Under the pieces are notes generated by a model. That model did no database searches, was not told the DNA's origin, and saw nothing but the letters and a program-made list of their open reading frames with translations. A stretch of DNA of 64,000 nucleotides from Rhodospirillales bacterium (GTDB lineage: Bacteria; Pseudomonadota; Alphaproteobacteria; Rhodospirillales; Magnetospirillaceae): the NCBI GenBank assembly GCA_019455065.1, contig JACFNC010000009.1:79101-143100 (forward strand). Reading direction: 5' to 3'. Made by a program: the position numbers and the translations under genes. Position 1 is the first letter of the stretch; each line of letters begins with the position of its first letter. Positions 1-64,000 of the stretch are shown piece after piece.

Positions 1-2
1 CC

Positions 3-3000
3 GGTCTGATCGCCGGCGGCGTCGACGCCATCCTTGCCGAAACCTGCCAGGACCCGCTGCAGATCAAGGCGGCGGTCAACGCCGCCAAGATCGCGCGCGG
101 GCAGGCCGGCGTCGCGACGCCCGTCTTCGTCCAGGTCACCGTGGAGACGAACGGCACCTTGCTGGTCGGCTCCGACATCGCCGCCGCCGCCACCGTCGTT
201 CATGCTCTCGACGTGCCGCTTCTGGGCCTCAACTGCGCCACCGGGCCCCAGGAGATGACCGAGCACGTCCGCTGGCTGGCGGCCAACTGGCCGGGCTTCG
301 TCTCGGTGCAGCCGAACGCCGGGCTGCCGCAACTCGTCGACGGCCACACCGTCTATCCTCTGGCGCCGGACGACATGACCCCCTGGCTCGAGCGCTTCGT
401 CGTCGAGGACGGGGTGGGCCTGATCGGCGGCTGCTGCGGCACCAACGCGGATCACATCGCGGCCCTCGACGCCATGCTGCGGCGGTTGGCGGGCGGCGGC
501 CTTCGCCCGGCACCGGTGCGCCGCAAGGCGGTCTGGATGCCCTCGGTCGCCTCGCTCTACGGCCAGGTGCCGCTGCGTCAGGAAAATGCCTTCCTGTCGA
601 TCGGCGAACGCTGCAACGCCAACGGCTCGAAGCAGTTCCGCACCCTGCAGGAGGCCGAGGACTGGGACGGCGCGGTGGCGATGGGCCGCGAGCAGGTGCG
701 CGAGGGCAGCCACACGCTTGACGTCTGTACCGCCTTCGTCGGGCGCGACGAGGTGCGCGACATGACCCAGGTGGTCGGTCGCATGCGCGGTTCGGTGAAC
801 GCGCCGCTGGTCATCGATTCGACCGAGCTGCCGGTCATCGAGGCGGCGCTCAAGCTGTACGGCGGCAAGGCGATCATCAATTCGGTCAATTTCGAGAACG
901 GCGAGGAGCCGGCCGCGGCCCGCCTCGCCCTGGCCCGCAAATTCGGCGCCGCGGTGATCGCCCTGACCATCGACGAGGCGGGCATGGCCAAGGACGTCGA
1001 GGCCAAGGTGGCGCTTGCGCATCGCCTTTACGATTTCGCCGTCAACCGCCACGGTTTGCCGCCCTCGGACCTGCTGTTCGACCCGTTGACCTTCACCATC
1101 TGCACGGGCAACGAGGACGACCGGCGCCTCGCCCTCAATACTTTGGATGCCATCGAGCGCATCCGCGCCGAATTGCCCGACTGCCAGATCATCCTCGGGC
1201 TGTCGAACGTCTCGTTCGGCCTCAAGGCGGCCGCGCGACACGTCCTCAACTCGGTCTTCCTCGAACATGCCCTGCGCCGTGGCATGACCGGCGCGATCGT
1301 CCACATCTCGAAGATCACGCCCCTCCACAAGATCGCCGAGGGCGAGGTGAAGGTGGCGGAGGACCTGATCTTCGATCGCCGGAGCCCGGGCTATGATCCG
1401 TTGCAGGCGTTCATCGCCCTGTTCGAGGACCGCAAGGCGGGGGAGGGGGCCGTCAAGGCGCGCGCCGAGGCGGTGGAGGAGCGCCTGCGGCAGCGCATCG
1501 TCGATGGCGACCGGCAGGGGCTGGACGCCGACCTGGACGAGGCGATGGCCCGCTACTCGCCGCTCGAAATCATCAACACCATCCTTCTCGACGGCATGAA
1601 GGTGGTGGGCGAACTCTTCGGGGCGGGAAAGATGCAACTCCCGTTCGTCCTGCAATCGGCGGAGACGATGAAGGCCGCCGTCGGCTGGCTCGAGCCGCAC
1701 ATGGACCGCGTGGAGGGCCAGCAGAAGGGAACCGTGGTGCTGGCGACGGTGAAGGGCGACGTCCACGACATCGGCAAGAACCTGGTCGACATCATCCTCA
1801 CGAACAACGGCTACAAGGTGGTCAATCTCGGCATCAAGCAGCCGATCGGCGCCATCATCGCCGCCGTCCGCGAACACAATGCCGACGCCGTCGGGATGTC
1901 GGGCCTGCTGGTCAAATCGACCGTGGTCATGCGTGAGAATCTCGAGGAGCTGACGCGCGAGGGGCTGGACGTCCCGGTGTTCCTGGGTGGCGCGGCGTTG
2001 ACCCGCAAATATGTCGAAGAGGACTGCGTCGAGGCCTATGGCTGCGGTCGTGTGGCCTATGCCCGCGACGCCTTCGACGGGCTGGACCTGATGGCCAAGG
2101 CGGCGGACGGCCGGTTCGACGAGCACCTTGCGGAGGTTCGCGCCAAGCGCGTAGGCCGCCCGGCCAACACCCGCCGCGTCCTAGGCCAGGCGGCGCAGCC
2201 GGCCGTGCTGCGACCCGTCGACCATGAGGAGATCAAGCTCCGCCGTGAAGCGCTGGCCCGCAGTTACGAGGTCCCGGAGCCTCCCTTCTGGGGCGCGCAG
2301 ATCGTCGACCGCATCTCGCTGAACCGTGTGCGCGCGCTGCTCAATGAAACCATGCTCTATCAGTTTCATTGGGGCTACAAGAAGGCGGGACGCACGCTCG
2401 ACGAGTTCCGCGCGTGGGCTGACAGGGAGTTGCGGCCGATCGTCGACGACATGCTCGCGCGCTGCGCCGCCGAGGACATCCTGCAGCCGCGGGCCGCCTA
2501 TGGGTTCTGGAAATGCGCGGCGGAGGGCGATTCGCTGGTGCTGTTCGACACCGATGGCATTACCGAGGTCGCGCGGTTCGGGTTTCCCAGACAGAACACT
2601 CCGGGCGGGCTGTGCATCGCCGACTTCTTTCGCGACATCGCATCGGGCGAGCGCGACGTCGTTGCCCTGCAGGTGGTGACCATGGGCGAAACGGCCTCGG
2701 AAACCGCGCGGCGATGGTTTGCCGAGGACCGGTACAAGGATTACCTTTACCTCCATGGGCTGAGCGTCGAGATGGCGGAAGCGTTGGCGGAATGTTTGCA
2801 CCGGCGCATCCGGGCCGAACTCGGCTACGCCGGCGAGGACGACCCCGACGTCCAGCGGATGCTGCGGCAGGGATACCGGGGCAGCCGTTACAGTTTCGGC
2901 TATCCCGCCTGCCCGAACATCGAGGATCAGCGACAGTTGCTGGCACTGCTCGGCGCCGACCGCATCGGCGTGCGCCTGACCGAGGAATTCATGCTCGATC

Positions 3001-3062
3001 CCGAGCAGAGCACCAGCGCCATCGTGTCGCTGCACCCGCAGGCGAAGTACTTCTCCGTGTAG
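3..3062 (+). CDS. metH: Cobalamin-dependent methionine synthase MetH (5' end outside window)
   Basis: Transfers a methyl group from methyltetrahydrofolate through enzyme-bound cobalamin to homocysteine, giving methionine in the cytoplasm. The frame is open from base 3, so about 1019 residues are visible and the N-terminus is missing. Fragment numbering: the homocysteine domain carries the three zinc cysteines (Cys78 in NCATGP, Cys144-Cys145 in GGCCGT). A pterin-binding domain follows (IGERCNANGSKQF). The cobalamin domain has DVHDIG with the cobalt-ligating His at about residue 588 (codon 1764-1766). The C-terminal reactivation domain includes FSFGYPACP. The domain order is that of full-length MetH, so no separate activation protein is needed. 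A B12 riboswitch, if present, would lie outside the window. The stop is 22 bp before the CULT gene. Identification is firm. Confidence 0.97.
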   Translation, partial: GLIAGGVDAILAETCQDPLQIKAAVNAAKIARGQAGVATPVFVQVTVETNGTLLVGSDIAAAATVVHALDVPLLGLNCATGPQEMTEHVRWLAANWPGFVSVQPNAGLPQLVDGHTVYPLAPDDMTPWLERFVVEDGVGLIGGCCGTNADHIAALDAMLRRLAGGGLRPAPVRRKAVWMPSVASLYGQVPLRQENAFLSIGERCNANGSKQFRTLQEAEDWDGAVAMGREQVREGSHTLDVCTAFVGRDEVRDMTQVVGRMRGSVNAPLVIDSTELPVIEAALKLYGGKAIINSVNFENGEEPAAARLALARKFGAAVIALTIDEAGMAKDVEAKVALAHRLYDFAVNRHGLPPSDLLFDPLTFTICTGNEDDRRLALNTLDAIERIRAELPDCQIILGLSNVSFGLKAAARHVLNSVFLEHALRRGMTGAIVHISKITPLHKIAEGEVKVAEDLIFDRRSPGYDPLQAFIALFEDRKAGEGAVKARAEAVEERLRQRIVDGDRQGLDADLDEAMARYSPLEIINTILLDGMKVVGELFGAGKMQLPFVLQSAETMKAAVGWLEPHMDRVEGQQKGTVVLATVKGDVHDIGKNLVDIILTNNGYKVVNLGIKQPIGAIIAAVREHNADAVGMSGLLVKSTVVMRENLEELTREGLDVPVFLGGAALTRKYVEEDCVEAYGCGRVAYARDAFDGLDLMAKAADGRFDEHLAEVRAKRVGRPANTRRVLGQAAQPAVLRPVDHEEIKLRREALARSYEVPEPPFWGAQIVDRISLNRVRALLNETMLYQFHWGYKKAGRTLDEFRAWADRELRPIVDDMLARCAAEDILQPRAAYGFWKCAAEGDSLVLFDTDGITEVARFGFPRQNTPGGLCIADFFRDIASGERDVVALQVVTMGETASETARRWFAEDRYKDYLYLHGLSVEMAEALAECLHRRIRAELGYAGEDDPDVQRMLRQGYRGSRYSFGYPACPNIEDQRQLLALLGADRIGVRLTEEFMLDPEQSTSAIVSLHPQAKYFSV

Positions 3063-3084
3063 GGCTCATAGGCCGAGAACGTTC

Positions 3085-3462
3085 ATGCTGCGCGAAACCG
3101 AGGTCGAGAACGCGCCCGAAACCGCCGGCAGGGATGACGACGAGGCCCTATACTGCATCGCCTGCGGCGCATTGGTTACCCGGTCGCGGTGGCGCTTCAC
3201 GATGAACGACGATCACGAGCACGTGGTGTTCAACCCGGCCGGGTTGGTCTTCCGCGTTCTTTGCTTTCGCGAGGCGCCGGGTGCCGCGGCAATCGGCCCT
3301 GCCACGGGTGAGTTCACCTGGTTCCGGGGATTTCGCTGGCGTGTCGCTTCGTGCGCGGGGTGCGGCGTCCAGTTGGGATGGCGCTTCGAAGGAAAGCCGT
3401 TCCCCCGGTTGTTCTTCGGTCTCGACCAAGCGCGGCTGAGCACCAAACCCCCGCCAACCTGA
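3085..3462 (+). CDS. Single-domain CULT protein (cereblon-type ligand-binding domain)
   Basis: A 125-aa protein consisting almost wholly of a CULT domain, the beta-fold that in eukaryotic cereblon binds thalidomide-type drugs and C-terminal cyclic imides. Seen in the sequence: two CxxC zinc knuckles (Cys24/Cys27 and Cys90/Cys93), the block DHEHVVFNPAG (43-53), and three aromatic-cage tryptophans, Trp79, Trp85 and Trp99, followed by Phe101. From memory, the structurally studied Magnetospirillum gryphiswaldense protein (MsCI4) has its cage at the same numbers, with Tyr at 101; the FNPAG and GEFxWF blocks also match. No signal peptide or membrane segment is evident, so it is probably cytoplasmic. 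It lies 22 bp after metH without a strong Shine-Dalgarno, suggesting co-transcription. The native ligand and role of bacterial CULT proteins are not established; a link to methionine metabolism is only inference from position. Confidence 0.9.
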   Translation: MLRETEVENAPETAGRDDDEALYCIACGALVTRSRWRFTMNDDHEHVVFNPAGLVFRVLCFREAPGAAAIGPATGEFTWFRGFRWRVASCAGCGVQLGWRFEGKPFPRLFFGLDQARLSTKPPPT

Positions 3463-3539
3463 GCGGCCCATGGTCGTAAGGGCGTCTTGATCCCCATCTA
3501 TAAAGGGAAATTCCAAAGTCGCGGCCGGCGGAGGTGGCG

Positions 3540-4241
3540 ATGGAACTCACCGCGCTGCATGTCGAGATCGTCGTCCGTCTTGGCAGCGCTTGGCTGGTTG
3601 GCAGCCTGATCGGCCTCGAGCGAACGTATCATGGGCGCCCGGCGGGGTTCCGCACTCATGGCCTTGTATGCGGCGCGTCGGCGCTCTTGATGCTGGTCAC
3701 GGGATATCAGGCCGAATGGCTTCCCGCCGAACTCAAACTGGAGACGGTGCGCACCGATCCCGCACGCATGGCCCAGGGCATAATGACCGGCATCGGATTT
3801 CTTGGCGCCGGCGTGATATTCCAGGAAGGACTGACGGTCCGCGGCCTCACGACGGCCGCATCCATCTGGATCACCGCGGCCCTGGGCATCCTGTTCGGCA
3901 TCGGCTTCTATTATCCGGCCCTGGTCGCGGCGATATTCACGTTCGGCACGTTGTCGGTGTTCCGCTGGTGGGAGGATCGCATGCCCACCGAGGTCTATGC
4001 CCGTACGGCTTTGAAGTTTCTCCGCGAGGAAACCATGCCCGAAAAGGACGTGCGGGCGTTGATCGCGAACCACGGATTCGCGCTGGCCAGCCTCGGCTAT
4101 CGGTTGAGCGAGGACGGACGGGCCTTCGAATATCGCTTGGTGATCCGTACGGCCGACAAGCGCAACATCGAAGGCCTCGTCGCCACTTTGCGCGGCATGA
4201 CCGAGGTGCGAGAGTTCCAGCTCGCGCTGTTCAGCGACTGA
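3540..4241 (+). CDS. MgtC/SapB family membrane protein
   Basis: A 233-aa inner-membrane protein of the MgtC/SapB family. The N-terminal half has several hydrophobic segments and the family signatures LIGLERTYHGRPAGFRTHG (about residues 20-40) and GIMTGIGFLGAGVIF (about 75-90). The C-terminal 90 residues are soluble and resemble the ACT-like tail of longer family members. MgtC proteins affect growth in low magnesium and membrane energetics by modulating the F-ATP synthase or potassium homeostasis; the exact role here is unknown. The ATG at 3540 is chosen because GGCGGAGG (3527-3534) sits six bases upstream; a GTG two codons earlier overlaps that site. Its stop overlaps by 11 bp the stop of the convergent histidine-kinase gene. 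It may be transcribed with the CULT gene, 77 bp upstream. Confidence 0.88.
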   Translation: MELTALHVEIVVRLGSAWLVGSLIGLERTYHGRPAGFRTHGLVCGASALLMLVTGYQAEWLPAELKLETVRTDPARMAQGIMTGIGFLGAGVIFQEGLTVRGLTTAASIWITAALGILFGIGFYYPALVAAIFTFGTLSVFRWWEDRMPTEVYARTALKFLREETMPEKDVRALIANHGFALASLGYRLSEDGRAFEYRLVIRTADKRNIEGLVATLRGMTEVREFQLALFSD

Positions 4242-5430
4242 TGCTGACGGGGAGCGGAAAGCGGACCGCGAATGAGCTTCCCCGGGGCGGGTGACCGACG
4301 GAAAGGCGGCCGCCGATCTGGCGGGTCAATGAATTGACGATGCGCATGCCAAGTCCCTGCGAACGCTTGGGATCGAACGTGGCCGGCAGTCCGCACCCAT
4401 CGTCGGCGACGGTCAGTACGGCTTCCGCATCCGCGGTGGTGAACGACACCTCGATCATGCCGTCGCCGGCTAGGAAGGCATGTTTCAGCGAGTTCATGAC
4501 CAGCTCGGTGGCGATCAGCGCGACCGGAATTGCCAAGTCCGTGGCGACCCGGACGGGCGCTCCCCGCGCCTCGATCCGGCTGCCGTCCCCCGTGGAGCGC
4601 CGCAGCTCTTCGCACAGATCGCGCAGATAGACGTCCATGTCGACCTGCTGCACGTCGCCGCCCTGATAGAGGCGGGCATGCACCTGGGCCAGCGCGATCA
4701 CCCTGGCGCCGGCCTCCATCAGGGCGCGGGTCGCGGTTTCGTCTTGGAGGCGGGTGCGCTGCATCTCCAGCAATGAAACCACCATCTGAAGGGAATTCTT
4801 CACCCGGTGGTTCACCTCCTTGAGGAGGAGGTTGGTCTGTTGAAGCAGTTTCTCCTTGTCGTTCAGGGCCTTGGACAACTCGGCGGCGCGCTGCTCGGCC
4901 ATCCGCGTCAGTTCCAGGCGTTCCATGGCCATCGAGAGGTATGAGGAGAGGGTGGCCAGCAGTTTGACCTCGTGGTCGGCGAGACAGGTTCGGCGTCGCG
5001 AACCAAAACACAGGGTGCCCAGCATGCGTCCGCGGCAGATCATGGGAAAGCCCGCGTAGGCGAGCAATTCCAGATCGCGGAGCGAGGCGGCCGCGGGGTC
5101 GGAACTCTTCGGGACGTCGTTCAGGAGCAGCGGCACCCGTCGTTCGGCGACCATGCCGCAAGCCGTTTCTCCGAAGGCCAACGTGCGCAAGCTTTGCTCC
5201 TGGGCCGGGGAGATGCCGGCCGCCGAGAACAGACGGAGGGCCCGCCCGCCGTCGCCAACCACGTAGCTGATGAACATGTCCAGGCCGAGTTGCTCGGAAA
5301 CCAGCTCGAACAGCCCTTTGGCCGCTGCGGCCGGGTCGTCTGAGGACAACAGGGCCTCGGCAGCGCGGCGTGGAATGTCCATATCCATATTCAGGTACGA
5401 CGTTCTGTCCGAGGGGTGAATGTCCAACAT
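4231..5430 (-). CDS. GAF-domain sensor histidine kinase (HisKA_2/HWE-like)
   Basis: A probably cytoplasmic sensor kinase of about 399 aa. The N-terminal half is a GAF-type sensor domain (roughly residues 20-170) and is followed by a short coiled coil. The dimerisation/phosphoacceptor helix has EVNHRVKNSLQ, with His at about residue 208. The ATPase domain shows the N box (ATELVMNSLKH), G1 (DDGCGLP) and G2 (QGLGMRIV). This is the HisKA_2 arrangement common in alphaproteobacteria, where such kinases often feed the general stress response or c-di-GMP circuits. No response regulator is adjacent, so the partner is unknown. No hydrophobic span was seen. The start is uncertain: an upstream GTG (5490) and Met codons at 5430, 5388 and 5382 are possible, and none has a clear Shine-Dalgarno. 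Confidence 0.9.
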   Translation of the reverse strand: MLDIHPSDRTSYLNMDMDIPRRAAEALLSSDDPAAAAKGLFELVSEQLGLDMFISYVVGDGGRALRLFSAAGISPAQEQSLRTLAFGETACGMVAERRVPLLLNDVPKSSDPAAASLRDLELLAYAGFPMICRGRMLGTLCFGSRRRTCLADHEVKLLATLSSYLSMAMERLELTRMAEQRAAELSKALNDKEKLLQQTNLLLKEVNHRVKNSLQMVVSLLEMQRTRLQDETATRALMEAGARVIALAQVHARLYQGGDVQQVDMDVYLRDLCEELRRSTGDGSRIEARGAPVRVATDLAIPVALIATELVMNSLKHAFLAGDGMIEVSFTTADAEAVLTVADDGCGLPATFDPKRSQGLGMRIVNSLTRQIGGRLSVGHPPRGSSFAVRFPLPVSISR

Positions 5431-5490
5431 TGACGATCTAGCCACGCTCGCAGCTCGTTTTGCTGCGTTTCGAAGAGAGTTGCCGCCCAC

Positions 5491-5780
5491 AGGTTTGCAT
5501 CTAATGGCGGTAGGCGCGTCTAACGAAAAGGTCTTACCGCCAATGCGCCCGGGGGGTCTCGACTTCGAGCCCTTGAATACGGCAGAGATTTGCGCCCAAC
5601 AACCCCGACAGGGCGCCTATATCTCTCACCATAGGCGAAATAGAACGGGATAAATCGCCCTCCGTGCGCGGCATCTGCCAAGGGTTCCGTCCCGCCGCGG
5701 GACCAGGCCGGGGGGCCACTTGAAGCCGTGAGGAGCGTTGGATAAGCTGATCTGGAGAAACAAGGCGAAGGGAGGCCAGC
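5491..5780. promoter_or_regulatory. Divergent intergenic region between histidine kinase and CBS protein
   Basis: About 290 bp (longer if the kinase starts downstream) separate the two divergent genes. On the plus strand a weak sigma70-like pair, TTGAAG (5720-5725) and TAAGCT (5743-5748), with a 17-bp spacer, lies 32 bp before the CBS gene, whose Shine-Dalgarno GGGAGG lies just before the ATG. I saw no convincing promoter for the kinase, no RNA gene and no credible protein in this stretch. Confidence 0.35.
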
Positions 5781-6218
5781 ATGCTGGTGGAAACGGTACT
5801 GCATGGCAAGGGAACGGACGTCGTGACCGTGCGTCCGGAGGCAACGGTCTCGGAGGCTGCGCGCCTTCTCTGCGCCCATCGCATTGGAGCGCTCGTCGTC
5901 GTGGACGAGCAGGAAAAGATCGTCGGGATGCTATCGGAGCGGGACATCGTCCGCGGCATGGCCCTCAAGGGTTCCGTCGTGCATGAAATGCAGGTGCGGG
6001 AGTTGATGAGTGCCGATGTGCTCGTGTGCCGACCGGAGGATTCGTTGGCTCAATTGATGTCGGTGATGACCAATCGCCGGGTTCGCCACCTGCCGGTGAT
6101 TGACGGCGACAATCGGCTGCGGGGCATCGTCACGATCGGCGACATCGTGAAGAACCGGCTGGACGAGGCTACGATGGAGGTCGACTCCCTGCGCGACTAC
6201 GTGATGGCAGGACGCTAG
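5781..6218 (+). CDS. Two-CBS-domain protein
   Basis: A 145-aa cytoplasmic protein made of a tandem CBS pair (Bateman module). The first repeat spans about residues 10-60 (VSEAARLLCAHRIGALVVVD, then GMLSERDIVRGMA). The second spans about 75-130 (LMSADVLVCRPEDSLAQLMS, then VRHLPVID and GIVTIGDIVKNRL). Such stand-alone pairs bind adenine nucleotides, S-adenosylmethionine or NAD and regulate partner proteins; neither ligand nor partner can be read from the sequence. The start is supported by GGGAGG just upstream. It is divergent from the GAF kinase and ends 6 bp from the stop of the convergent TPR gene, with no terminator in between. Confidence 0.9.
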   Translation: MLVETVLHGKGTDVVTVRPEATVSEAARLLCAHRIGALVVVDEQEKIVGMLSERDIVRGMALKGSVVHEMQVRELMSADVLVCRPEDSLAQLMSVMTNRRVRHLPVIDGDNRLRGIVTIGDIVKNRLDEATMEVDSLRDYVMAGR

Positions 6219-6224
6219 CGGGAA

Positions 6225-7115
6225 TCAATCCCTCAGCGCTTTGGCGTCGCGGTCCGCCCTCTCTGCCCTCTCCACAGCCCCCAGTTGGGCGAACAACTTG
6301 GCTGCGTGCTCGAAGTGATGGCGGGCGCGCCCGCGTTCGGTCGGAGCCAGGAGATGGCCCAGTTCGACGAGAACGTCCGCCTCCGCCGCCAGGTTGCCTG
6401 CCGCCGAATAGAGGCTCGCCGCCTTCTCCAGTTTGCGGCAGGCGGCCGCCTGGTCGCCGTTGTGTTTCAGCACGTGGCCAAGGCCGACGGTCGCCGCCGC
6501 TTCGCCGAGGGTATCCCCGGCCTCCTGGTAAAGGCGTATGGCCTCCTGGAAGCAGTCGTGAGCCCGGTCCGTTTGCCCAAGTTCCCTATACAAAGAAGCC
6601 AGATGGCGGGTGGCGTTCGCCACTCCCAAGCCGTCCCCGACCCGCCGGTAAAGAGCGATCGCGGCCCGATAGCGATCGAGGGCGAGATCCTGGCGGCCCT
6701 CGTCGCGTTCGAGATGCGCCAGTCGTTTCAGGACGTGCGCCTCGCCCGAGGCATCGCTCGCGCTATCGAGCAGTTCGCGCGCTGACTGATAGAATTGCCG
6801 GGCCTCGGCGAGGTTGCGTTGGCGATGTGCCAACTCGCCCAGCCGCGTCAGGATGGCCCCCTGGTCGCGTTGGTCGGCCGTCGGGGCGAACAGGCCGCGG
6901 GCCTCGACGAAGGCTTCGCGGGCGGTTTCGTAATGCCCCATCCGCGTCTCCAGGTCGCCCAGTTGAACCAGGGCCTGGGCCTCGCCACCGGCGTCGCCTT
7001 GCTCGTGGAACAGCATGCGGGCCCGCCGGTAGGCCTCGCGGGCGCGCGTGGTTTCGCCGGCCAGTTCCAGGCGTTCGCCTTCGGCCATCGCTTCCTCGGC
7101 CTGCGTTCGGGGCAT
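6225..7115 (-). CDS. Tetratricopeptide-repeat protein
   Basis: A 296-aa protein built almost entirely of about seven TPR-like helical pairs, each with the pattern of paired small and aromatic residues (for example AREAYRRAR, DLALDRYRAAIALYRRVGDG and AHDCFQEAIRLYQEAGDT). No signal peptide or membrane segment is seen. TPR arrays are protein-interaction scaffolds, and nothing else in the sequence gives a specific function. The ATG at 7115 is preferred because GAGGAG lies about 8 bp upstream; a longer frame to 7190 lacks a ribosome-binding site. The gene converges on the CBS gene with 6 bp between stops and is divergent from the pentapeptide-repeat gene. Confidence 0.85.
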   Translation of the reverse strand: MPRTQAEEAMAEGERLELAGETTRAREAYRRARMLFHEQGDAGGEAQALVQLGDLETRMGHYETAREAFVEARGLFAPTADQRDQGAILTRLGELAHRQRNLAEARQFYQSARELLDSASDASGEAHVLKRLAHLERDEGRQDLALDRYRAAIALYRRVGDGLGVANATRHLASLYRELGQTDRAHDCFQEAIRLYQEAGDTLGEAAATVGLGHVLKHNGDQAAACRKLEKAASLYSAAGNLAAEADVLVELGHLLAPTERGRARHHFEHAAKLFAQLGAVERAERADRDAKALRD

Positions 7116-7195
7116 GAGCGGGTCTCCTCTGTCGTACCATAAAGGTAGGCCCGGCGGTGTGGCGCGTAAACTGGGTAGCGCCCGCAACAAAACGC

Positions 7196-7223
7196 TTTGC
7201 CCGCGCTGTTAGCGCGGTTAAAT
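7196..7223 (+). promoter_or_regulatory. Putative promoter with internal hairpin, upstream of pentapeptide-repeat gene
   Basis: A -35-like TTTGCC (7196-7201) and a -10-like TTAAAT (7218-7223) are 16 bp apart. The spacer contains a 7-bp inverted repeat, CCGCGCT (7201-7207) and AGCGCGG (7211-7217), around GTT, which could be an operator. The predicted transcript would start at or next to the ATG at 7231, and no Shine-Dalgarno is present, so the mRNA may be leaderless. This is inference from sequence only. Confidence 0.35.
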
Positions 7224-7230
7224 CTAGGCC

Positions 7231-7734
7231 ATGTCAGGCAGGAAAGCTTTTCTAATCGGGGTAAGCGTCTGGTTTCTCGCCCCGTTTTCGGCCCTGGCCA
7301 GCGACTGTACAGCTCCCCCCGGTCCGGGGGTGAACTGGCAGCGCTGCTATGTCGACGGGCGCGATCTCCAGGGGAGCGACCTTTCCGGGGCGCGGCTGGT
7401 CGACACCAGTTTTCAGCGCGCAAATCTTCAGGGCGTCGATCTATCACAGGCCAATGCCTATCGCGCCAAGTTCATCAGTGCTAACATGAAGGACGCGCGG
7501 CTGGATGACGGCACATTCGGCGAAGCCGATTTTACCAAGGCCGACCTTGCCGGCGCGTCCTTGCAGAACGCCGACCTCCGGCGCGCACGTTTCTACCGGG
7601 CCGTGCTTCGCGGAGCCAATCTGACCGGGGCGCGTACCCTGGCCGCGGACTTCGCCCATGCGGACTTGAGCGGTGCGACTTGGACGGACGGCAGACGGGT
7701 ATGCGCCGAGGGGTCGCGGGGACAGTGCAACTGA
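7231..7734 (+). CDS. Exported pentapeptide-repeat protein
   Basis: A 167-aa protein with an N-terminal Sec-type signal peptide (hydrophobic residues about 6-22, likely cleaved after ALA near residue 23). About 100 residues of pentapeptide repeats of the A(D/N)LxX type follow (GSDLSG, RANLQGVDLSQAN, EADFTKADLAGASLQNADL, RGANLTGA). Such repeats fold into a right-handed beta helix. Cysteines near both ends (CTAP and CYVD; VCAEG and the final QCN) could form disulfides in the periplasm. Function is unknown; gyrase-protecting pentapeptide proteins are cytoplasmic, so that role is unlikely here. It is the first gene of a compact plus-strand group: the diguanylate cyclase starts 11 bp after its stop. 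Confidence 0.85.
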   Translation: MSGRKAFLIGVSVWFLAPFSALASDCTAPPGPGVNWQRCYVDGRDLQGSDLSGARLVDTSFQRANLQGVDLSQANAYRAKFISANMKDARLDDGTFGEADFTKADLAGASLQNADLRRARFYRAVLRGANLTGARTLAADFAHADLSGATWTDGRRVCAEGSRGQCN

Positions 7735-7745
7735 CGGGGGGGCGG

Positions 7746-8774
7746 ATGGACTACGACGAGAGTCTCGACACCGCCGTCGAGCGCGCCCGGTCGGCCCTCA
7801 AGCTGATGGAAAAGTCGCGTATTCCCCCAACCCCCAAGAATTTCGAGCTTTTCTACAGCTATGCCGGCAATCGCATTCCCGATCTGCAATGGATGATGAA
7901 GCGGATGCTCGAGGCGGGCCAGATCACCGAGGCCGCTTGCACTCTGCTTCACGAACGATTTATCGACGGCGCATTGAAGGAGGAACAGCGCAAGGTAAGC
8001 GATACGCTGGAGCAGGCGGCCAAGCACATCGAGAGCGTGAACGAGGGGGCCGCGAAGTACGGGCAAGCCCTCGAAGATTTCTCCGGGCGGCTAGGGACCG
8101 TGGCGGGGCAGAAGGATCTTGCCCCCACTCTTGAATTCATCTTCGCCGAAACTCGGGCCATGGCGGCGGTAAACCGGGAACTCGAGGGGCGTCTACAGTC
8201 CTCCGTCAATGAGATTGCTCAACTGCGGCAGAACCTCGCCGAAACGCGCAAGGAGGCGGCGACCGACCCGCTCACCGGCATCGCCAACCGCAAGGTGTTC
8301 GACGAGGGCTTGCGCAGCGCCACCACGGATGCGCGGCGGGATACCGCTTGGCTTTCCCTGCTCGTCATCGACATCGATCATTTCAAGGCGTTCAATGACC
8401 GGTATGGCCATCAACTCGGGGACCAGGTCCTGAAGCTGGTGGCCAAGTGCGTTACCGAGTGCATCCGCAAAGAAGATCTCGCGGCGCGTTTCGGCGGCGA
8501 GGAGTTCTGTGTCATCCTTCCTGGCGTGCGGCTTGCCGATGGCGTGAAGATTGCCGAAAGCATTCGCCGCAGGGTCGCCAGCAGGAAGATCACCAACCGG
8601 CGCACCGGCGAAGTGCTCGGCAACATCACTCTGTCGATCGGGGTCGCCGAATATACCTTGGGCGAAAGCGAGGCCGACTTCCTCAGGCACGCCGACGAAG
8701 CCATGTACGCCGCAAAACGTACGGGGCGGAACAAGGTGGCGACGCAAGAGGACGTGGCGCGGGCGCCCGCCTGA
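7746..8774 (+). CDS. Diguanylate cyclase (GGDEF domain, GGEEF active site, I-site)
   Basis: A 342-aa cytoplasmic enzyme that makes cyclic di-GMP from two GTP. The N-terminal 175 residues are helical. They begin with a motif seen in many alphaproteobacterial cyclases (PPTPKNFELFYSYAGN) and end in a coiled coil that probably dimerises the catalytic domain. The GGDEF domain starts at TDPLTGIANRKVFDE. The active-site loop is GGEEF (residues 250-254). An allosteric I-site RxxD (RKED, 241-244) lies exactly five residues before it, so product inhibition is expected. No sensory or membrane segment is seen. The start is set by the G-rich ribosome-binding site just before 7746. It lies between the pentapeptide-repeat gene and the CLC gene, probably as one transcript. 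Confidence 0.93.
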   Translation: MDYDESLDTAVERARSALKLMEKSRIPPTPKNFELFYSYAGNRIPDLQWMMKRMLEAGQITEAACTLLHERFIDGALKEEQRKVSDTLEQAAKHIESVNEGAAKYGQALEDFSGRLGTVAGQKDLAPTLEFIFAETRAMAAVNRELEGRLQSSVNEIAQLRQNLAETRKEAATDPLTGIANRKVFDEGLRSATTDARRDTAWLSLLVIDIDHFKAFNDRYGHQLGDQVLKLVAKCVTECIRKEDLAARFGGEEFCVILPGVRLADGVKIAESIRRRVASRKITNRRTGEVLGNITLSIGVAEYTLGESEADFLRHADEAMYAAKRTGRNKVATQEDVARAPA

Positions 8775-8792
8775 CCGCGAGGGCGCGCGCTG

Positions 8793-10589
8793 ATGGGCCT
8801 TTCCCTCCGCCCCAGCCGCGTCCTGATGCGACTGCGCCGCCTGCTGCGCAACGATCAACTGGTGCTGGGTCTGCTCGCGCTTGCGGTGGGGGCGCTGGCC
8901 GGTGGCGCCGTCATCGCCTTCCGCGAAGGCATCTCCCTCGTCCAGTTGCTGTTTTTTGGAAGCGGATCCGAGCGGCTGTTCAGCGTCGCCGCGGACCTGC
9001 CCTGGTGGTGGCTTCTCCTGGCCCCGACCGTCGGCGGCCTGTTGGTCGGCCTGTTTATCCGCTATCTCCTGCCGGGAGGCCGGCCGCTCGCAGTCGCCGA
9101 TGTCGTCGAAGCAAGCGCCATGCGCGGCGGCCGTGTGCCGTTCGTCGCGGGCATTGCGGCGGCGGTGGTCAGCGCCCTGTCGATCGGCGTGGGGGCGTCG
9201 GTCGGTCGCGAGGGGCCGGCGGTGCATCTGGGGGCGACATTGGGGGCCGGCGTGGCGCGACGGCTGCATCTGGGCCGGTCCCTGTCGCGCACGATGCTGG
9301 GGTGCGGCGTGGCCTCGGCGGTCGCTGCTTCCTTCAACGCGCCGATTGCCGGGGCCTTGTTCGCTCACGAGGTGGTGGTCGGTCATTACGGCATTAGCGC
9401 CTTTGCGCCGGTGGTTATCGCCGCGGTGACCGGCACGGTGATCTCGCGGGCCTGGTTCGGCGACTTCCCGGCCTTCATCGTGCCCGATTTCCAACTCGTG
9501 TCGCCCTGGGAATTCCCCGCCTTTGCGGGTCTTGGATTGGTGGGCGGGGTGGTCGCCATCGCCTTCATGCGCGGCATCGCGATGACCGAGGAGCGGTTTG
9601 CCAGCCTGCGCCTGCCCGTCGCACTGCGGCCCATGGTTGGCGGCTTCGCGGTCGGCACCATAGCGGCAGTGTTTCCCCAGGTACTGGGGGTCGGCTATGA
9701 AACCACGGACGACGCCTTGCGCGGGGCCTTGCCGCTGGGATTGCTGGCCGCGCTGCTTGTGGCCAAGCTGGTGGCGACGGCGTTGAGCCTGGGCTCTGGC
9801 TTCGCCGGAGGGGTGTTCAGCCCGTCGATCGCCATTGGCGCGCTGCTCGGAGGCACGTACGGCCACCTGGCAACCCTTCTGGCTCCCGAGCTGTCATCCG
9901 GACCCGCCGCCTATTCACTGGTCGGCATGGGGGCCGTGGCCGCGGCCGTGCTTGGCGCCCCGATTTCGACCACGCTGATCCTGTTCGAGTTGACAGGCGA
10001 CTATACCCTGACGGTGGCCGTGATGGTGGCGGTGGTCGTCGCCACGGTGGTGACTCAGCAGCTCCTCGGGCATCCCTCCTACTTCCATTGGCAACTGGAG
10101 AGGCGCGGGATGAGCCTGCGCGGCGGCCACGAGGCTCGTCTCTTGAGCGCCCTGAAGGTGCGCGACGTGATGAAGCCCGCCATCCAGGTCGTCCCCAACG
10201 GAATGGGGTTGCGCGAGGTGCGGGCCATGCTGCAGCGCGTGCCCTTCGGCGAGTTGTTCGTGGTGGCGCCGGGCGGCCGTCTCTACGGCACCATCACGCT
10301 TGCCGACCTCAGCGAGGCAGCGTTCGATCCGTCGCTCGACGATCTGGTCAACGCCGGAGACGCCGCGCGTCTCCATCCGCCCGCGCTGCTCGCCGACGAT
10401 GACCTGGGGACCGCCATGCAACTGATGGCGACGGCGGGGGAGGAGCACATCGCGGTGATCGACGACCACGACGGCCAGCGCCTGCTCGGCTGCGTCCATC
10501 AGAGTGACGTGTTGCTCGCCTACAATCGCGCGCTGATCACCGTGCGGGCCGAAGAGCGCGGCGAACGCGGCCTGAGAAGACCGCGCTAG
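8793..10589 (+). CDS. CLC-family chloride channel/transporter with C-terminal CBS pair
   Basis: A 598-aa inner-membrane protein. The N-terminal 430 residues form the CLC fold with many membrane helices. The gating-glutamate motif GREGPAVH is intact (Glu140), as is the later selectivity-filter block (GSGFAGGVFSPSIAIG). The C-terminus carries two CBS domains (about 455-585; VRDVMKPAIQVVP and LLGCVHQSDVLLAYN). Two departures from the E. coli exchanger are visible. The first filter motif GSGIP is not recognisable (ADVVEASAM in its place). The position of the internal proton glutamate appears to be Val (FAHEVVV). Both are more like CLC channels than 2Cl-/H+ exchangers, but that is inference. It follows the diguanylate cyclase by 18 bp and ends 3 bp from the convergent permease. 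Confidence 0.92.
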   Translation: MGLSLRPSRVLMRLRRLLRNDQLVLGLLALAVGALAGGAVIAFREGISLVQLLFFGSGSERLFSVAADLPWWWLLLAPTVGGLLVGLFIRYLLPGGRPLAVADVVEASAMRGGRVPFVAGIAAAVVSALSIGVGASVGREGPAVHLGATLGAGVARRLHLGRSLSRTMLGCGVASAVAASFNAPIAGALFAHEVVVGHYGISAFAPVVIAAVTGTVISRAWFGDFPAFIVPDFQLVSPWEFPAFAGLGLVGGVVAIAFMRGIAMTEERFASLRLPVALRPMVGGFAVGTIAAVFPQVLGVGYETTDDALRGALPLGLLAALLVAKLVATALSLGSGFAGGVFSPSIAIGALLGGTYGHLATLLAPELSSGPAAYSLVGMGAVAAAVLGAPISTTLILFELTGDYTLTVAVMVAVVVATVVTQQLLGHPSYFHWQLERRGMSLRGGHEARLLSALKVRDVMKPAIQVVPNGMGLREVRAMLQRVPFGELFVVAPGGRLYGTITLADLSEAAFDPSLDDLVNAGDAARLHPPALLADDDLGTAMQLMATAGEEHIAVIDDHDGQRLLGCVHQSDVLLAYNRALITVRAEERGERGLRRPR

Positions 10590-10592
10590 GCG

Positions 10593-11819
10593 CTACCAGT
10601 CCATCCACCCGGCAAGCGCCAGCCACGCCGCAGCCACCGCCATGGACAAGACGGTGATGGGCACGCCGCTGCGGGCATGATCGCGAAAGCCCAGCCTCGC
10701 GCCCGCGCCAGCGGCCCGCTCGGCGACGATGATGTTCGCCAGGCTGCCGATCAGCAGCAGGTTGCCGGCCAGCGTCGAAAGCAGCGCCAGGCCGTACAGC
10801 GCTCCCTCGCCGGGCGAGGGCCATACCGACAGCACCAGCATCACCGCGGGCACGTTGCCGATGGTGTTGCTCATCGCCAGCGTCAACGGCGCCATCACGC
10901 TAAGGGTGTCGGGCAGAAGCCCGCGCATTGCCAGCCAGTCGATGCCGCGCGCCGCCATGCCGGTGCCCGCAAAGGCGTCGGTCACGATGAACAAGCAGGC
11001 GAACAGCAAGAGCAGGTGCCAGTCGACCGCCCCGATCATGTCGCGGCTGGCAAGTCTGCGGCTGGCGAGAAGCCACGCCGCAATGAGCAGGGCGCCGGTC
11101 TCGCGCGGCAGGTCGGTCGCGAACAGCGCCACCAGCGCCGCGAGCGCAGCGAAGCCCTTCGCCGTCTGCATCGGGTCGGCGGGCATCGGCGTGGGCGGCG
11201 GCGCGCTGTCGCCAGCGGTCAAAGCGTCGCGCCACTGCCATAGAACCACCGCGTAAACGATGCCCAGCGCGGCCAGTGCCGGTGGCCCGCAGGCAGTCAG
11301 GAAGCGCCAGAAGTCCAGCCCGCCGCTTTGGCCGATAAGGATATTCTGGGGGTTGCCGATGACGGTCATGGCGCTCCCGGCGTTGGCTGCCCCGGCAAGG
11401 GCGATGAGGTAGGGCCTGGGGTCGAGGCCGCGCCGCCGTACCCCTTCGACGATCACCGGCGTCATCGCGAAGGCGATGATGTCGTTGGCGAGCAACGCCG
11501 ACAGCCCGCCGGCGACGATCACCGTCAGCGCCAGCAGGCGCGTCGGGCTGCCCTTGGCGGCCGTGATGCGCGACGCGGCGGCGCGGTAGAACCCGGCCGC
11601 CGCGAACTGGGCCGAAACGATCATCAGCGCGAACAGCAGCAGCAGGGTCGGCATGTCGACGGCCCGGCCCATGGCGGAGACCGGCAGACGCCCGCTGGCG
11701 AGCAGCACCACCACCGCCATCAGCGCGATCCCGGTGCGGTCGAGCTTCAGGCCCGGCACCCGGCCAAGGGCCATGCCGGCATACGTGGCGACGAAAACCG
11801 CGAGGATGAGACCGTCCAT
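10593..11819 (-). CDS. SLC13/ArsB-NhaD-like anion permease (IT superfamily)
   Basis: A 408-aa integral membrane protein with about 10-11 hydrophobic segments. It has the duplicated ion-transporter fold: two re-entrant motif regions, ALLANDIIAFAMTPVIV with GSAMTVIGNPQNILIG in the first half, and AMSNTIGNVPAVMLVL with NLLLIGSLANIIVAE in the second. The N-rich loops resemble ArsB/arsenite, citrate and NhaD transporters. No ars genes or other substrate clues are nearby, so the substrate cannot be assigned. The start at 11819 (MDGLIL) puts the first membrane helix at the N-terminus; a longer frame to 11855 only adds a basic extension. It is divergent from the bacteriohemerythrin gene. Confidence 0.87.
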   Translation of the reverse strand: MDGLILAVFVATYAGMALGRVPGLKLDRTGIALMAVVVLLASGRLPVSAMGRAVDMPTLLLLFALMIVSAQFAAAGFYRAAASRITAAKGSPTRLLALTVIVAGGLSALLANDIIAFAMTPVIVEGVRRRGLDPRPYLIALAGAANAGSAMTVIGNPQNILIGQSGGLDFWRFLTACGPPALAALGIVYAVVLWQWRDALTAGDSAPPPTPMPADPMQTAKGFAALAALVALFATDLPRETGALLIAAWLLASRRLASRDMIGAVDWHLLLLFACLFIVTDAFAGTGMAARGIDWLAMRGLLPDTLSVMAPLTLAMSNTIGNVPAVMLVLSVWPSPGEGALYGLALLSTLAGNLLLIGSLANIIVAERAAGAGARLGFRDHARSGVPITVLSMAVAAAWLALAGWMDW

Positions 11820-11866
11820 TCGTCGACTTATCGCCTGCGGAAATGCACCGGGCAAGGGGCTCGCGA

Positions 11867-11895
11867 TTGCGATTTCCCGGTGGTTGTCTCAGAAT
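11867..11895 (+). promoter_or_regulatory. Putative sigma70 promoter of bacteriohemerythrin gene
   Basis: TTGCGA (11867-11872) and CAGAAT (11890-11895) are separated by 17 bp and lie 25 bp before the ATG at 11921. A very G-rich ribosome-binding region (GGGGAGGGGGGG) lies directly upstream of that ATG. Both hexamers match the consensus only partly. Confidence 0.4.
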
Positions 11896-11920
11896 GCCGC
11901 GTATTGGGGAGGGGGGGACT

Positions 11921-12364
11921 ATGCCGCTGATCTGGCGCGACGCAATGAATGTCGGGCACAAGGTGATCGACGACGATCACAAGCGCTTGGTGGAGATTAT
12001 CAACGCCTACGAGGCCGAACTGTCGAACGGCGTTCGCGAGGAGGCGATCTCGAAGATTCTCAGGCAACTCTACGACTACGCGCAAAGTCACTTCATCCGC
12101 GAGGAGCGGGTGCAACTGCGTTGCGCCTATCCGTTTCACGACGCCCACAAGCGCGACCACCAGGACCTTTTGCGGCAGCTTCACGACATCATCCGCAAAT
12201 ACTTCATCGACCGCACCTCGGAGATCGACTTGGCGGCGGCAGCCGAACTCGCGGAGTTTCTGCGCACTTGGCTCAAGGAACACATCATCAAGGCGGATTT
12301 GCGCATGAAACCTTTTCTCGACGCGGCGCGTCTAAAAGGGGGCTCGGAGGTATCCGCCGACTAG
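11921..12364 (+). CDS. Bacteriohemerythrin (diiron oxygen-binding protein)
   Basis: A 147-aa single-domain hemerythrin, a four-helix bundle that binds O2 at a non-haem diiron centre. All seven expected ligands are in place: His20, His57, Glu61 (HFIRE), His76 and His80 (HKRDH), His121 and Asp126 (HIIKAD). The opening LIWRDAMNVGHKVIDDDHKRL is characteristic of the family. There is no signal peptide, so it is cytoplasmic. Such proteins are frequent in microaerophilic and magnetotactic spirilla, where they are thought to buffer or deliver oxygen. A strong Shine-Dalgarno (GGGGAGGGGGGG) fixes this start over an upstream in-frame ATG. Confidence 0.95.
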   Translation: MPLIWRDAMNVGHKVIDDDHKRLVEIINAYEAELSNGVREEAISKILRQLYDYAQSHFIREERVQLRCAYPFHDAHKRDHQDLLRQLHDIIRKYFIDRTSEIDLAAAAELAEFLRTWLKEHIIKADLRMKPFLDAARLKGGSEVSAD

Positions 12365-12433
12365 ACCGTCGCGCGGCTTCCCACGCGGGCGGTCCGCGCG
12401 CTATGCTCCTCCATCCTGCCGCCTGACGCCGAC

Positions 12434-13711
12434 ATGACCGTTCCGTTTTCTCCCACTGCTCCGGCGCCGTCCGCCGAGGGCTGCAATCGCGACTGCCTCG
12501 CCGTCTTTACCAACCGCGACCGCCTGCGGCGCGAGCTGGAGGAGGTTGCCGGCCTTCCGCGTGCGCTGCTCGAGTCACGTCCGCACCTGTTCTCGGACGC
12601 AGCCATGTTTGTGTCAGAGAGCGATGTTCGGCGCATGGGCGAACTGGCGGCGGCGGTCGAGACGGTGGTCGCGGCGCCGGGCTATCGTACGGCGGCGCTT
12701 GCCTGGGCGCCGCCCATCGCGGCATTGGACCCCGGCACGCCGGGAGCCTTCCTGTCCTACGATTTCCACCTGACAACGGACGGGCCGCGCCTCATCGAGA
12801 TCAATACCAACGCCGGCGGCGCGCTGCTCGGCGCCGCCCTGGCGCGCGCCCAGGACCGCTGTTGCCCCGGCATGGGGCGCCCCGCGACCGGTCTCGACGA
12901 CGGCGAGGACGTCATCTTCGCCATGTTCCAGGCGGAATGGCAAAGCCGCAACGGAACCCGGCCCCTCGCCCGCGTGGCCATCGTGGACGACGATCCCGCG
13001 GGGCAATTCCTCTATCCAGAGTTCCTGCTGTTTCAACGCTTGTTCGCGAACCGAGGCGTCGAAGCGCTGGTCGCGGATGCGGGCGAACTCGGGGTGGAGA
13101 ACGGGGCGTTGTGGTGCCGAGGGCATCGGGTCGACATGGTCTATAACCGTCTCGTCGATTTCTCGCTGGCGGACGATCGCCACGCCGCCCTGCGCGCCGC
13201 CTATGTCGAGGGGCTGGCGGTCGTCACCCCGCACCCGCGCGCGCATGCCCTGTTCGCCGACAAGCGCAACCTCGCCCTTCTCGCCGATGCCGCACAGTTG
13301 CGCGCCTGGAACGTCGCCGAAGAAACGGTGGGGATATTGCTCGATCGCATTCCCGCCACCGAGATCGTGCGGCCGGAAAATGCCGAGCGCCTGTGGCGGG
13401 ATCGCAACCGGTTGTTCTTCAAGCCGGCGACAGGGTACGGCAGCCGTGCCGCCTATCGCGGTGACAAGATCACGCGCCGGGTATGGGCGGACATCCTGGC
13501 CGGGACCTATGTCGCCCAGGCACTGGTGCCGCCGACGGAACGGCGGGTACGGCTCGACGACGCTCTGGTGCCGCTGAAATGCGACCTGCGCGCCTACGCC
13601 TATCGGGGCCGCATCCAGATGCTGGTGGCCCGCCTCTACCAAGGCCAGACCACCAACCTCAAAACCCCAGGCGGCGGCTTGGCCGCGGTGTTCGTCGCCG
13701 AGGGATCGTAA
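12434..13711 (+). CDS. ATP-grasp-like protein, apparently circularly permuted
   Basis: A 425-aa cytoplasmic protein not assigned to a known pathway. It contains the two hallmarks of an ATP-grasp ligase, but in reversed order. The Mg-binding type motif IEINTNAGGALLG comes early (Glu122, Asn124, Asn126). The ATP-binding lysine and glycine loop come late (FFKPATGYGSR, Lys330 onward). A basic C-terminal segment follows (KCDLRAYAYRGRIQ, 382-395). This order is that of circularly permuted ATP-grasp families related to glutathionylspermidine synthase, which join carboxylates to amines; the actual substrate is unknown. No good Shine-Dalgarno precedes the ATG. The stop codon lies inside a 19-bp tandem duplication, and uvrD begins 74 bp downstream. 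Confidence 0.7.
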   Translation: MTVPFSPTAPAPSAEGCNRDCLAVFTNRDRLRRELEEVAGLPRALLESRPHLFSDAAMFVSESDVRRMGELAAAVETVVAAPGYRTAALAWAPPIAALDPGTPGAFLSYDFHLTTDGPRLIEINTNAGGALLGAALARAQDRCCPGMGRPATGLDDGEDVIFAMFQAEWQSRNGTRPLARVAIVDDDPAGQFLYPEFLLFQRLFANRGVEALVADAGELGVENGALWCRGHRVDMVYNRLVDFSLADDRHAALRAAYVEGLAVVTPHPRAHALFADKRNLALLADAAQLRAWNVAEETVGILLDRIPATEIVRPENAERLWRDRNRLFFKPATGYGSRAAYRGDKITRRVWADILAGTYVAQALVPPTERRVRLDDALVPLKCDLRAYAYRGRIQMLVARLYQGQTTNLKTPGGGLAAVFVAEGS

Positions 13712-13745
13712 TCCCCAAGCCCAACAGTAATCCCCAAGCCCAACA
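13708..13745 (+). repeat. 19-bp tandem duplication at the ATP-grasp stop / uvrD leader
   Basis: Two perfect head-to-tail copies of a 19-bp unit (13708-13726 and 13727-13745) beginning GTAATCCCC and ending CCCAACA. The first copy contains the TAA stop of the upstream gene; the second lies in the leader of uvrD. It looks like a recent slippage duplication. Confidence 0.9.
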
Positions 13746-13785
13746 AATGCGTGAGCCTCGTACCGGGGCGTCCTATATTGACGCC

Positions 13786-16047
13786 ATGTCCGATCCCTTC
13801 GAATTGAACGACGACCCGGCGCCCTCGGCCGCCGCCGCACCCGGTCAGCCGGCCGCGCCCTGGCTCGACGGCCTCAACCCCGAGCAGCGGCTGGCCGTGG
13901 AGACCACCGAGGGGCCGGTGCTGGTGCTGTCCGGGGCCGGCACCGGCAAGACCCGGGTGCTCACCACCCGCCTCGCTCACATCCTGATGACCCGGCGGGC
14001 GCGGCCCTGGGAGTGCCTGGCCGTCACCTTCACCAACAAGGCGGCGCGGGAAATGCGCGAGCGCATCGCGGCCATGATCGGCCCGGTCGCCGAGAGCCTC
14101 TGGCTGGGCACCTTCCACTCGCTGGGGGTGCGGCTGCTGCGCCGACATGCCGAGGCGGTGGGGCTGCAGTCCAACTTCACCATCCTCGACACCGACGACC
14201 AGCTCCGCCTGCTCAAGCAGATCATGGAGGCGAACGGGATCGACGCCAAGAAATGGCCCGCCCAGTCGCTCCTCGCCCTCATCCAGCGCTGGAAGGACCG
14301 CGGGCTGTCGCCGGCCGACGTTAATGCCGCCGAGGATACCGGCTTTGCGGCCGGCCGCGCGTTGGCCCTGTACGCCGAGTACCAGAGCCGCCTCCGGGTG
14401 CTGAACGCCGTCGATTTCGGCGACCTGCTGTTGCACTGCTTGACGCTGTTTCGCGCCGACGCCGAAGTGCTGGCGCGCTATCAGCAGCAGTTCCGATACA
14501 TCCTGGTCGACGAGTACCAGGACACCAACGTCGCCCAGTATCTGTGGCTGCGGCTGCTGGCGATGAAGCACAAGAACCTGTGCTGCGTCGGTGACGACGA
14601 CCAGAGCATCTATTCCTGGCGCGGCGCCGAGGTCGGAAACATCCTGCGTTTCGAGCACGATTTTCCGGGCGCCAAGGTGGTCCGGCTGGAGAGCAACTAC
14701 CGCTCGACCGCGCGGATTCTGGCCGCCGCCTCGGGCCTGATCGGCCACAACGCCGGTCGCCTCGGCAAGACGCTCCGGCCTGGCGCCGGCCACGCCGCGG
14801 ATGGCGAGAAGGTTTCGGTGCGCGGCGTGTGGGACGGCGAGGAGGAGGCGCGCTACGTCGTCGAGGAGATCGAGGCGTTGCAGCGCGCCGGCCATCCGCT
14901 GCAGGGCATGGCGATCCTGGTGCGCGCCAGCTTCCAGATGCGCGAGTTCGAGGAGCGGCTGATCACCACGGGCGTGCCCTACCGCGTCATCGGCGGGCCC
15001 CGTTTCTACGAGCGCCTGGAGATCCGCGACGCCCTGGCCTACTTCCGCGTCGTCGTGCAGCCCTCGGACGGTCTCGCCTTCGAGCGCATCGTGAACACCC
15101 CGAAGCGCGGCATCGGCCCCGCCACGCTGCAGGCGATGCACGTCCTGGCTCGCCGCCAGGAAGTGCCGTTGATGGAGGCCGCCCGCCGGCTGTGCGAGAC
15201 CGACGAGTTGAAGGCCAAGGCGCGCACCGCCCTCGGCGGCCTCATCGAAGATCTGCTGCGGTGGCGCTCGCTGCTCGACGGCATGCCGCATCCCGAACTG
15301 GCCAAGACCATTCTCGACGAATCCGGCTACACCGAAATGTGGCAGCGCGAGCGCACCCCCGAGGCCGAAGGAAGGCTGGAGAACCTGAAGGAACTCGTGC
15401 GCGCCCTGGAGGAGTACGAGAGCTTGGCCGCCTTCCTCGAGCACGTGAGTTTGGTGATGGAGAACGACGAGCGCGCCGAGGCCGATCGGGTCAACGTGAT
15501 GACCCTGCACGGCGCCAAGGGGCTGGAGTTCGACGTGGTCTTCCTGCCCGGGTGGGAGGAGGGGGTGTTTCCGCACCAGCGCGCCCTCGACGAATCCGGC
15601 CTGCAAGGCCTCGAGGAGGAGCGTCGCCTCGCCTATGTGGGTCTTACGCGGGCGCGGCGACGGGTTTTCATCTCCCATGCCGCCAACCGGCGCGTCTACA
15701 ATCAATGGCAGTCGAGTCTGCCGTCCCGGTTCATCGGCGAGATTCCCCCGGAGGCCGTCGAGCGCAGCGGCCAGACCGGCCTTTACGGCGGCGGAACGGG
15801 CGAGGCCGACGTTTGGGGCGGTGGCGCGGGCGAGCGCTGGCGGCAGCGGCCGCCCACGCTGATCGACGCGCCGTCGTGGCGCACGGTAACGCCGGCCCAA
15901 AGCGGCGCCTTCCGCGTCGGCGACCGAGTCTTTCATCAGAAGTTCGGCTATGGCCGGGTCAACGCGGTCGACGACAACAAGCTCGAGATCGCGTTCGACA
16001 AGGCGGGCACCAAGAAAGTGATCGACAGCTTCGTCGAGATCGCCTAA
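13786..16047 (+). CDS. uvrD: UvrD/PcrA-type DNA helicase
   Basis: A 753-aa superfamily 1A 3'-5' helicase used in nucleotide-excision and mismatch repair and in displacing stalled RNA polymerase. Seen: a Q-motif region (LNPEQRLAVE), Walker A GAGTGKT (motif I), motif Ia TFTNKAAREMR, Walker B VDEYQDTN (motif II), motif III GDDDQSIYSWRGA, motif IV LESNYRSTA, motif V MTLHGAKGLEF and motif VI YVGLTRARRRV. The C-terminal 45 residues form the small Tudor-like module (FRVGDRVFHQKFGYGRV) found in UvrD/PcrA that contacts RNA polymerase. Length and order are typical. The ATG at 13786 gives the expected short tail before motif Q; the same frame upstream runs antisense-like through the previous gene. PrmA follows 39 bp downstream. 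Confidence 0.95.
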   Translation: MSDPFELNDDPAPSAAAAPGQPAAPWLDGLNPEQRLAVETTEGPVLVLSGAGTGKTRVLTTRLAHILMTRRARPWECLAVTFTNKAAREMRERIAAMIGPVAESLWLGTFHSLGVRLLRRHAEAVGLQSNFTILDTDDQLRLLKQIMEANGIDAKKWPAQSLLALIQRWKDRGLSPADVNAAEDTGFAAGRALALYAEYQSRLRVLNAVDFGDLLLHCLTLFRADAEVLARYQQQFRYILVDEYQDTNVAQYLWLRLLAMKHKNLCCVGDDDQSIYSWRGAEVGNILRFEHDFPGAKVVRLESNYRSTARILAAASGLIGHNAGRLGKTLRPGAGHAADGEKVSVRGVWDGEEEARYVVEEIEALQRAGHPLQGMAILVRASFQMREFEERLITTGVPYRVIGGPRFYERLEIRDALAYFRVVVQPSDGLAFERIVNTPKRGIGPATLQAMHVLARRQEVPLMEAARRLCETDELKAKARTALGGLIEDLLRWRSLLDGMPHPELAKTILDESGYTEMWQRERTPEAEGRLENLKELVRALEEYESLAAFLEHVSLVMENDERAEADRVNVMTLHGAKGLEFDVVFLPGWEEGVFPHQRALDESGLQGLEEERRLAYVGLTRARRRVFISHAANRRVYNQWQSSLPSRFIGEIPPEAVERSGQTGLYGGGTGEADVWGGGAGERWRQRPPTLIDAPSWRTVTPAQSGAFRVGDRVFHQKFGYGRVNAVDDNKLEIAFDKAGTKKVIDSFVEIA

Positions 16048-16086
16048 GGGGCTGCGTCCGGTCACTCCACGAGCCTCGAACCATCC

Positions 16087-16977
16087 ATGGCGAAAACCCT
16101 GCCCGACATCTGGCGCATCGAACTGACCGTGCCGGCCCGCACCGTGGCGGCGTTCGAAAGCGCGCTCGAACCCTTCGCCGACGCCGTGTCCTGGTTCATG
16201 AACGCCAGCGAGGACGAGGAGGGCGAGTGGACCGTCGAGGCGGTCGTCCGCCAGACGCCGGACCGTGCGGCGATTGATGCGGCGCTGGCCTTGGTGGCGG
16301 CGGCCTTTGCGGTCGCGGTGCCGGAGCCGCGCATCGCGCGCGTCCCGAACACCGACTGGTTGACCGAGAACCTGCGGAACTTCCCGCCGATCGCGGCGGG
16401 GCGGTATTTCGTTCACGGCTCGCATTTCGAGGGCCGCGTGCCCTGGGGGCGGATCGGGCTGATGGTCGATGCCGGCACCGCCTTCGGGTCCGGCGAGCAT
16501 CCGACGACGATGGGATGCCTTCTCGCGCTCGACTGGCTGGCCCGCCGTCGGCGATTTCGCCGGCCGCTGGACATGGGTTGCGGGTCGGGGATCCTGGCCC
16601 TGGCCGCGGCGCGGACGTGGCCGGTACGGGTGCTGGCCACCGACATCGACCCGGCGGCCGTCGCGGTCGCCGCCTTCAATGCGCGGCGCAACGCCTTGGC
16701 GGCGCGGGTGGCGGCGGCGGTGAGCGACGGTTACGCCAGCCGCCGAGTACATGCCGGGCGGCCCTATGATCTTATCATCGCCAACATTCTCGCCAACCCG
16801 CTGACGCGGATGTCAGCGGAGCTTGCACGGCATCTTGCGCCGGGTGGCGTGGCGGTGTTGTCGGGCCTGCTCGGCCGTCAGGAACGTCAGGTGCTTGCCG
16901 CCCACCGCCGTCAGCGCCTGAGGCTGCTGCGGCGGTTCGTCATCGGCGACTGGCACACCCTGGTCATCGGGCGCTGA
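16087..16977 (+). CDS. prmA: Ribosomal protein L11 methyltransferase PrmA
   Basis: A 296-aa SAM-dependent enzyme that trimethylates ribosomal protein L11. The small N-terminal substrate-recognition domain (about 1-90) is followed by the signature DAGTAFGSGEHPTT (about 135-150), the SAM motif I DMGCGSGIL (about 165), the acidic loop ATDIDPAAV and the NPPY-like motif IIANILANPL. This combination is specific to PrmA. It starts 39 bp after uvrD and is probably co-transcribed with it. It ends 25 bp before the convergent DUF1127 gene. Confidence 0.94.
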   Translation: MAKTLPDIWRIELTVPARTVAAFESALEPFADAVSWFMNASEDEEGEWTVEAVVRQTPDRAAIDAALALVAAAFAVAVPEPRIARVPNTDWLTENLRNFPPIAAGRYFVHGSHFEGRVPWGRIGLMVDAGTAFGSGEHPTTMGCLLALDWLARRRRFRRPLDMGCGSGILALAAARTWPVRVLATDIDPAAVAVAAFNARRNALAARVAAAVSDGYASRRVHAGRPYDLIIANILANPLTRMSAELARHLAPGGVAVLSGLLGRQERQVLAAHRRQRLRLLRRFVIGDWHTLVIGR

Positions 16978-17002
16978 CGGCCAGGGCCGCAGCGTCCGGC
17001 GG

Positions 17003-17350
17003 TCAGGCGGCGAGGCGGCCGCGCTGGTTGTTGTTGTGCGCAACCACCGGCTTGTGGGGCACGCGCTCGTCGTTGAAGTCGCCGGCCACGACGGCCTCGA
17101 TCTCGCCCCGCGAAATCCCGATGTCGGCCAGTTCGCGGTCCGACATGCGATTCAGCTCGGCGGCCATGCGCTGGCGCTCGATCAGCCGGGCCAGCGGCTC
17201 GGTGATCTTCGCGGCCTTGCGGGCCAGCACGGCGACCAGTGCACCAAGATACTCGGCCCGCAAGCGGTTGGCGCGGGCGACGATCTCGGCTTGGGAGAGC
17301 TGCCTCGGCTGGTTCAGCCAGGCCACTTCTCGGTCGGTATAGGGAAACAT
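17003..17350 (-). CDS. DUF1127 (YjiS-like) domain protein
   Basis: A 115-aa basic cytoplasmic protein. The conserved DUF1127 core is near residues 65-100 (RQRMAAELNRMSDRELADIGISRGEIEAVV). An Arg- and Ala-rich helix precedes it, and an Asn/His-rich tail (AHNNNQRG) follows. Many DUF1127 proteins are under 75 residues, so this one has an N-terminal extension. In some alphaproteobacteria members of the family bind RNA or affect small-RNA and phosphate metabolism; whether that applies here is unknown. The start at 17350 is favoured by GAGAGGA about 8 bp upstream. It is divergent from the aminopeptidase gene across a 235-bp region with a large hairpin. Confidence 0.85.
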   Translation of the reverse strand: MFPYTDREVAWLNQPRQLSQAEIVARANRLRAEYLGALVAVLARKAAKITEPLARLIERQRMAAELNRMSDRELADIGISRGEIEAVVAGDFNDERVPHKPVVAHNNNQRGRLAA

Positions 17351-17460
17351 GGCTTCGTCCTCTCTGGTATGCGGCGCACCGCACGAAAGGAAGATAACGC
17401 GATACCGCCTAAGGGGGAGGCTGATTTTTTGCAATGCACCATTACAAGACATGCATGGAT

Positions 17461-17518
17461 GGCGGATCCTCGCGGCTGAAGCGACTTCGCGCCTTCGCGC
17501 CTGCGAAGAGGATCCGCC
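17461..17518. other. Large imperfect stem-loop in a divergent intergenic region
   Basis: An 11-bp perfect inverted repeat, GGCGGATCCTC (17461-17471) and GAGGATCCGCC (17508-17518), encloses a further internal pairing (CTTCGC with GCGAAG). The structure can therefore fold as one long hairpin of about 58 nt. It lies between the starts of the DUF1127 gene and the aminopeptidase gene, so it is not a normal terminator for either. It could be an operator, a leader structure or a small RNA; nothing more can be said. Confidence 0.5.
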
Positions 17519-17585
17519 CGAGGAACGCCGTCTTGCCCGGCGCGCGGGTCGCCCTTAGCTTTGTTGGTAGGACAAGGAGGTGCGT

Positions 17586-19388
17586 GTGAATCCGACGGAT
17601 ACAGCAGCGCGGGCATCCGATGCCGGCCGCCTTTCGGCGTTGCGCGCCGAGCTGGCACGGCGAGGGTTGGATGGTTTCGTCGTGCCGCGGGCCGACGAAC
17701 ACCAGAACGAATACGTGCCGCCGAGGGCCCAGCGGCTGGCTTGGCTCACCGGGTTCACGGGGTCGGCAGGGGTCGCCGTCGTTCTGGCCGACCGCGCGGC
17801 GATCTTCGTCGACGGGCGCTACACCCTTCAGGTGCGGCAGGAGGTGGCCGCCGAGCTGTTCGAGCCGCTGCATCAGATCGAGCAGCCGTTCACCGCCTGG
17901 CTGGCGGCAAATCTGCCCGCAGGGTCGAAGCTGGGCTACGATCCATGGCTGCACACCGTCGACGCGGTCGAACGCATGCTCACGGCCTGCCGGAAGACGG
18001 GTGCGGAGCTGGTGGCGGTCACGGACAACCCGCTCGATGCCGTGTGGCACGACCAACCCCCACCGCCGCTGGCGCCGCTGACCTGCCATTCCGTGACGTT
18101 CGCCGGCAAGCCGGCAGACGAGAAGATCCGCGAGGTCGCCGAGAGCTTGGCAGCCGAGAAGGTCGATGCGGCGGTGCTGTCGGCTCCCGATTCAATCGCT
18201 TGGCTGCTGAACGTGCGGGGCGGCGACGTGGCCTATACCCCGCTGCCGTTGTCCTTCGCGGTCATCCATGCCGGTGCCGCAGTCGATCTCTTCATTGATC
18301 CTCGGAAGATGTCCGCGGAGGTGGCGGACGCCATCGGCGGCGCCGTCACCATCCGTCCGCCCGAAGCCTTCGCCCACGTTCTGGATCGCCTCGGTGCCGA
18401 GGGTCGTGCCGTCCGGATCGATCCCTTGCTTACACCAGCCTGGGCGGTGGAGCGCCTGGTCGGGGCCGGCGCGCGTATCGACCGCGGGGCCGATCCCTGC
18501 GCCATGCCGAAGGCATGCAAGAACGCGGTTGAGCTGCAAGGTATCCGCGCGGCTCATCTGAGGGACGGCGCGGCGCTCACCCGGTTTCTGGCCTGGGTCG
18601 CGGCCGAGGGAGCGGGGTCTTCGGAAATCGAGGCCGCTGCGAGGTTGGAGGTGTTTCGCCGTGCCGATCCCATGTTCCGGGACTTGAGCTTTCCCACCAT
18701 CTCGGCGGCCGGCCCCAACGGCGCCGTCGTGCACTACCATTCGACCGAGGCCACCAACCGGCGGCTCGAACAGGGGCAGCTCTACCTGGTCGACTCCGGC
18801 GCCCAGTATCCCGACGGTACCACCGACGTTACGCGCACGGTCGCCATCGGGCCGGCTGGCGAGGAGGAGCGGCGGCGCTTCACCGCGGTGCTCAGGGGAC
18901 ATATAGCCTTGGCGACCGCGCGCTTCCCTGCCGGGACCACCGGCAGTCAGCTTGATGCGCTGGCTCGGCGGCCACTGTGGTCCGAGGGCCTCGACTACGA
19001 CCATGGCACCGGACACGGCGTCGGTTGCTATCTAAGCGTGCATGAGGGCCCGCAACGCATTTCGAAGGTCGGCAACCCGGTTGCGCTGCGGCCGGGCATG
19101 GTACTGTCCAACGAGCCCGGCTATTACAAGACCGGCGCCTATGGCATCCGCATCGAAAATTTGATGACGGTCGTCGACGCCCCGGTGGCCGGGGAGGAAC
19201 GTCCGATGCTGGGGTTCGAAACCCTCACCATGGCCCCTATCGATCTCAATCTCGTCGACCCGTCGCAGCTTGGCGATGGCGACCGACAATGGCTGAACGG
19301 CTACCACGACACAGTCCGCGGGCGTCTGGAGCCACTGCTCGATCCCGCCACCGCAGCCTGGCTGGCTGGCGCGACCCGTCCCATCTGA
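17586..19388 (+). CDS. Aminopeptidase P family protein (Xaa-Pro aminopeptidase, M24B)
   Basis: A 600-aa cytoplasmic metallopeptidase that removes an N-terminal residue preceding proline. Two creatinase-like N-terminal domains (about 1-310) precede the pita-bread catalytic domain. The dinuclear-metal ligands are visible: two aspartates in the DSGAQYPDGTTDVTRT block, His in GTGHGVGCYLSVHEGP, Glu in NEPGYY and Glu in RIENLMTV. Length and three-domain layout match the long (about 600 aa) aminopeptidase P type. The start is a GTG at 17586 because AAGGAGG (17574-17580) lies five bases upstream; a GTG at 17580 overlaps that site and is less likely. It stands alone: divergent from DUF1127 and 131 bp before the fatty-acid operon. 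Confidence 0.93.
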   Translation: MNPTDTAARASDAGRLSALRAELARRGLDGFVVPRADEHQNEYVPPRAQRLAWLTGFTGSAGVAVVLADRAAIFVDGRYTLQVRQEVAAELFEPLHQIEQPFTAWLAANLPAGSKLGYDPWLHTVDAVERMLTACRKTGAELVAVTDNPLDAVWHDQPPPPLAPLTCHSVTFAGKPADEKIREVAESLAAEKVDAAVLSAPDSIAWLLNVRGGDVAYTPLPLSFAVIHAGAAVDLFIDPRKMSAEVADAIGGAVTIRPPEAFAHVLDRLGAEGRAVRIDPLLTPAWAVERLVGAGARIDRGADPCAMPKACKNAVELQGIRAAHLRDGAALTRFLAWVAAEGAGSSEIEAAARLEVFRRADPMFRDLSFPTISAAGPNGAVVHYHSTEATNRRLEQGQLYLVDSGAQYPDGTTDVTRTVAIGPAGEEERRRFTAVLRGHIALATARFPAGTTGSQLDALARRPLWSEGLDYDHGTGHGVGCYLSVHEGPQRISKVGNPVALRPGMVLSNEPGYYKTGAYGIRIENLMTVVDAPVAGEERPMLGFETLTMAPIDLNLVDPSQLGDGDRQWLNGYHDTVRGRLEPLLDPATAAWLAGATRPI

Positions 19389-19430
19389 ACAAAGCGAAAT
19401 CGGCCATCGATGCCGACGCTTTACTGAAGG

Positions 19431-19465
19431 ATGACGTATACGTCAATCATCATACTTTAACGTCA
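19431..19465 (+). promoter_or_regulatory. Palindromic operator and promoter region of the fatty-acid operon
   Basis: A perfect 14-bp palindrome TGACGTATACGTCA (19432-19445) and a further half-site ACGTCA (19460-19465), exactly 20 bp (two helical turns) from the palindrome's right half, lie 55-90 bp before the acyl-CoA ligase gene. The palindrome overlaps a possible -35 (ATGACG, 19431-19436) and the spacer before a possible -10 (TACTTT, 19453-19458; spacer 16 bp). The second gene of the operon encodes a MerR regulator, which makes it the natural candidate to bind here. The regulator assignment is inference. Confidence 0.5.
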
Positions 19466-19519
19466 TGCTGGATTGATGTACCCTTCAATGAGGGCGAGGG
19501 ATCGACAAGGAGGCGAGCG

Positions 19520-21247
19520 ATGACGGAAGCGAGCGGAGGGCTGCGCAATGCCGCGGAGAGGCATCCGTGGGAGGGTTCATACCCCGCCGGCGTCGATTGG
19601 GCCGAGCCGATCCCGGCGAAGCCCCTCTACTCGATCTTCGACGAGGCGGCGGCGCAGTTCGCCGGCCGGCCGTGCGTCGATTTCCTGGGGCGCCGATACA
19701 CGTATGGTGAGATTTCCAACCTGGTGAACCGGGCGGCCAAGGGCTTCCAGCGGCTCGGCGTCGTGCGCGGCACGCGCGTCGGGCTGTGCCTGCCGAACAG
19801 CCCCTATTACCTCGTCTGCTATTTCGCGGTGCTCAAGCTCGGGGGCATCGTCGTCAACTTCAATCCGCTGTACGTCGAGCGCGAGTTGGCGACCCAGATC
19901 ATCGACTCCCAGACCGAGATCATGGTCACGCTGGACTTGGCGGCACTGTACGACAAGGTCGCGAAGATGTTCGATCAGGCCGGCCTCGGCCAGATCGTCG
20001 TCTGCCGCATGGCCGACATTCTGCCGCAGCCGAAGCGCCTGCTGTTCTCGCTGCTCAAACGAGGCGAGTTGGCCGCCATCCCGGCCGACCCTCGCAACGT
20101 GCGCTTTGCCGATCTCGTCGAAAACGATGGCCGTTATCAGCCGGTCGACGTCGACCCAGGCGAGGTGGCGGTCCTCCAGTACACCGGCGGCACCACCGGC
20201 GTTCCGAAGGGGGCCATGCTGACCCACGCCAACCTGTTGGCCAATACCGTGCAGGTTTTCCGTTGGTTCCCCGGCCTGCAAAGGGGGGAAGAACGGCTTC
20301 TCGGCGTACTGCCCTTCTTCCACGTGTTCGCGATGACCGTGGTCATGAATCTCGGCATCGCCGCCGGCGCCGAGCTCATCCTCTTGCCGCGTTTCGAGCT
20401 CGAAATGCTGCTGAAGACGATCCACAAGCGACGGCCGACCCTGTTTCCCGGCGTGCCGACGATTTACACGGCGATCAACAACGCCCCGACGCTGAAGAAG
20501 TATGATCTCTCGTCGATCAAGTTCTGCATTTCCGGCGGGGCGCCCCTGCCCGTCGAGGTCAAGCACGAGTTCGAGAAGCTTACCGGCTGTCATCTCGTCG
20601 AGGGTTACGGTCTGACCGAGGCGTCGCCGGTCACCAACTGCAATCCCATCGGTGGCGTGGACAAGGCCGGTTCGATCGGCATTCCGGTGCCGGGCACGAT
20701 CATCGAGATCCGTTCGCCCGACGATCCCGGAAAACTCATGCCGACCGGCGAGAAGGGCGAGGTCTGCGTCATCGGCCCGCAGGTGATGGCCGGATATTGG
20801 AAGCGGCCCGACGATACCGCCAAGACCATCGTCGACGGTCGCCTGCGAACCGGCGACATCGGTTTCATGGACGGCGACGGGTACGTCTTCCTGGTCGACC
20901 GCATCAAGGACGTGATCTTGTGCGGCGGCTACAACGTCTATCCCCGCAATGTCGAGGAGGCAATTTATCTCCATCCGGCCGTCGTCGAGGTGATCGTGAT
21001 CGGCGTCGCCGACGCCTACCGCGGGCAGGCTCCGAAAGCCTTCGTGCGGCTGCGCGACGACGCGACCTGCACGGAGAAGGAGCTGAAGGATTTCCTGGCC
21101 GACAAGCTTTCGAAGATCGAATTGCCGAGGGAGATCGAATTCCGCGCCGAACTGCCGAAGACGATGATCGGCAAGCTGTCGAAGAAGGAACTCGTCGCCG
21201 AGGAACAGGCCAAGGCGGCTGGCGCCGCCGATCGAGCGGATGGTTAA
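19520..21247 (+). CDS. Long-chain acyl-CoA ligase (FadD-like)
   Basis: A 575-aa adenylate-forming enzyme that activates fatty acids to acyl-CoA using ATP. Visible motifs: the P-loop-like YTGGTTGVPKGAM (about 225-240), the A5 motif GYGLTEASP, the A7/A8 region GDIGFMDGDGYVFLVDRIKD and the catalytic C-terminal lysine in GKLSKKEL. The start at 19520 has AAGGAGG (19507-19513) at good spacing; a longer open frame upstream has no ribosome-binding site. First gene of the operon, followed after 3 bp by the MerR regulator. Chain-length preference cannot be read from sequence. Confidence 0.93.
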   Translation: MTEASGGLRNAAERHPWEGSYPAGVDWAEPIPAKPLYSIFDEAAAQFAGRPCVDFLGRRYTYGEISNLVNRAAKGFQRLGVVRGTRVGLCLPNSPYYLVCYFAVLKLGGIVVNFNPLYVERELATQIIDSQTEIMVTLDLAALYDKVAKMFDQAGLGQIVVCRMADILPQPKRLLFSLLKRGELAAIPADPRNVRFADLVENDGRYQPVDVDPGEVAVLQYTGGTTGVPKGAMLTHANLLANTVQVFRWFPGLQRGEERLLGVLPFFHVFAMTVVMNLGIAAGAELILLPRFELEMLLKTIHKRRPTLFPGVPTIYTAINNAPTLKKYDLSSIKFCISGGAPLPVEVKHEFEKLTGCHLVEGYGLTEASPVTNCNPIGGVDKAGSIGIPVPGTIIEIRSPDDPGKLMPTGEKGEVCVIGPQVMAGYWKRPDDTAKTIVDGRLRTGDIGFMDGDGYVFLVDRIKDVILCGGYNVYPRNVEEAIYLHPAVVEVIVIGVADAYRGQAPKAFVRLRDDATCTEKELKDFLADKLSKIELPREIEFRAELPKTMIGKLSKKELVAEEQAKAAGAADRADG

Positions 21248-21250
21248 CGG

Positions 21251-21637
21251 ATGGATCGTCTCTATACCGTTACCGAACTGGCGGCAGAACTCGGCGTCAC
21301 ACCGCGGACCATACGCTTCTACGAAGTCAAGGGTCTGCTGTCGCCGAAGCGGGCGGGCACGACGCGGGTGTACAATCATCGTGACCTCGCCCGCATGTAC
21401 CTCATTCTTCGCGGCAAGCGCCTCGGCTTCTCCCTGGCCGACATCAAGGAATATCTCGATCTCTACGGCGCCGACACCAGTCAGGTGGAGCAGATTCACC
21501 TGCTCCTTGGCAAGGTCCGGCATCGGCTGGGGGATCTCGAGTTGCAGCGCCGCGAACTGGAGGAAACGCTTTCCGAATTGCGCGAGATCGAGCGCCAAGC
21601 AGTGGCGGCCTTGAAGGAAAAGACCGGGCAGGCCTGA
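21251..21637 (+). CDS. MerR-family transcriptional regulator
   Basis: A 128-aa regulator with an N-terminal winged helix-turn-helix (YTVTELAAELGVTPRTIRFYEVKGLLSPKR, about residues 5-35), the ARMYLILRGKRLGFSLADI segment and a C-terminal dimerisation coiled coil (about 80-120). There are no cysteines for metal sensing, so it probably responds to an organic effector such as an acyl-CoA. LiuR-type MerR proteins that control branched-chain and fatty-acid degradation have this layout. It is embedded in the operon it probably controls, 3 bp after fadD. The ACGT-centred palindrome at 19432-19445 is its likely site. Confidence 0.9.
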   Translation: MDRLYTVTELAAELGVTPRTIRFYEVKGLLSPKRAGTTRVYNHRDLARMYLILRGKRLGFSLADIKEYLDLYGADTSQVEQIHLLLGKVRHRLGDLELQRRELEETLSELREIERQAVAALKEKTGQA

Positions 21638-21683
21638 GGCTGGCCCGGTGGAATTTGACACATTTGGGTTTGGAGCGAGGTTG

Positions 21684-22826
21684 ATGAGCATGAAGAACAT
21701 CGTCATCGCGGGCTATGCCCGGTCGCCGTTCGCCTTCGCCAAGAAGGGCGAATTGACCCGCGTGCGGCCCGATGATCTGGCCGCTCAGGTGGTCAAGGGG
21801 CTTATCGGACGCACCGGCGTCGCGCCCGCCGACATCGAGGATCTCATCGTCGGTTGCGCCTTCCCCGAGGGCGAGCAGGGACTGAACGTGGCGCGGCTGA
21901 TCGGCTTCCTGGCCGAACTGCCGCAGACCACGGCGGGCGCGACGGTCAACCGCTTCTGCGGCTCGTCGATGCAGGCTATCCACATGGCCGCCGGCGCCAT
22001 TCGCATGGGGGCGGGCGAGGCGTTCCTGTGCGCCGGCGTCGAATCGATGACGCGGGTGCCGATGATGGGCTTCAACCCCGCGCCCAATCCCGCCCTCTAC
22101 AAGTCCTTCCCGCAGGCCTACATGGGAATGGGCGAAACCGCCGAGAACGTGGCGCGGCGCTGGGAGATCGGGCGCGCCGAGCAGGAGGCGTTCGCCGTCG
22201 AAAGCCACCGCAGGGCGGCCAAGGCCCAGGCCGATGGCCTGTTCGACGCCGAGATCGTCCCCGTCCAGCAGGGCGGCGCCACGATCTCCAAGGACGGTTG
22301 CATCCGTTCCGACACCACCGCCGAGGGGCTTGCGGGGCTGAAGCCGGCGTTCTCCGCCGACGGCACGGTGACGGCCGGCACCTCGTCGCCGCTGACCGAC
22401 GGTGCCGCCGCCGTGCTGGTGTGCAGCGAGGAATACGCGGCCAGCAAGGGGCTTGCCCCCCTGGCCCGCATCAAGAGCATCGCCGTGGCCGGCTGCGCGC
22501 CGGAAATCATGGGCATCGGCCCGGTGGCGGCGACGCGCAAGGCGCTGGAGAGGGCCGGTCTTTCGGTCGGCGACCTCGACGTCATCGAGCTCAACGAGGC
22601 CTTCGCCTCGCAGTCGATCGCTTGCATCCGCGACCTGAAGCTGCCGGCCGACAAGGTCAACATCGACGGCGGCGCCATCGCCCTCGGGCACCCGCTGGGC
22701 GCCACCGGCGCCCGCATCACCGGCAAGGCGGCGGCCCTGCTCAAGCGGGTCGGCGGGCGCTACGCCCTGGCCACCCAGTGCATCGGCGGCGGCCAGGGTA
22801 TTGCCACCATCCTGGAGGCCGTGTGA
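21684..22826 (+). CDS. Acetyl-CoA acyltransferase (thiolase)
   Basis: A 380-aa degradative thiolase that cleaves 3-ketoacyl-CoA with CoA to acetyl-CoA and a shortened acyl-CoA. The nucleophilic cysteine is in NRFCGSSMQAIHMA (Cys92). The C-terminal catalytic block shows GHPLGATGAR with its His, and CIGGGQG with the second Cys. The start is taken at 21684 (MSMKN), just after GGAGCGAGG; the ATG two codons on is also possible. The stop TGA overlaps the next gene's ATG by one base (TGATG). It forms the usual pair with the fused dehydrogenase/hydratase. Confidence 0.94.
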   Translation: MSMKNIVIAGYARSPFAFAKKGELTRVRPDDLAAQVVKGLIGRTGVAPADIEDLIVGCAFPEGEQGLNVARLIGFLAELPQTTAGATVNRFCGSSMQAIHMAAGAIRMGAGEAFLCAGVESMTRVPMMGFNPAPNPALYKSFPQAYMGMGETAENVARRWEIGRAEQEAFAVESHRRAAKAQADGLFDAEIVPVQQGGATISKDGCIRSDTTAEGLAGLKPAFSADGTVTAGTSSPLTDGAAAVLVCSEEYAASKGLAPLARIKSIAVAGCAPEIMGIGPVAATRKALERAGLSVGDLDVIELNEAFASQSIACIRDLKLPADKVNIDGGAIALGHPLGATGARITGKAAALLKRVGGRYALATQCIGGGQGIATILEAV

Positions 22827-25153
22827 TGGCCGAAATCCGCAAGGCGGCAGTCATCGGGGCCGGCGTGATGGGGGCGGGCATCGCCGCCCACATCGCCAAT
22901 GCCGGCGTTCCGGTCGTTCTGCTCGACATCGTTCCCACCGGGGCCCCCGACCGCAGCGCCCTCGCCAAGGGCGCGATCGAGAAGATGCTGAAGGCTGACC
23001 CCGCCCCCTTCATGCACCAGCGCGCGGCCCGGCTGATCACTCCCGGCAATCTCGAGGACGACCTGCACCTGCTGGCCGACGCCGACTGGATCGTCGAGGC
23101 GGTAATCGAGCGCCCGGACGTCAAGCAGGGCCTTTACCGCAAACTGGAAGAAGTGCGCCGCCCCGGCTCCATCGTGTCGTCGAACACCTCGACCATTCCA
23201 CTCGCCATGCTGACCCACGGCCTGCCCGAGGGCTTCGCCCGCGACTTCCTCGTCACCCATTTCTTCAATCCCCCGCGCTACATGCGCCTGCTCGAGGTCG
23301 TCGCCGGCCCGTCCACGCGGCCCGAAGCCGTGCGGACCATCCGCGAGTTCTGCGACGTCCGTCTCGGCAAGGGGGTGGTCGACTGCAAGGACCGGCCGGG
23401 TTTCATCGCAAACCGCCTGGGCATCGTCTGGATGCAGAGCAGCGTCGTCGGCGCCATCGACCTCGAACTGACCGTCGAGGAGGCCGACGCCGTCGTCGGC
23501 CGGCCGATGGGCATTCCCAAGACCGGGGTGTTCGGCCTGTTCGATCTGGTGGGCATCGACCTGATGCCGCACGTGCACGCCAGCATGGCGGCGGCGCTGC
23601 CGAAGACCGATGCCTACCACGCCATCGCCCGCGACATCCCGCTGTTCCACCGCATGATCGAGCAGGGCTACACGGGCCGCAAGGGCAAGGGCGGGTTCTA
23701 CCGCCTCAACCGTGCCGGGGGCGGCCGGGTCAAGGAGGGAATCGACCTCTCCACCGGCGAATACCGCCCGACGATGGCGCCCAGCCTGGACAGCCTGGAC
23801 GAGGCGAAATCGAACCTCAGGGCTTTGGTCGAGCACCCCGACAAGGGCGGGCGCTACGCCTGGTGGGTGCTGGCGCGCACCCTCAGCTACGCCGCCGGCC
23901 TGGTGCCCGAGGCGGCGGACGACATCGTCGCCATCGACGAGGCCATGCGCCTTGGCTACAACTGGCGATGGGGTCCGTTCGAGTTGATCGACAAGCTCGG
24001 CAGCGGGTGGTTCGTCGAGCGCCTGCGGGCCGATGGCCTGCCGGTACCGAAGCTGCTCGAGGTCGCCGACGGGCGGCCGTTCTACCGGGTCGAGGGCGGG
24101 CGGCCCCAGTATCTGTCGCTCGAGGGCGACTACCGCGACGTGGCACGGCCGCCGGGGGTTCTGCTGCTCTCCGACGTCAAGCTGCGCTCGAAGCCCCTGG
24201 CGAAGAACGCCTCGGCGGCGCTGTGGGACATCGGCGACGGCGTCGTCTGCCTGGAATTCACCAGCAAGATGAACTCCCTGGACACCGAGACCGTGGCCAT
24301 GATCGGTCGCGCCGTCGCCACCGTGCGAAAGGGCGGCTTCAAGGCCATGGTGATCCATAACGAGGGCGCCAACTTCTCGGTCGGCGCCAACCTCGGCCTC
24401 GTCCTGTTCGCCGCCAACATCGCCGCCTGGCCCGAGATCGAGGCCATCATCAAGGCCGGCCAGGACGCCATGAAGGCCCTGAAATACGCGCCGTTCCCGG
24501 TGGTCGGCGCGCCCTCGGGAATGGCGCTCGGCGGCGGCTGCGAGGTTCTGCTCCACTGCGACGCCGTCCAGGCCCACGCCGAGACCTATGCCGGCTTGGT
24601 CGAGGTCGGGGTCGGCGTGGTTCCGGGCTGGGGCGGCTGCAAGGAAATGCTGGCGCGCTGGTTCGCCAACCCGAAGCGGCCGGCCGGGCCGGTCCCGCCT
24701 GTGGCGAAGGTGTTCGAGACCATCAGCGTGGCGACCGTCGCCAAGTCGGCGGCCGAGGCCAAGGATCATCTGTTCCTGCGCCCCGACGACGGCATCACCA
24801 TGAACCGCGACCGCCTGCTCGCCGATGCCAAGGCGCGCGCGCTGGCCATGGTTCCGGGGTACGCGACGCCGGAGCCGCCGCAGTTCAACCTGCCCGGACC
24901 GACCGCCAAGGCGGCGATGTCGCTGGCCGTCGACGTCTTCCGCCAGATGGGCAAGGCGACCGAGCACGACGTGGTGGTCGCCGACGCCCTGGCCGACGTG
25001 CTGAGCGGCGGCGATACCGACGTCACCGTGACGCTTGGCGAGGACGACCTGCTGGCGCTCGAGCGGCAGGCCTTCATGCGGCTGCTGCGCACCCCCGCCA
25101 CCCTGGACCGGATGGAGCACATGCTCGAAACCGGCAAGCCCTTGAGGAACTGA
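22826..25153 (+). CDS. 3-hydroxyacyl-CoA dehydrogenase/enoyl-CoA hydratase fusion
   Basis: A 775-aa bifunctional beta-oxidation enzyme. The dehydrogenase is at the N-terminus: NAD motif GAGVMGAGIA at residues about 10-19, the NTSTIPLAML and THFFNPPRYMRLLEVV blocks, then a second helical domain with KGGFYRLN. The crotonase domain is at the C-terminus (about 470-700: GANFSVGANLG, then MALGGGCEVLLHCDAV and VVPGWGGCKEML). This order, as in FadN-type proteins, is opposite to E. coli FadB, where the hydratase comes first. It hydrates 2-enoyl-CoA and oxidises the L-3-hydroxy product for the thiolase encoded just upstream. Translation is probably coupled: GGAGG lies just before the TGATG overlap. Confidence 0.94.
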   Translation: MAEIRKAAVIGAGVMGAGIAAHIANAGVPVVLLDIVPTGAPDRSALAKGAIEKMLKADPAPFMHQRAARLITPGNLEDDLHLLADADWIVEAVIERPDVKQGLYRKLEEVRRPGSIVSSNTSTIPLAMLTHGLPEGFARDFLVTHFFNPPRYMRLLEVVAGPSTRPEAVRTIREFCDVRLGKGVVDCKDRPGFIANRLGIVWMQSSVVGAIDLELTVEEADAVVGRPMGIPKTGVFGLFDLVGIDLMPHVHASMAAALPKTDAYHAIARDIPLFHRMIEQGYTGRKGKGGFYRLNRAGGGRVKEGIDLSTGEYRPTMAPSLDSLDEAKSNLRALVEHPDKGGRYAWWVLARTLSYAAGLVPEAADDIVAIDEAMRLGYNWRWGPFELIDKLGSGWFVERLRADGLPVPKLLEVADGRPFYRVEGGRPQYLSLEGDYRDVARPPGVLLLSDVKLRSKPLAKNASAALWDIGDGVVCLEFTSKMNSLDTETVAMIGRAVATVRKGGFKAMVIHNEGANFSVGANLGLVLFAANIAAWPEIEAIIKAGQDAMKALKYAPFPVVGAPSGMALGGGCEVLLHCDAVQAHAETYAGLVEVGVGVVPGWGGCKEMLARWFANPKRPAGPVPPVAKVFETISVATVAKSAAEAKDHLFLRPDDGITMNRDRLLADAKARALAMVPGYATPEPPQFNLPGPTAKAAMSLAVDVFRQMGKATEHDVVVADALADVLSGGDTDVTVTLGEDDLLALERQAFMRLLRTPATLDRMEHMLETGKPLRN

Positions 25154-25156
25154 GCC

Positions 25157-26941
25157 ATGGCGACCTACAAGGCCCCCCTGCGCGACATGCGCTTCGTGTT
25201 CAACGAGCTTTACGACGGTTCCAAGCTGGCCGAGTTGTCGGGATACGAGGAGGCGACCCCCGATCTCGTGGACGCCGTGCTCGAAGAGTCGTCCAAGCTG
25301 TGCGAGCAGGTTCTCTTTCCCATCAACCGCAGCGGCGACGAAGAGGGCTGCCGCTTCGAGAACGGCGTCGTCTACACGCCCAAGGGCTTCAAGGAGGCCT
25401 ACGACACCTTCGTCGAGGGCGGCTGGACCGCCATCAACTGCGATCCCGCCTATGGCGGCCAGGGGCTGCCTAAGTTCCTGGATGCCATGGTCGTCGAGAT
25501 GATCTGCTCCAGCAACCTCTCCTTCGGCACCTATCCGGGGCTGACCAACGGCGCCTACCACGCCATCACCGCCTATGGTTCCGACGAGTTGAAGGACAAG
25601 TATCTGCCCAACATGGTCGCCGGCAAATGGAGCGGCGCCATGTGCCTGACCGAGCCGCATTGCGGCACCGATCTCGGGCTGCTGCGCACCAAGGCGGTTC
25701 CCCAGGACGACGGCAGCCACAAGATCACCGGCACCAAGATCTTCATCACCGCCGGCGAGCACGACCTCACCGAGAACATCATCCATCTGGTGCTGGCGCG
25801 CCTGCCCGACGCGCCCAAGGGCGTCAAGGGAATCAGCCTGTTCCTGGTGCCGAAGTTTCTGGTCAAGGACGACGGAAGCCTGGGCCCGCGCAACGGCGTC
25901 GCCTGCGGCGCCATCGAGCACAAGATGGGCATCAAGGCGTCCTCGACCTGCGTGATGAACTTCGACGACGCCACCGGCTGGCTGGTGGGCGAGCCCCACA
26001 AGGGCATGCGCGCGATGTTCAAGATGATGAACACCGAGCGCCTGATGGTCGGCATCCAGGGCCTCGGCCTTGCCGAGGTCGCCTACCAGGGGGCCGTCGC
26101 CTACGCCCGCGAGCGCCTTCAGGGGCGCGCGCTGACCGGCGTCAAGCATCCCGACAAGCCGGCCGATCCGATCATCGTCCATCCCGACGTGCGGCGCATG
26201 CTGCTGACCATGCGTGCCTACACCGAGGGTTGCCGGGCGCTGGCGGGATGGGTGTCGATGTCGCTCGATCTCATGGGCCATCACCCCGATCCGCGGGCGC
26301 GGCAGGAGGCGGACGACCTCGTCGCCCTGCTCACCCCGATCGTCAAGGCGCTGTTCACCGATCTCGGGTTCGAGGCGACCAATCTCGGCATGCAGGTCTA
26401 TGGCGGGCACGGCTACATCCGCGAACAGGGGATGGAACAATACGTCCGCGACGCCCGCATCACGCAGGTGTACGAGGGCACCAACGGCGTGCAGGCGCTC
26501 GACCTCGTGGGGCGCAAGATGCCGGCCCATGCCGGCCGCTACCTGCGGCGCTTCTTCCATCCCGTTGCGGCATTCATCGAAGAAAAGCAGGCCGACCCGG
26601 TGATGCAGGAATTCGCCCTGCCGCTCGCCAAGGCGTTCGGCCGCCTCCAGCAGGCCACCGGGCACATCGCCCGCGCCGGCATGGCCAATCCCGACGAGGC
26701 CGGGGCCGGTGCCAGCGAGTATCTCCGGCTGTTCGGCCTGGTGGCGCTCGGCTACATGTGGGCGCGCATGGCGGAGATCGCGCTGGCCCGGCAGGACGGC
26801 GACGAGGCCGCCTTCTACAAGGCCAAGCTGGACACCGCGCGCTTCTACATGCAGCGCATCCTGCCGCAGGCGGGCGGCCTGTATTCGGCGATCAGCGCGG
26901 GGTCGCGGACGATGATGGCCTTCGACGAGGCCGCCTTCTGA
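25157..26941 (+). CDS. Acyl-CoA dehydrogenase with C-terminal extension
   Basis: A 594-aa flavoprotein that forms the trans-2-enoyl-CoA double bond and passes electrons to ETF. Middle-domain motif MCLTEPHCGTDLG, then the C-terminal helical domain with the FAD and substrate block GGHGYIREQGMEQYVRDAR and RITQVYEGTNGVQALDL. The extra 120 residues at the end are the C-terminal domain seen in the roughly 600-aa DmdC/FadE-like subfamily. The length fits this subfamily rather than the usual 380-aa enzymes. It starts 3 bp after the fused dehydrogenase/hydratase gene and completes the spiral together with it and the thiolase. Confidence 0.94.
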   Translation: MATYKAPLRDMRFVFNELYDGSKLAELSGYEEATPDLVDAVLEESSKLCEQVLFPINRSGDEEGCRFENGVVYTPKGFKEAYDTFVEGGWTAINCDPAYGGQGLPKFLDAMVVEMICSSNLSFGTYPGLTNGAYHAITAYGSDELKDKYLPNMVAGKWSGAMCLTEPHCGTDLGLLRTKAVPQDDGSHKITGTKIFITAGEHDLTENIIHLVLARLPDAPKGVKGISLFLVPKFLVKDDGSLGPRNGVACGAIEHKMGIKASSTCVMNFDDATGWLVGEPHKGMRAMFKMMNTERLMVGIQGLGLAEVAYQGAVAYARERLQGRALTGVKHPDKPADPIIVHPDVRRMLLTMRAYTEGCRALAGWVSMSLDLMGHHPDPRARQEADDLVALLTPIVKALFTDLGFEATNLGMQVYGGHGYIREQGMEQYVRDARITQVYEGTNGVQALDLVGRKMPAHAGRYLRRFFHPVAAFIEEKQADPVMQEFALPLAKAFGRLQQATGHIARAGMANPDEAGAGASEYLRLFGLVALGYMWARMAEIALARQDGDEAAFYKAKLDTARFYMQRILPQAGGLYSAISAGSRTMMAFDEAAF

Positions 26942-26978
26942 CCATGGACGGCGACGCGGTTGGGCCGGGGGGCGGGCG

Positions 26979-27512
26979 ATGAACCTCATCTTCCGCCTCA
27001 TCCGCGTCATCCTGGCGGGGTTGATGGCGCCGCCCAGGACCGGCGGCTTCTCGGAGTCCGTGCTCGATTTCCGGGTCTGGCCGACCGATCTCGACGTCAA
27101 CCTGCACATGACCAACGCCCGCTATCTCAGCATCTTCGATCTCGGGCGCGCCGATCTCATGGTGCGCCACCGCACGTTGCGCCTGTTCCTGAAGAACGGC
27201 TGGCGGCCGATGCTGGGCGGCGCCACCGTGCGGTTCCGGAGGCCGCTGGCGCCCTTGCAGAAGTTCCGCGTGATTTCCCGCGTGGTCGGCTGGGACGCGA
27301 AGTGGTTCTATATGGAGCACCGCATCGAGAGCCACGAAGGGCTGGTGGCGCTGGCGTTGATGCGCGGCGTATTCTATGGGCGCGGCGGGGTCGAGCCGCC
27401 CGAGAAGGTGATGCATGCGCTCGGCCACCGGGGCGACTCGCCGCCCCTGCCCGCGGTCATCCAGAGCTGGCGCGAACTCGAGATGAACGTCGATCAGATG
27501 CTGGCGGAATGA
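26979..27512 (+). CDS. Hot-dog-fold acyl-CoA thioesterase family protein
   Basis: A 177-aa protein of the 4HBT/FatA-like thioesterase group. The pattern TDLDVNLHMTNARYLSIFDLGRADL (about 34-58) gives the hot-dog helix with the catalytic Asp/Asn region. RRPLAPLQKFRVISRVVGWDAKWFY follows as core strands. A hydrophobic N-terminal stretch (about 3-17) may attach it to the membrane, as in THEM6-like relatives. It probably hydrolyses acyl-CoA or related thioesters, but the substrate is unknown. It lies 37 bp after the acyl-CoA dehydrogenase and 47 bp before the SDR, within the operon. Confidence 0.82.
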   Translation: MNLIFRLIRVILAGLMAPPRTGGFSESVLDFRVWPTDLDVNLHMTNARYLSIFDLGRADLMVRHRTLRLFLKNGWRPMLGGATVRFRRPLAPLQKFRVISRVVGWDAKWFYMEHRIESHEGLVALALMRGVFYGRGGVEPPEKVMHALGHRGDSPPLPAVIQSWRELEMNVDQMLAE

Positions 27513-27559
27513 CGAATTGTCGCTCGCAGAGCTAGCGGAAGAAGGAAACGGAGGGAGCC

Positions 27560-28399
<840 letters not shown>

Positions 28400-28438
28400 G
28401 AGGCGCTTCGCCTGCGCAATCCTCGCAATAACAATCGC

Positions 28439-29851
28439 TTATGCGCCCTCGTCGGTTGCGCCCTCGCCGCCGCTTGGTTCGGGGGGGCGCGGTGAGGTGC
28501 CGCCGCCGCCGCGTTGGCGCAGCAGGCGGTCGACGTGGGCCAGGTTCCTCTCGGCCACCGCGGCCGGCTTCTCGGCACCCATGGCCCGCAGTTCGTCGCG
28601 GGCGGCGCGCAGCACCGCCGCCGCCTCGTCCAGATGGTGAACACCCTCGCCGTGCTTGCCGAGAAGGAACAGGGCCGAGCCGAGAGTATTGAGGGTGGCC
28701 GCCCGGCCGGCGGGGTCGGACTCGGCGGTGCGCACCTCGAGCACGGCGCGGCAGGCGTCCACGGCCTTCTGCAGAATGTCGGGATTGCGCGACTGGTCGC
28801 CGTAGACCTCCAGCACCTGAGCCAGGGCCAGCATGGTCTCGGTCCAGCGGATGGGGTTCTCGGAGCGGGTAAAGACCTGCAAGGCGGCCTGGAGGGCGGC
28901 CAGGGCTTCGCGCAGCAGCGCCGGGTCGCCGGTCTTGAGGTCCAGGCGGTACAGGGCGGAGCCCAGCCGAACCTGGTCGGTTGCCCATTCGAATGGCAGG
29001 CTCGCCCGCGGCAGGGTCTCAGCGGCGTTGCGCCAGGCGGCGGCCGCCTCCCGAAGGCGGGACACGTCGTCGCCCGACCGTTCGGCCAGCGCGGTCAGGG
29101 CCGCGGCGAGCCGTCGATACACGATCGCCTCTTCCATAGGCGGCAGATCGTCAGGACGCAGGCGTTCGAGGCCGCGCCGATAGGCCGCGACCGACCGCTC
29201 CAGCCACGGCAGCGGCTCGTCGACGGCGGCGGTCGCGGCGGCGACATGGCCGACGCAGAACAGGGTGGTCGCCTGCTGACGGCTGTGCGGCAGGAACGGC
29301 GGCACCTCGGCAATGATCGCGGCGCGCTCGGCGGCAGCGGCCAGCAGGGTGGCATGGTTGCGGCGGCGCTCTTCGCTCTCCGGCTGGATGGCCGCCAGGG
29401 TGGCGGCGTGGGCGAGTTCGACGAACACGCTCTCGAACGAACCCGTCAGTTCCATGCGAACGTGCATTCCGAAGCATCCCGGGCGCTCGTCGTCGGGCTG
29501 CATGGGGGTGATCCAGCGCAGGGTCAGACGGTTGGCGAAACCCTCGCACCAGATGGCGACGTCGGCCTCGCCGTCGACCATGGCTTGCCGCACGCGGATC
29601 AGGGTGGCGGTGGTCAGCCCTTGCTGGCCGGAGTCGTCCTGCCCCACCGGCACGACCCGTAGCCGCAGGCCGGGCATTCCCTCGAGGGCCGCGGCGACCG
29701 TCTCGGCATAGGCGGCCACCGGCGCGCACAGGACGACCTGGAACGGCGGGGGGGCTGCGGGCTGGGCGTCGGCCGGTCTGCCGATGGCGGCGAGAAGGCG
29801 CCTGAGGAACCGCGCTGGTTTGCTCGCCATGTGTGTGGGATTGTCGGCCAA
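28439..29851 (-). CDS. TPR-like protein with N-terminal alpha/beta region
   Basis: A protein of about 470 aa with no specific assignment. The first 130 residues look alpha/beta (FQVVLCAPVAAYAETVAAAL, then LRVVPVG and ADVAIWCEGF). From about 160 onward it is helical and TPR-like, with regular pairs such as AVAAYRRGLERL, REALAALQAALQVF and LQKAVDACRAVLEV. The last 25 residues are Gly/Pro/Glu-rich and disordered. No signal peptide is seen. The start is probably TTG at 29851, because a perfect GGAGG (29857-29861) lies five bases upstream; a GTG at 29857 overlaps it and an ATG at 29830 is too far. Function is unknown. It ends tail to tail with the SDR gene. Confidence 0.75.
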   Translation of the reverse strand: MADNPTHMASKPARFLRRLLAAIGRPADAQPAAPPPFQVVLCAPVAAYAETVAAALEGMPGLRLRVVPVGQDDSGQQGLTTATLIRVRQAMVDGEADVAIWCEGFANRLTLRWITPMQPDDERPGCFGMHVRMELTGSFESVFVELAHAATLAAIQPESEERRRNHATLLAAAAERAAIIAEVPPFLPHSRQQATTLFCVGHVAAATAAVDEPLPWLERSVAAYRRGLERLRPDDLPPMEEAIVYRRLAAALTALAERSGDDVSRLREAAAAWRNAAETLPRASLPFEWATDQVRLGSALYRLDLKTGDPALLREALAALQAALQVFTRSENPIRWTETMLALAQVLEVYGDQSRNPDILQKAVDACRAVLEVRTAESDPAGRAATLNTLGSALFLLGKHGEGVHHLDEAAAVLRAARDELRAMGAEKPAAVAERNLAHVDRLLRQRGGGGTSPRPPEPSGGEGATDEGA

Positions 29852-29911
29852 TAACACCTCCGGATAAATCCAAAGGTATTCGCGGCCATCCTTCGGCGCA
29901 ATGCGATCCTT

Positions 29912-31753
29912 TCAGCGGCGCGCCTTGCGGCGGCGCAGGGCGCCGCTCCACCGGTGGAAAAGCGCCGACAGCCGGGCGCGCACCCGCGCCAATCCCCGCG
30001 CGATCTCATGCGGACGCTGAAAGACGGGAATGCGCGGCGGCGCCACCGAGGCGGGGTCGACCGCCATGCCGACCGAGGTGACCTCGCCGTCCTTCACCTC
30101 GCGCACGATGAGCACGACGTCGCCGATGGTCAGCCGGTCGCCCACCTCCAGCAGTTCCTTGAACTCCTTGCGCAACAGCTCGCCGATCGTCATCGAGCGC
30201 TGCTCGATGGTGAGCGGCAGGCCGTACATCTCGGCCAACGCCCCGATCGTGACGTCGGGTTTCAGGATGAAGTCGCCGTAGAAGGCGTGGTCGTCGTCGG
30301 CGATGCTGACCGTGCCGCCGAACATCTTGTCCAGCAACGGAAGCTGCGCGGGCGCGGCGAAAAGATACAGGTAGTCGCCGGGCTGGAAGGTCTTGACGTT
30401 GTGCACGCTCAGGATCGCACCCTTGCGCTGGATCATCACCGGCCGCGCCCAGCGCGGCAGGCGCTGGCCGCGCACCACCGGGCTGTTCTCATGCAGCTTG
30501 TAGGCAAGCAGCTCGAGGCTGCTCAGGCCGGGCAGCTCGAGTTCCAGGCGGTCCACCGGTCCGGTGCGGCGCGGCACGATGAGGCCCAGCCAGCCCGCCG
30601 TGGGCCGGATCGTCCACCCTTGCACGCACAGCGAGATCAGGACCAGCAGGAAGGCGACGTTGAAGAACAGCTGCGCGTTCGGCAGGCCGCCGATGATCGG
30701 CACCAGGGCCAGCAGGATCGACACCGCGCCGCGCAGGCCGACCCAGGCGACGAAGGCCGTCTCCTGCCGGCTGAAGCGGAACGGCAGCAGGCACAGCCAC
30801 ACCGCCAGCGGCCGCGCCACGAAGATCAGCACGGCGCCCAGGACCAGCGCCGGCACCATCAGCGACGGAAACTGCGACGGCGTGGCCAGCAGGCCCAGGG
30901 TCACGAACATCGTGATCTGGCTAAGCCAGGTCAGGCCGTTCTGGAAGCGGCGCAGGGTGGGCGCGCCCTGGAGGCGGCGGTTGCCGGCGATCAGGCCGGC
31001 GACGTAGGTGGCGAGGAAGCCGCTGCCGCCCAGATTGTTGGTGGCGGCGAAGATCAGCAGTACGAAGCCGACCATCAGGACCGGATAGAGGCCGGGGTCG
31101 AGGCGCAGGCGGTTGAGGATGAACACGATGGCCGAGCCGCCGGCGACGCCGAGCAGGGCGCCGACGCTGAACTGCTGCACGAAGATGCGCGCCAGCTCGA
31201 TCAGCGAGGCTTCGTGGGTGACGGCGGCCAGTTCGACGAGGCCGAGCACCAGGAAGATCGCCATCGGGTCGTTGCTGCCCGACTCGATCTCCAGCGTCGA
31301 GCGCACGCGCTCGCGGATGGTGATGCCGCCCACCCTCAGCAGGAAGAACACCGCCGCCGCGTCGGTCGAACTGACGATGGCGGCCATCAGGAACGCCTCC
31401 AGCCAGGGCAGGCCGAAAACGTAGCGCGCGGCGACGCCCAGAATGAGTGTCGTGGCCACCACCCCCAGCGTGGCCAGCACCACGGCCGGGATCGCCGCCG
31501 AGCGGTAGCTGTGCAGATTGGTCTGGAAGCCCGTGTCGAACAGGATGATCGACAGGGCGACGCTGCCGATCAGGAACGCCACATGCGGATTGTTGAAGGT
31601 GATGCCGCCCGGTCCGTCCTCGCCGGCCAGCAGGCCGACGATCAGGAACACCAGCAGCAGCGGCGCCCCCATGCGGAACGAGATCACGCTGGTGAAGATG
31701 CTGATGACCAGCAGGCCCGAACCGACCAGAATGGCGTAATTGATGAGGTCCAT
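29912..31753 (-). CDS. CPA1-family potassium or sodium/proton antiporter (CvrA/NhaP2-like)
   Basis: A 613-aa inner-membrane antiporter. The first 400 residues hold about 12-13 membrane helices with the CPA motifs SSTDAAAVFFLL and ESGSNDPMAIFLV (the ion-binding aspartates) and WVGLRGAVSILLAL. The cytoplasmic part carries a TrkA-C-like domain (about 415-490, ending GDYLYLFAAP) and a CorC_HlyC-like domain (about 500-575, ending VGDRLTIGDVVLIVRE), as in CvrA/NhaP2. A basic tail ends the protein. It exchanges K+ or Na+ for H+; the preferred ion cannot be decided from sequence. It is divergent from the methyltransferase gene, and a perfect TATAAT (complement of 31851-31856) lies about 100 bp upstream. 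Confidence 0.9.
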   Translation of the reverse strand: MDLINYAILVGSGLLVISIFTSVISFRMGAPLLLVFLIVGLLAGEDGPGGITFNNPHVAFLIGSVALSIILFDTGFQTNLHSYRSAAIPAVVLATLGVVATTLILGVAARYVFGLPWLEAFLMAAIVSSTDAAAVFFLLRVGGITIRERVRSTLEIESGSNDPMAIFLVLGLVELAAVTHEASLIELARIFVQQFSVGALLGVAGGSAIVFILNRLRLDPGLYPVLMVGFVLLIFAATNNLGGSGFLATYVAGLIAGNRRLQGAPTLRRFQNGLTWLSQITMFVTLGLLATPSQFPSLMVPALVLGAVLIFVARPLAVWLCLLPFRFSRQETAFVAWVGLRGAVSILLALVPIIGGLPNAQLFFNVAFLLVLISLCVQGWTIRPTAGWLGLIVPRRTGPVDRLELELPGLSSLELLAYKLHENSPVVRGQRLPRWARPVMIQRKGAILSVHNVKTFQPGDYLYLFAAPAQLPLLDKMFGGTVSIADDDHAFYGDFILKPDVTIGALAEMYGLPLTIEQRSMTIGELLRKEFKELLEVGDRLTIGDVVLIVREVKDGEVTSVGMAVDPASVAPPRIPVFQRPHEIARGLARVRARLSALFHRWSGALRRRKARR

Positions 31754-31918
31754 GAACGCCGCGCAGGGAAGCTGGGCGGCATTCTAACCCGGCCGTGGCC
31801 ACGCCGAAAGGGAAGGGGTGGCCAGTATGCGCTGGTCGCACATCATAATCCATTATACAACGTTGACGAGTTGCTCCCGTTCTGTTGCATTTGCGAGCGA
31901 GCAAAACCGTTTGGTATA

Positions 31919-32770
31919 ATGAACGTAATTAGAGCATTCCTAAGTAAGATAAAAGAAACGCGTATAAAAAATCTACGCGAAACATGCGTGTGTTTGTGCC
32001 AGCGCCGCTCGGTGAGTGAACATATCTGGCGTGTCAGCGACAAAGAGGATGATCCGTTTATTCCGAAGTATTATTTTCGCTGCCCCCATTGTGGTTCATT
32101 TTCGGCGCCAAAGATCGTTTTCCCTAAAGAAAAATACTCCACTTTACCAATCGAGTTCTACGCCAAAGGCCCGCTCACCGGTCAATTGGCGGAAACCCGG
32201 GTTTCCGCCATTCGCACGCGCCTGGAGGGCGGCGCGCCACTCCTGCTGGATCTGGGTGCTGGCGGGGGGTGGGTGGCGAAGGCGTTCGTCTCTTCGCTGC
32301 CGGGTGCGTCGGCCATCGCCTGCGAGGCGGACGCGCGGCTGGAGGCCGTCTACTACGCCGATGCCGCGGGGGTGCGCTTCGAGGGACGGTGGATCGACGA
32401 CTTCCTGGATGATTTCGTGGCCCGGGGGCGCGCCGCCGACGCGGTGGCGATGACCGACGTGCTGGAACACATGATTTTCCCGGAAGCCACCGTGCGGCGC
32501 ATCCACAAGGCGATGCGGCCGGGAGGGATCGGCTATTTCGTCGTGCCCAACGCGCAGACCTTCATGCCGCCGCATCCCTTCCCGGTTGCCGCGCGCGACG
32601 TCGACTGGCCGCACGCCTTGCGCACTTGCCAGCACATCTGGATGATGTCGCCCGAGGCCTTCGAGGGGCTGTTCACGGCCGCCGGATTCGAGGTGCTGGC
32701 CCACGACCTCGCCCTGGAAACGGACATCAGGCGCGACTCGGTCTATTCGACGGTGATCGTGCGGCGGTGA
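31919..32770 (+). CDS. SAM-dependent methyltransferase with N-terminal cysteine cluster
   Basis: A 283-aa class I methyltransferase. The SAM motif I is LLDLGAGGGWVAKAF (about 107-121), and the acidic post-I and motif II regions are ACEAD and VAMTDVLEHM. The first 65 residues hold a possible zinc site (CVCLC near 23-27 and CPHC near 58-61). The substrate is unknown; similar enzymes act on small metabolites or surface sugars. Codons 1-80 are strikingly AT-rich (ATA, AAA, AGA, AAT), while the rest has the high-GC usage of its neighbours. A perfect TATAAT (31915-31920) overlaps the chosen ATG, so the start is uncertain. It stands alone between a divergent antiporter gene and a repeat island. Confidence 0.75.
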   Translation: MNVIRAFLSKIKETRIKNLRETCVCLCQRRSVSEHIWRVSDKEDDPFIPKYYFRCPHCGSFSAPKIVFPKEKYSTLPIEFYAKGPLTGQLAETRVSAIRTRLEGGAPLLLDLGAGGGWVAKAFVSSLPGASAIACEADARLEAVYYADAAGVRFEGRWIDDFLDDFVARGRAADAVAMTDVLEHMIFPEATVRRIHKAMRPGGIGYFVVPNAQTFMPPHPFPVAARDVDWPHALRTCQHIWMMSPEAFEGLFTAAGFEVLAHDLALETDIRRDSVYSTVIVRR

Positions 32771-33399
32771 GTCCTTTCGGGAGGGCGGTCACCACCAAGA
32801 CATAAAGGGCACCAAGGTGCCTGAATCGCCGTCATTGCGAGGAGCGCAGCGACGAAAGGTCGTCATTGCGAGAAGCGGATGCGACGAAGCAATCCAGTTT
32901 TTCCGCCGGCCCTGGATTGCTTCGCCCCACGGCTCGCTATGACGACGCCTATCAGGATACGAGCAGGCCTCGCGGTCCCACCCTTACCGTCATCAAGGAC
33001 GCGTTCCGGGCATCCACGCCCCTCCGGGGCGGCCCTCCGTGGATGCGCGGGTCAAGCCCGCGCATGACGATGATAGGCAATGAAGGTGCTTGCGCCCCCG
33101 ACGACGGCCACGGCGTTTCCGGCATGGACTGGATTGCTTCGCCTGCGGCTCGCAACGACGGGTATTGGGGGCGGGGAAGGCGTCTCCCCCCGGCCGGGCG
33201 CGTGACGTGGGGGCGTTGGAAATCTCGTCATTGCGAGGAGCGGATGCGACGAAGCGATCCAGGGCGGCGGTAAGTCTCATCCGTCATGCCCGCGGAGGCG
33301 GGCATCCATTTGCAAGGCCACGGAAAATGGATTCCCGCTTGCGCGGGAATGACGTGATGTCTGCTCCACCCTGCGCAGGCGGAACCGGGGTTGAGTTCG
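32771..33399. repeat. Island of palindromic intergenic repeats downstream of ligA
   Basis: This 629-bp stretch has no credible gene and is filled with inverted repeats of three kinds. Type A (core GTCATTGCGAGGAGCG, mirrored by CTGGATTGCTTCG) occurs at 32831, 32862-32946 and as an outward pair at 33129-33160 and 33227-33263. Type B (GTCATC...GGGCATCCACG mirrored by CGTGGATGCGCGGG...CATGACGA) is at 32989-33073. Type C (GTCATGCCCGC...GGGCATCC mirrored by GGATTCCCGC...GAATGACG) is at 33283-33354. These are the widespread dispersed repeats seen between genes in many proteobacteria. They lie between the convergent methyltransferase and ligA genes and may also act as terminators. Confidence 0.85.
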
Positions 33400-35547
<2,148 letters not shown>

Positions 35548-35556
35548 CTAATCGGC

Positions 35557-35660
35557 GTCATGCCCGGACTCGTTCCGGGCATCCACGCCGATCGACGCGC
35601 CCCGCCCCCGAAGCCGCGGCACCGCGTGGATGCGCGGGTCAAGCCCGCGCATGACGATGA
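35557..35660. repeat. Type B palindromic repeat between recN and ligA
   Basis: The left arm GTCATGCCCGGACTCGTTCC starts at 35557. The right arm (35625-35660) is identical over 36 bp to the right arm of the element at 33038-33073, beyond the other end of ligA. A partial further copy (GGCCGGGTCAAGCCCGGC) follows near 35688-35706. The rest of the 249-bp recN-ligA gap shows nothing else, apart from the leader of ligA. Confidence 0.88.
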
Positions 35661-35745
35661 AAAGGCGGGGCACCCCTCCGCGAGGACGGCCGGGTCAAGC
35701 CCGGCCTTGACGGGAAAGAGCGAGGTTTCGTCCGGGTGCATGGCG

Positions 35746-37416
35746 CTATGCCCCCAGAAGGCTGTCGGCGGCGGCGCGGGCCTCGTCGGTGACGCGCGCG
35801 CCGGCCAGCATGCGGGCGATCTCTTCGCGGCGGGCCTCGTCGGACAGCGCTTCCAGCCGGGTGACCGGCGGGCCGCCCCCGGGCGTGTCCTCCTTGGTTA
35901 CCCGCCAATGATGGTCGGCGCGCGCCGCCACCTGCGGCGAATGCGTCACCACCAGCACCTGCACCTCCCGGGCCAGCCGGGCGAGGCGCTCGCCGACCGC
36001 GGCCGCCACCGCGCCGCCGACGCCGCTGTCGACCTCGTCGAAGACGATGGTCGGCACGCGCTGGACGCGCGCCAGCACCACCTTCAGCGCCAGCATGAAC
36101 CGCGCCAGCTCACCGCCCGACACGATGCGCCCCAGCGGGCCCGGGGCCTGCCCCGGATTCGTCGACACCGCGAAGGACACGGCGTCTACCCCGCTCTCGC
36201 GCCATTGCGGCTCTTCCAGGGGCTCGATGCGGGTGCGGAAGGTGGCCTTGTCCAGCTTCAGCGGCGGCAGTTCCCCGGCGACCGCGGCGTCCAGCCGCTC
36301 CGCCGCCGCCGCCCGTTTGCGGCCGAGGGTGCGCGCCGCCTCGACGTAGCGGCTGCGCGCCGCCCGCTCCGCCGCCGCCAGGCGGCCCACCGCCTCGCCG
36401 CCGTTGTCCAGCGCCGCCAGGCGCTTGGCGAAGTCCTGGCGCAGGCCGTCCAGGCCGTCGACCTCGACGCCGTGCTTGCGCGCGGCGGCCCTGAGCGCGA
36501 ACAGGCGCTCTTCGACGCGTTCGAGATGGAGGGGGTCGAGGTCGACGTCGGCGCTCGCCTTCTCGAGCAGGCCGGCGGCGTCGGCCACCTCGTCGGCGGC
36601 GCGGTCAAGGGCGGCGAGGATGGGCTCGACGCGGCCCTCCGCCTTGTCGGCGATCCGTTCCAGCGACTTGCGCGCCGTCTGCAAGGCGGCCTCGACGCGG
36701 CCGTCGCGGGTCAGCGCCTGATAGGCGCCGTCGAGGCCCTCGAGCAGCTTCTCGCCGTTCATGAGCAGGGCGCGGCGCTCGGCCAGCTCGACCTCCTCGC
36801 CCGGCCGCGGGTTCAGCCCGTCCAGCTCGGCGACCATGGCCCGCAGCCACTCCTCCTCCTTGCGGTCCTCGGCCAGCGCCGCCTCGGCGGCACGCCGCTC
36901 CTCGGTTGCGGCTCGCCATTCGGCCCAGGCGGCGGCGACGCCGGCGGCGTCCGTTTCCAGGCCGCCGAAGGCGTCGAGCGCGCCCAGATGCGTGGCCGGG
37001 TCGAGAAGGCCGTGGCTCTCGAATTGTCCGTGAATTTCGACCAGGAGTTGGCCCAAGCGTTTCAGCAGCCCGACGCTGACCGGCTGGTCGTCGACCGCGG
37101 CGCGGCTGCGGCCGTCCGCGCCGATGACGCGGCGGACGACGATGGTCGACCCGTCTCCGGAGATGCCGTGTTCGTCCAGCAGGGCGCGGGCGGGGTGGTC
37201 GCGGGCGAGGTCGAATTCGGCGGCGACCGCAAGCTGCGAGGCACCCCGGCGCAACAGCCCGGTATCGCCGCGGGCGCCCAGCACCAGTCCCAGCGAGTCG
37301 AGCAATATGGACTTGCCGGCGCCGGTCTCGCCGGTGAGCACGCTGAGGCCGGGTTCGAGTGTGGCGCCGAGTCGGTCGATCAGCACCACGTCACGGATCG
37401 ACAGGCTGAGCAGCAT
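35746..37416 (-). CDS. recN: DNA repair ATPase RecN
   Basis: A 556-aa SMC-like ATPase that helps repair double-strand breaks. The N-terminal Walker A is GETGAGKSILLDSLGLVLGA (about 30-49). Long heptad-rich segments (about 165-380) form the coiled-coil arms. The C-terminal head has the signature LGRIVSGGELARFMLALKVV and Walker B PTIVFDEVDSGVGG, then LVVTHSPQVAA. Length is typical. It follows bamD by 16 bp and is presumably read from the same promoter. No LexA-type site was seen directly upstream, although recN is often SOS-controlled. Confidence 0.95.
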   Translation of the reverse strand: MLLSLSIRDVVLIDRLGATLEPGLSVLTGETGAGKSILLDSLGLVLGARGDTGLLRRGASQLAVAAEFDLARDHPARALLDEHGISGDGSTIVVRRVIGADGRSRAAVDDQPVSVGLLKRLGQLLVEIHGQFESHGLLDPATHLGALDAFGGLETDAAGVAAAWAEWRAATEERRAAEAALAEDRKEEEWLRAMVAELDGLNPRPGEEVELAERRALLMNGEKLLEGLDGAYQALTRDGRVEAALQTARKSLERIADKAEGRVEPILAALDRAADEVADAAGLLEKASADVDLDPLHLERVEERLFALRAAARKHGVEVDGLDGLRQDFAKRLAALDNGGEAVGRLAAAERAARSRYVEAARTLGRKRAAAAERLDAAVAGELPPLKLDKATFRTRIEPLEEPQWRESGVDAVSFAVSTNPGQAPGPLGRIVSGGELARFMLALKVVLARVQRVPTIVFDEVDSGVGGAVAAAVGERLARLAREVQVLVVTHSPQVAARADHHWRVTKEDTPGGGPPVTRLEALSDEARREEIARMLAGARVTDEARAAADSLLGA

Positions 37417-37432
37417 GCCCGGCCGCCGCCCG

Positions 37433-38242
37433 TCACCAGAACTTGAGCCAGTCGAACCAGCCGTCGTCCTTGCGCGGCCTCACGCTCGGGTCCTCGACCA
37501 GGGCGTAGGCGTCGACGTACCACTGGCTTCCCGGGTAATTGTGGCCAAGCACCGCCGCCGTCTTCCGCGCCTCCTCGACGAGGCCGAGGGAATAATATGC
37601 CTCGCTCAGGCGGTGCAGGGCCTCGGGCACGTGGGTGGTCGTCTGGTAGTGGTCGACCACGTTCTTGAAGCGGTTGATGGCGGCCAGGAAATGCTTCTGA
37701 CGCAGATAGTAGCGGCCGATCGTCATTTCCTTGCCCGCCAGATGGTCGCGGGCCAGTTCGATCTTCAGCCGCGCGTCGCGCGCGTAGGCCGAGGTGGGAA
37801 AGCGGTCGACGACCTCTTGCAGCGAGCGCATCGCCGCGGTGGTGAACGACTGGTCTCGGGCGACGTCGCTGATCTGCTCGTAGTAGCACAGCGCCTTGAG
37901 GTAGTAGGCGTAGGACACCTCTGGGCTGCCGGGATGGAGCTGGATGTAGCGGTCGAGGGCGGCGATGGCGTCGTCGTACTTGCCGTCCTCGTAATGGGCA
38001 TAGGCCGCCATGAGCTGCGCCTTGGTCGCCCACAGCGAATAGGGGTGCTGGCGCTCGACCTCGTCGAACGCCTTGGCGGCCGTCTTGTAGGACCCGTCCT
38101 GCAGGGCGTCCATGCCCTGGTTGTAGAGGTGTTCGACCGACTGCTCGACGTATTCCTCTTCGGTGGAGGCGCAGGCCCCGAGCACCAGGAGTGCCGCGAG
38201 AGCGCCGATCCATCGGGTGCGAGCGATTGCGACGGGCATCAT
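37433..38242 (-). CDS. bamD: Outer-membrane assembly lipoprotein BamD (ComL)
   Basis: A 269-aa lipoprotein of the BAM complex, which inserts beta-barrel proteins into the outer membrane. It has a signal peptide with the lipobox LGAC (Cys24) and then about five TPR motifs (YNQGMDALQDGSYKTAAKAF, AYAHYEDGKYDDAIAALDRY and others). The C-terminal segment ends DGWFDWLKFW, aromatic as in other alphaproteobacterial BamD proteins. The order lpxC-bamD-recN-ligA is the usual alphaproteobacterial arrangement. A promoter candidate lies just upstream. Confidence 0.95.
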   Translation of the reverse strand: MMPVAIARTRWIGALAALLVLGACASTEEEYVEQSVEHLYNQGMDALQDGSYKTAAKAFDEVERQHPYSLWATKAQLMAAYAHYEDGKYDDAIAALDRYIQLHPGSPEVSYAYYLKALCYYEQISDVARDQSFTTAAMRSLQEVVDRFPTSAYARDARLKIELARDHLAGKEMTIGRYYLRQKHFLAAINRFKNVVDHYQTTTHVPEALHRLSEAYYSLGLVEEARKTAAVLGHNYPGSQWYVDAYALVEDPSVRPRKDDGWFDWLKFW

Positions 38243-38271
38243 TCTTCCAGTAACCGTTCGGGGACGCGACT

Positions 38272-38299
38272 ATATCACGCGGCTACCCGGAATCGGCAA
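38272..38299 (-). promoter_or_regulatory. Putative sigma70 promoter of bamD
   Basis: On the minus strand, TTGCCG (38299-38294) and TGATAT (38277-38272) are 16 bp apart and lie about 30 bp upstream of the bamD start at 38242, in the 70-bp gap after lpxC. Matches to consensus are moderate. Confidence 0.4.
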
Positions 38300-38312
38300 G
38301 CGCGGAGAGCGC

Positions 38313-39290
38313 TCAGGCGTTGGAGACGAGGCGGGTTTCCCAGCCGCTGGCGACCGCGCCCGCGACGGGGGCGTCGGCGTTCACATAGGTCCAGGCGGAG
38401 GAATCGGCGAACAGTTCGGCCAGCAGCCGGTTGTTCATTTCGTGGCCGCAGCGGATGCCGTGGAAGCGCCCGATGATCGGCGCCCCGGCAAGATACAGAT
38501 CGCCGACGGCATCCAGCATCTTGTGCCGCACGAATTCGTCGTCGTAGCGCAGGCCGTCCTCGTTGAGGACGCGATCGCCGCTGACTACCACGGCGTTGTC
38601 GAGCGAGCCGCCGCGGGCCAGTCCCGCGGCCCTGAGCTGCGCGACCTCGTGCTCGAAGCCGAAGGTGCGGGCGCGGCTGATTTCCGAGCGGAAGATGCCG
38701 CTCTCGAAACGTAGCGAGCATTGCTGCCGCGCGATGACCGCGGCGGCGAAGTCGATCTCGACGGTCAGCGAAAAGCCGTCGCCGGGGAACAGGCTGGCCG
38801 AGCGGCCGCCGTCGGCCACGGTCACCCGTTTGAGCACCTTGATCGCCCGGCGGGGGGCGTCCTGCTCGACGACGCCGGCGCATTCGATCAGGAACACGAA
38901 GGGAAAGGCGCTGCCGTCCATCACCGGCACCTCGGGCCCGTTGATGTCGACAAAGGCGTTGTCGATCTCCATGCCGGCCAGCGCCGCCATCAGGTGCTCG
39001 ACGGTGCCGACGCTGACGCCGGCTTGGTTTTCGATGCAGGTGTTGAGGCGGGTGTCGCCCACGTTCGACCACAGCGCCGGAACCACGGCCCCGCCGCCCG
39101 CGATGTCGGTGCGCCGGAACACGATGCCGGTGTCGGCCGGGGCCGGGAGAAGACGGATCGCCACCTTGCTTCCCGAATGCAGGCCGACGCCCTTGCAGCC
39201 GATGGCCGACTTCAGGGTTTTCTGCCGGGGGGCGGGGTGACGAAGGGCCTTTTCCGGATAGCTGTCCGCGGGAACGGCGTATGCAAACAT
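38313..39290 (-). CDS. lpxC: UDP-3-O-acyl-N-acetylglucosamine deacetylase LpxC
   Basis: A 325-aa zinc amidase catalysing the committed step of lipid A synthesis in the cytoplasm. Zinc ligands are in TVEHLMAAL (His99) and HKMLD (His256, Asp260); the general acid-base His is in [12 protein letters not shown] (His283). The start at 39290 ([10 protein letters not shown]) gives an N-terminal tail of about 20 residues before the catalytic fold. A longer frame to 39365 begins inside the putative regulatory repeats. It follows ftsZ across 181 bp that contain an ftsZ terminator and a 10-bp tandem repeat, so it probably has its own promoter. Confidence 0.96.
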
Positions 39291-39371
39291 CTTCTTCTTA
39301 TAAGCCTTTGGTACCGGGCACTTTCTTACGGCGTTACATCTATCAACAGGGCGGGCTAGCGCCAAATCAAT

Positions 39372-39391
39372 GATTGTTACGGATTGTTACG
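39372..39391 (-). promoter_or_regulatory. 10-bp tandem direct repeat upstream of lpxC
   Basis: Two perfect head-to-tail copies of CGTAACAATC on the minus strand (39391-39382 and 39381-39372), one helical turn apart, lie about 80-100 bp upstream of the lpxC start and just after the ftsZ terminator. The spacing suggests a site for a dimeric activator such as a response regulator; the protein is unknown. Confidence 0.45.
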
Positions 39392-39407
39392 CCAACCGGG
39401 TTGGGCG

Positions 39408-39443
39408 AAAGAAAGGGCGCCCGCTCCGATGAGGAGCGGGCGC
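39408..39443 (-). terminator. Intrinsic terminator after ftsZ
   Basis: On the minus strand an 11-bp GC-rich stem (GCGCCCGCTCC with GGAGCGGGCGC, positions 39443-39433 and 39427-39417) with a 5-nt loop is followed by CCTTTCTTTC. It begins 29 bp after the ftsZ stop and would end the dcw transcript. Confidence 0.8.
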
Positions 39444-39471
39444 AAAAGGCGGGGGCCGGTCGGGACGACCG

Positions 39472-41043
39472 TCAGTTGGCCTGGCGACGCAGGAAGGCCG
39501 GGATGTCGAGCAGTTCGTCGTCCGGCCGTGACGTCGGCAGGCGATCGGCCCGGTCGAGGCCCGTCAGCCGCGGCTGCACCGCCGGCCCGGGTTCTTCCTT
39601 GGCGGGCGGGCGGGCGGCGGCCTGACGCGCCCTATGGGCGCCGGTGACGCGCTCGAACAGCGTGGGCGCGCGGCGCGGCGGTTCCGCCTGCTCGGCCTGA
39701 CGCGGCGTTTCCACCGGGCGAACCGCCTCGACCGCGGGCTTCGGGGCGGGGGCGGCCGCCACCTCGTCGGCGGGAAGTGGCACCTCGCCCCTGCCCACCA
39801 GCGAGGCATGCAGGTTGAAGCCTTCGCCCGCCGCGGCCTCTTCGGCCGGCGCCGCGGGGGCGTTCTCCGCCGCTTCGATCGGCTGGGCGGTCGCCAGCGC
39901 GACCGAGTTCTCGGTCGGCGCAACCGCTTCCTGCGGCATGGCGAACGCAACCGACTGGGCGGTTGCCTGCGGGCGGAAGCTCGGGGCGGCGGCCGCCGGG
40001 CGTTCGAAGCCTCTCGGCCCCATGGTGCGCTTCTGCTCGACCAGGCTGATCAGGGTGGGCCGCGGCTGCGCCTGCGCCTCGCAGTCGATGCCGGTGGCCA
40101 CCACGGACACCCGCATCTTCCCTTCCATGTTCTCGTCGAAGGTCGAGCCGAAGATGATGTTGGCGTCGGGGTCGACCTCGTCGCGGATGCGGTTGGCCGC
40201 CTCGTCGACCTCGAACAGGGTCATGTCCGGGCCGCCCGTGATGTTGATGAGCACGCCGCGCGCGCCCTTCATCGAGGTGTCGTCGAGCAGCGGATTGCTG
40301 ATCGCGGCCTCGGCGGCGGAGAGCGCCCGGTTGTCGCCCTCGGCCTCGCCGGTGCCCATCATCGCCTTGCCCATCTCGCTCATCACCGTGCGGATGTCGG
40401 CGAAGTCGAGGTTGATCAAGCCGGGCATGATCATCAGGTCGGTGACGCCGCGCACCCCGGAATACAGCACGTCGTCGGCCATCTTGAAGGCGTCGGCGAA
40501 CGTGGTGCGCTCCGAAGCCACCCGGAAAAGGTTCTGGTTGGGGATGATGATGAGGGTATCGACGTACTGGTGCAGTTCCTCGATCCCCGCCTCGGCGGTG
40601 CGCATGCGATGCGCGCCCTCGAAGGTGAACGGTTTGGTAACCACGCCCACGGTAAGAATGCCGTGTTCGCGGGCGGCGCGGGCGATCACCGGGGCGGCCC
40701 CGGTGCCGGTGCCGCCGCCCATGCCGGCGGTGATGAACACCATGTTCGAGCCCTGGAGTTGACCGAGGATCTCCTCGATCGTCTCCTCGGCGGCGGCGCG
40801 GCCGATGTCGGGGCGCGATCCGGCCCCCAGGCCCTGGGTGGTCGAGCTGCCGAGCTGTATGCGACGGTCGGTCCGCGACTGCGACAGCGACTGCGCGTCG
40901 GTGTTGGCGACGATGAATTCGACGCCTTCGAGGCGCGAGGAGATCATGTTGTTGACGGCGTTGCCGCCGGCCCCCCCGACGCCGATGACGGTGATGCGCG
41001 GCTTCAATTCTTGCCCCTGCTTCGGTAGGAAATTGATGCTCAT
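39472..41043 (-). CDS. ftsZ: Cell division protein FtsZ
   Basis: A 523-aa tubulin-like GTPase that forms the division ring. The nucleotide-binding domain (about 15-320) contains [13 protein letters not shown] and the tubulin signature [11 protein letters not shown]; the T7 loop region reads [12 protein letters not shown] long Ala/Pro/Glu-rich linker (about 330-505), typical of alphaproteobacteria, leads to the conserved C-terminal peptide [15 protein letters not shown], which binds FtsA and other partners. The start at 41043 has GGAGGG at good spacing; the longer frame to 41085 lacks a ribosome-binding site. An intrinsic terminator follows the gene. Confidence 0.97.
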
Positions 41044-41125
41044 TTGACCCTCCGCTCTTTTGTAGTCGCGCCGGCCCCCCGGCACAATTATGAAAACCCG
41101 ACGCGCCGCCAGCGGCGTCGCCGCC

Positions 41126-42376
41126 CTAGAAGTTCTTGCGGAACCATGCTCCTATTCGGCCCATCCGGCCGCTTTCGGTCTCTTCGGCGGGAACCGCCTT
41201 CGCCGAAGACTCCGGTTGGTTGACCAGGGCGTAGCGCAGCAGCCCGGCGCAGGTCGAAAAAGCCGGCCCGGCGGCCGCCTCGGCGAGGCCGTGAAGGCCG
41301 ACCGGACGCCCCATGCGAACCTGCTTGTCGAGCACCAGGGCGGCGAGGTCGCGCACCCCCTGCATCTGGCTGGCGCCGCCGGTCAACACGACGCGGCGGC
41401 CGGCCATCTTGTCGAACCCGCTTTCCTCCAGCCGGTTGCGGACGAGTTCGAAGGTCTCCTCGAGCCGCGGCTGAATGATCTGGACCAGCATCGAGCGCGG
41501 AATCTGGCTCGACGAGTCGTCGTCCTCCTCGCCGACCAAGGGAACCTTGAGAACCTCCCGGTCGTCCGAGGGCGAGGCGGTGGCGCTTCCGTACAGCGTT
41601 TTCATGCGCTCGGCCGACGCCATCGGCGTCGAAAGCCCACGGGCGATGTCGTTGGTGACGTGCGCCCCGCCCACCGGCACGACGTCGGTGTGGACGAGAT
41701 GGCCGTTCACGAACACCGCGAGGCTGGTGGTGCCGCCGCCCATGTCGATGCAGGTGACCCCCAGCTCCTTCTCGTCCTCGACCAGGCAGGCAAGCCCCGA
41801 GGCGTAGGGCGACACGACCTTCGCCTCGATGTCGAGGTGGCCGCGATTGGCCACGGTGGTGAGGTTGCGCATCGGCCCCAACGCCGCGGTCACCGTGTGG
41901 ATCGTCACGCCCAAGGTGTCGCCGAACATTCCGCGCGGATCGCGGATGCCGTCGTTGCCGTCGACGGTGTAGCCGACCGGGATGGAGTGGATGAGGTCGC
42001 GATCCGGCGTGAACCCCTGCTGGCGACCGTGGTCGAGCAACCGGCGGATGTCGTTGTCGGTCACCGCGCGCCCGTTTATGGCCATCTGCACCGAGACGTT
42101 GCGCGACGTGGGCTGGCCGCCGGACAGATTGACGATGACCTCGCGGATGCGTTCGGCGGCAAGCTGCTCGGCCGTGTCGACGGCGGCGCGGATCGAGGTT
42201 TCCGCCTGGTCCATGTCGACCACCGCGCCGTTCCGGATGCCGCGCGATACCTGATGGCCGACCCCAAGAACCCGCAAGCCGCCGTCCTCCTGGACGCGCG
42301 CAATGAAGCAGCACACCTTCGTCGTGCCGACGTCGAGGGCTGCGATCAGGCCGTTGCGGATCTTGGGCTTCGACAC
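41126..42376 (-). CDS. ftsA: Cell division protein FtsA
   Basis: A 416-aa actin-like ATPase that anchors FtsZ to the inner membrane. The phosphate-1 motif is [15 protein letters not shown] (about 14-28), the phosphate-2 motif is [16 protein letters not shown] (about 205-220), and the adenosine motif is [13 protein letters not shown] (about 330). The 1C domain SHS2 region lies between about 85 and 165. The C-terminus ends in the amphipathic membrane-targeting helix [14 protein letters not shown]. It sits 24 bp after ftsQ and 82 bp before ftsZ, in the standard dcw position. Confidence 0.96.
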
Positions 42377-42400
42377 CTTTCTTCTTTCCCTTTCTATCCC

Positions 42401-43297
42401 TCAGGCGTCCTTGCCGCCTGTCGGTCCGGCCTTGGCCTTCGCCGCCGCCGGTGGCGTGACCGAGGTCCGGAGAATCAGCCGGTCGGGCAGGCGCAAGTCG
42501 ATCATGGTGATACGGCGCTCGCGCAGGCCGTGCTCACGGTCCAGCTCGGCCAGCCGGTGCCAGGCGGCGGCCACATTCTCTTCGGGCATGCGCACGTCGA
42601 TGCCGCCCTCCAATTTGTCGAGGCTGAGGTTCCAGCGCCGCCCCGACACGCGCACGGCGGCCTTGACGCGCTGCGCCAGTTCCGGCTCGGTCGCCAGCAA
42701 GGCGAGCAGGTCGGCGGTGTGCCGGGGGGCGTCGTCGCCGACCACATGCGGCAGGTGGGCGAAGCCCTCGATTCCGTCGGCGATGGGATGGCCGCCGCGG
42801 TCGATCAGGGTGAAACGTCCGCCATGCTGCCAGAGCGCGATCGGCTCCCGCTCCACGATGCGCAGATGCAGGATGTCGGGAAGCCGGCGCTCGATGGCGG
42901 CCGACTTGACCCAGGCAAGGTGCTCGATCCGTTCCTTCGCATCGTCGAGGTCGATCGCCAGGATCGGGTCGCCGCGCTCGATCTGAAGGGCGGCCAGGAT
43001 GTGTTCGCCATTGGTGCGGTGGCGGCCCTCGACGTAGATTTCCTCGACCCGCAAACCGGCCCGCAGGGTGGCATCGAGAAGGGCCGCGCGGGTCCGGTGC
43101 GCCGCCTCGACCGCGGCGCCCGAGTACCAGGCCCAGGTACCGGCGCCGCCCGCCGCGACCAGCAAAGCCACCACCGCCGCCGTGCGCGGCGGAACCGAGG
43201 CCAGCCAGCGGCGGACGGCGCCGCCTCGGCGGTTGCCGGGTGTGCGACGGCCAGCGCGGGGATTGGCCGCAGGGCCCTCTTTCTTCACGCGTCGCAT
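42401..43297 (-). CDS. ftsQ: Cell division protein FtsQ
   Basis: A 298-aa bitopic division protein. A basic cytoplasmic tail (about 1-38) precedes one membrane helix (about 39-58, AAVVALLVAAGG). The periplasmic POTRA domain (about 85-155; VEEIYVEGRHRTNGEHILAA) and the beta domain (FTLIDRGGHPIADGI, then RRWNLSLDKLEGGIDVRMP) follow. It links FtsB/FtsL to the early divisome. The reading frame overlaps the ddl end by 13 bp, so translation is probably coupled. The C-terminal 30 residues are Ala/Lys-rich and probably disordered. Confidence 0.93.
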   Translation of the reverse strand: MRRVKKEGPAANPRAGRRTPGNRRGGAVRRWLASVPPRTAAVVALLVAAGGAGTWAWYSGAAVEAAHRTRAALLDATLRAGLRVEEIYVEGRHRTNGEHILAALQIERGDPILAIDLDDAKERIEHLAWVKSAAIERRLPDILHLRIVEREPIALWQHGGRFTLIDRGGHPIADGIEGFAHLPHVVGDDAPRHTADLLALLATEPELAQRVKAAVRVSGRRWNLSLDKLEGGIDVRMPEENVAAAWHRLAELDREHGLRERRITMIDLRLPDRLILRTSVTPPAAAKAKAGPTGGKDA

Positions 43298-44202
43298 TGG
43301 GCGTTCTCCACCATCCAGCGGACCAGTTCGACGAACGAGATGCCGGCATGGGCGGCGATCTCGGGAACAAGCGACGTTTCGGTCAGGCCGGGCTGGGTAT
43401 TGACCTCGAGCACCACGAGGCGGGGCGTCGGGCCGGTGTCGTCGTAACGCAGGTCCGTGCGGCTCACCCCTCGGCAGCCCAGGGTCGAATGGGCCAGCAG
43501 GGCGAGGCGCAGCGCTTCGGCGTAGTCCGCCGTCGGCAACGGCGCGGGGATGATGTGGCGGGAGCCGCCGGGTGCGTACTTGGCGTCGTAGTCGTAGAAC
43601 CCCCGGTCGCTGGTGATCTCCAGGGCGCCCAGGGCGCGGTCACCCATGACCGCCACGGTGATCTCGCGGCCCGGAACGTATTCCTCGACCAGCACGGCGT
43701 CGCCGAACGGCCAATCGGCGGCCTCGAAGGCCGGGCCGGCATCGCCCGCGCGCACGATGCGCACCCCGACGCTCGAGCCCTCGTTGATCGGCTTGACGAC
43801 ATAGGGGCGGGGCAGCGGATCGCCGGCCAGCATCTCGGCGCGGCCGACGACGCGCCCCGTCGCCACCGGAATGCCCTCGGCCGCGAATAACCGGCGTGCC
43901 GTCGGCTTGTCCATCGCAAGGCTCGATGCAAGGGCGCCGGAATGGGTGTAGGGGATGCCGAGAATGTCCAAAACACCCTGGACGCGGCCGTCCTCGCCGA
44001 ACCGGCCGTGAAGGGCGTTGAACACGACATCGGGGGCCGGCGACAGGGCGGAGAGCAGTCCAGACAGGTCGCGCCCCAGGTCGAACGTCTCGACCGCGTA
44101 GCCGGCCTCGCGCAGCGCCCTCGCGGCCGCCGCGCCGCTGCGCAACGAAACCTCTCGCTCGGCGGACCACCCGCCCATCAGTACGAGGACGCGCCGGGTC
44201 AT
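43285..44202 (-). CDS. ddl: D-alanine--D-alanine ligase
   Basis: A 305-aa ATP-grasp enzyme making the D-Ala-D-Ala dipeptide for peptidoglycan. Visible: the N-terminal VLVLMGGWSAEREVSLRSG, HGRFGEDGRVQGVLDILGIPYTHS, the ATP-binding lysine in YVVKPINEGSSVGV, the omega-loop DYDAKYAPG and the Mg ligands in VLEVNTQPGLT. The final residue pattern and length are those of DdlB-type enzymes encoded in dcw clusters. The ATG at 44202 overlaps the murB stop (ATGA), and the 3' end overlaps ftsQ by 13 bp. Confidence 0.96.
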   Translation of the reverse strand: MTRRVLVLMGGWSAEREVSLRSGAAAARALREAGYAVETFDLGRDLSGLLSALSPAPDVVFNALHGRFGEDGRVQGVLDILGIPYTHSGALASSLAMDKPTARRLFAAEGIPVATGRVVGRAEMLAGDPLPRPYVVKPINEGSSVGVRIVRAGDAGPAFEAADWPFGDAVLVEEYVPGREITVAVMGDRALGALEITSDRGFYDYDAKYAPGGSRHIIPAPLPTADYAEALRLALLAHSTLGCRGVSRTDLRYDDTGPTPRLVVLEVNTQPGLTETSLVPEIAAHAGISFVELVRWMVENAQCDA

Positions 44203-45134
44203 TGGCGCCCTCCCTCGGCGCGCACGCCAATGCGACGGATTTCCCATTCCAGGCGAACGCCGGAGGACTCGAACACGCGGCGCCGTACTTCCTCGCCCAG
44301 GTCCTCCAGGTCGGCGGCGGTGGCGCCACCGGTGTTGATCAGGAAGTTGCAGTGCTTTTCCGACACCATCGCCCCGCCCCGGCGCAGGCCGCGACAGCCC
44401 GCCTGGTCGATCAGCTCCCACGCCTTGTGGCCGGGCGGGTTGGCGAAGGTGGAGCCGCCGGTACGGGTGCGTAGCGGCTGAGTTTCCTCGCGGGCCGACC
44501 GTATGGCCGCGATCCGTTCCGCGATCGCGGCCGGATCGCCCGCTTCGCCGCGCAGTACGGCCCGCGTAAAGATCCAGTCGCCCGGAACGGCGCAGCGGCG
44601 ATAGCCGAAACCAAGCCCCGCCAGGTCGAGGCGATGCAAGTTGCCGCGACCGTCGAGGGCCTCGGCGGCGATGGTGACGTCCTTCATCTCGCGGCCGTAG
44701 GCGCCGGCATTCATGCGCAGGGCGCCGCCGATGGTGCCGGGTACGCCGCTCAGGAACTCCAGCCCCGCGACGCCGGCGTCGAGGCACACGGCGGCGACGT
44801 TGCCATCGAGCGCGGCCGCGCCGGCCGTGACCGTGCAGTCCACGACCTCGATGCCGGCAAAGGCCCGGCCAAGTCGCACCACCACCCCCGGAATGCCGCC
44901 GTCGCGCACCAGAAGGTTGGAGCCCACGCCGATGACGGTCACGGGAACATCCGCAGGTTTGCCGGCCAGCAGTGCGGCAAGGTCGTCGCGGTCGGCGGGC
45001 TTGAACAGCACCTCGGCCGCGCCCCCGACGCCGAACCAGGTGCTGCCGGCCAGCGGCGCGTCCGCGGTCAGCCGCCCGCGCAGCGGCGGAAGGCGGTCGA
45101 TGAGGTGGGGGGTGACGACGGCGGCGGCCATCAT
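44199..45134 (-). CDS. murB: UDP-N-acetylenolpyruvoylglucosamine reductase MurB
   Basis: A 311-aa FAD enzyme that reduces UDP-GlcNAc-enolpyruvate to UDP-MurNAc with NADPH. Motifs: [13 protein letters not shown] (about 32-44), [17 protein letters not shown] (FAD site), [21 protein letters not shown] (substrate and FAD site), the [17 protein letters not shown] block with the proton-donor Ser, and EKHCNFLIN near the end. The lack of an extra Tyr loop and the length of about 310 suggest type II MurB. It is coupled at both ends: ATGA with murC (start 45134) and ATGA with ddl. Confidence 0.95.
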
Positions 45135-46567
45135 TGTCCGGCCCCTCGTGCGATCCGCCGCTCGCCCAGCATCGACAACTCGCCGGGCAGGGCGTTCGCC
45201 CAGTTGGTGATGTTGCCCGCACCCAGGCAAACGACGAGGTCGCCCGGCCGTGCGGTTTCCAGGACGACGCGCGCCAATTCCTCGGGCGCCTGGAGAGCGG
45301 TGACGTTGCGATGGCCGTGCTCGCGCAACCCTTTGACCAGGCCGTCGCGGTCGATGCCTTCGATGGGCGGCTCGCCGGCGGCATAGACGTCGGCGACGAT
45401 GACCGCATCGGCATCGTTGAAGCAGGTGCAGAATTCCTCGAAAAGGCCCGCGAGGCGGCTGTAGCGGTGCGGCTGCACCACGGCGACGACGTTGCCGCTG
45501 GAGGCGCTGCGGGCGGCCCGCAGCACCGCCGCAATCTCCACCGGATGGTGGCCGTAGTCGTCGATGATGGAGATGCCGTTCCACTCGCCGGTTTTGGTGA
45601 AGCGCCGCTTGACGCCGGCGAAGGTGTCGAGGGCGGCCCGCACGGCGTCGTCCGAGAATCCCATTTCGCTGGCGACGGCGATGGCCGCGAGGGCGTTCTG
45701 GACGTTGTGCTCGCCGTACATGGGCAGGCGCAGGTCGGCGATGGTGCGGCTGGTGCCGGTGGTGCGGTCGGTGATCGCCACGTCGAAACGCGAACCCCCC
45801 GGCACCGTTCCAAGGTTCACGCCGCGAACGTCGGCCTGCGGGCTCATGCCGTAGGCGATGATCTTGCGGTCGGCGACGCGCGGGATGAGCGCCTGAACCT
45901 CGGGGTGGTCGATGCACAAAGCCGCGAAACCATAGAACGGGATGTTCTCGACGAACGTGCGGAAGGCGTCGCGCAGCCGGTCGAAGGTGCCGTAATGGTC
46001 CATGTGCTCGGGGTCGATATTGGTGACCACGGCTATGGTCGCCGGCAGCTTGGTGAAGGTGCCGTCGGACTCGTCCGCCTCGACCACCATCCAGTCCCCT
46101 TCGCCGAGACGGGCGTTGGTGCCGTAGGCGTTGATGATGCCGCCGTTGATCACCGTGGGGTCCAACCCGGCCGCTTCCAGCATGGCCGCGATCATGCTGG
46201 TGGTCGTCGTCTTGCCGTGGGTGCCGCCGATGGCGATCGCCCATTTCAGGCGCATCAGTTCGGCCAGCATCTCGGCGCGCCGCACCACCGGCACCAGCTT
46301 GGCCCGGGCCGCCACCACCTCGGGATTGTCGCGCCGGACCGCCGAGGAAATGACCACCACCTGGGCGTCGGCGATGTTTTCGGCCCGGTGGCCCACCTCG
46401 ACCGGAATGCCCAGACCGCGCAAGCGCTTGACGTTGGCATTCTCGGCGATGTCGCTGCCGCGTACCGCGTAGCCGAGGTTACGCAGAATCTCGGCGATGC
46501 CGCTCATGCCGATGCCGCCGATGCCGACGAAGTGGATGGTGCCGATGGTCAGCGGTATGCTCCTCAT
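45131..46567 (-). CDS. murC: UDP-N-acetylmuramate--L-alanine ligase MurC
   Basis: A 478-aa Mur ligase adding L-Ala to UDP-MurNAc. The N-terminal Rossmann part begins [20 protein letters not shown]. The ATP P-loop is [15 protein letters not shown] (about 110-124). The central-domain motif is [14 protein letters not shown] with [11 protein letters not shown]. The C-terminal domain carries [10 protein letters not shown] and VVQPHRYSR. The start at 46567 overlaps the murG stop (ATGA). It acts first in the Mur ligase series murC-murD-murE-murF, all encoded in this cluster. Confidence 0.96.
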
Positions 46568-47685
46568 AGCGGCACGTCCTCTCTTAGGCCGACCATGTCG
46601 GCCACCATGTCGGCCAACCGCGCGGCCGCATCGGGGCGCCCGGCACCGAGCGCGCAGGCCGCGGCGCGCGCCAGGGTGCCGGGGGCCGCGAACAGTGAGT
46701 CCAGGCGCGCCGCCAGGGCCTCGGCCGTGAACGCCGGTTGCGGGATAAGCCAGGCGCCGCCGCTTTCGTCGACGGCGTGGGCATTGGCCATCTGATGGTC
46801 GTCGATGGCGTAGGGGTAGGGGACCAGGATCGCGGGGCGCCCGGCGGCGGTCAGTTCCGCCACGGTCGAGGCGCCCGAGCGGGCGATCACCAGGTGGGCG
46901 GCGCCCAGCCGCTCGGGTACGTCGCGGAAGAACGCGGACAGGGTCGCCGCGACGCCGATGCGACGATAGGCGGCTTCGGCTTCGTTCAGGTCCTCGGGGC
47001 GGCACTGCTGGCTGATCTCGAGGCGCCGCCGCACGTCGTCGGGCAGTAGCGCGACCGCCGCAGGGACAACCTCGCTGAAAACCCGCGCCCCCTGGCTTCC
47101 ACCCAGGACGAGAAGCCGTATCGCGCCGCTCTCGTCGATGGTCGGATAGGGGACGTCGCGCAGGGCGGCTATGGCCGGGCGGACGGGCATGCCGGTGACC
47201 ACGGCCTTGAGCGTCGCGGCCGAGCCGAGTCCGCGCACTGCGGGAAACGAGGTGGCGATACGGTCGACGCGGCCGGCGAGCAGGCGGTTGGCGCGGCCGA
47301 CGACCGCGTTCTGCTCGTGGATGGCGGTTGCGATCCTGGACTGCACGGCCGCCGCGACCGTGGGGACCGAGGCATAGCCGCCGAAACCCATCACCAATGC
47401 CGGCCGCAGTTCGCCCAGCAGCCGGCGCGCCTGGAGAAAGCCGATGCCGACCTCGGCGAGACCGCGCAGCCGGCCGACCACTGTTCGCCCCGCGACCCCT
47501 CCTGCGTGGATGCGGTGGGTTTCGAGCGTGCCGAGGGCGCCGCCGAACGAGTGTCCGCGCCTGTCGGTGACCAGCATCGGCCGCTGGCCGCGCCGGAGCA
47601 GCTCCTCGGCCAGGGCCTCGGCCGGGAAAACGTGGCCGCCGGTGCCGCCGGCCGCAAGCACGACGAGGGGGAGCCCGCGGCTCAT
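46564..47685 (-). CDS. murG: Lipid II synthase MurG (UDP-GlcNAc transferase)
   Basis: A 373-aa peripheral membrane glycosyltransferase that adds GlcNAc to lipid I. The N-terminal glycine-rich loop is [16 protein letters not shown] (about 11-26), then [14 protein letters not shown] and [15 protein letters not shown]. The C-terminal nucleotide-sugar site has [18 protein letters not shown] and the [31 protein letters not shown] series. Start at 47685 by ATGA overlap with ftsW; stop overlaps murC in the same way. Confidence 0.95.
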
Positions 47686-48797
47686 TCCGCACCTCCCGCC
47701 ACGCGGCGCCGCGTGAGCGCCAGCACCATGCCGATCCCCAACCCGAGCGCCAGCATCGACGAGCCGCCGTAGGAGATGAAGGGAAGCGTCATTCCCTTGG
47801 TGGGCATCAGATGCAGTGTCGAGGCCATGTTGATGATGGCCTGCAGGCCGAATTGCACGAGAAGCCCCGACACCGCCAAAAGGATGAACAGGCTGTCCTC
47901 CTGCAGCATGCGGGAGAAGCCGCGCAGCACGACGAAGGCAAACAAGGCGACGATGATCAGGCACAGGACGAGGCCGAATTCCTCGCCGGCGACCGCCATG
48001 ATGAAGTCGGTATGGGCGTCCGGCAGGACCGCTTTGACCCGGCCTTCGCCGGGACCTCGGCCGAACAGTCCGCCGTTGCCGAAAGCGTGCAGCGCGGTCG
48101 TCACCTGGTAGCTGTCGCCCGTCGAAGGGTCGAGGAAGCGGTCGACGCGGCTGGCGACATGCGGGAAGACGAAGTAGGCGCCGACCAGACTGGCGAACCC
48201 GATGGCCATGAACAGGGCCACCCAGAACAGCGGCAGCCCGGCCAGGAAGAACTGGACGAACCAGACCGCCCCCACGACCAGCGTCATTCCCACGTCGGGC
48301 TGCAACAGCAGCAAGCCCACGACCAGGGCGAACAGCACCATGGCGATAACATTGCCGGGAAACCCCTCGTCCATCCGCTGGGCCGAAAACATCCAGGCGG
48401 CGACGACCGCGAAGGTTGGCTTGAGGAACTCCGACGGCTGAATCGACAGGCCGCCGAGATTGAGCCAACGGGTGGCGCCGTTGATGGGTGTCGCGAACAG
48501 GGTCAGGACCACCAGCACCAGCGCGGTCGCGAAACCAATGACGGCAAGCCGGCGCACGCCGCGGACGTCGAGGAGCGAAACCGCGAAGATCACCGCGATC
48601 GCCAGGGGCAGGAAGAAGAACTGGCGGCGGACGAAATGGAAACTGTCGGCGCCGATGCGCTCAGCCACGCCCGGGCTGGCGGCCAGCGTCAGCATCGCGC
48701 CGATGGCGATGAGGGCGAAAATGGCGGCGATGGTCCAGCGGTCGATGGTCCACCACCACCGGCTGAGCGTGCTGGTGTCGGTGCGGGCGAAGGTCAT
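47682..48797 (-). CDS. ftsW: Lipid II polymerase FtsW
   Basis: A 371-aa SEDS-family membrane protein with about ten hydrophobic segments. It polymerises glycan strands at the septum together with FtsI. Recognisable blocks: [22 protein letters not shown] (about 107-128), [12 protein letters not shown], the catalytic-Asp region [25 protein letters not shown] and the near C-terminal [22 protein letters not shown]. The position between murD and murG is standard. Both ends overlap neighbours by four bases. Confidence 0.95.
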
Positions 48798-50173
48798 GGC
48801 CTCGCCTCCCGCCCGGTGCGCAGTTTCTCGACGGCGGCGCGGAAGGCATCACCCCGGGCCTCGAAGCTGGCGAACTGGTCCCACGACGCGCAGGCCGGGG
48901 ACAGCAGGACCACGGCCCCCTTTCCGTCTTCGGCCTGGGCCATGGCGTGGGCGCGGGCGACGGCCGTCGCCAGGTTGCCGCATTGCGTATGCGGAACGGC
49001 GCCCTCCAGCGTCCCGGCGAACTCGTCTGCCGCCTGCCCGATGAGAAAGGCGTGGGCGATGCGCCCGAAGTGGGGCCGCAGGGCCTCGATGCCGCCCTCC
49101 TTGGGCAGGCCGCCCGCGATCCAGTAGATGCGGTCGTAACAGACCAGGGCCTTTTCGGCGGCGTCGGCGTTCGTGGCCTTGCTGTCGTTGACGTAGGCGA
49201 TGCCGCCGATCGTGGCGACCAGTTCCTGGCGGTGCGGCAGTCCCGGATAGCTGGCGATGGCGTCGCAGACGGCCCGCGGGTCGCAGCCGACGGCGCAGGC
49301 CGCGGCGTACGCGGCGGCCGCGTTCTGCCAGTTGTGGCGGCCGGGAAGCGTGGGGATGGGCCGAAGGTCGAGGACGACTTGGGGAGCGGCTCTGCGATGG
49401 TCGATCAGCAGGCCTTCGGGGGCGTAGACGCCACGCTCCAGTTCCGCCTGGGCGGAAATCGGCACGGCGCCCGCAAACCCCGAGAACAGCGAGCGGCACG
49501 GGCCGTCGTCAACCCCGATCACGATGGTTCCTGACGCCTTGGCGTGATCGAGGATGCGGCGCTTGGCGGCGAGGTAGCCGTCCATTCCGCCGTGGCGTCC
49601 GAGATGGTCCGGGGTGACATTGAGCAGGACCGAGACGTCGAACCGCGCGGTATCGATGAGTTCGAGCTGGTACGAGGACAGTTCGAGCACATAGACGCCC
49701 CCGCGCACCAGCGGCGCGAGCGCCAGGGCCGGAGTTCCCAGGTTGGCGCCGGCCTCGGCCCGACGCCCCGTGGTGCGCAGGATGTGCGCGATCAGCGCCG
49801 TCGTCGTCGACTTGCCGTTGGTGCCGGTGACGGCCACGTAGGTGGCTTGGGGTTGCGCGCGGGCCAGCAGTTCGACGTCGCAGATGATCGGGCGGCCGGC
49901 GGCCCGTGCGCGCATGGCGACCGGATGGGGCCGCGGGTGCGTGTGGGGGATGCCGGGGCTCCACAACAGCATCGCCGGAACCGCGAGATCGGCCGATGCC
50001 AGGTCGACCACCGGAATGCCCCTCGCCGCCGCCTCTTCGCGCCGCGCACCGTCGTCGTCCCATGCCCAGACGGTCGCGCCGCTGCGGGACAGCGCCTCGG
50101 CGCTGGCCATGCCGGAGCGGCCCAGGCCCATGACGGCGACGGTGTGGCTGGCGAGGAAAGGCAGCTCGATCAC
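48794..50173 (-). CDS. murD: UDP-N-acetylmuramoylalanine--D-glutamate ligase MurD
   Basis: A 459-aa Mur ligase adding D-Glu. N-terminal VAVMGLGRSGMASAEALSRSG (about 12-32), P-loop VAVTGTNGKSTTTALIAHIL (about 118), the LELSSYQLELI block, NVTPDHLGRHGGMDGYLAAK and, in the C-terminal domain, LPHRQELVATIGGIAYVNDSKATN. The catalytic lysine and His regions are intact. Length is normal. It starts 3 bp after mraY ends and overlaps ftsW by four bases. Confidence 0.95.
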   Translation of the reverse strand: MIELPFLASHTVAVMGLGRSGMASAEALSRSGATVWAWDDDGARREEAAARGIPVVDLASADLAVPAMLLWSPGIPHTHPRPHPVAMRARAAGRPIICDVELLARAQPQATYVAVTGTNGKSTTTALIAHILRTTGRRAEAGANLGTPALALAPLVRGGVYVLELSSYQLELIDTARFDVSVLLNVTPDHLGRHGGMDGYLAAKRRILDHAKASGTIVIGVDDGPCRSLFSGFAGAVPISAQAELERGVYAPEGLLIDHRRAAPQVVLDLRPIPTLPGRHNWQNAAAAYAAACAVGCDPRAVCDAIASYPGLPHRQELVATIGGIAYVNDSKATNADAAEKALVCYDRIYWIAGGLPKEGGIEALRPHFGRIAHAFLIGQAADEFAGTLEGAVPHTQCGNLATAVARAHAMAQAEDGKGAVVLLSPACASWDQFASFEARGDAFRAAVEKLRTGREARP

Positions 50174-50176
50174 GCC

Positions 50177-51265
50177 TCACCTCAGCTTGAGAGTGGACAG
50201 GCCGATCAGGGCCAGAATCATGGCGATGATCCAGAAGCGGATGACGATGGTCGGCTCCGCCCACCCCTTCTTTTCGAAGTGATGGTGCAGGGGCGCCATC
50301 CGGAAGACGCGCTTGCCGGTCAGCTTGAACGACGCCACCTGGACGATTACGGAAACCGTCTCCAAAACGAACAAGCCGCCGACGATGGCCAACACGAGTT
50401 CGTGCTTGGTCACCACGCTCACCGCGCCGAGGGCTCCGCCCATGGCCAGCGACCCAGTGTCGCCCATGAACACCATCGCCGGCGGCGCGTTGAACCACAG
50501 GAAGCCCAGGGCGGCACCGACCAGCGCGCCGCAGAACACCGCCAGTTCCCCGGTTCCGGCGACGTAATTGATTTGCAGGTAGTTCGAGAACACGCTGTGG
50601 CCGACCAGGTAGGCGATCAGCGCGAAGACGCTGGCGGCGATCATCACCGGGACGATGGCGAGCCCGTCCAGCCCGTCGGTCAGGTTCACCGCGTTCGAGG
50701 CCCCCACCATCACGAACATCGCGAGCGGCAGGTAAAAGATTCCCAGATCAAGGAACACGTTCTTGAGGAAGGGAATCGTCAGGGTCGAGGCAAACGGTTC
50801 CTTGCCGACGGCCAGCATCCACACGCCGGCGGCCGCAGCGATAATGATCTGCGCGAGCAGCTTGGTACGCCCGTTAAGCCCCTTTGGATTACGTTTGGAA
50901 ACCTTCAGATAGTCGTCGGCAAACCCCACCAGCCCATAGCCGCTGGTCACCAGCATGACCGCCCAGACGTACTGGTTGCTGAGATCAGCCCAAAGGAGTG
51001 TGGCGACGGTCAGGGCCAACAGGATGAGCACGCCACCCATGGTCGGCGTGCCCTTCTTGGTGAGAAGGTGACCCTCGGGACCGTCGAGGCGGATCGGTTG
51101 CCCGTGCTTCTGCTTGACCCGCAGCCAACGGATCAGCGCCGGCCCCACGAGGAAGGCGACGACCAGGGCCGTAAGCACCGCGCCGCCGGTACGAAACGTC
51201 AGGTACTTGAAGACGTTGAAGACGCTGATCTGGTCTGCGAGGGGGTACAGCAGGAGGTAGAGCAT
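50177..51265 (-). CDS. mraY: Phospho-N-acetylmuramoyl-pentapeptide transferase MraY
   Basis: A 362-aa integral membrane enzyme that moves phospho-MurNAc-pentapeptide onto undecaprenyl phosphate, giving lipid I. About ten membrane helices. Characteristic blocks: [16 protein letters not shown] (about 70-85), [16 protein letters not shown] with the Asp pair (about 116-130), [14 protein letters not shown] (about 185-198), GNxxN-like [18 protein letters not shown] (about 260) and [12 protein letters not shown] (about 322). All active-site Asp and His residues appear present. It starts 16 bp after murF. Confidence 0.96.
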
Positions 51266-51281
51266 CTACCGGGAACTCCGC

Positions 51282-52694
51282 CTAGCTGGCCGCGGCGCGG
51301 TGGGCGCCGGACGATTGCAACAGGTCACGTACGACGACCCCCATGCGGCATCCCGCCGATCCCTTGACCATGACCACGTCGCCGGCGCGAACCCCCGCCC
51401 GCACCAGCGGGGCGAGTTCGACTGACGTCGGGGCATCGCCGCCGCGCATGGCGGCGGGCAGGGCGCGGTGAAGTTCGGCCATCGCCGGCCCGGCGGCGAA
51501 GACGAGGTCCACCCCGGCGGCGACCAGCCCTTCCAGCAAGGACATGTGCAGGTCGACCGACCGCGGACCCAGTTCGAGCATATCTCCCAACACCGCGATT
51601 CGCCGCCCGCCGTCGGCTGGCCGCGCCGCCCCCAGGACGGCGAAAGCGGCCTGCATGGAGGCCGGGCTGGCGTTATAACTCTCATCGATTAATTCGAGGT
51701 TGCCGCCGGATACGGCCACCTGATGGCGCTCGCCCCGTCCCGTCGGCGGGCGCATCGCGGCAAGCGCCGCCGCCGCCGCGGGCACGTCCGCCCCCATCTC
51801 CTCGGCCGCGAGCAGCACTGCCAGGCTGTTGACCGCCCAATGCCGGCCCGGCACGTTCAGACGATAGGTCATCGGCCGCCCGCGCAGCGCGGCGGTGATC
51901 CCGCTGCCTGCGGGCTCCAGCGCGATGTCCACGAGGCGGGCGTCGGCGTCCGGATGGATGCCGAAGCTGGCGGTCCGGAGCCCGCAGGCGCGCGCCGCGT
52001 CGGCCAGTCGACCGTACTGGTCGATGTCACGGTTCAGAATGGCCAGACCGCCGTCGTCCATGCCCAGGAAGATTTCGGCCTTGGCGTCCGCTATCGCGTC
52101 CAGCGAATCGAAGAACTCGGTATGCACCGGCGCGATCGTGGTGATGATGGCGACCTGGGGACGCGCCAGCCTGGAGAGGGGGGCGATCTCGCCGGGATGG
52201 TTCATTCCCATCTCGAAGATCCCGAACCGCGTGTCGCGCGACATCCGCGCCAGGCTGAGGGGCAGTCCCCAATGATTGTTGAGGCTGCCGAGGCTGGCAT
52301 GGGTTGCCCCCTGCGGCGCCAGGGCGGTGCGCAGCATCTCCTTGCTGCCCGTCTTGCCGACGCTGCCGGTGACACCGGCGATCCGCGCGCCGGTGCGGCG
52401 CCGCGCCTCGCGTCCCAGCGCGCGTAGGCCCTCCAAAGTGTCGGGGACCATGAGCAGCGGCTGCCGCTCGGGCAAATTCGCGGGCAGGCGCTGCACCATG
52501 GCGGCCGCCGCGCCGGCCGCGATGGCCGCGGCGACGAATTCATGGCCGTCGAAGTTGGGCCCGGCAAGGGCGACGAACAGGTCGCCGGCTGCGATCGAGC
52601 GGCTGTCGATCGAAACGCCGCTGGCGCGCCACTCCCCTTGGCTGGTCCCACCGGTGGCGGCGATTGCCTCGTCTCTGGTCCACAGGGCGGTCAT
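51282..52694 (-). CDS. murF: UDP-MurNAc-tripeptide--D-Ala-D-Ala ligase MurF
   Basis: A 470-aa Mur ligase that adds the dipeptide made by Ddl. N-terminal recognition domain (SGVSIDSRSIAAGDLFVAL), P-loop GVTGSVGKTGSKEMLRTAL (about 108-126), LNNHWGLPLSLARM, the FEMGMNHPGEIAPLSRL block and, in the C-terminal domain, ELIDESYNASPASMQAAFAVL. These are MurF-specific signatures. It overlaps murE by four bases and precedes mraY by 16 bp. Confidence 0.95.
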   Translation of the reverse strand: MTALWTRDEAIAATGGTSQGEWRASGVSIDSRSIAAGDLFVALAGPNFDGHEFVAAAIAAGAAAAMVQRLPANLPERQPLLMVPDTLEGLRALGREARRRTGARIAGVTGSVGKTGSKEMLRTALAPQGATHASLGSLNNHWGLPLSLARMSRDTRFGIFEMGMNHPGEIAPLSRLARPQVAIITTIAPVHTEFFDSLDAIADAKAEIFLGMDDGGLAILNRDIDQYGRLADAARACGLRTASFGIHPDADARLVDIALEPAGSGITAALRGRPMTYRLNVPGRHWAVNSLAVLLAAEEMGADVPAAAAALAAMRPPTGRGERHQVAVSGGNLELIDESYNASPASMQAAFAVLGAARPADGGRRIAVLGDMLELGPRSVDLHMSLLEGLVAAGVDLVFAAGPAMAELHRALPAAMRGGDAPTSVELAPLVRAGVRAGDVVMVKGSAGCRMGVVVRDLLQSSGAHRAAAS

Positions 52695-54133
52695 CGGCGC
52701 CCCTCCGCGGCCAGGGCCGCTCGTGCAACCTCGTAATCATCGAAGTGCAGGACGGTCGACCCGACGATCTGGCCCCGCTCATGGCCTTTGCCCGCGATGA
52801 GCAGGACATCACCGTCGTCGAGGTCCGCGATCGCCGCCGCGATGGCCTGGGCGCGGTCGCCGATCTCCCGGGCCGCGGGGCAGCCGGACAGCACTTGGTG
52901 GCGGATGGCCGCGGCATCCTCGGTCCGCGGGTTGTCGTCGGTGACGATGGCCGAATCGGCGAGGGCCGCCGCAACGGCGCCCATCTGGGGCCGCTTGCCG
53001 GAGTCGCGATCACCCCCGCAGCCGAAGACGACCACAAGCCGTCCCGAGCAATGCGGGCGAAGGGCTTTGAGCACCGTTTCCAGCGCATCCGGCGTGTGGG
53101 CGTAATCGACGTAGACCGGCGCCGATCCAACGCGCTGCAAGCGACCGGGAACGCCCTCCAGGTCCGCCAACGCCTCTGCCGCCGTCCGCGGGTCGGCGCC
53201 GCAGGCGATCGCGAGCCCGAGGGCGCACAGGGCGTTACTGGCTTGGAAGGCGCCGGGCAAGGGAAGGTGGATTTCCAGCGCTCGCCCGAGGAGCGCGAGG
53301 GACAGGGATTGCCCTGCCGCATCCGGGCGGCGGGCCACAAGGCGGATGTCCGCGCCGGCGGCGTCGCCGAAGGTCAACACCCGGTGAGCCCGGCGGCGGC
53401 CGATCTCGGCAATGCGGCCGGCCAGCGGCGACTCGGCGTTGACGACCGCGCCGCCCCCGGCTGGCAGCAGTTCCTCGAACAGCCGCAGTTTGGCCGCCGC
53501 GTAGGCCTCCATGTCGGGGTGGTAGTCGAGATGGTCGCGCGACAGGTTGGTGAAGGCGGCCGCCGCCAGTCGCAGGCCGTCAAGGCGGTGCTGCTCAAGC
53601 CCGTGACTCGAGGCCTCGAGCGCGACGTGGGTCACCCCGTCTTCGGCCAACTGCGCGAGGGCCCGATGCAAAGTGACGGAATCGGGGGTTGTCAGGCTGC
53701 CGGGCACGTCCCCGCCGGGCGCCTGGATGCCCAGCGTCCCCATACTTGCCGAGGCGAAGCCGGAATGCCGCCAGATTTGCCGCGTGAAGGCGGCGACCGA
53801 CGTCTTGCCGTTGGTGCCGGTGACGGCGGCAACGGTCGCCGGTTGGTTGCCGTAGAAGCGGGCCGCCATGAGCGCCAGCCGGCGGCGTGGATTTTCGTCG
53901 GCGACCAGCAGCGCGCCGTGGGGGTCGGTGCCCGGGGTGGCCAGCACGGCGACCGCTCCCCGCGCCACGGCGTCCGCGATGAAGGAGCGCCCGTCGGAGC
54001 GGGTGCCGGTCAGGGCGGCGAACAGGAAGCCGGGCCGAACCTGTCGCGAGTCCGCCGTCAGGCCGGCGATCTCCAGTTCGGCCGTGGGCGCGGTGTCGAC
54101 GATGTCACTGAGCCGAGGCAAGCTTCGATCCAT
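52691..54133 (-). CDS. murE: UDP-MurNAc-dipeptide--meso-diaminopimelate ligase MurE
   Basis: A 480-aa Mur ligase adding the third stem-peptide residue. P-loop VTGTNGKTSVAAFTRQIW (about 98-115), the YHPDMEAYAAAKL segment with carbamyl-lysine region, the YAHTPDALETVLKALRP block and the specificity motif DNPR (in VTDDNPRTED), which marks use of meso-diaminopimelate rather than lysine. That agrees with a Gram-negative wall. The start at 54133 lies 29 bp inside the end of ftsI, the longest overlap in the cluster. Confidence 0.95.
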   Translation of the reverse strand: MDRSLPRLSDIVDTAPTAELEIAGLTADSRQVRPGFLFAALTGTRSDGRSFIADAVARGAVAVLATPGTDPHGALLVADENPRRRLALMAARFYGNQPATVAAVTGTNGKTSVAAFTRQIWRHSGFASASMGTLGIQAPGGDVPGSLTTPDSVTLHRALAQLAEDGVTHVALEASSHGLEQHRLDGLRLAAAAFTNLSRDHLDYHPDMEAYAAAKLRLFEELLPAGGGAVVNAESPLAGRIAEIGRRRAHRVLTFGDAAGADIRLVARRPDAAGQSLSLALLGRALEIHLPLPGAFQASNALCALGLAIACGADPRTAAEALADLEGVPGRLQRVGSAPVYVDYAHTPDALETVLKALRPHCSGRLVVVFGCGGDRDSGKRPQMGAVAAALADSAIVTDDNPRTEDAAAIRHQVLSGCPAAREIGDRAQAIAAAIADLDDGDVLLIAGKGHERGQIVGSTVLHFDDYEVARAALAAEGRR

Positions 54134-55862
54134 TGGCCGCGGCTTGATGCAGCATGCCGGGCTCCTGCGGCTCGGCCGGCAGGCGCGGCGCCACGCCCAG
54201 CATGGGACCGATCTGCGCGATCGTGCGGCCGACCGCGGGCGCCGCCGTCCAGCCGCCGGTGGCGTATCCGAACGTCTCCTTCGTTCCCTGGGGTTCGTCG
54301 ATCATGGCCAGGACGACATAACGCGGTTCGTCGGCGGGAAAGGTCGCGATAAAGGATGACAACAGCGACTTGCGGCGATAGCTCCCACCGGCGCCCAGCT
54401 TTTCGGCCGTTCCCGTCTTGCCGCCCACGTTGTAGCCGACGACGTCGGCCTTGCCGCCCGTGCCCTCGGTAACGACCATGCGCATGAGCTGGCGCATCGC
54501 GCGCGAGGTCTCTGGCTTGAGAACCCGTTGTCCCGGCAGGTCGCCCACGCTGTCGCGAAGCACCAGTGTCGCCGGGCGGTAGATGCCGCCGTTCACCAGG
54601 GCGGCCACCCCGGTGACCATCTGCAACGGGGTCACGGCAAGACCATGGCCGTACGAGATCGTCATGGTGTTGATTTCGCGCCATGGCGACGGCACCAGCG
54701 GCGCACCAACCTCGGGCAATTCGACCGACGCGGCGCGCAGGAGCCCGAGTCGCCCGAGATAGGCGCGCTGGGTCTCGGTGCCCATGTCGAGCGCCATTTT
54801 CGCCGACCCGATATTCGAGGAATGAACCAAGATTTCGGGCACCGACAGCCAGCGGTTCTTCGCGTGATAGTCGGTGATCGTGAACCGCGCGATGCGGATC
54901 GGCTGCGACGCGTCATAGCCGCTCTTCATGGTCGCCGTCCCGCTGTCGAGTGCGGCGGCCGTGTTGAACAGCTTGAAGGTCGAGCCCATCTCGTAGACCC
55001 CGAGCGTCGCCCGATTGAACATCGCCTCGGCGGTCGTGCTGGCCGGCGCGTTGGGGTCGAAGTCGGGCAGCGAAACCATTGCCAGCAATTCGCCCGTACG
55101 CACGTCGAGCACCATTCCGGTGGCGCCGACGGCGCGGAAGGTGGCCACGGCGCGCGCAAGTTCGTTGCGCAACACCGTCTGCACGCGAAGGTCGATGGAC
55201 AGCCGCAGCGGGTCGCGGAAGTCGCGGAGCCGCGCGTCCAAGGTTTTCTCGACCCCGGCGATCCCGTTGTTGTCCACGTCGGTCAGTCCGACGATGTGGG
55301 CGGCGGTCCTTCCGTGCGGGTAGACCCGTCGCTCGCTCTTTTCGAAATAAAGGCCGGGAATGCCCAGGGCGTTGACCGCGTATTGCTGGCGAGGCGTCAG
55401 GTTGCGGCGCAGATAGACGAATGACCGATCCATGCGCAGCCGCGCCAGCACCTCGGCCTGGCTGAGTTCGGGCAGCGCCGTCACGAGCTCGGCGGCGGCG
55501 TCTTCGGCGTCGATGATCTCGGTGGGATTCGCATAGACCGAGACCGTCGGCAGACTGGTGGCCAGCGCGACGCCGTTGCGGTCCACGATGTCGGCCCGTT
55601 GCATGTGCAGTTCGACGCTGTGGCGGATGCCCGCATGCCGGGTTTCCTGCCCGGCCTTGAGCACCGTCACGTCCACCATTCGCAGCGCCACGATCCCGAA
55701 GGCAGCCATGAACAGGGCGCCGGTGACGATCAGCCGCGTGCGGCCGGTCTCGATGGCATGGCGGTTGGCGGTGTCCATTCGGCCGCCGGCCGTCTCCTGA
55801 ATGTCCTCTCCGGGGAAATAGGCCGGCGGCGAGCGCCGGCCTTTGAAGAACCGCAGCGTCAT
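54105..55862 (-). CDS. ftsI: Septal transpeptidase FtsI (penicillin-binding protein 3)
   Basis: A 585-aa bitopic class B PBP that cross-links septal peptidoglycan. A basic cytoplasmic tail (about 1-42) and one membrane helix (about 43-62) precede the dimerisation domain, which begins IVDRNGVALATSLP. The transpeptidase domain has the SxxK active site GSTFKLFN (Ser294, Lys297), SSN (348-350) and KTG (482-484). Length is normal. It overlaps ftsL by four bases upstream and murE by 29 bp downstream. FtsW, its polymerase partner, is encoded in the same cluster. Confidence 0.96.
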   Translation of the reverse strand: MTLRFFKGRRSPPAYFPGEDIQETAGGRMDTANRHAIETGRTRLIVTGALFMAAFGIVALRMVDVTVLKAGQETRHAGIRHSVELHMQRADIVDRNGVALATSLPTVSVYANPTEIIDAEDAAAELVTALPELSQAEVLARLRMDRSFVYLRRNLTPRQQYAVNALGIPGLYFEKSERRVYPHGRTAAHIVGLTDVDNNGIAGVEKTLDARLRDFRDPLRLSIDLRVQTVLRNELARAVATFRAVGATGMVLDVRTGELLAMVSLPDFDPNAPASTTAEAMFNRATLGVYEMGSTFKLFNTAAALDSGTATMKSGYDASQPIRIARFTITDYHAKNRWLSVPEILVHSSNIGSAKMALDMGTETQRAYLGRLGLLRAASVELPEVGAPLVPSPWREINTMTISYGHGLAVTPLQMVTGVAALVNGGIYRPATLVLRDSVGDLPGQRVLKPETSRAMRQLMRMVVTEGTGGKADVVGYNVGGKTGTAEKLGAGGSYRRKSLLSSFIATFPADEPRYVVLAMIDEPQGTKETFGYATGGWTAAPAVGRTIAQIGPMLGVAPRLPAEPQEPGMLHQAAANGSKLASAQ

Positions 55863-56479
55863 TGCGCTGCCCTCCCGCCGGGATTCCCGTTCAGAAGGGC
55901 CGGTGACGTGATGACGATGACGTTGCTTTGACCGTTGGCCTTGGCCGGAACCGGCAGCACGGCGGGGGTCAATGCGGCCGGGGTCAATGCGGCCGGGGGC
56001 GAGGCGGGCTCGGGCGTGGGCAGTCGGGCCGCCGTCGTCGCGCGTTGGGCCGGCGGCGGGGCGAGGGGCTTCTCCTTCGTTGCGGCGGCCACGACGGGCG
56101 GCCTGGGCGCCGACGGGCGAGGGGCGGTTGGAACAGCCACGGCCGGCCTTGCGGCGGCGGGCTTCACGGGGGCCGGTGCCTCCGCCAAGCCCGTAGCCGG
56201 TTCGTCGGCGGTGGGCAGGGTGTCCAGACTGGCGATTCGGGCTGGGGGAATGGGAACCAGTCCGAGATGGCGGTCGTTGAGATCACGCAGGCGGTCGGGA
56301 TCGTTCAGATAGCTCCACTCGGCCTTGAGCACGTGGATCGCTTCCTTGTTGTCGTAAATCTCCTGATTGATTCCCGCCAATTCGGAATGCAGTTCCGACA
56401 CCTCGTACTTCAGCAGAAACAACCCGATGCCGATGATCACGGCCAGGGCGGTCCAGAGGGCGGTCATGCCGCGGATCAT
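55859..56479 (-). CDS. ftsL: Cell division protein FtsL (long C-terminal tail)
   Basis: A 206-aa bitopic division protein. One membrane helix near the N-terminus (about 6-24, [19 protein letters not shown]) is followed by a leucine-zipper-like coiled coil (about 25-75) and the [14 protein letters not shown] motif common to alphaproteobacterial FtsL. The remaining 110 residues are Ala/Pro-rich and likely disordered in the periplasm. An exact in-frame 15-bp duplication (55965-55994) encodes a repeated LTPAA. The family is usually nearer 100-130 aa, so the tail is long. Start and stop both overlap neighbours by four bases. Confidence 0.88.
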
Positions 56480-57435
56480 GGGGCGCCTCGGTGGCGTTCG
56501 GCAGGAATCGCGGTGCGTTCGGCGGCACGCAAGCGGGCCGAGCGGGCGCGCGGATTGGCGGCCACCTCCGCCGCCGTCGGATGCAGCGCCCGCCGTGTGA
56601 GGAGGCGGAAGGTGGCGCCGCCCCCGGCGGGCGCCGCTGGCAGGTGTCGAGACGGGCGCGGCGCTCCGGCGCTGCGCGCTTTGAGGAAGGTCTTGACCTC
56701 GCGATCCTCGAGGGAGTGGAAGCTGACCACCGCCAGGCGCCCGCCCGGGGCGAGCAGCCGCTCCGCGGCGGCGAGACCGCGCCGCAACTCGCCCATCTCG
56801 TCGTTCACGTGAATGCGCAATGCCTGGAACGTTCGCGTGGCCGGGTCGATGCCGTCCGTGGAGCGGGGGACCGCGCCGCGCACGATGGCGGCGAGTTGCC
56901 CGGTGCGAAGGATCGGCGCCGAAATCCGGGCAGCCACGATGGCGCGGGCCACGCGGCGTGCAAAGCGCTCCTCGCCGAAGCGGAAGATGATGTCGGCGAG
57001 ATCCTGTTCGGACGCCGTGTTCACCACGTCGGCGGCGCTCGGCCCGCTTTTTTCCATACGCATGTCGAGCGGGCCGTCCTGCTGGAACGAGAACCCGCGC
57101 TCGGCCTGGTCGATCTGCATCGAGGAAACCCCGAGGTCGAGGGCGACGCCATCCACCGAGCGGATTCCATTGTCGGCCAAGAGCTGATCCATATCGCCGA
57201 AGCGGCCGGCGACGATGGTCAGGCGGCCGGCGTACTCGGCGGCCATAGGGCCCCCGCGGTCCACCGCCTCGGGATCGCGGTCGATGCCCCACACGATGCA
57301 GCGGGCAGCCTCCAGGATCGCCCTGGCATAGCCTCCCGCCCCGAAGGTGCCGTCGACGTAGACGGCCCCGTCGCGCGGGGCCACGGCCTCGACAACCTCG
57401 CGCAGCATCACCGGGACGTGCGGCGCCTGGGTCAT
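56476..57435 (-). CDS. rsmH: 16S rRNA m4C1402 methyltransferase RsmH (MraW)
   Basis: A 319-aa SAM-dependent enzyme that methylates N4 of C1402 in 16S rRNA. Motifs: [25 protein letters not shown] begins the fold in two parts, the SAM site is [13 protein letters not shown] (about 30-42), DRDPEAV (about 57), and [24 protein letters not shown] (about 93-116) is diagnostic. The [16 protein letters not shown] and [13 protein letters not shown] blocks come later. It overlaps mraZ and ftsL by four bases at each end. Confidence 0.96.
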
Positions 57436-57899
57436 GCGGGGCCTCCCTCGGGCCGTTGGGCGGGGAGCGTGAGGCGCGTGCGCAGGGCGCGCTGGCGGGC
57501 TTCCTCGCTGGCGGCGCGGTAGGCTTCGGGGTTCCAGATCTGAAAGGTACGGCCCTTTCCGACAAAGGCGGCGGTGTCGGTGATGCCCGCATGCGCGGTG
57601 AGGTCCTCGGGAAGCCCGATGCGCCCCTCCGGGTCCCAGGCAAGCTGGCGGGCGTCGGCGAAGATCAGCGAGGTGAAATCGTCCTGTTCAGCGGAAAACA
57701 GGTCGAACTGGTCGGTCCGGCTGCTCAGGTTTTCCATGAAGTCCATTCCGCACCCTTCGATGCAGGCGGACGTGAACGAGCGGAAGGCGATGATGCCGGG
57801 GAAGGATTGCGGGGCGAGGGCGGCCCGGAAGGTCGCCGGCACCGACACCCGGCCCTTCTTGTCGACCTTGTTCTGAAACGTGGACAGGAACAGCAACAT
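57432..57899 (-). CDS. mraZ: Transcriptional regulator MraZ
   Basis: A 155-aa protein of the MraZ/AbrB fold, the first gene of the dcw cluster. Two swapped-hairpin repeats are seen: [21 protein letters not shown] (about 8-28) and [23 protein letters not shown] (about 83-105). In E. coli MraZ binds TGGGN repeats and represses its own operon. Four such repeats at 10-bp spacing lie about 85-120 bp upstream (57983-58017). The ribosome-binding site is weak (AGGCGGG). The four-base overlap with rsmH begins the chain of coupled genes. Confidence 0.95.
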
Positions 57900-57982
57900 C
57901 CGCGTGCCCGCCTATCTTCCCGTGCTTGCCGTTTATGCCCGCCCTCCGCAACCAGCCGCCGCCCCCGCTTGGCGCCGCTTGT

Positions 57983-58022
57983 TGGGAGATTATGGGATAT
58001 CATGGGAAAATATGGGGGTCAA
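57983..58022 (-). promoter_or_regulatory. MraZ-box repeats and putative mraZ promoter
   Basis: Four perfect TGGGN motifs on the plus strand (57983-57987, 57993-57997, 58003-58007, 58013-58017) recur every 10 bp, and a fifth, degenerate TGGAA follows at 58023. The mraZ gene is on the minus strand. There, TTGACC (58022-58017) and TATCCC (57999-57994), 17 bp apart, or CATAAT (57994-57989) as the -10, give a promoter embedded in the repeats. Binding would then block RNA polymerase, as expected for MraZ autorepression. The remaining 57900-57982 is the leader. Confidence 0.7.
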
Positions 58023-58148
58023 TGGAAACCTATAGTAATGCCTTGGGCCGGGGCGGCAGTTCTCCGGCCTAGACAAATAGTCGTAAGCGGTACGCAAGTC
58101 GCCAATTCCGGCTTACGAAGTGCTATTCGAGCAGTCGAACCGGGCGGG

Positions 58149-58168
58149 AATATGTTCCCAATATGTTC
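58149..58168. promoter_or_regulatory. Possible LexA-type site (GTTC-N7-GTTC) between rnpB and mraZ
   Basis: The 9-bp word AATATGTTC occurs twice, 11 bp apart (58149-58157 and 58160-58168). This creates GTTC (58154-58157), seven bases, then GTTC (58165-58168), the pattern bound by LexA in alphaproteobacteria. It lies about 130 bp upstream of the putative mraZ promoter and about 60 bp past the 3' end of rnpB. The eight-base core alone would be expected about twice by chance in a window of this size; the longer direct repeat makes it more notable. Confidence 0.35.
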
Positions 58169-58226
58169 TTTTGGAGGAATAAGACGGCGAATGGGACGGC
58201 GTGGGGATCGCCTACGGGAAAATTTT

Positions 58227-58615
<389 letters not shown>

Positions 58616-58622
58616 AAACGAC

Positions 58623-58650
58623 AAAGTAGGCTTTCCGTGGCGTCGGTCAA
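58623..58650 (-). promoter_or_regulatory. Sigma70 promoter of rnpB
   Basis: On the minus strand TTGACC (58650-58645), a 16-bp spacer and TACTTT (58628-58623) lie seven bases before the predicted first nucleotide of RNase P RNA at 58615. The position is right for a stable-RNA promoter. It starts 16 bp past the stop codon of the upstream 568-aa protein gene. Confidence 0.75.
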
Positions 58651-58666
58651 GGGCGAATGGCGGGTC

Positions 58667-60373
58667 CTACTGGAACCCGGCGTTGCGAAGAAGCAGGAAG
58701 AAGTCGCGTGCCGCCTTTTCCTTCTCTTCCTGGGTCGGCAGGTCTTCGACGAAGGTCTGGTCGAAATTGGGGTGTCTGAGATGCTTGATCACCCGGTCCC
58801 TTGCCATGGCAAGCGCCTTGCCGCGCGTCAGGATGCCCGATCCGCAGAATTGCACGAGCCGGATGGCCCGGATGCGCAGGCTGTCGGTCGGGGTGTCCAA
58901 CTTCTCGATGATGCCTTCCTTCAGCAAATAGGCGGCGAGCAGTTCGTCCAGTTTGCCGCACAAGGCTTCGCGGGGTTCCTCCGGAATTTCCGAATCCTTC
59001 AGGCGATCGAACATCCGGGTGACGGTGGCCATCTTGTCCCGCGGTGGTAGATGGCTGCCAACGATCCCGTCCACCGAATCGGCCGCGGCCATGGCTTGCA
59101 GGTGGCCGACGATGTCGGTCATGTGCTCGACCCCGAACGGCGTTCCCGCCAGATCGACAAGGTACACGACGGTCCGTTCCCGGTCGCCGATTTGGCGAAG
59201 GGTGGTCACGATGGCCTCGCTTTCGCCCTTCGCCCCGCCACGTTCGCCCATTCGGAAGGCGCGGCGCGTCAGCGCCTCGGCCGTGGGCGGGCCGCCGAAC
59301 GTGCCGTCGACGTGGAGCAGCCGGTCCAGAACCTGTTTGAAGGCCCCGGCCTCCTTGGCCGGTTCCATGCGATTGAGCGCGCCGGCCCCGGCGAGTTGCC
59401 GGCGGATGCGGTCCACCAGGGCGGTTCGAGCACTCGGCAGGGCGTTCTTTGCAAAGAGGCGGTTGAGCACGTGGAGGATGTCGTCCTCCGGCCGGTCCGC
59501 CGCCGGCATTTTTCCCTCGCAAAGGTCCGCCAGCCGGCACACCGCGGTGGCGAGGTTTGGCTGCCATCCCAGCAGCTCCTGGACGACCACGGGCGAACCG
59601 AGAACGTCGGCGATGACGCCGTCGACCAGGCGCGTGGCGTCGGGCGCGACCTCGGGTTTCACCTGTTCGACCAGATCGGCCAGCTTGCCCAGCCAGTTGC
59701 GGTTGGTGACCAGGTGCCGGCTGAGCGCCACCAGGGCAAGGTAGTCGCGCCGTTCGGGCACGTCGACGACGCTCGCCACCTTGGCGTAGGTGCCGGCGAA
59801 ATCCTTGCCCGACAGTGATTGCAGAGCGCGGCTGCGTTCGGCCTCCCGGGCTTCGGCCATGATTTTCTCGAAGGTACCGAAGATGGCGTCGCGCCGCGCC
59901 CGACTGTCCTCGCCGCTCTGCCGCGCCTGCAGCGAGGCGACCCGGTCGACCGAGGCCGGCAGCAGCGAGTCGAAATTGGAAAGACGTCGCAGTTCGCTGA
60001 AATTATGCAGCAGTTCGGTCGGGGTCAGCACCTGGCGATCGAGATAGGTGCGGATTACGCGGTTGATGGTCAGGCGGCTTTCAAGGCGGAAATAATCCTC
60101 GTAAACGGTGCACTGGTTCGCCGAGTCGATCTGATTGGCGATAATCTTTTCTTTTTCGTTGCGGCGCTTTTCTTCGCAGAAAACGACCTTCTCGACGTGA
60201 CGGTCGTCGTTTCGCTGCCAATCCCGCACGACGCGCGCGCCCTCGATTTCCGACCGCTTGAGAAATTTCTGAGCCAGTTCCGTCGCGGCAGCCTCGTCAT
60301 CGCAAATCTCCTGCATGACCCAACGGCCATCGCGGAGTATCTGGACTTCGAAAGTGATTTTCTTGCGGAACAT
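58667..60373 (-). CDS. Uncharacterised 568-aa protein
   Basis: I do not recognise this protein. The first 55 residues look like a small beta-rich module (KKITFEVQILRDGRWVMQEI, then GARVVRDW). A short charged stretch (about 66-80, CEEKRRNEKEK) follows. The rest (about 85-568) is predominantly helical and Leu/Ala-rich, without membrane segments, signal peptide or catalytic signature. Conserved-looking patches include CGSGILTRGKALAMARDRVIKH near the end, which resembles a helix-turn-helix-like segment but is not diagnostic. Codon use matches the neighbours. GGGAGCGGC lies just before the ATG. It lies between an AmpD-like amidase gene and rnpB on the same strand. Length and clean frame make it certainly coding. 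Confidence 0.85.
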   Translation of the reverse strand: MFRKKITFEVQILRDGRWVMQEICDDEAAATELAQKFLKRSEIEGARVVRDWQRNDDRHVEKVVFCEEKRRNEKEKIIANQIDSANQCTVYEDYFRLESRLTINRVIRTYLDRQVLTPTELLHNFSELRRLSNFDSLLPASVDRVASLQARQSGEDSRARRDAIFGTFEKIMAEAREAERSRALQSLSGKDFAGTYAKVASVVDVPERRDYLALVALSRHLVTNRNWLGKLADLVEQVKPEVAPDATRLVDGVIADVLGSPVVVQELLGWQPNLATAVCRLADLCEGKMPAADRPEDDILHVLNRLFAKNALPSARTALVDRIRRQLAGAGALNRMEPAKEAGAFKQVLDRLLHVDGTFGGPPTAEALTRRAFRMGERGGAKGESEAIVTTLRQIGDRERTVVYLVDLAGTPFGVEHMTDIVGHLQAMAAADSVDGIVGSHLPPRDKMATVTRMFDRLKDSEIPEEPREALCGKLDELLAAYLLKEGIIEKLDTPTDSLRIRAIRLVQFCGSGILTRGKALAMARDRVIKHLRHPNFDQTFVEDLPTQEEKEKAARDFFLLLRNAGFQ

Positions 60374-60442
60374 GCCGCTCCCAACCCGACTGTGTTTTTC
60401 GTCTACTCTAGCAAGAGGGGCGAAGTACGGAGAAAGAATTTT

Positions 60443-61153
60443 TTAACGATCTGCATTCTTGTCCAGTACCCAACAGTACAGTCGTATCAATCGCAAGGTT
60501 TCTTCATCCACGCGTCCATCGATGCGCGCCGGCCGGAAATGCCGCTGGAAGGCGCCCACCGCCTCGGCGCTGGCGCCGTGCACCGACGAGACGTCGTAGC
60601 CGATGCGCCGCAGGCCGGTGCCGGCATGTCCAAGGTCGGGCGCGGGGCCCTGTCCCTTGGCGCCGTCTTCGAAGGGCCACAGTCCGATCCCCGCCGCGGC
60701 CAGCCCCTTCCAATCGAACAGCTCGCCCGGGTCCTGCTTGCGCGCCGGGGCGATGTCGGAATGGCCCACGACATTGCGAGCCGGGATCGGGTGGCGGCGC
60801 AGGATGTCGGACGCCAACCTGCGAAAGGCCTCCATCTGGGCTTCCGGAAAGGGGCGGTAGCCGAATTCGTGGCCGGGATTGGCGAGTTCGATGCCGATCG
60901 AGCGGTCGTTGACGTCGCGAGCTCCCCGCCAGCATGAGACACCCGCATGCCAGGCGCGCAACTCTTCCGGAACCAGGCGATGGATCGCGCCATCCTCGTC
61001 GATGAGATAATGGGCGCTGACCTTCGCCAGGGGATCGCGGAGCCGCGCGATAGCCTCGGCGGTGGTCGCCATACCGGTGTAGTGGATGACGAGCATGTCG
61101 ATGGCGCGGCCGGAGGGGCGCGGTTCGCAGTTGGGGGAAAGCGCGTCGATCAT
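60443..61153 (-). CDS. N-acetylmuramoyl-L-alanine amidase (AmpD/AmiD type) with peptidoglycan-binding domain
   Basis: A 236-aa zinc amidase that cuts the bond between N-acetylmuramic acid and the stem peptide. The amidase_2 domain has zinc ligands His24 (LVIHYTG), His131 (VVGHSDIAP) and Asp141 (RKQDPG), with catalytic Lys139, and the HYLIDEDGAIHRLV and AWHAGVSCW blocks. A C-terminal peptidoglycan-binding_1 module (about 175-225) is present, as in AmiD. No signal peptide or lipobox is seen, so it probably acts in the cytoplasm in wall recycling like AmpD. The start at 61153 overlaps the transporter stop (ATGA). Confidence 0.92.
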   Translation of the reverse strand: MIDALSPNCEPRPSGRAIDMLVIHYTGMATTAEAIARLRDPLAKVSAHYLIDEDGAIHRLVPEELRAWHAGVSCWRGARDVNDRSIGIELANPGHEFGYRPFPEAQMEAFRRLASDILRRHPIPARNVVGHSDIAPARKQDPGELFDWKGLAAAGIGLWPFEDGAKGQGPAPDLGHAGTGLRRIGYDVSSVHGASAEAVGAFQRHFRPARIDGRVDEETLRLIRLYCWVLDKNADR

Positions 61154-62027
61154 GCCCTGGCCTCGTTCTCGCTCGGGCTCCTGCGTCGTCTCGGGGCTCC
61201 CATCTGGATGATGGCGACCCCCAGGATGGTCAGCGCTCCGCCCACCGCCTTCTGCCAGGTGAAAGGCTCGCCGAGTAGGACGATGCCCGAGGCCACCCCG
61301 ATCACGGGTCCCAGCAGCGTGAAGGGCACGATCTGATTGAGGTCGTAGCGCGTCACCAGTTGGTACCACAGAGTGTAGGCGATGATCGACGCGCCGAGCA
61401 CGGTGAAGGCCAGCGCCGCCCATGCCGTCCATGCCGCCTCGACCACGGCGGCTGTCTGCCCCTCTTCGAAGATCAGCGACAGGAGCAACAGTTGAGGGGC
61501 CGCGAACAGGGCCATCCATCCATTCATGACCAGCGGCGGGACGGCGCCCAGTTTCTTGATCGCCACGTTGGCCACGGCCCAGGCGAGGGCCGCACTCACC
61601 ACCATCAGCAGCGGCAGGATCGCCGGCAGGGTGGGCTCGCCGGCGAGCAGGGCGACACCCGAGAACGCGAGCGCCATGCCACCGCTGCGCCGCCAGCCGA
61701 GGCGGTCGTTGAAGAACATCGCCGCCATGATGGCGCTGAAGGGCACCACGAGCTGGTTGGCGATGGCCGCGGTGGCCGCGTCGACGCCGTTGATGCCCAG
61801 GAACATGAGGCCGAAATGCCCCACTCCCAGCAGCGTCGAAATGACCAGCAGCGTAACGAAATGGCTGCGGCGCGGCCGGAAGAATGGCGCAAGCAGAAGG
61901 GCCACCAGAAAGAAGCGGATCGCCATGAAGGCAAGCGGAGGAATGGCTGTCACGCCAACTTTGGCGGCGACGAAATTGAGCCCCCAGATCACCACAACCA
62001 CCAGCGCCGCAAGCATGCTCGCCGGCG

Positions 62028-62031
<4 letters not shown>
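61150..62031 (-). CDS. EamA-family (DMT superfamily) transporter
   Basis: A 293-aa inner-membrane protein with ten predicted membrane helices in two five-helix EamA repeats (first about 5-135: VVVVIWGLNFVAAKVG opens it; second about 145-285: YTLWYQLVTRYDLNQIVPFTLLGPV). Family members export amino acids or other small metabolites; the substrate cannot be told. The start is set at 62031 by ATGA overlap with the ABC-F gene; an upstream extension to 62070 would run inside it. A short basic tail ends the protein. The tight overlaps suggest one transcript from the ABC-F gene to the amidase. Confidence 0.9.
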
Positions 62032-63860
<1,829 letters not shown>

Positions 63861-63865
63861 ACATA

Positions 63866-63902
63866 GGGGTGACCGGGCGGGCACGGCCCGCCCGGTCACC
63901 CC
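63866..63902. terminator. Strong stem-loop between partial gene and uup
   Basis: A perfect 16-bp GC-rich inverted repeat (63866-63881 and 63887-63902) with the 5-nt loop CACGG starts seven bases after the stop of the partial minus-strand gene and ends six bases before the ATG of the ABC-F gene. There is no clear T-run on the minus strand, so termination may be incomplete or the hairpin may control translation of uup. Confidence 0.6.
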
Positions 63903-63908
63903 GACGCT

Positions 63909-64000
63909 TTACTCCGCCGCGACGTTCGGCAGGGCGGCCAGGGCCGCGTTCAGGTCGTTCTGGTTGTAGGGCACGTCGACCAGCTTGCCGGCGAAGTAGT
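63909..64000 (-). CDS. Unidentified gene, 3' end only
   Basis: On the minus strand the frame entering from the window edge is open for 29 codons and ends with TAA at 63911-63909. The C-terminal peptide includes LVDVPYNQNDLNAALAAL and ends NVAAE. I do not recognise it. The codon use is that of the neighbouring genes, and a strong stem-loop follows the stop, which supports a real gene end. Confidence 0.6.
   Translation of the reverse strand, partial: YFAGKLVDVPYNQNDLNAALAALPNVAAE

What the first reader, a model, noticed from the sequence alone, without database searches (positions are those of the whole stretch)
3085..3462. Bacterial CULT-domain protein with an intact thalidomide-type cage next to metH
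The 125-aa protein keeps both zinc CxxC pairs and the three cage tryptophans (Trp79, Trp85, Trp99) that bind cyclic imides in cereblon, with Phe101 in place of the Tyr I recall from the Magnetospirillum protein. The natural ligand of bacterial CULT proteins is not established. The gene lies 22 bp after metH and before an MgtC-family gene. A ligand tied to succinimide, cyclised peptide ends or SAM/methionine turnover is possible but is my inference.
Basis: partly seen in the sequence, partly recalled or inferred. Interest (0 to 1): 0.75.

Follow-up and report, generated by a model that had tools for sequence, protein, structure and literature searches.

The report
Bacterial thalidomide-cage protein beside metH
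This bacterial gene encodes a stand-alone copy of the small three-tryptophan domain to which thalidomide binds in human cereblon; it is likely to grip ring-closed (cyclic imide) ends of damaged proteins, and since no other locus examined has it next to the methionine-synthase gene, that placement is probably incidental.

Summary
Window 3085-3462 (+) encodes a 125-aa single-domain CULT protein (phmmer 2.7e-33 to the solved Magnetospirillum MsCI4; about 48% identity). Its AlphaFold2 model (pLDDT 86.9) superposes on MsCI4-thalidomide, e.g. 5amh 0.8 A and 4v2y_A 1.2 A. Both CxxC pairs and all three cage tryptophans are present. Phe101 is ordinary: Phe in 97, Tyr in 118 of 216 aligned rows, and a Y101F MsCI4-thalidomide structure exists (4v32). 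The family is known; 6 of 120 listed relatives are named 'cereblon family protein'.

The metH link fails. metH lies near CULT in 1 of 114 distinct CULT loci, this one; CULT follows metH in 1 of 30 metH loci of the family, again this one. Neighbours differ between lineages. The best recurring one, GatCAB with a DUF1932 gene, also occurs without CULT (6 of 21 CULT-less against 13 of 27 CULT-bearing genomes of one family, counted by eye).

Most likely function, inferred: a reader of C-terminal cyclic imides on damaged proteins, as reported for human cereblon. What it does with them in bacteria is untested.

The parts
3085..3462 (+). CULT-domain protein (bacterial cereblon-type), 125 aa; Cys24/27/90/93 (zinc motifs), cage Trp79/85/99, hairpin-tip NPAG 50-53, Phe77, Phe83, Phe101
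3..3062 (+). metH, cobalamin-dependent methionine synthase (its start lies before the window); stops 22 bp before CULT; not a conserved neighbour of CULT
   Evidence: TIGR02082 over cut-off; neighbour survey
3534..4241 (+). MgtC-family gene downstream (my gene caller prefers ATG 3540); not a conserved neighbour of CULT
   Evidence: PF02308 4.2e-38

Best explanation
The gene encodes a single-domain CULT protein whose three-tryptophan cage, predicted from sequence and model, likely binds cyclic imides (aspartimide or glutarimide ends) at the C-termini of damaged or Pcm-methylated proteins. Shown here: family membership, the cage and CxxC residues, a confident model with the MsCI4 fold, and the lack of a conserved pathway neighbour. 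Taken from papers (passages): MsCI4 holds glutarimide by backbone bonds inside the Trp cage; human cereblon recognises C-terminal cyclic imides, which arise by Asn cyclisation in protein damage or through PCMT1. Inferred: the bacterial protein reads the same ends and either shields them or hands the marked protein to a protease; this last step has no evidence. Its place after metH is probably a lineage-specific position that provides expression, not a pathway link.
For: PDB match to MsCI4; AlphaFold2 model and its superposition on MsCI4-thalidomide, including the Y101F-thalidomide entry 4v32. Trp79 216 of 216, Trp85 216 of 216, Trp99 215 of 216, Asn50 217 of 217 and the four CxxC cysteines 216 of 216 in aligned bacterial rows (rows overlap between sources, so they are not independent). 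Cereblon reads C-terminal cyclic imides, which PCMT1 or backbone cleavage can make (PMC11974815). A Pcm-family match occurs in 315 of 317 genomes of the order, own genome included, so a possible writer is at hand. Different neighbours in different lineages fit a general role better than one pathway.
Against: No binding data for this protein. Pcm is near universal (315 of 317, and 14 of 14 control genomes), so its presence does not discriminate. CULT is patchy (82 of 317 genomes of the order), odd for a core quality-control factor. I recognised no protease or LON-type gene beside it, but not every neighbour was identified. MsCI4 also binds uracil and uridine (PMC4287342). Phe83 and Phe101 both lack hydroxyls that MsCI4 has, so affinity may be lower. 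Trp-cage geometry was not measured, as no coordinates were available.
Confidence: 0.5

Rival explanations
1. The cage senses a free small ligand such as uracil, uridine or another cyclic imide or ureide, not a protein end.
For: A screen of MsCI4 found uracil and uridine binding (PMC4287342 passage); a deoxyuridine complex, 4v31, is the first Foldseek row. In L085 and L086 a gene that I read by eye as dihydroorotase precedes the PlsY-type gene that precedes CULT.
Against: A later paper says that no biological context for uridine recognition could be consolidated (PMC4449219 passage). Pyrimidine genes were noticed beside CULT in few lineages.
Confidence: 0.25
2. CULT works with MetH: its ligand belongs to methionine, SAM or cobalamin turnover and the two genes form a functional operon.
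For: 22-bp gap, same strand, no terminator-like site found in 2900-3700. In 12 loci (11 named Desulfobacterota-type organisms, 1 unnamed) CULT follows a SUMT/HemD-type gene of tetrapyrrole synthesis (Pfam checked on L128 only), a loose cobalamin echo.
Against: metH is found in 1 of 114 distinct CULT loci, the own one; of the 113 others 95 have at least 1.5 kb on both sides. 0 of 29 other family metH loci have CULT within the 1.5-kb flank (at least two, L152 and L167, are cut short downstream).
Confidence: 0.06
3. CULT is tied to Asn/Gln-tRNA amidation or to the neighbouring amidohydrolase (GatCAB, Amidohydro_3, DUF1932 block) in one related family.
For: Gat genes within 10 genes of CULT in 15 of 114 distinct loci, Amidohydro_3-type gene in 11, DUF1932-type gene in 14 (Pfam checked on L197 only). 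In family f27, GatB and the DUF1932 gene lie within about 8.5 kb of each other in 13 of 27 CULT-bearing genomes (counted by eye).
Against: In 6 of 21 f27 genomes without CULT (G111, G112, G113, G114, G117, G132) the two genes lie within 3.5 kb, so the block does not depend on CULT; in the other 15 they are apart, missing or on different contigs. Fragmented assemblies and kinship blur the comparison. The window has none of these genes beside CULT.
Confidence: 0.07

Closest known systems
MsCI4 (MGR_0879), Magnetospirillum gryphiswaldense cereblon isoform 4, PDB 4v2y and others
   Same: Single CULT domain, same fold in the model, CxxC pairs, three Trp, NPxG hairpin; about 48% identity
   Different: Phe83 and Phe101 instead of Tyr, Leu59 instead of Trp, Gln96 instead of His, Asp114 instead of Ile (alignment); different gene neighbours from the Magnetospirillum loci examined
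CULT (thalidomide-binding) domain of human cereblon
   Same: Significant sequence match, fold; no Tyr hydroxyl at the base of the cage, as here (PMC8900816)
   Different: No LON domain or DDB1 part; Ala52 where human has His353 (PMC8900816 gives Ala52 for MsCI4; Ala52 here)
MsrB, yippee, Mis18 and other beta-tent proteins
   Same: Distant common fold and zinc site according to PMC4287342 (passages)
   Different: Only weak phmmer rows here (MsrB3, E about 0.4); no sign of enzyme activity tested

Membership tests
CULT domain, bacterial group | Significant sequence similarity to CULT proteins | tested here: met
   phmmer 2.7e-33 to MsCI4, about 1e-9 to cereblon
CULT domain, bacterial group | Two CxxC zinc motifs | tested here: met
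   Cys24/27 and Cys90/93; zinc itself not observed
CULT domain, bacterial group | Three cage tryptophans | tested here: met
   Trp79, Trp85, Trp99
CULT domain, bacterial group | The tryptophans form one pocket | tested here: inconclusive
   Model superposes on MsCI4-thalidomide, but I had no coordinates and measured no Trp-Trp distances
CULT domain, bacterial group | NPxG motif at the hairpin tip | tested here: met
   NPAG at 50-53
CULT domain, bacterial group | Protein consists of the CULT domain alone | tested here: met
   125 aa, match 22-122; residues 1-20 of low confidence
CULT domain, bacterial group | Binds cyclic imides / thalidomide | not testable with these tools
   No binding assay; inferred from MsCI4
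Cereblon proper | LON domain and DDB1-binding region fused to CULT | tested here: not met
   Single-domain 125-aa ORF between metH and mgtC
metH-CULT functional operon | Adjacency conserved in relatives | tested here: not met
   1 of 114 distinct CULT loci and 1 of 30 metH loci, both this genome

The most novel reading that the evidence does not exclude
Bacterial CULT proteins are a ubiquitin-free counterpart of cereblon: Pcm closes C-terminal Asn into a cyclic imide, or damage does, and a stand-alone CULT protein reads that end and routes the marked protein to a protease or shield, so a C-terminal imide degron code exists in bacteria.
Probability: 0.25. Interest if true: 0.8.

Novelty: new member of a known kind. 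Interest (0 to 1): 0.3.

Why it matters
MsCI4, the solved relative, serves as a soaking surrogate in cereblon drug design (PMC8900816, passages), yet I saw no account of what bacterial CULT proteins do in bacteria. This survey removes one tempting lead (metH), weakens a better-looking one (GatCAB), and shows the gene in many different chromosomal places. It leaves a simple biochemical test: does the protein bind proteins that end in cyclic Asn or Gln? A protein that naturally has Phe at 83 and 101 is also a natural counterpart of the engineered Y101F MsCI4.

Tried and rejected
Rejected: metH/SAM linkage. Weakened: GatCAB linkage (CULT-less control). Pcm co-occurrence as a test of the writer idea: uninformative, 315 of 317. 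PpiC parvulin as a needed partner: it lies within three genes of CULT in 13 distinct loci as a single-domain protein and directly upstream in 6 more as a double-domain one, but the own genome shows only weaker matches (51% over residues 26-103, and 26%). TrmFO, another neighbour in relatives, lies on another contig, and the TrmH-type neighbour has only a 28% match. Phage or plasmid carriage: no match in the phage and plasmid collections; in IMG/VR 72 stretches matched a pattern and none was confirmed. Rfam: no hit in the own locus. Promoter and terminator scan of 2900-3700: nothing, which says little in a high-GC genome.

One paper on the genesis of cyclic imides is not held.

Limits and dropped rows: gene calls come from my own hexamer script, not a standard caller; several calls missed the CULT gene, which I then placed by profile. 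Duplicate loci were dropped by CULT DNA: 96 kept of 113, 114 of 153. Four of 96 lacked a neighbour and were left out of the 92. The partial G023 row was left out of the tree. Some loci are cut by contig ends. Many names of neighbours are read by eye; Pfam was run on ten of them.

Full report
OBSERVATION. Window 3085-3462 (+) is an open reading frame of 125 codons with an ATG start. metH ends at 3062 (TIGR02082 over its cut-off), leaving 22 bp. The next gene is MgtC family (PF02308, 4.2e-38), same strand, start 3534 or 3540. Pfam and NCBIfam give nothing for the 125-aa protein at E 0.01. phmmer against PDB sequences gives 2.7e-33 to MsCI4 and about 1e-9 to 1e-7 to cereblon chains. The protein carries Cys24/27, Cys90/93, Trp79, Trp85, Trp99 and the NPAG hairpin tip.

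STRUCTURE. AlphaFold2 on the 30-row alignment A1 gave mean pLDDT 86.9 and pTM 0.78; ten-residue blocks from 21 to 100 average 92-98, block 101-110 is 86, block 111-120 is 97, and the N-terminal 20 residues are 48-59. Foldseek against PDB puts MsCI4 entries in the first 39 rows. Rmsd varies among rows: 5amh 0.8 A over 99 columns and 4v2y_A 1.2 A over 103, both with thalidomide; the first row, 4v31_C, 1.7 A; a few rows are above 3 A. I had no coordinates, so the geometry of the three tryptophans was not measured; that they share one pocket is inferred from the superposition.

THE PHE AT 101. Across 216 aligned rows the position is Tyr 118, Phe 97, Trp 1 (121 database proteins and 96 loci that overlap). 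[quoted passage not shown] 4v32 is the Y101F mutant with thalidomide. Phe101 therefore does not spoil the cage. The window's protein also has Phe83 (Tyr 177, Phe 25 of 216); PMC4449219 (passages) says that Tyr83 hydrogen-bonds the third flexible region. I predict somewhat lower affinity than MsCI4.

DISTRIBUTION. 33 of 99 genomes in the relatives search have a match (own genome counted), and 82 of 317 genomes of the order. A scan of GTDB contigs confirmed 369 places, of which the best 80 were kept: mostly Rhodospirillales- and Desulfobacterota-type organisms by title, and a few Acidobacteriota (origin labels). A protein search gave 1382 proteins at E 1e-3; of the 120 listed, 6 bear the name 'cereblon family protein'. 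No match in the phage and plasmid collections, none confirmed in IMG/VR. In a rough tree of 83 rows the 19 family-f1 proteins group together with the window's protein at the base (85/51, not strong). Families f17, f19, f22 and f25 keep together, f20 only by an open fork; f27 and f9 are not resolved as groups, and two f27 rows pair with f16 and f11 rows. So descent within the family is likely for this protein, and the wider history is not settled.

NEIGHBOURS. I took 153 CULT loci, 114 distinct by CULT DNA, and called genes with my own script. tblastn of metH, metF and mgtC hit only the own locus, 1 of 114. Of the 113 others, 95 have at least 1.5 kb on both sides. From the metH side: 52 of 55 family genomes have a metH match; of the 30 metH loci fetched with 1.5-kb flanks, CULT and mgtC were found only in the own one (at least two others are cut short downstream). 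A metF-like gene, read by eye, precedes metH in the own and in most of these loci. So, as far as examined, the metH link is private to this genome.

WHAT STANDS THERE ELSEWHERE. Directly upstream on the same strand: a SUMT/HemD-type gene in 12 loci; PpiC parvulins in Magnetospirillaceae; SDR genes, a Der-type GTPase (by eye), a PlsY-type acyltransferase. Pfam was run on one locus of each of the SUMT/HemD, PpiC, PlsY and SDR kinds. In family f27 GatC-GatA-GatB often lie upstream and an Amidohydro_3 and a DUF1932 gene downstream: Gat genes in 15 of 114 distinct loci. This looked meaningful, since GatCAB makes Gln- and Asn-tRNA (recalled) and cereblon reads cyclised C-terminal ends. The control is mixed to negative: of 48 f27 genomes 27 have CULT; GatB and the DUF1932 gene lie within about 8.5 kb of each other in 13 of the 27 and within 3.5 kb in 6 of the 21 without CULT (counted by eye). 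The block thus exists without CULT. In 92 distinct loci with both neighbours present, CULT has a same-strand gene within 60 bp upstream and none within 60 bp downstream in 38, against 251 of 1195 other genes of the same loci; the downstream gene is on the other strand in 57 of 92 against 398 of 1195. Loci are related, so I give no p-value. The own gene meets the 60-bp rule (77 bp to the mgtC ATG), though mgtC is on the same strand.

FUNCTION. MsCI4 binds uracil and uridine as well as thalidomide (PMC4287342, passages), and a later paper said that no biological context for uridine could be consolidated (PMC4449219). For cereblon the C-terminal cyclic imide is now reported as the recognition motif; it arises by Asn cyclisation in damage or through PCMT1 (PMC11974815, passages; restated in PMC13001092, passages). 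PF01135 has a match in 315 of 317 genomes of the order and in 14 of 14 controls: compatible, not discriminating. I commit to a cyclic-imide-end reader at 0.5; the downstream step in a cell without ubiquitin is unknown. All other papers were seen as search listings only.

AN UNEXPLAINED RESIDUE. Cys60, outside the zinc motifs, is Cys in 214 of 217 rows (Leu 2, Ser 1). It lies in the strand at 55-61. I do not know its role.

VERDICT. A real and ordinary member of a known and interesting family; the metH story is not borne out by relatives. Interest 0.3.

Noticed in passing
window 3262-3264 (codon 60 of the CULT gene) and related CULT proteins: A cysteine outside the zinc motifs, Cys60, is conserved in 214 of 217 aligned bacterial CULT rows; role unknown.
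   Followed up: partly
L109, L111, L115, L117, L120, L122, L128, L136, L137, L140, L142, L143: CULT directly follows a SUMT/HemD-type gene in 12 loci, in several behind hemC-, gmhA- and adk-like genes named by eye (Pfam on L128).
   Followed up: partly
L182, L185, L191, L194, L197 and related f27 loci: CULT sits inside a GatCAB ... Amidohydro_3-DUF1932 neighbourhood whose GatB-DUF1932 pair also lies together in 6 of 21 CULT-less genomes of that family.
   Followed up: yes
L053-L057, L061, L032, L047 and others: A small PpiC parvulin lies at or near the upstream side of CULT in many Magnetospirillaceae loci; in six genomes of genus g5 it is a double-domain protein.
   Followed up: partly
window 4231-5490 (-): A GAF plus HWE/HisKA_2 histidine kinase gene converges on the mgtC gene and overlaps it by 11 bp.
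   Followed up: no
L022 (G073): One CULT protein has Cys in place of cage Trp99.
   Followed up: no
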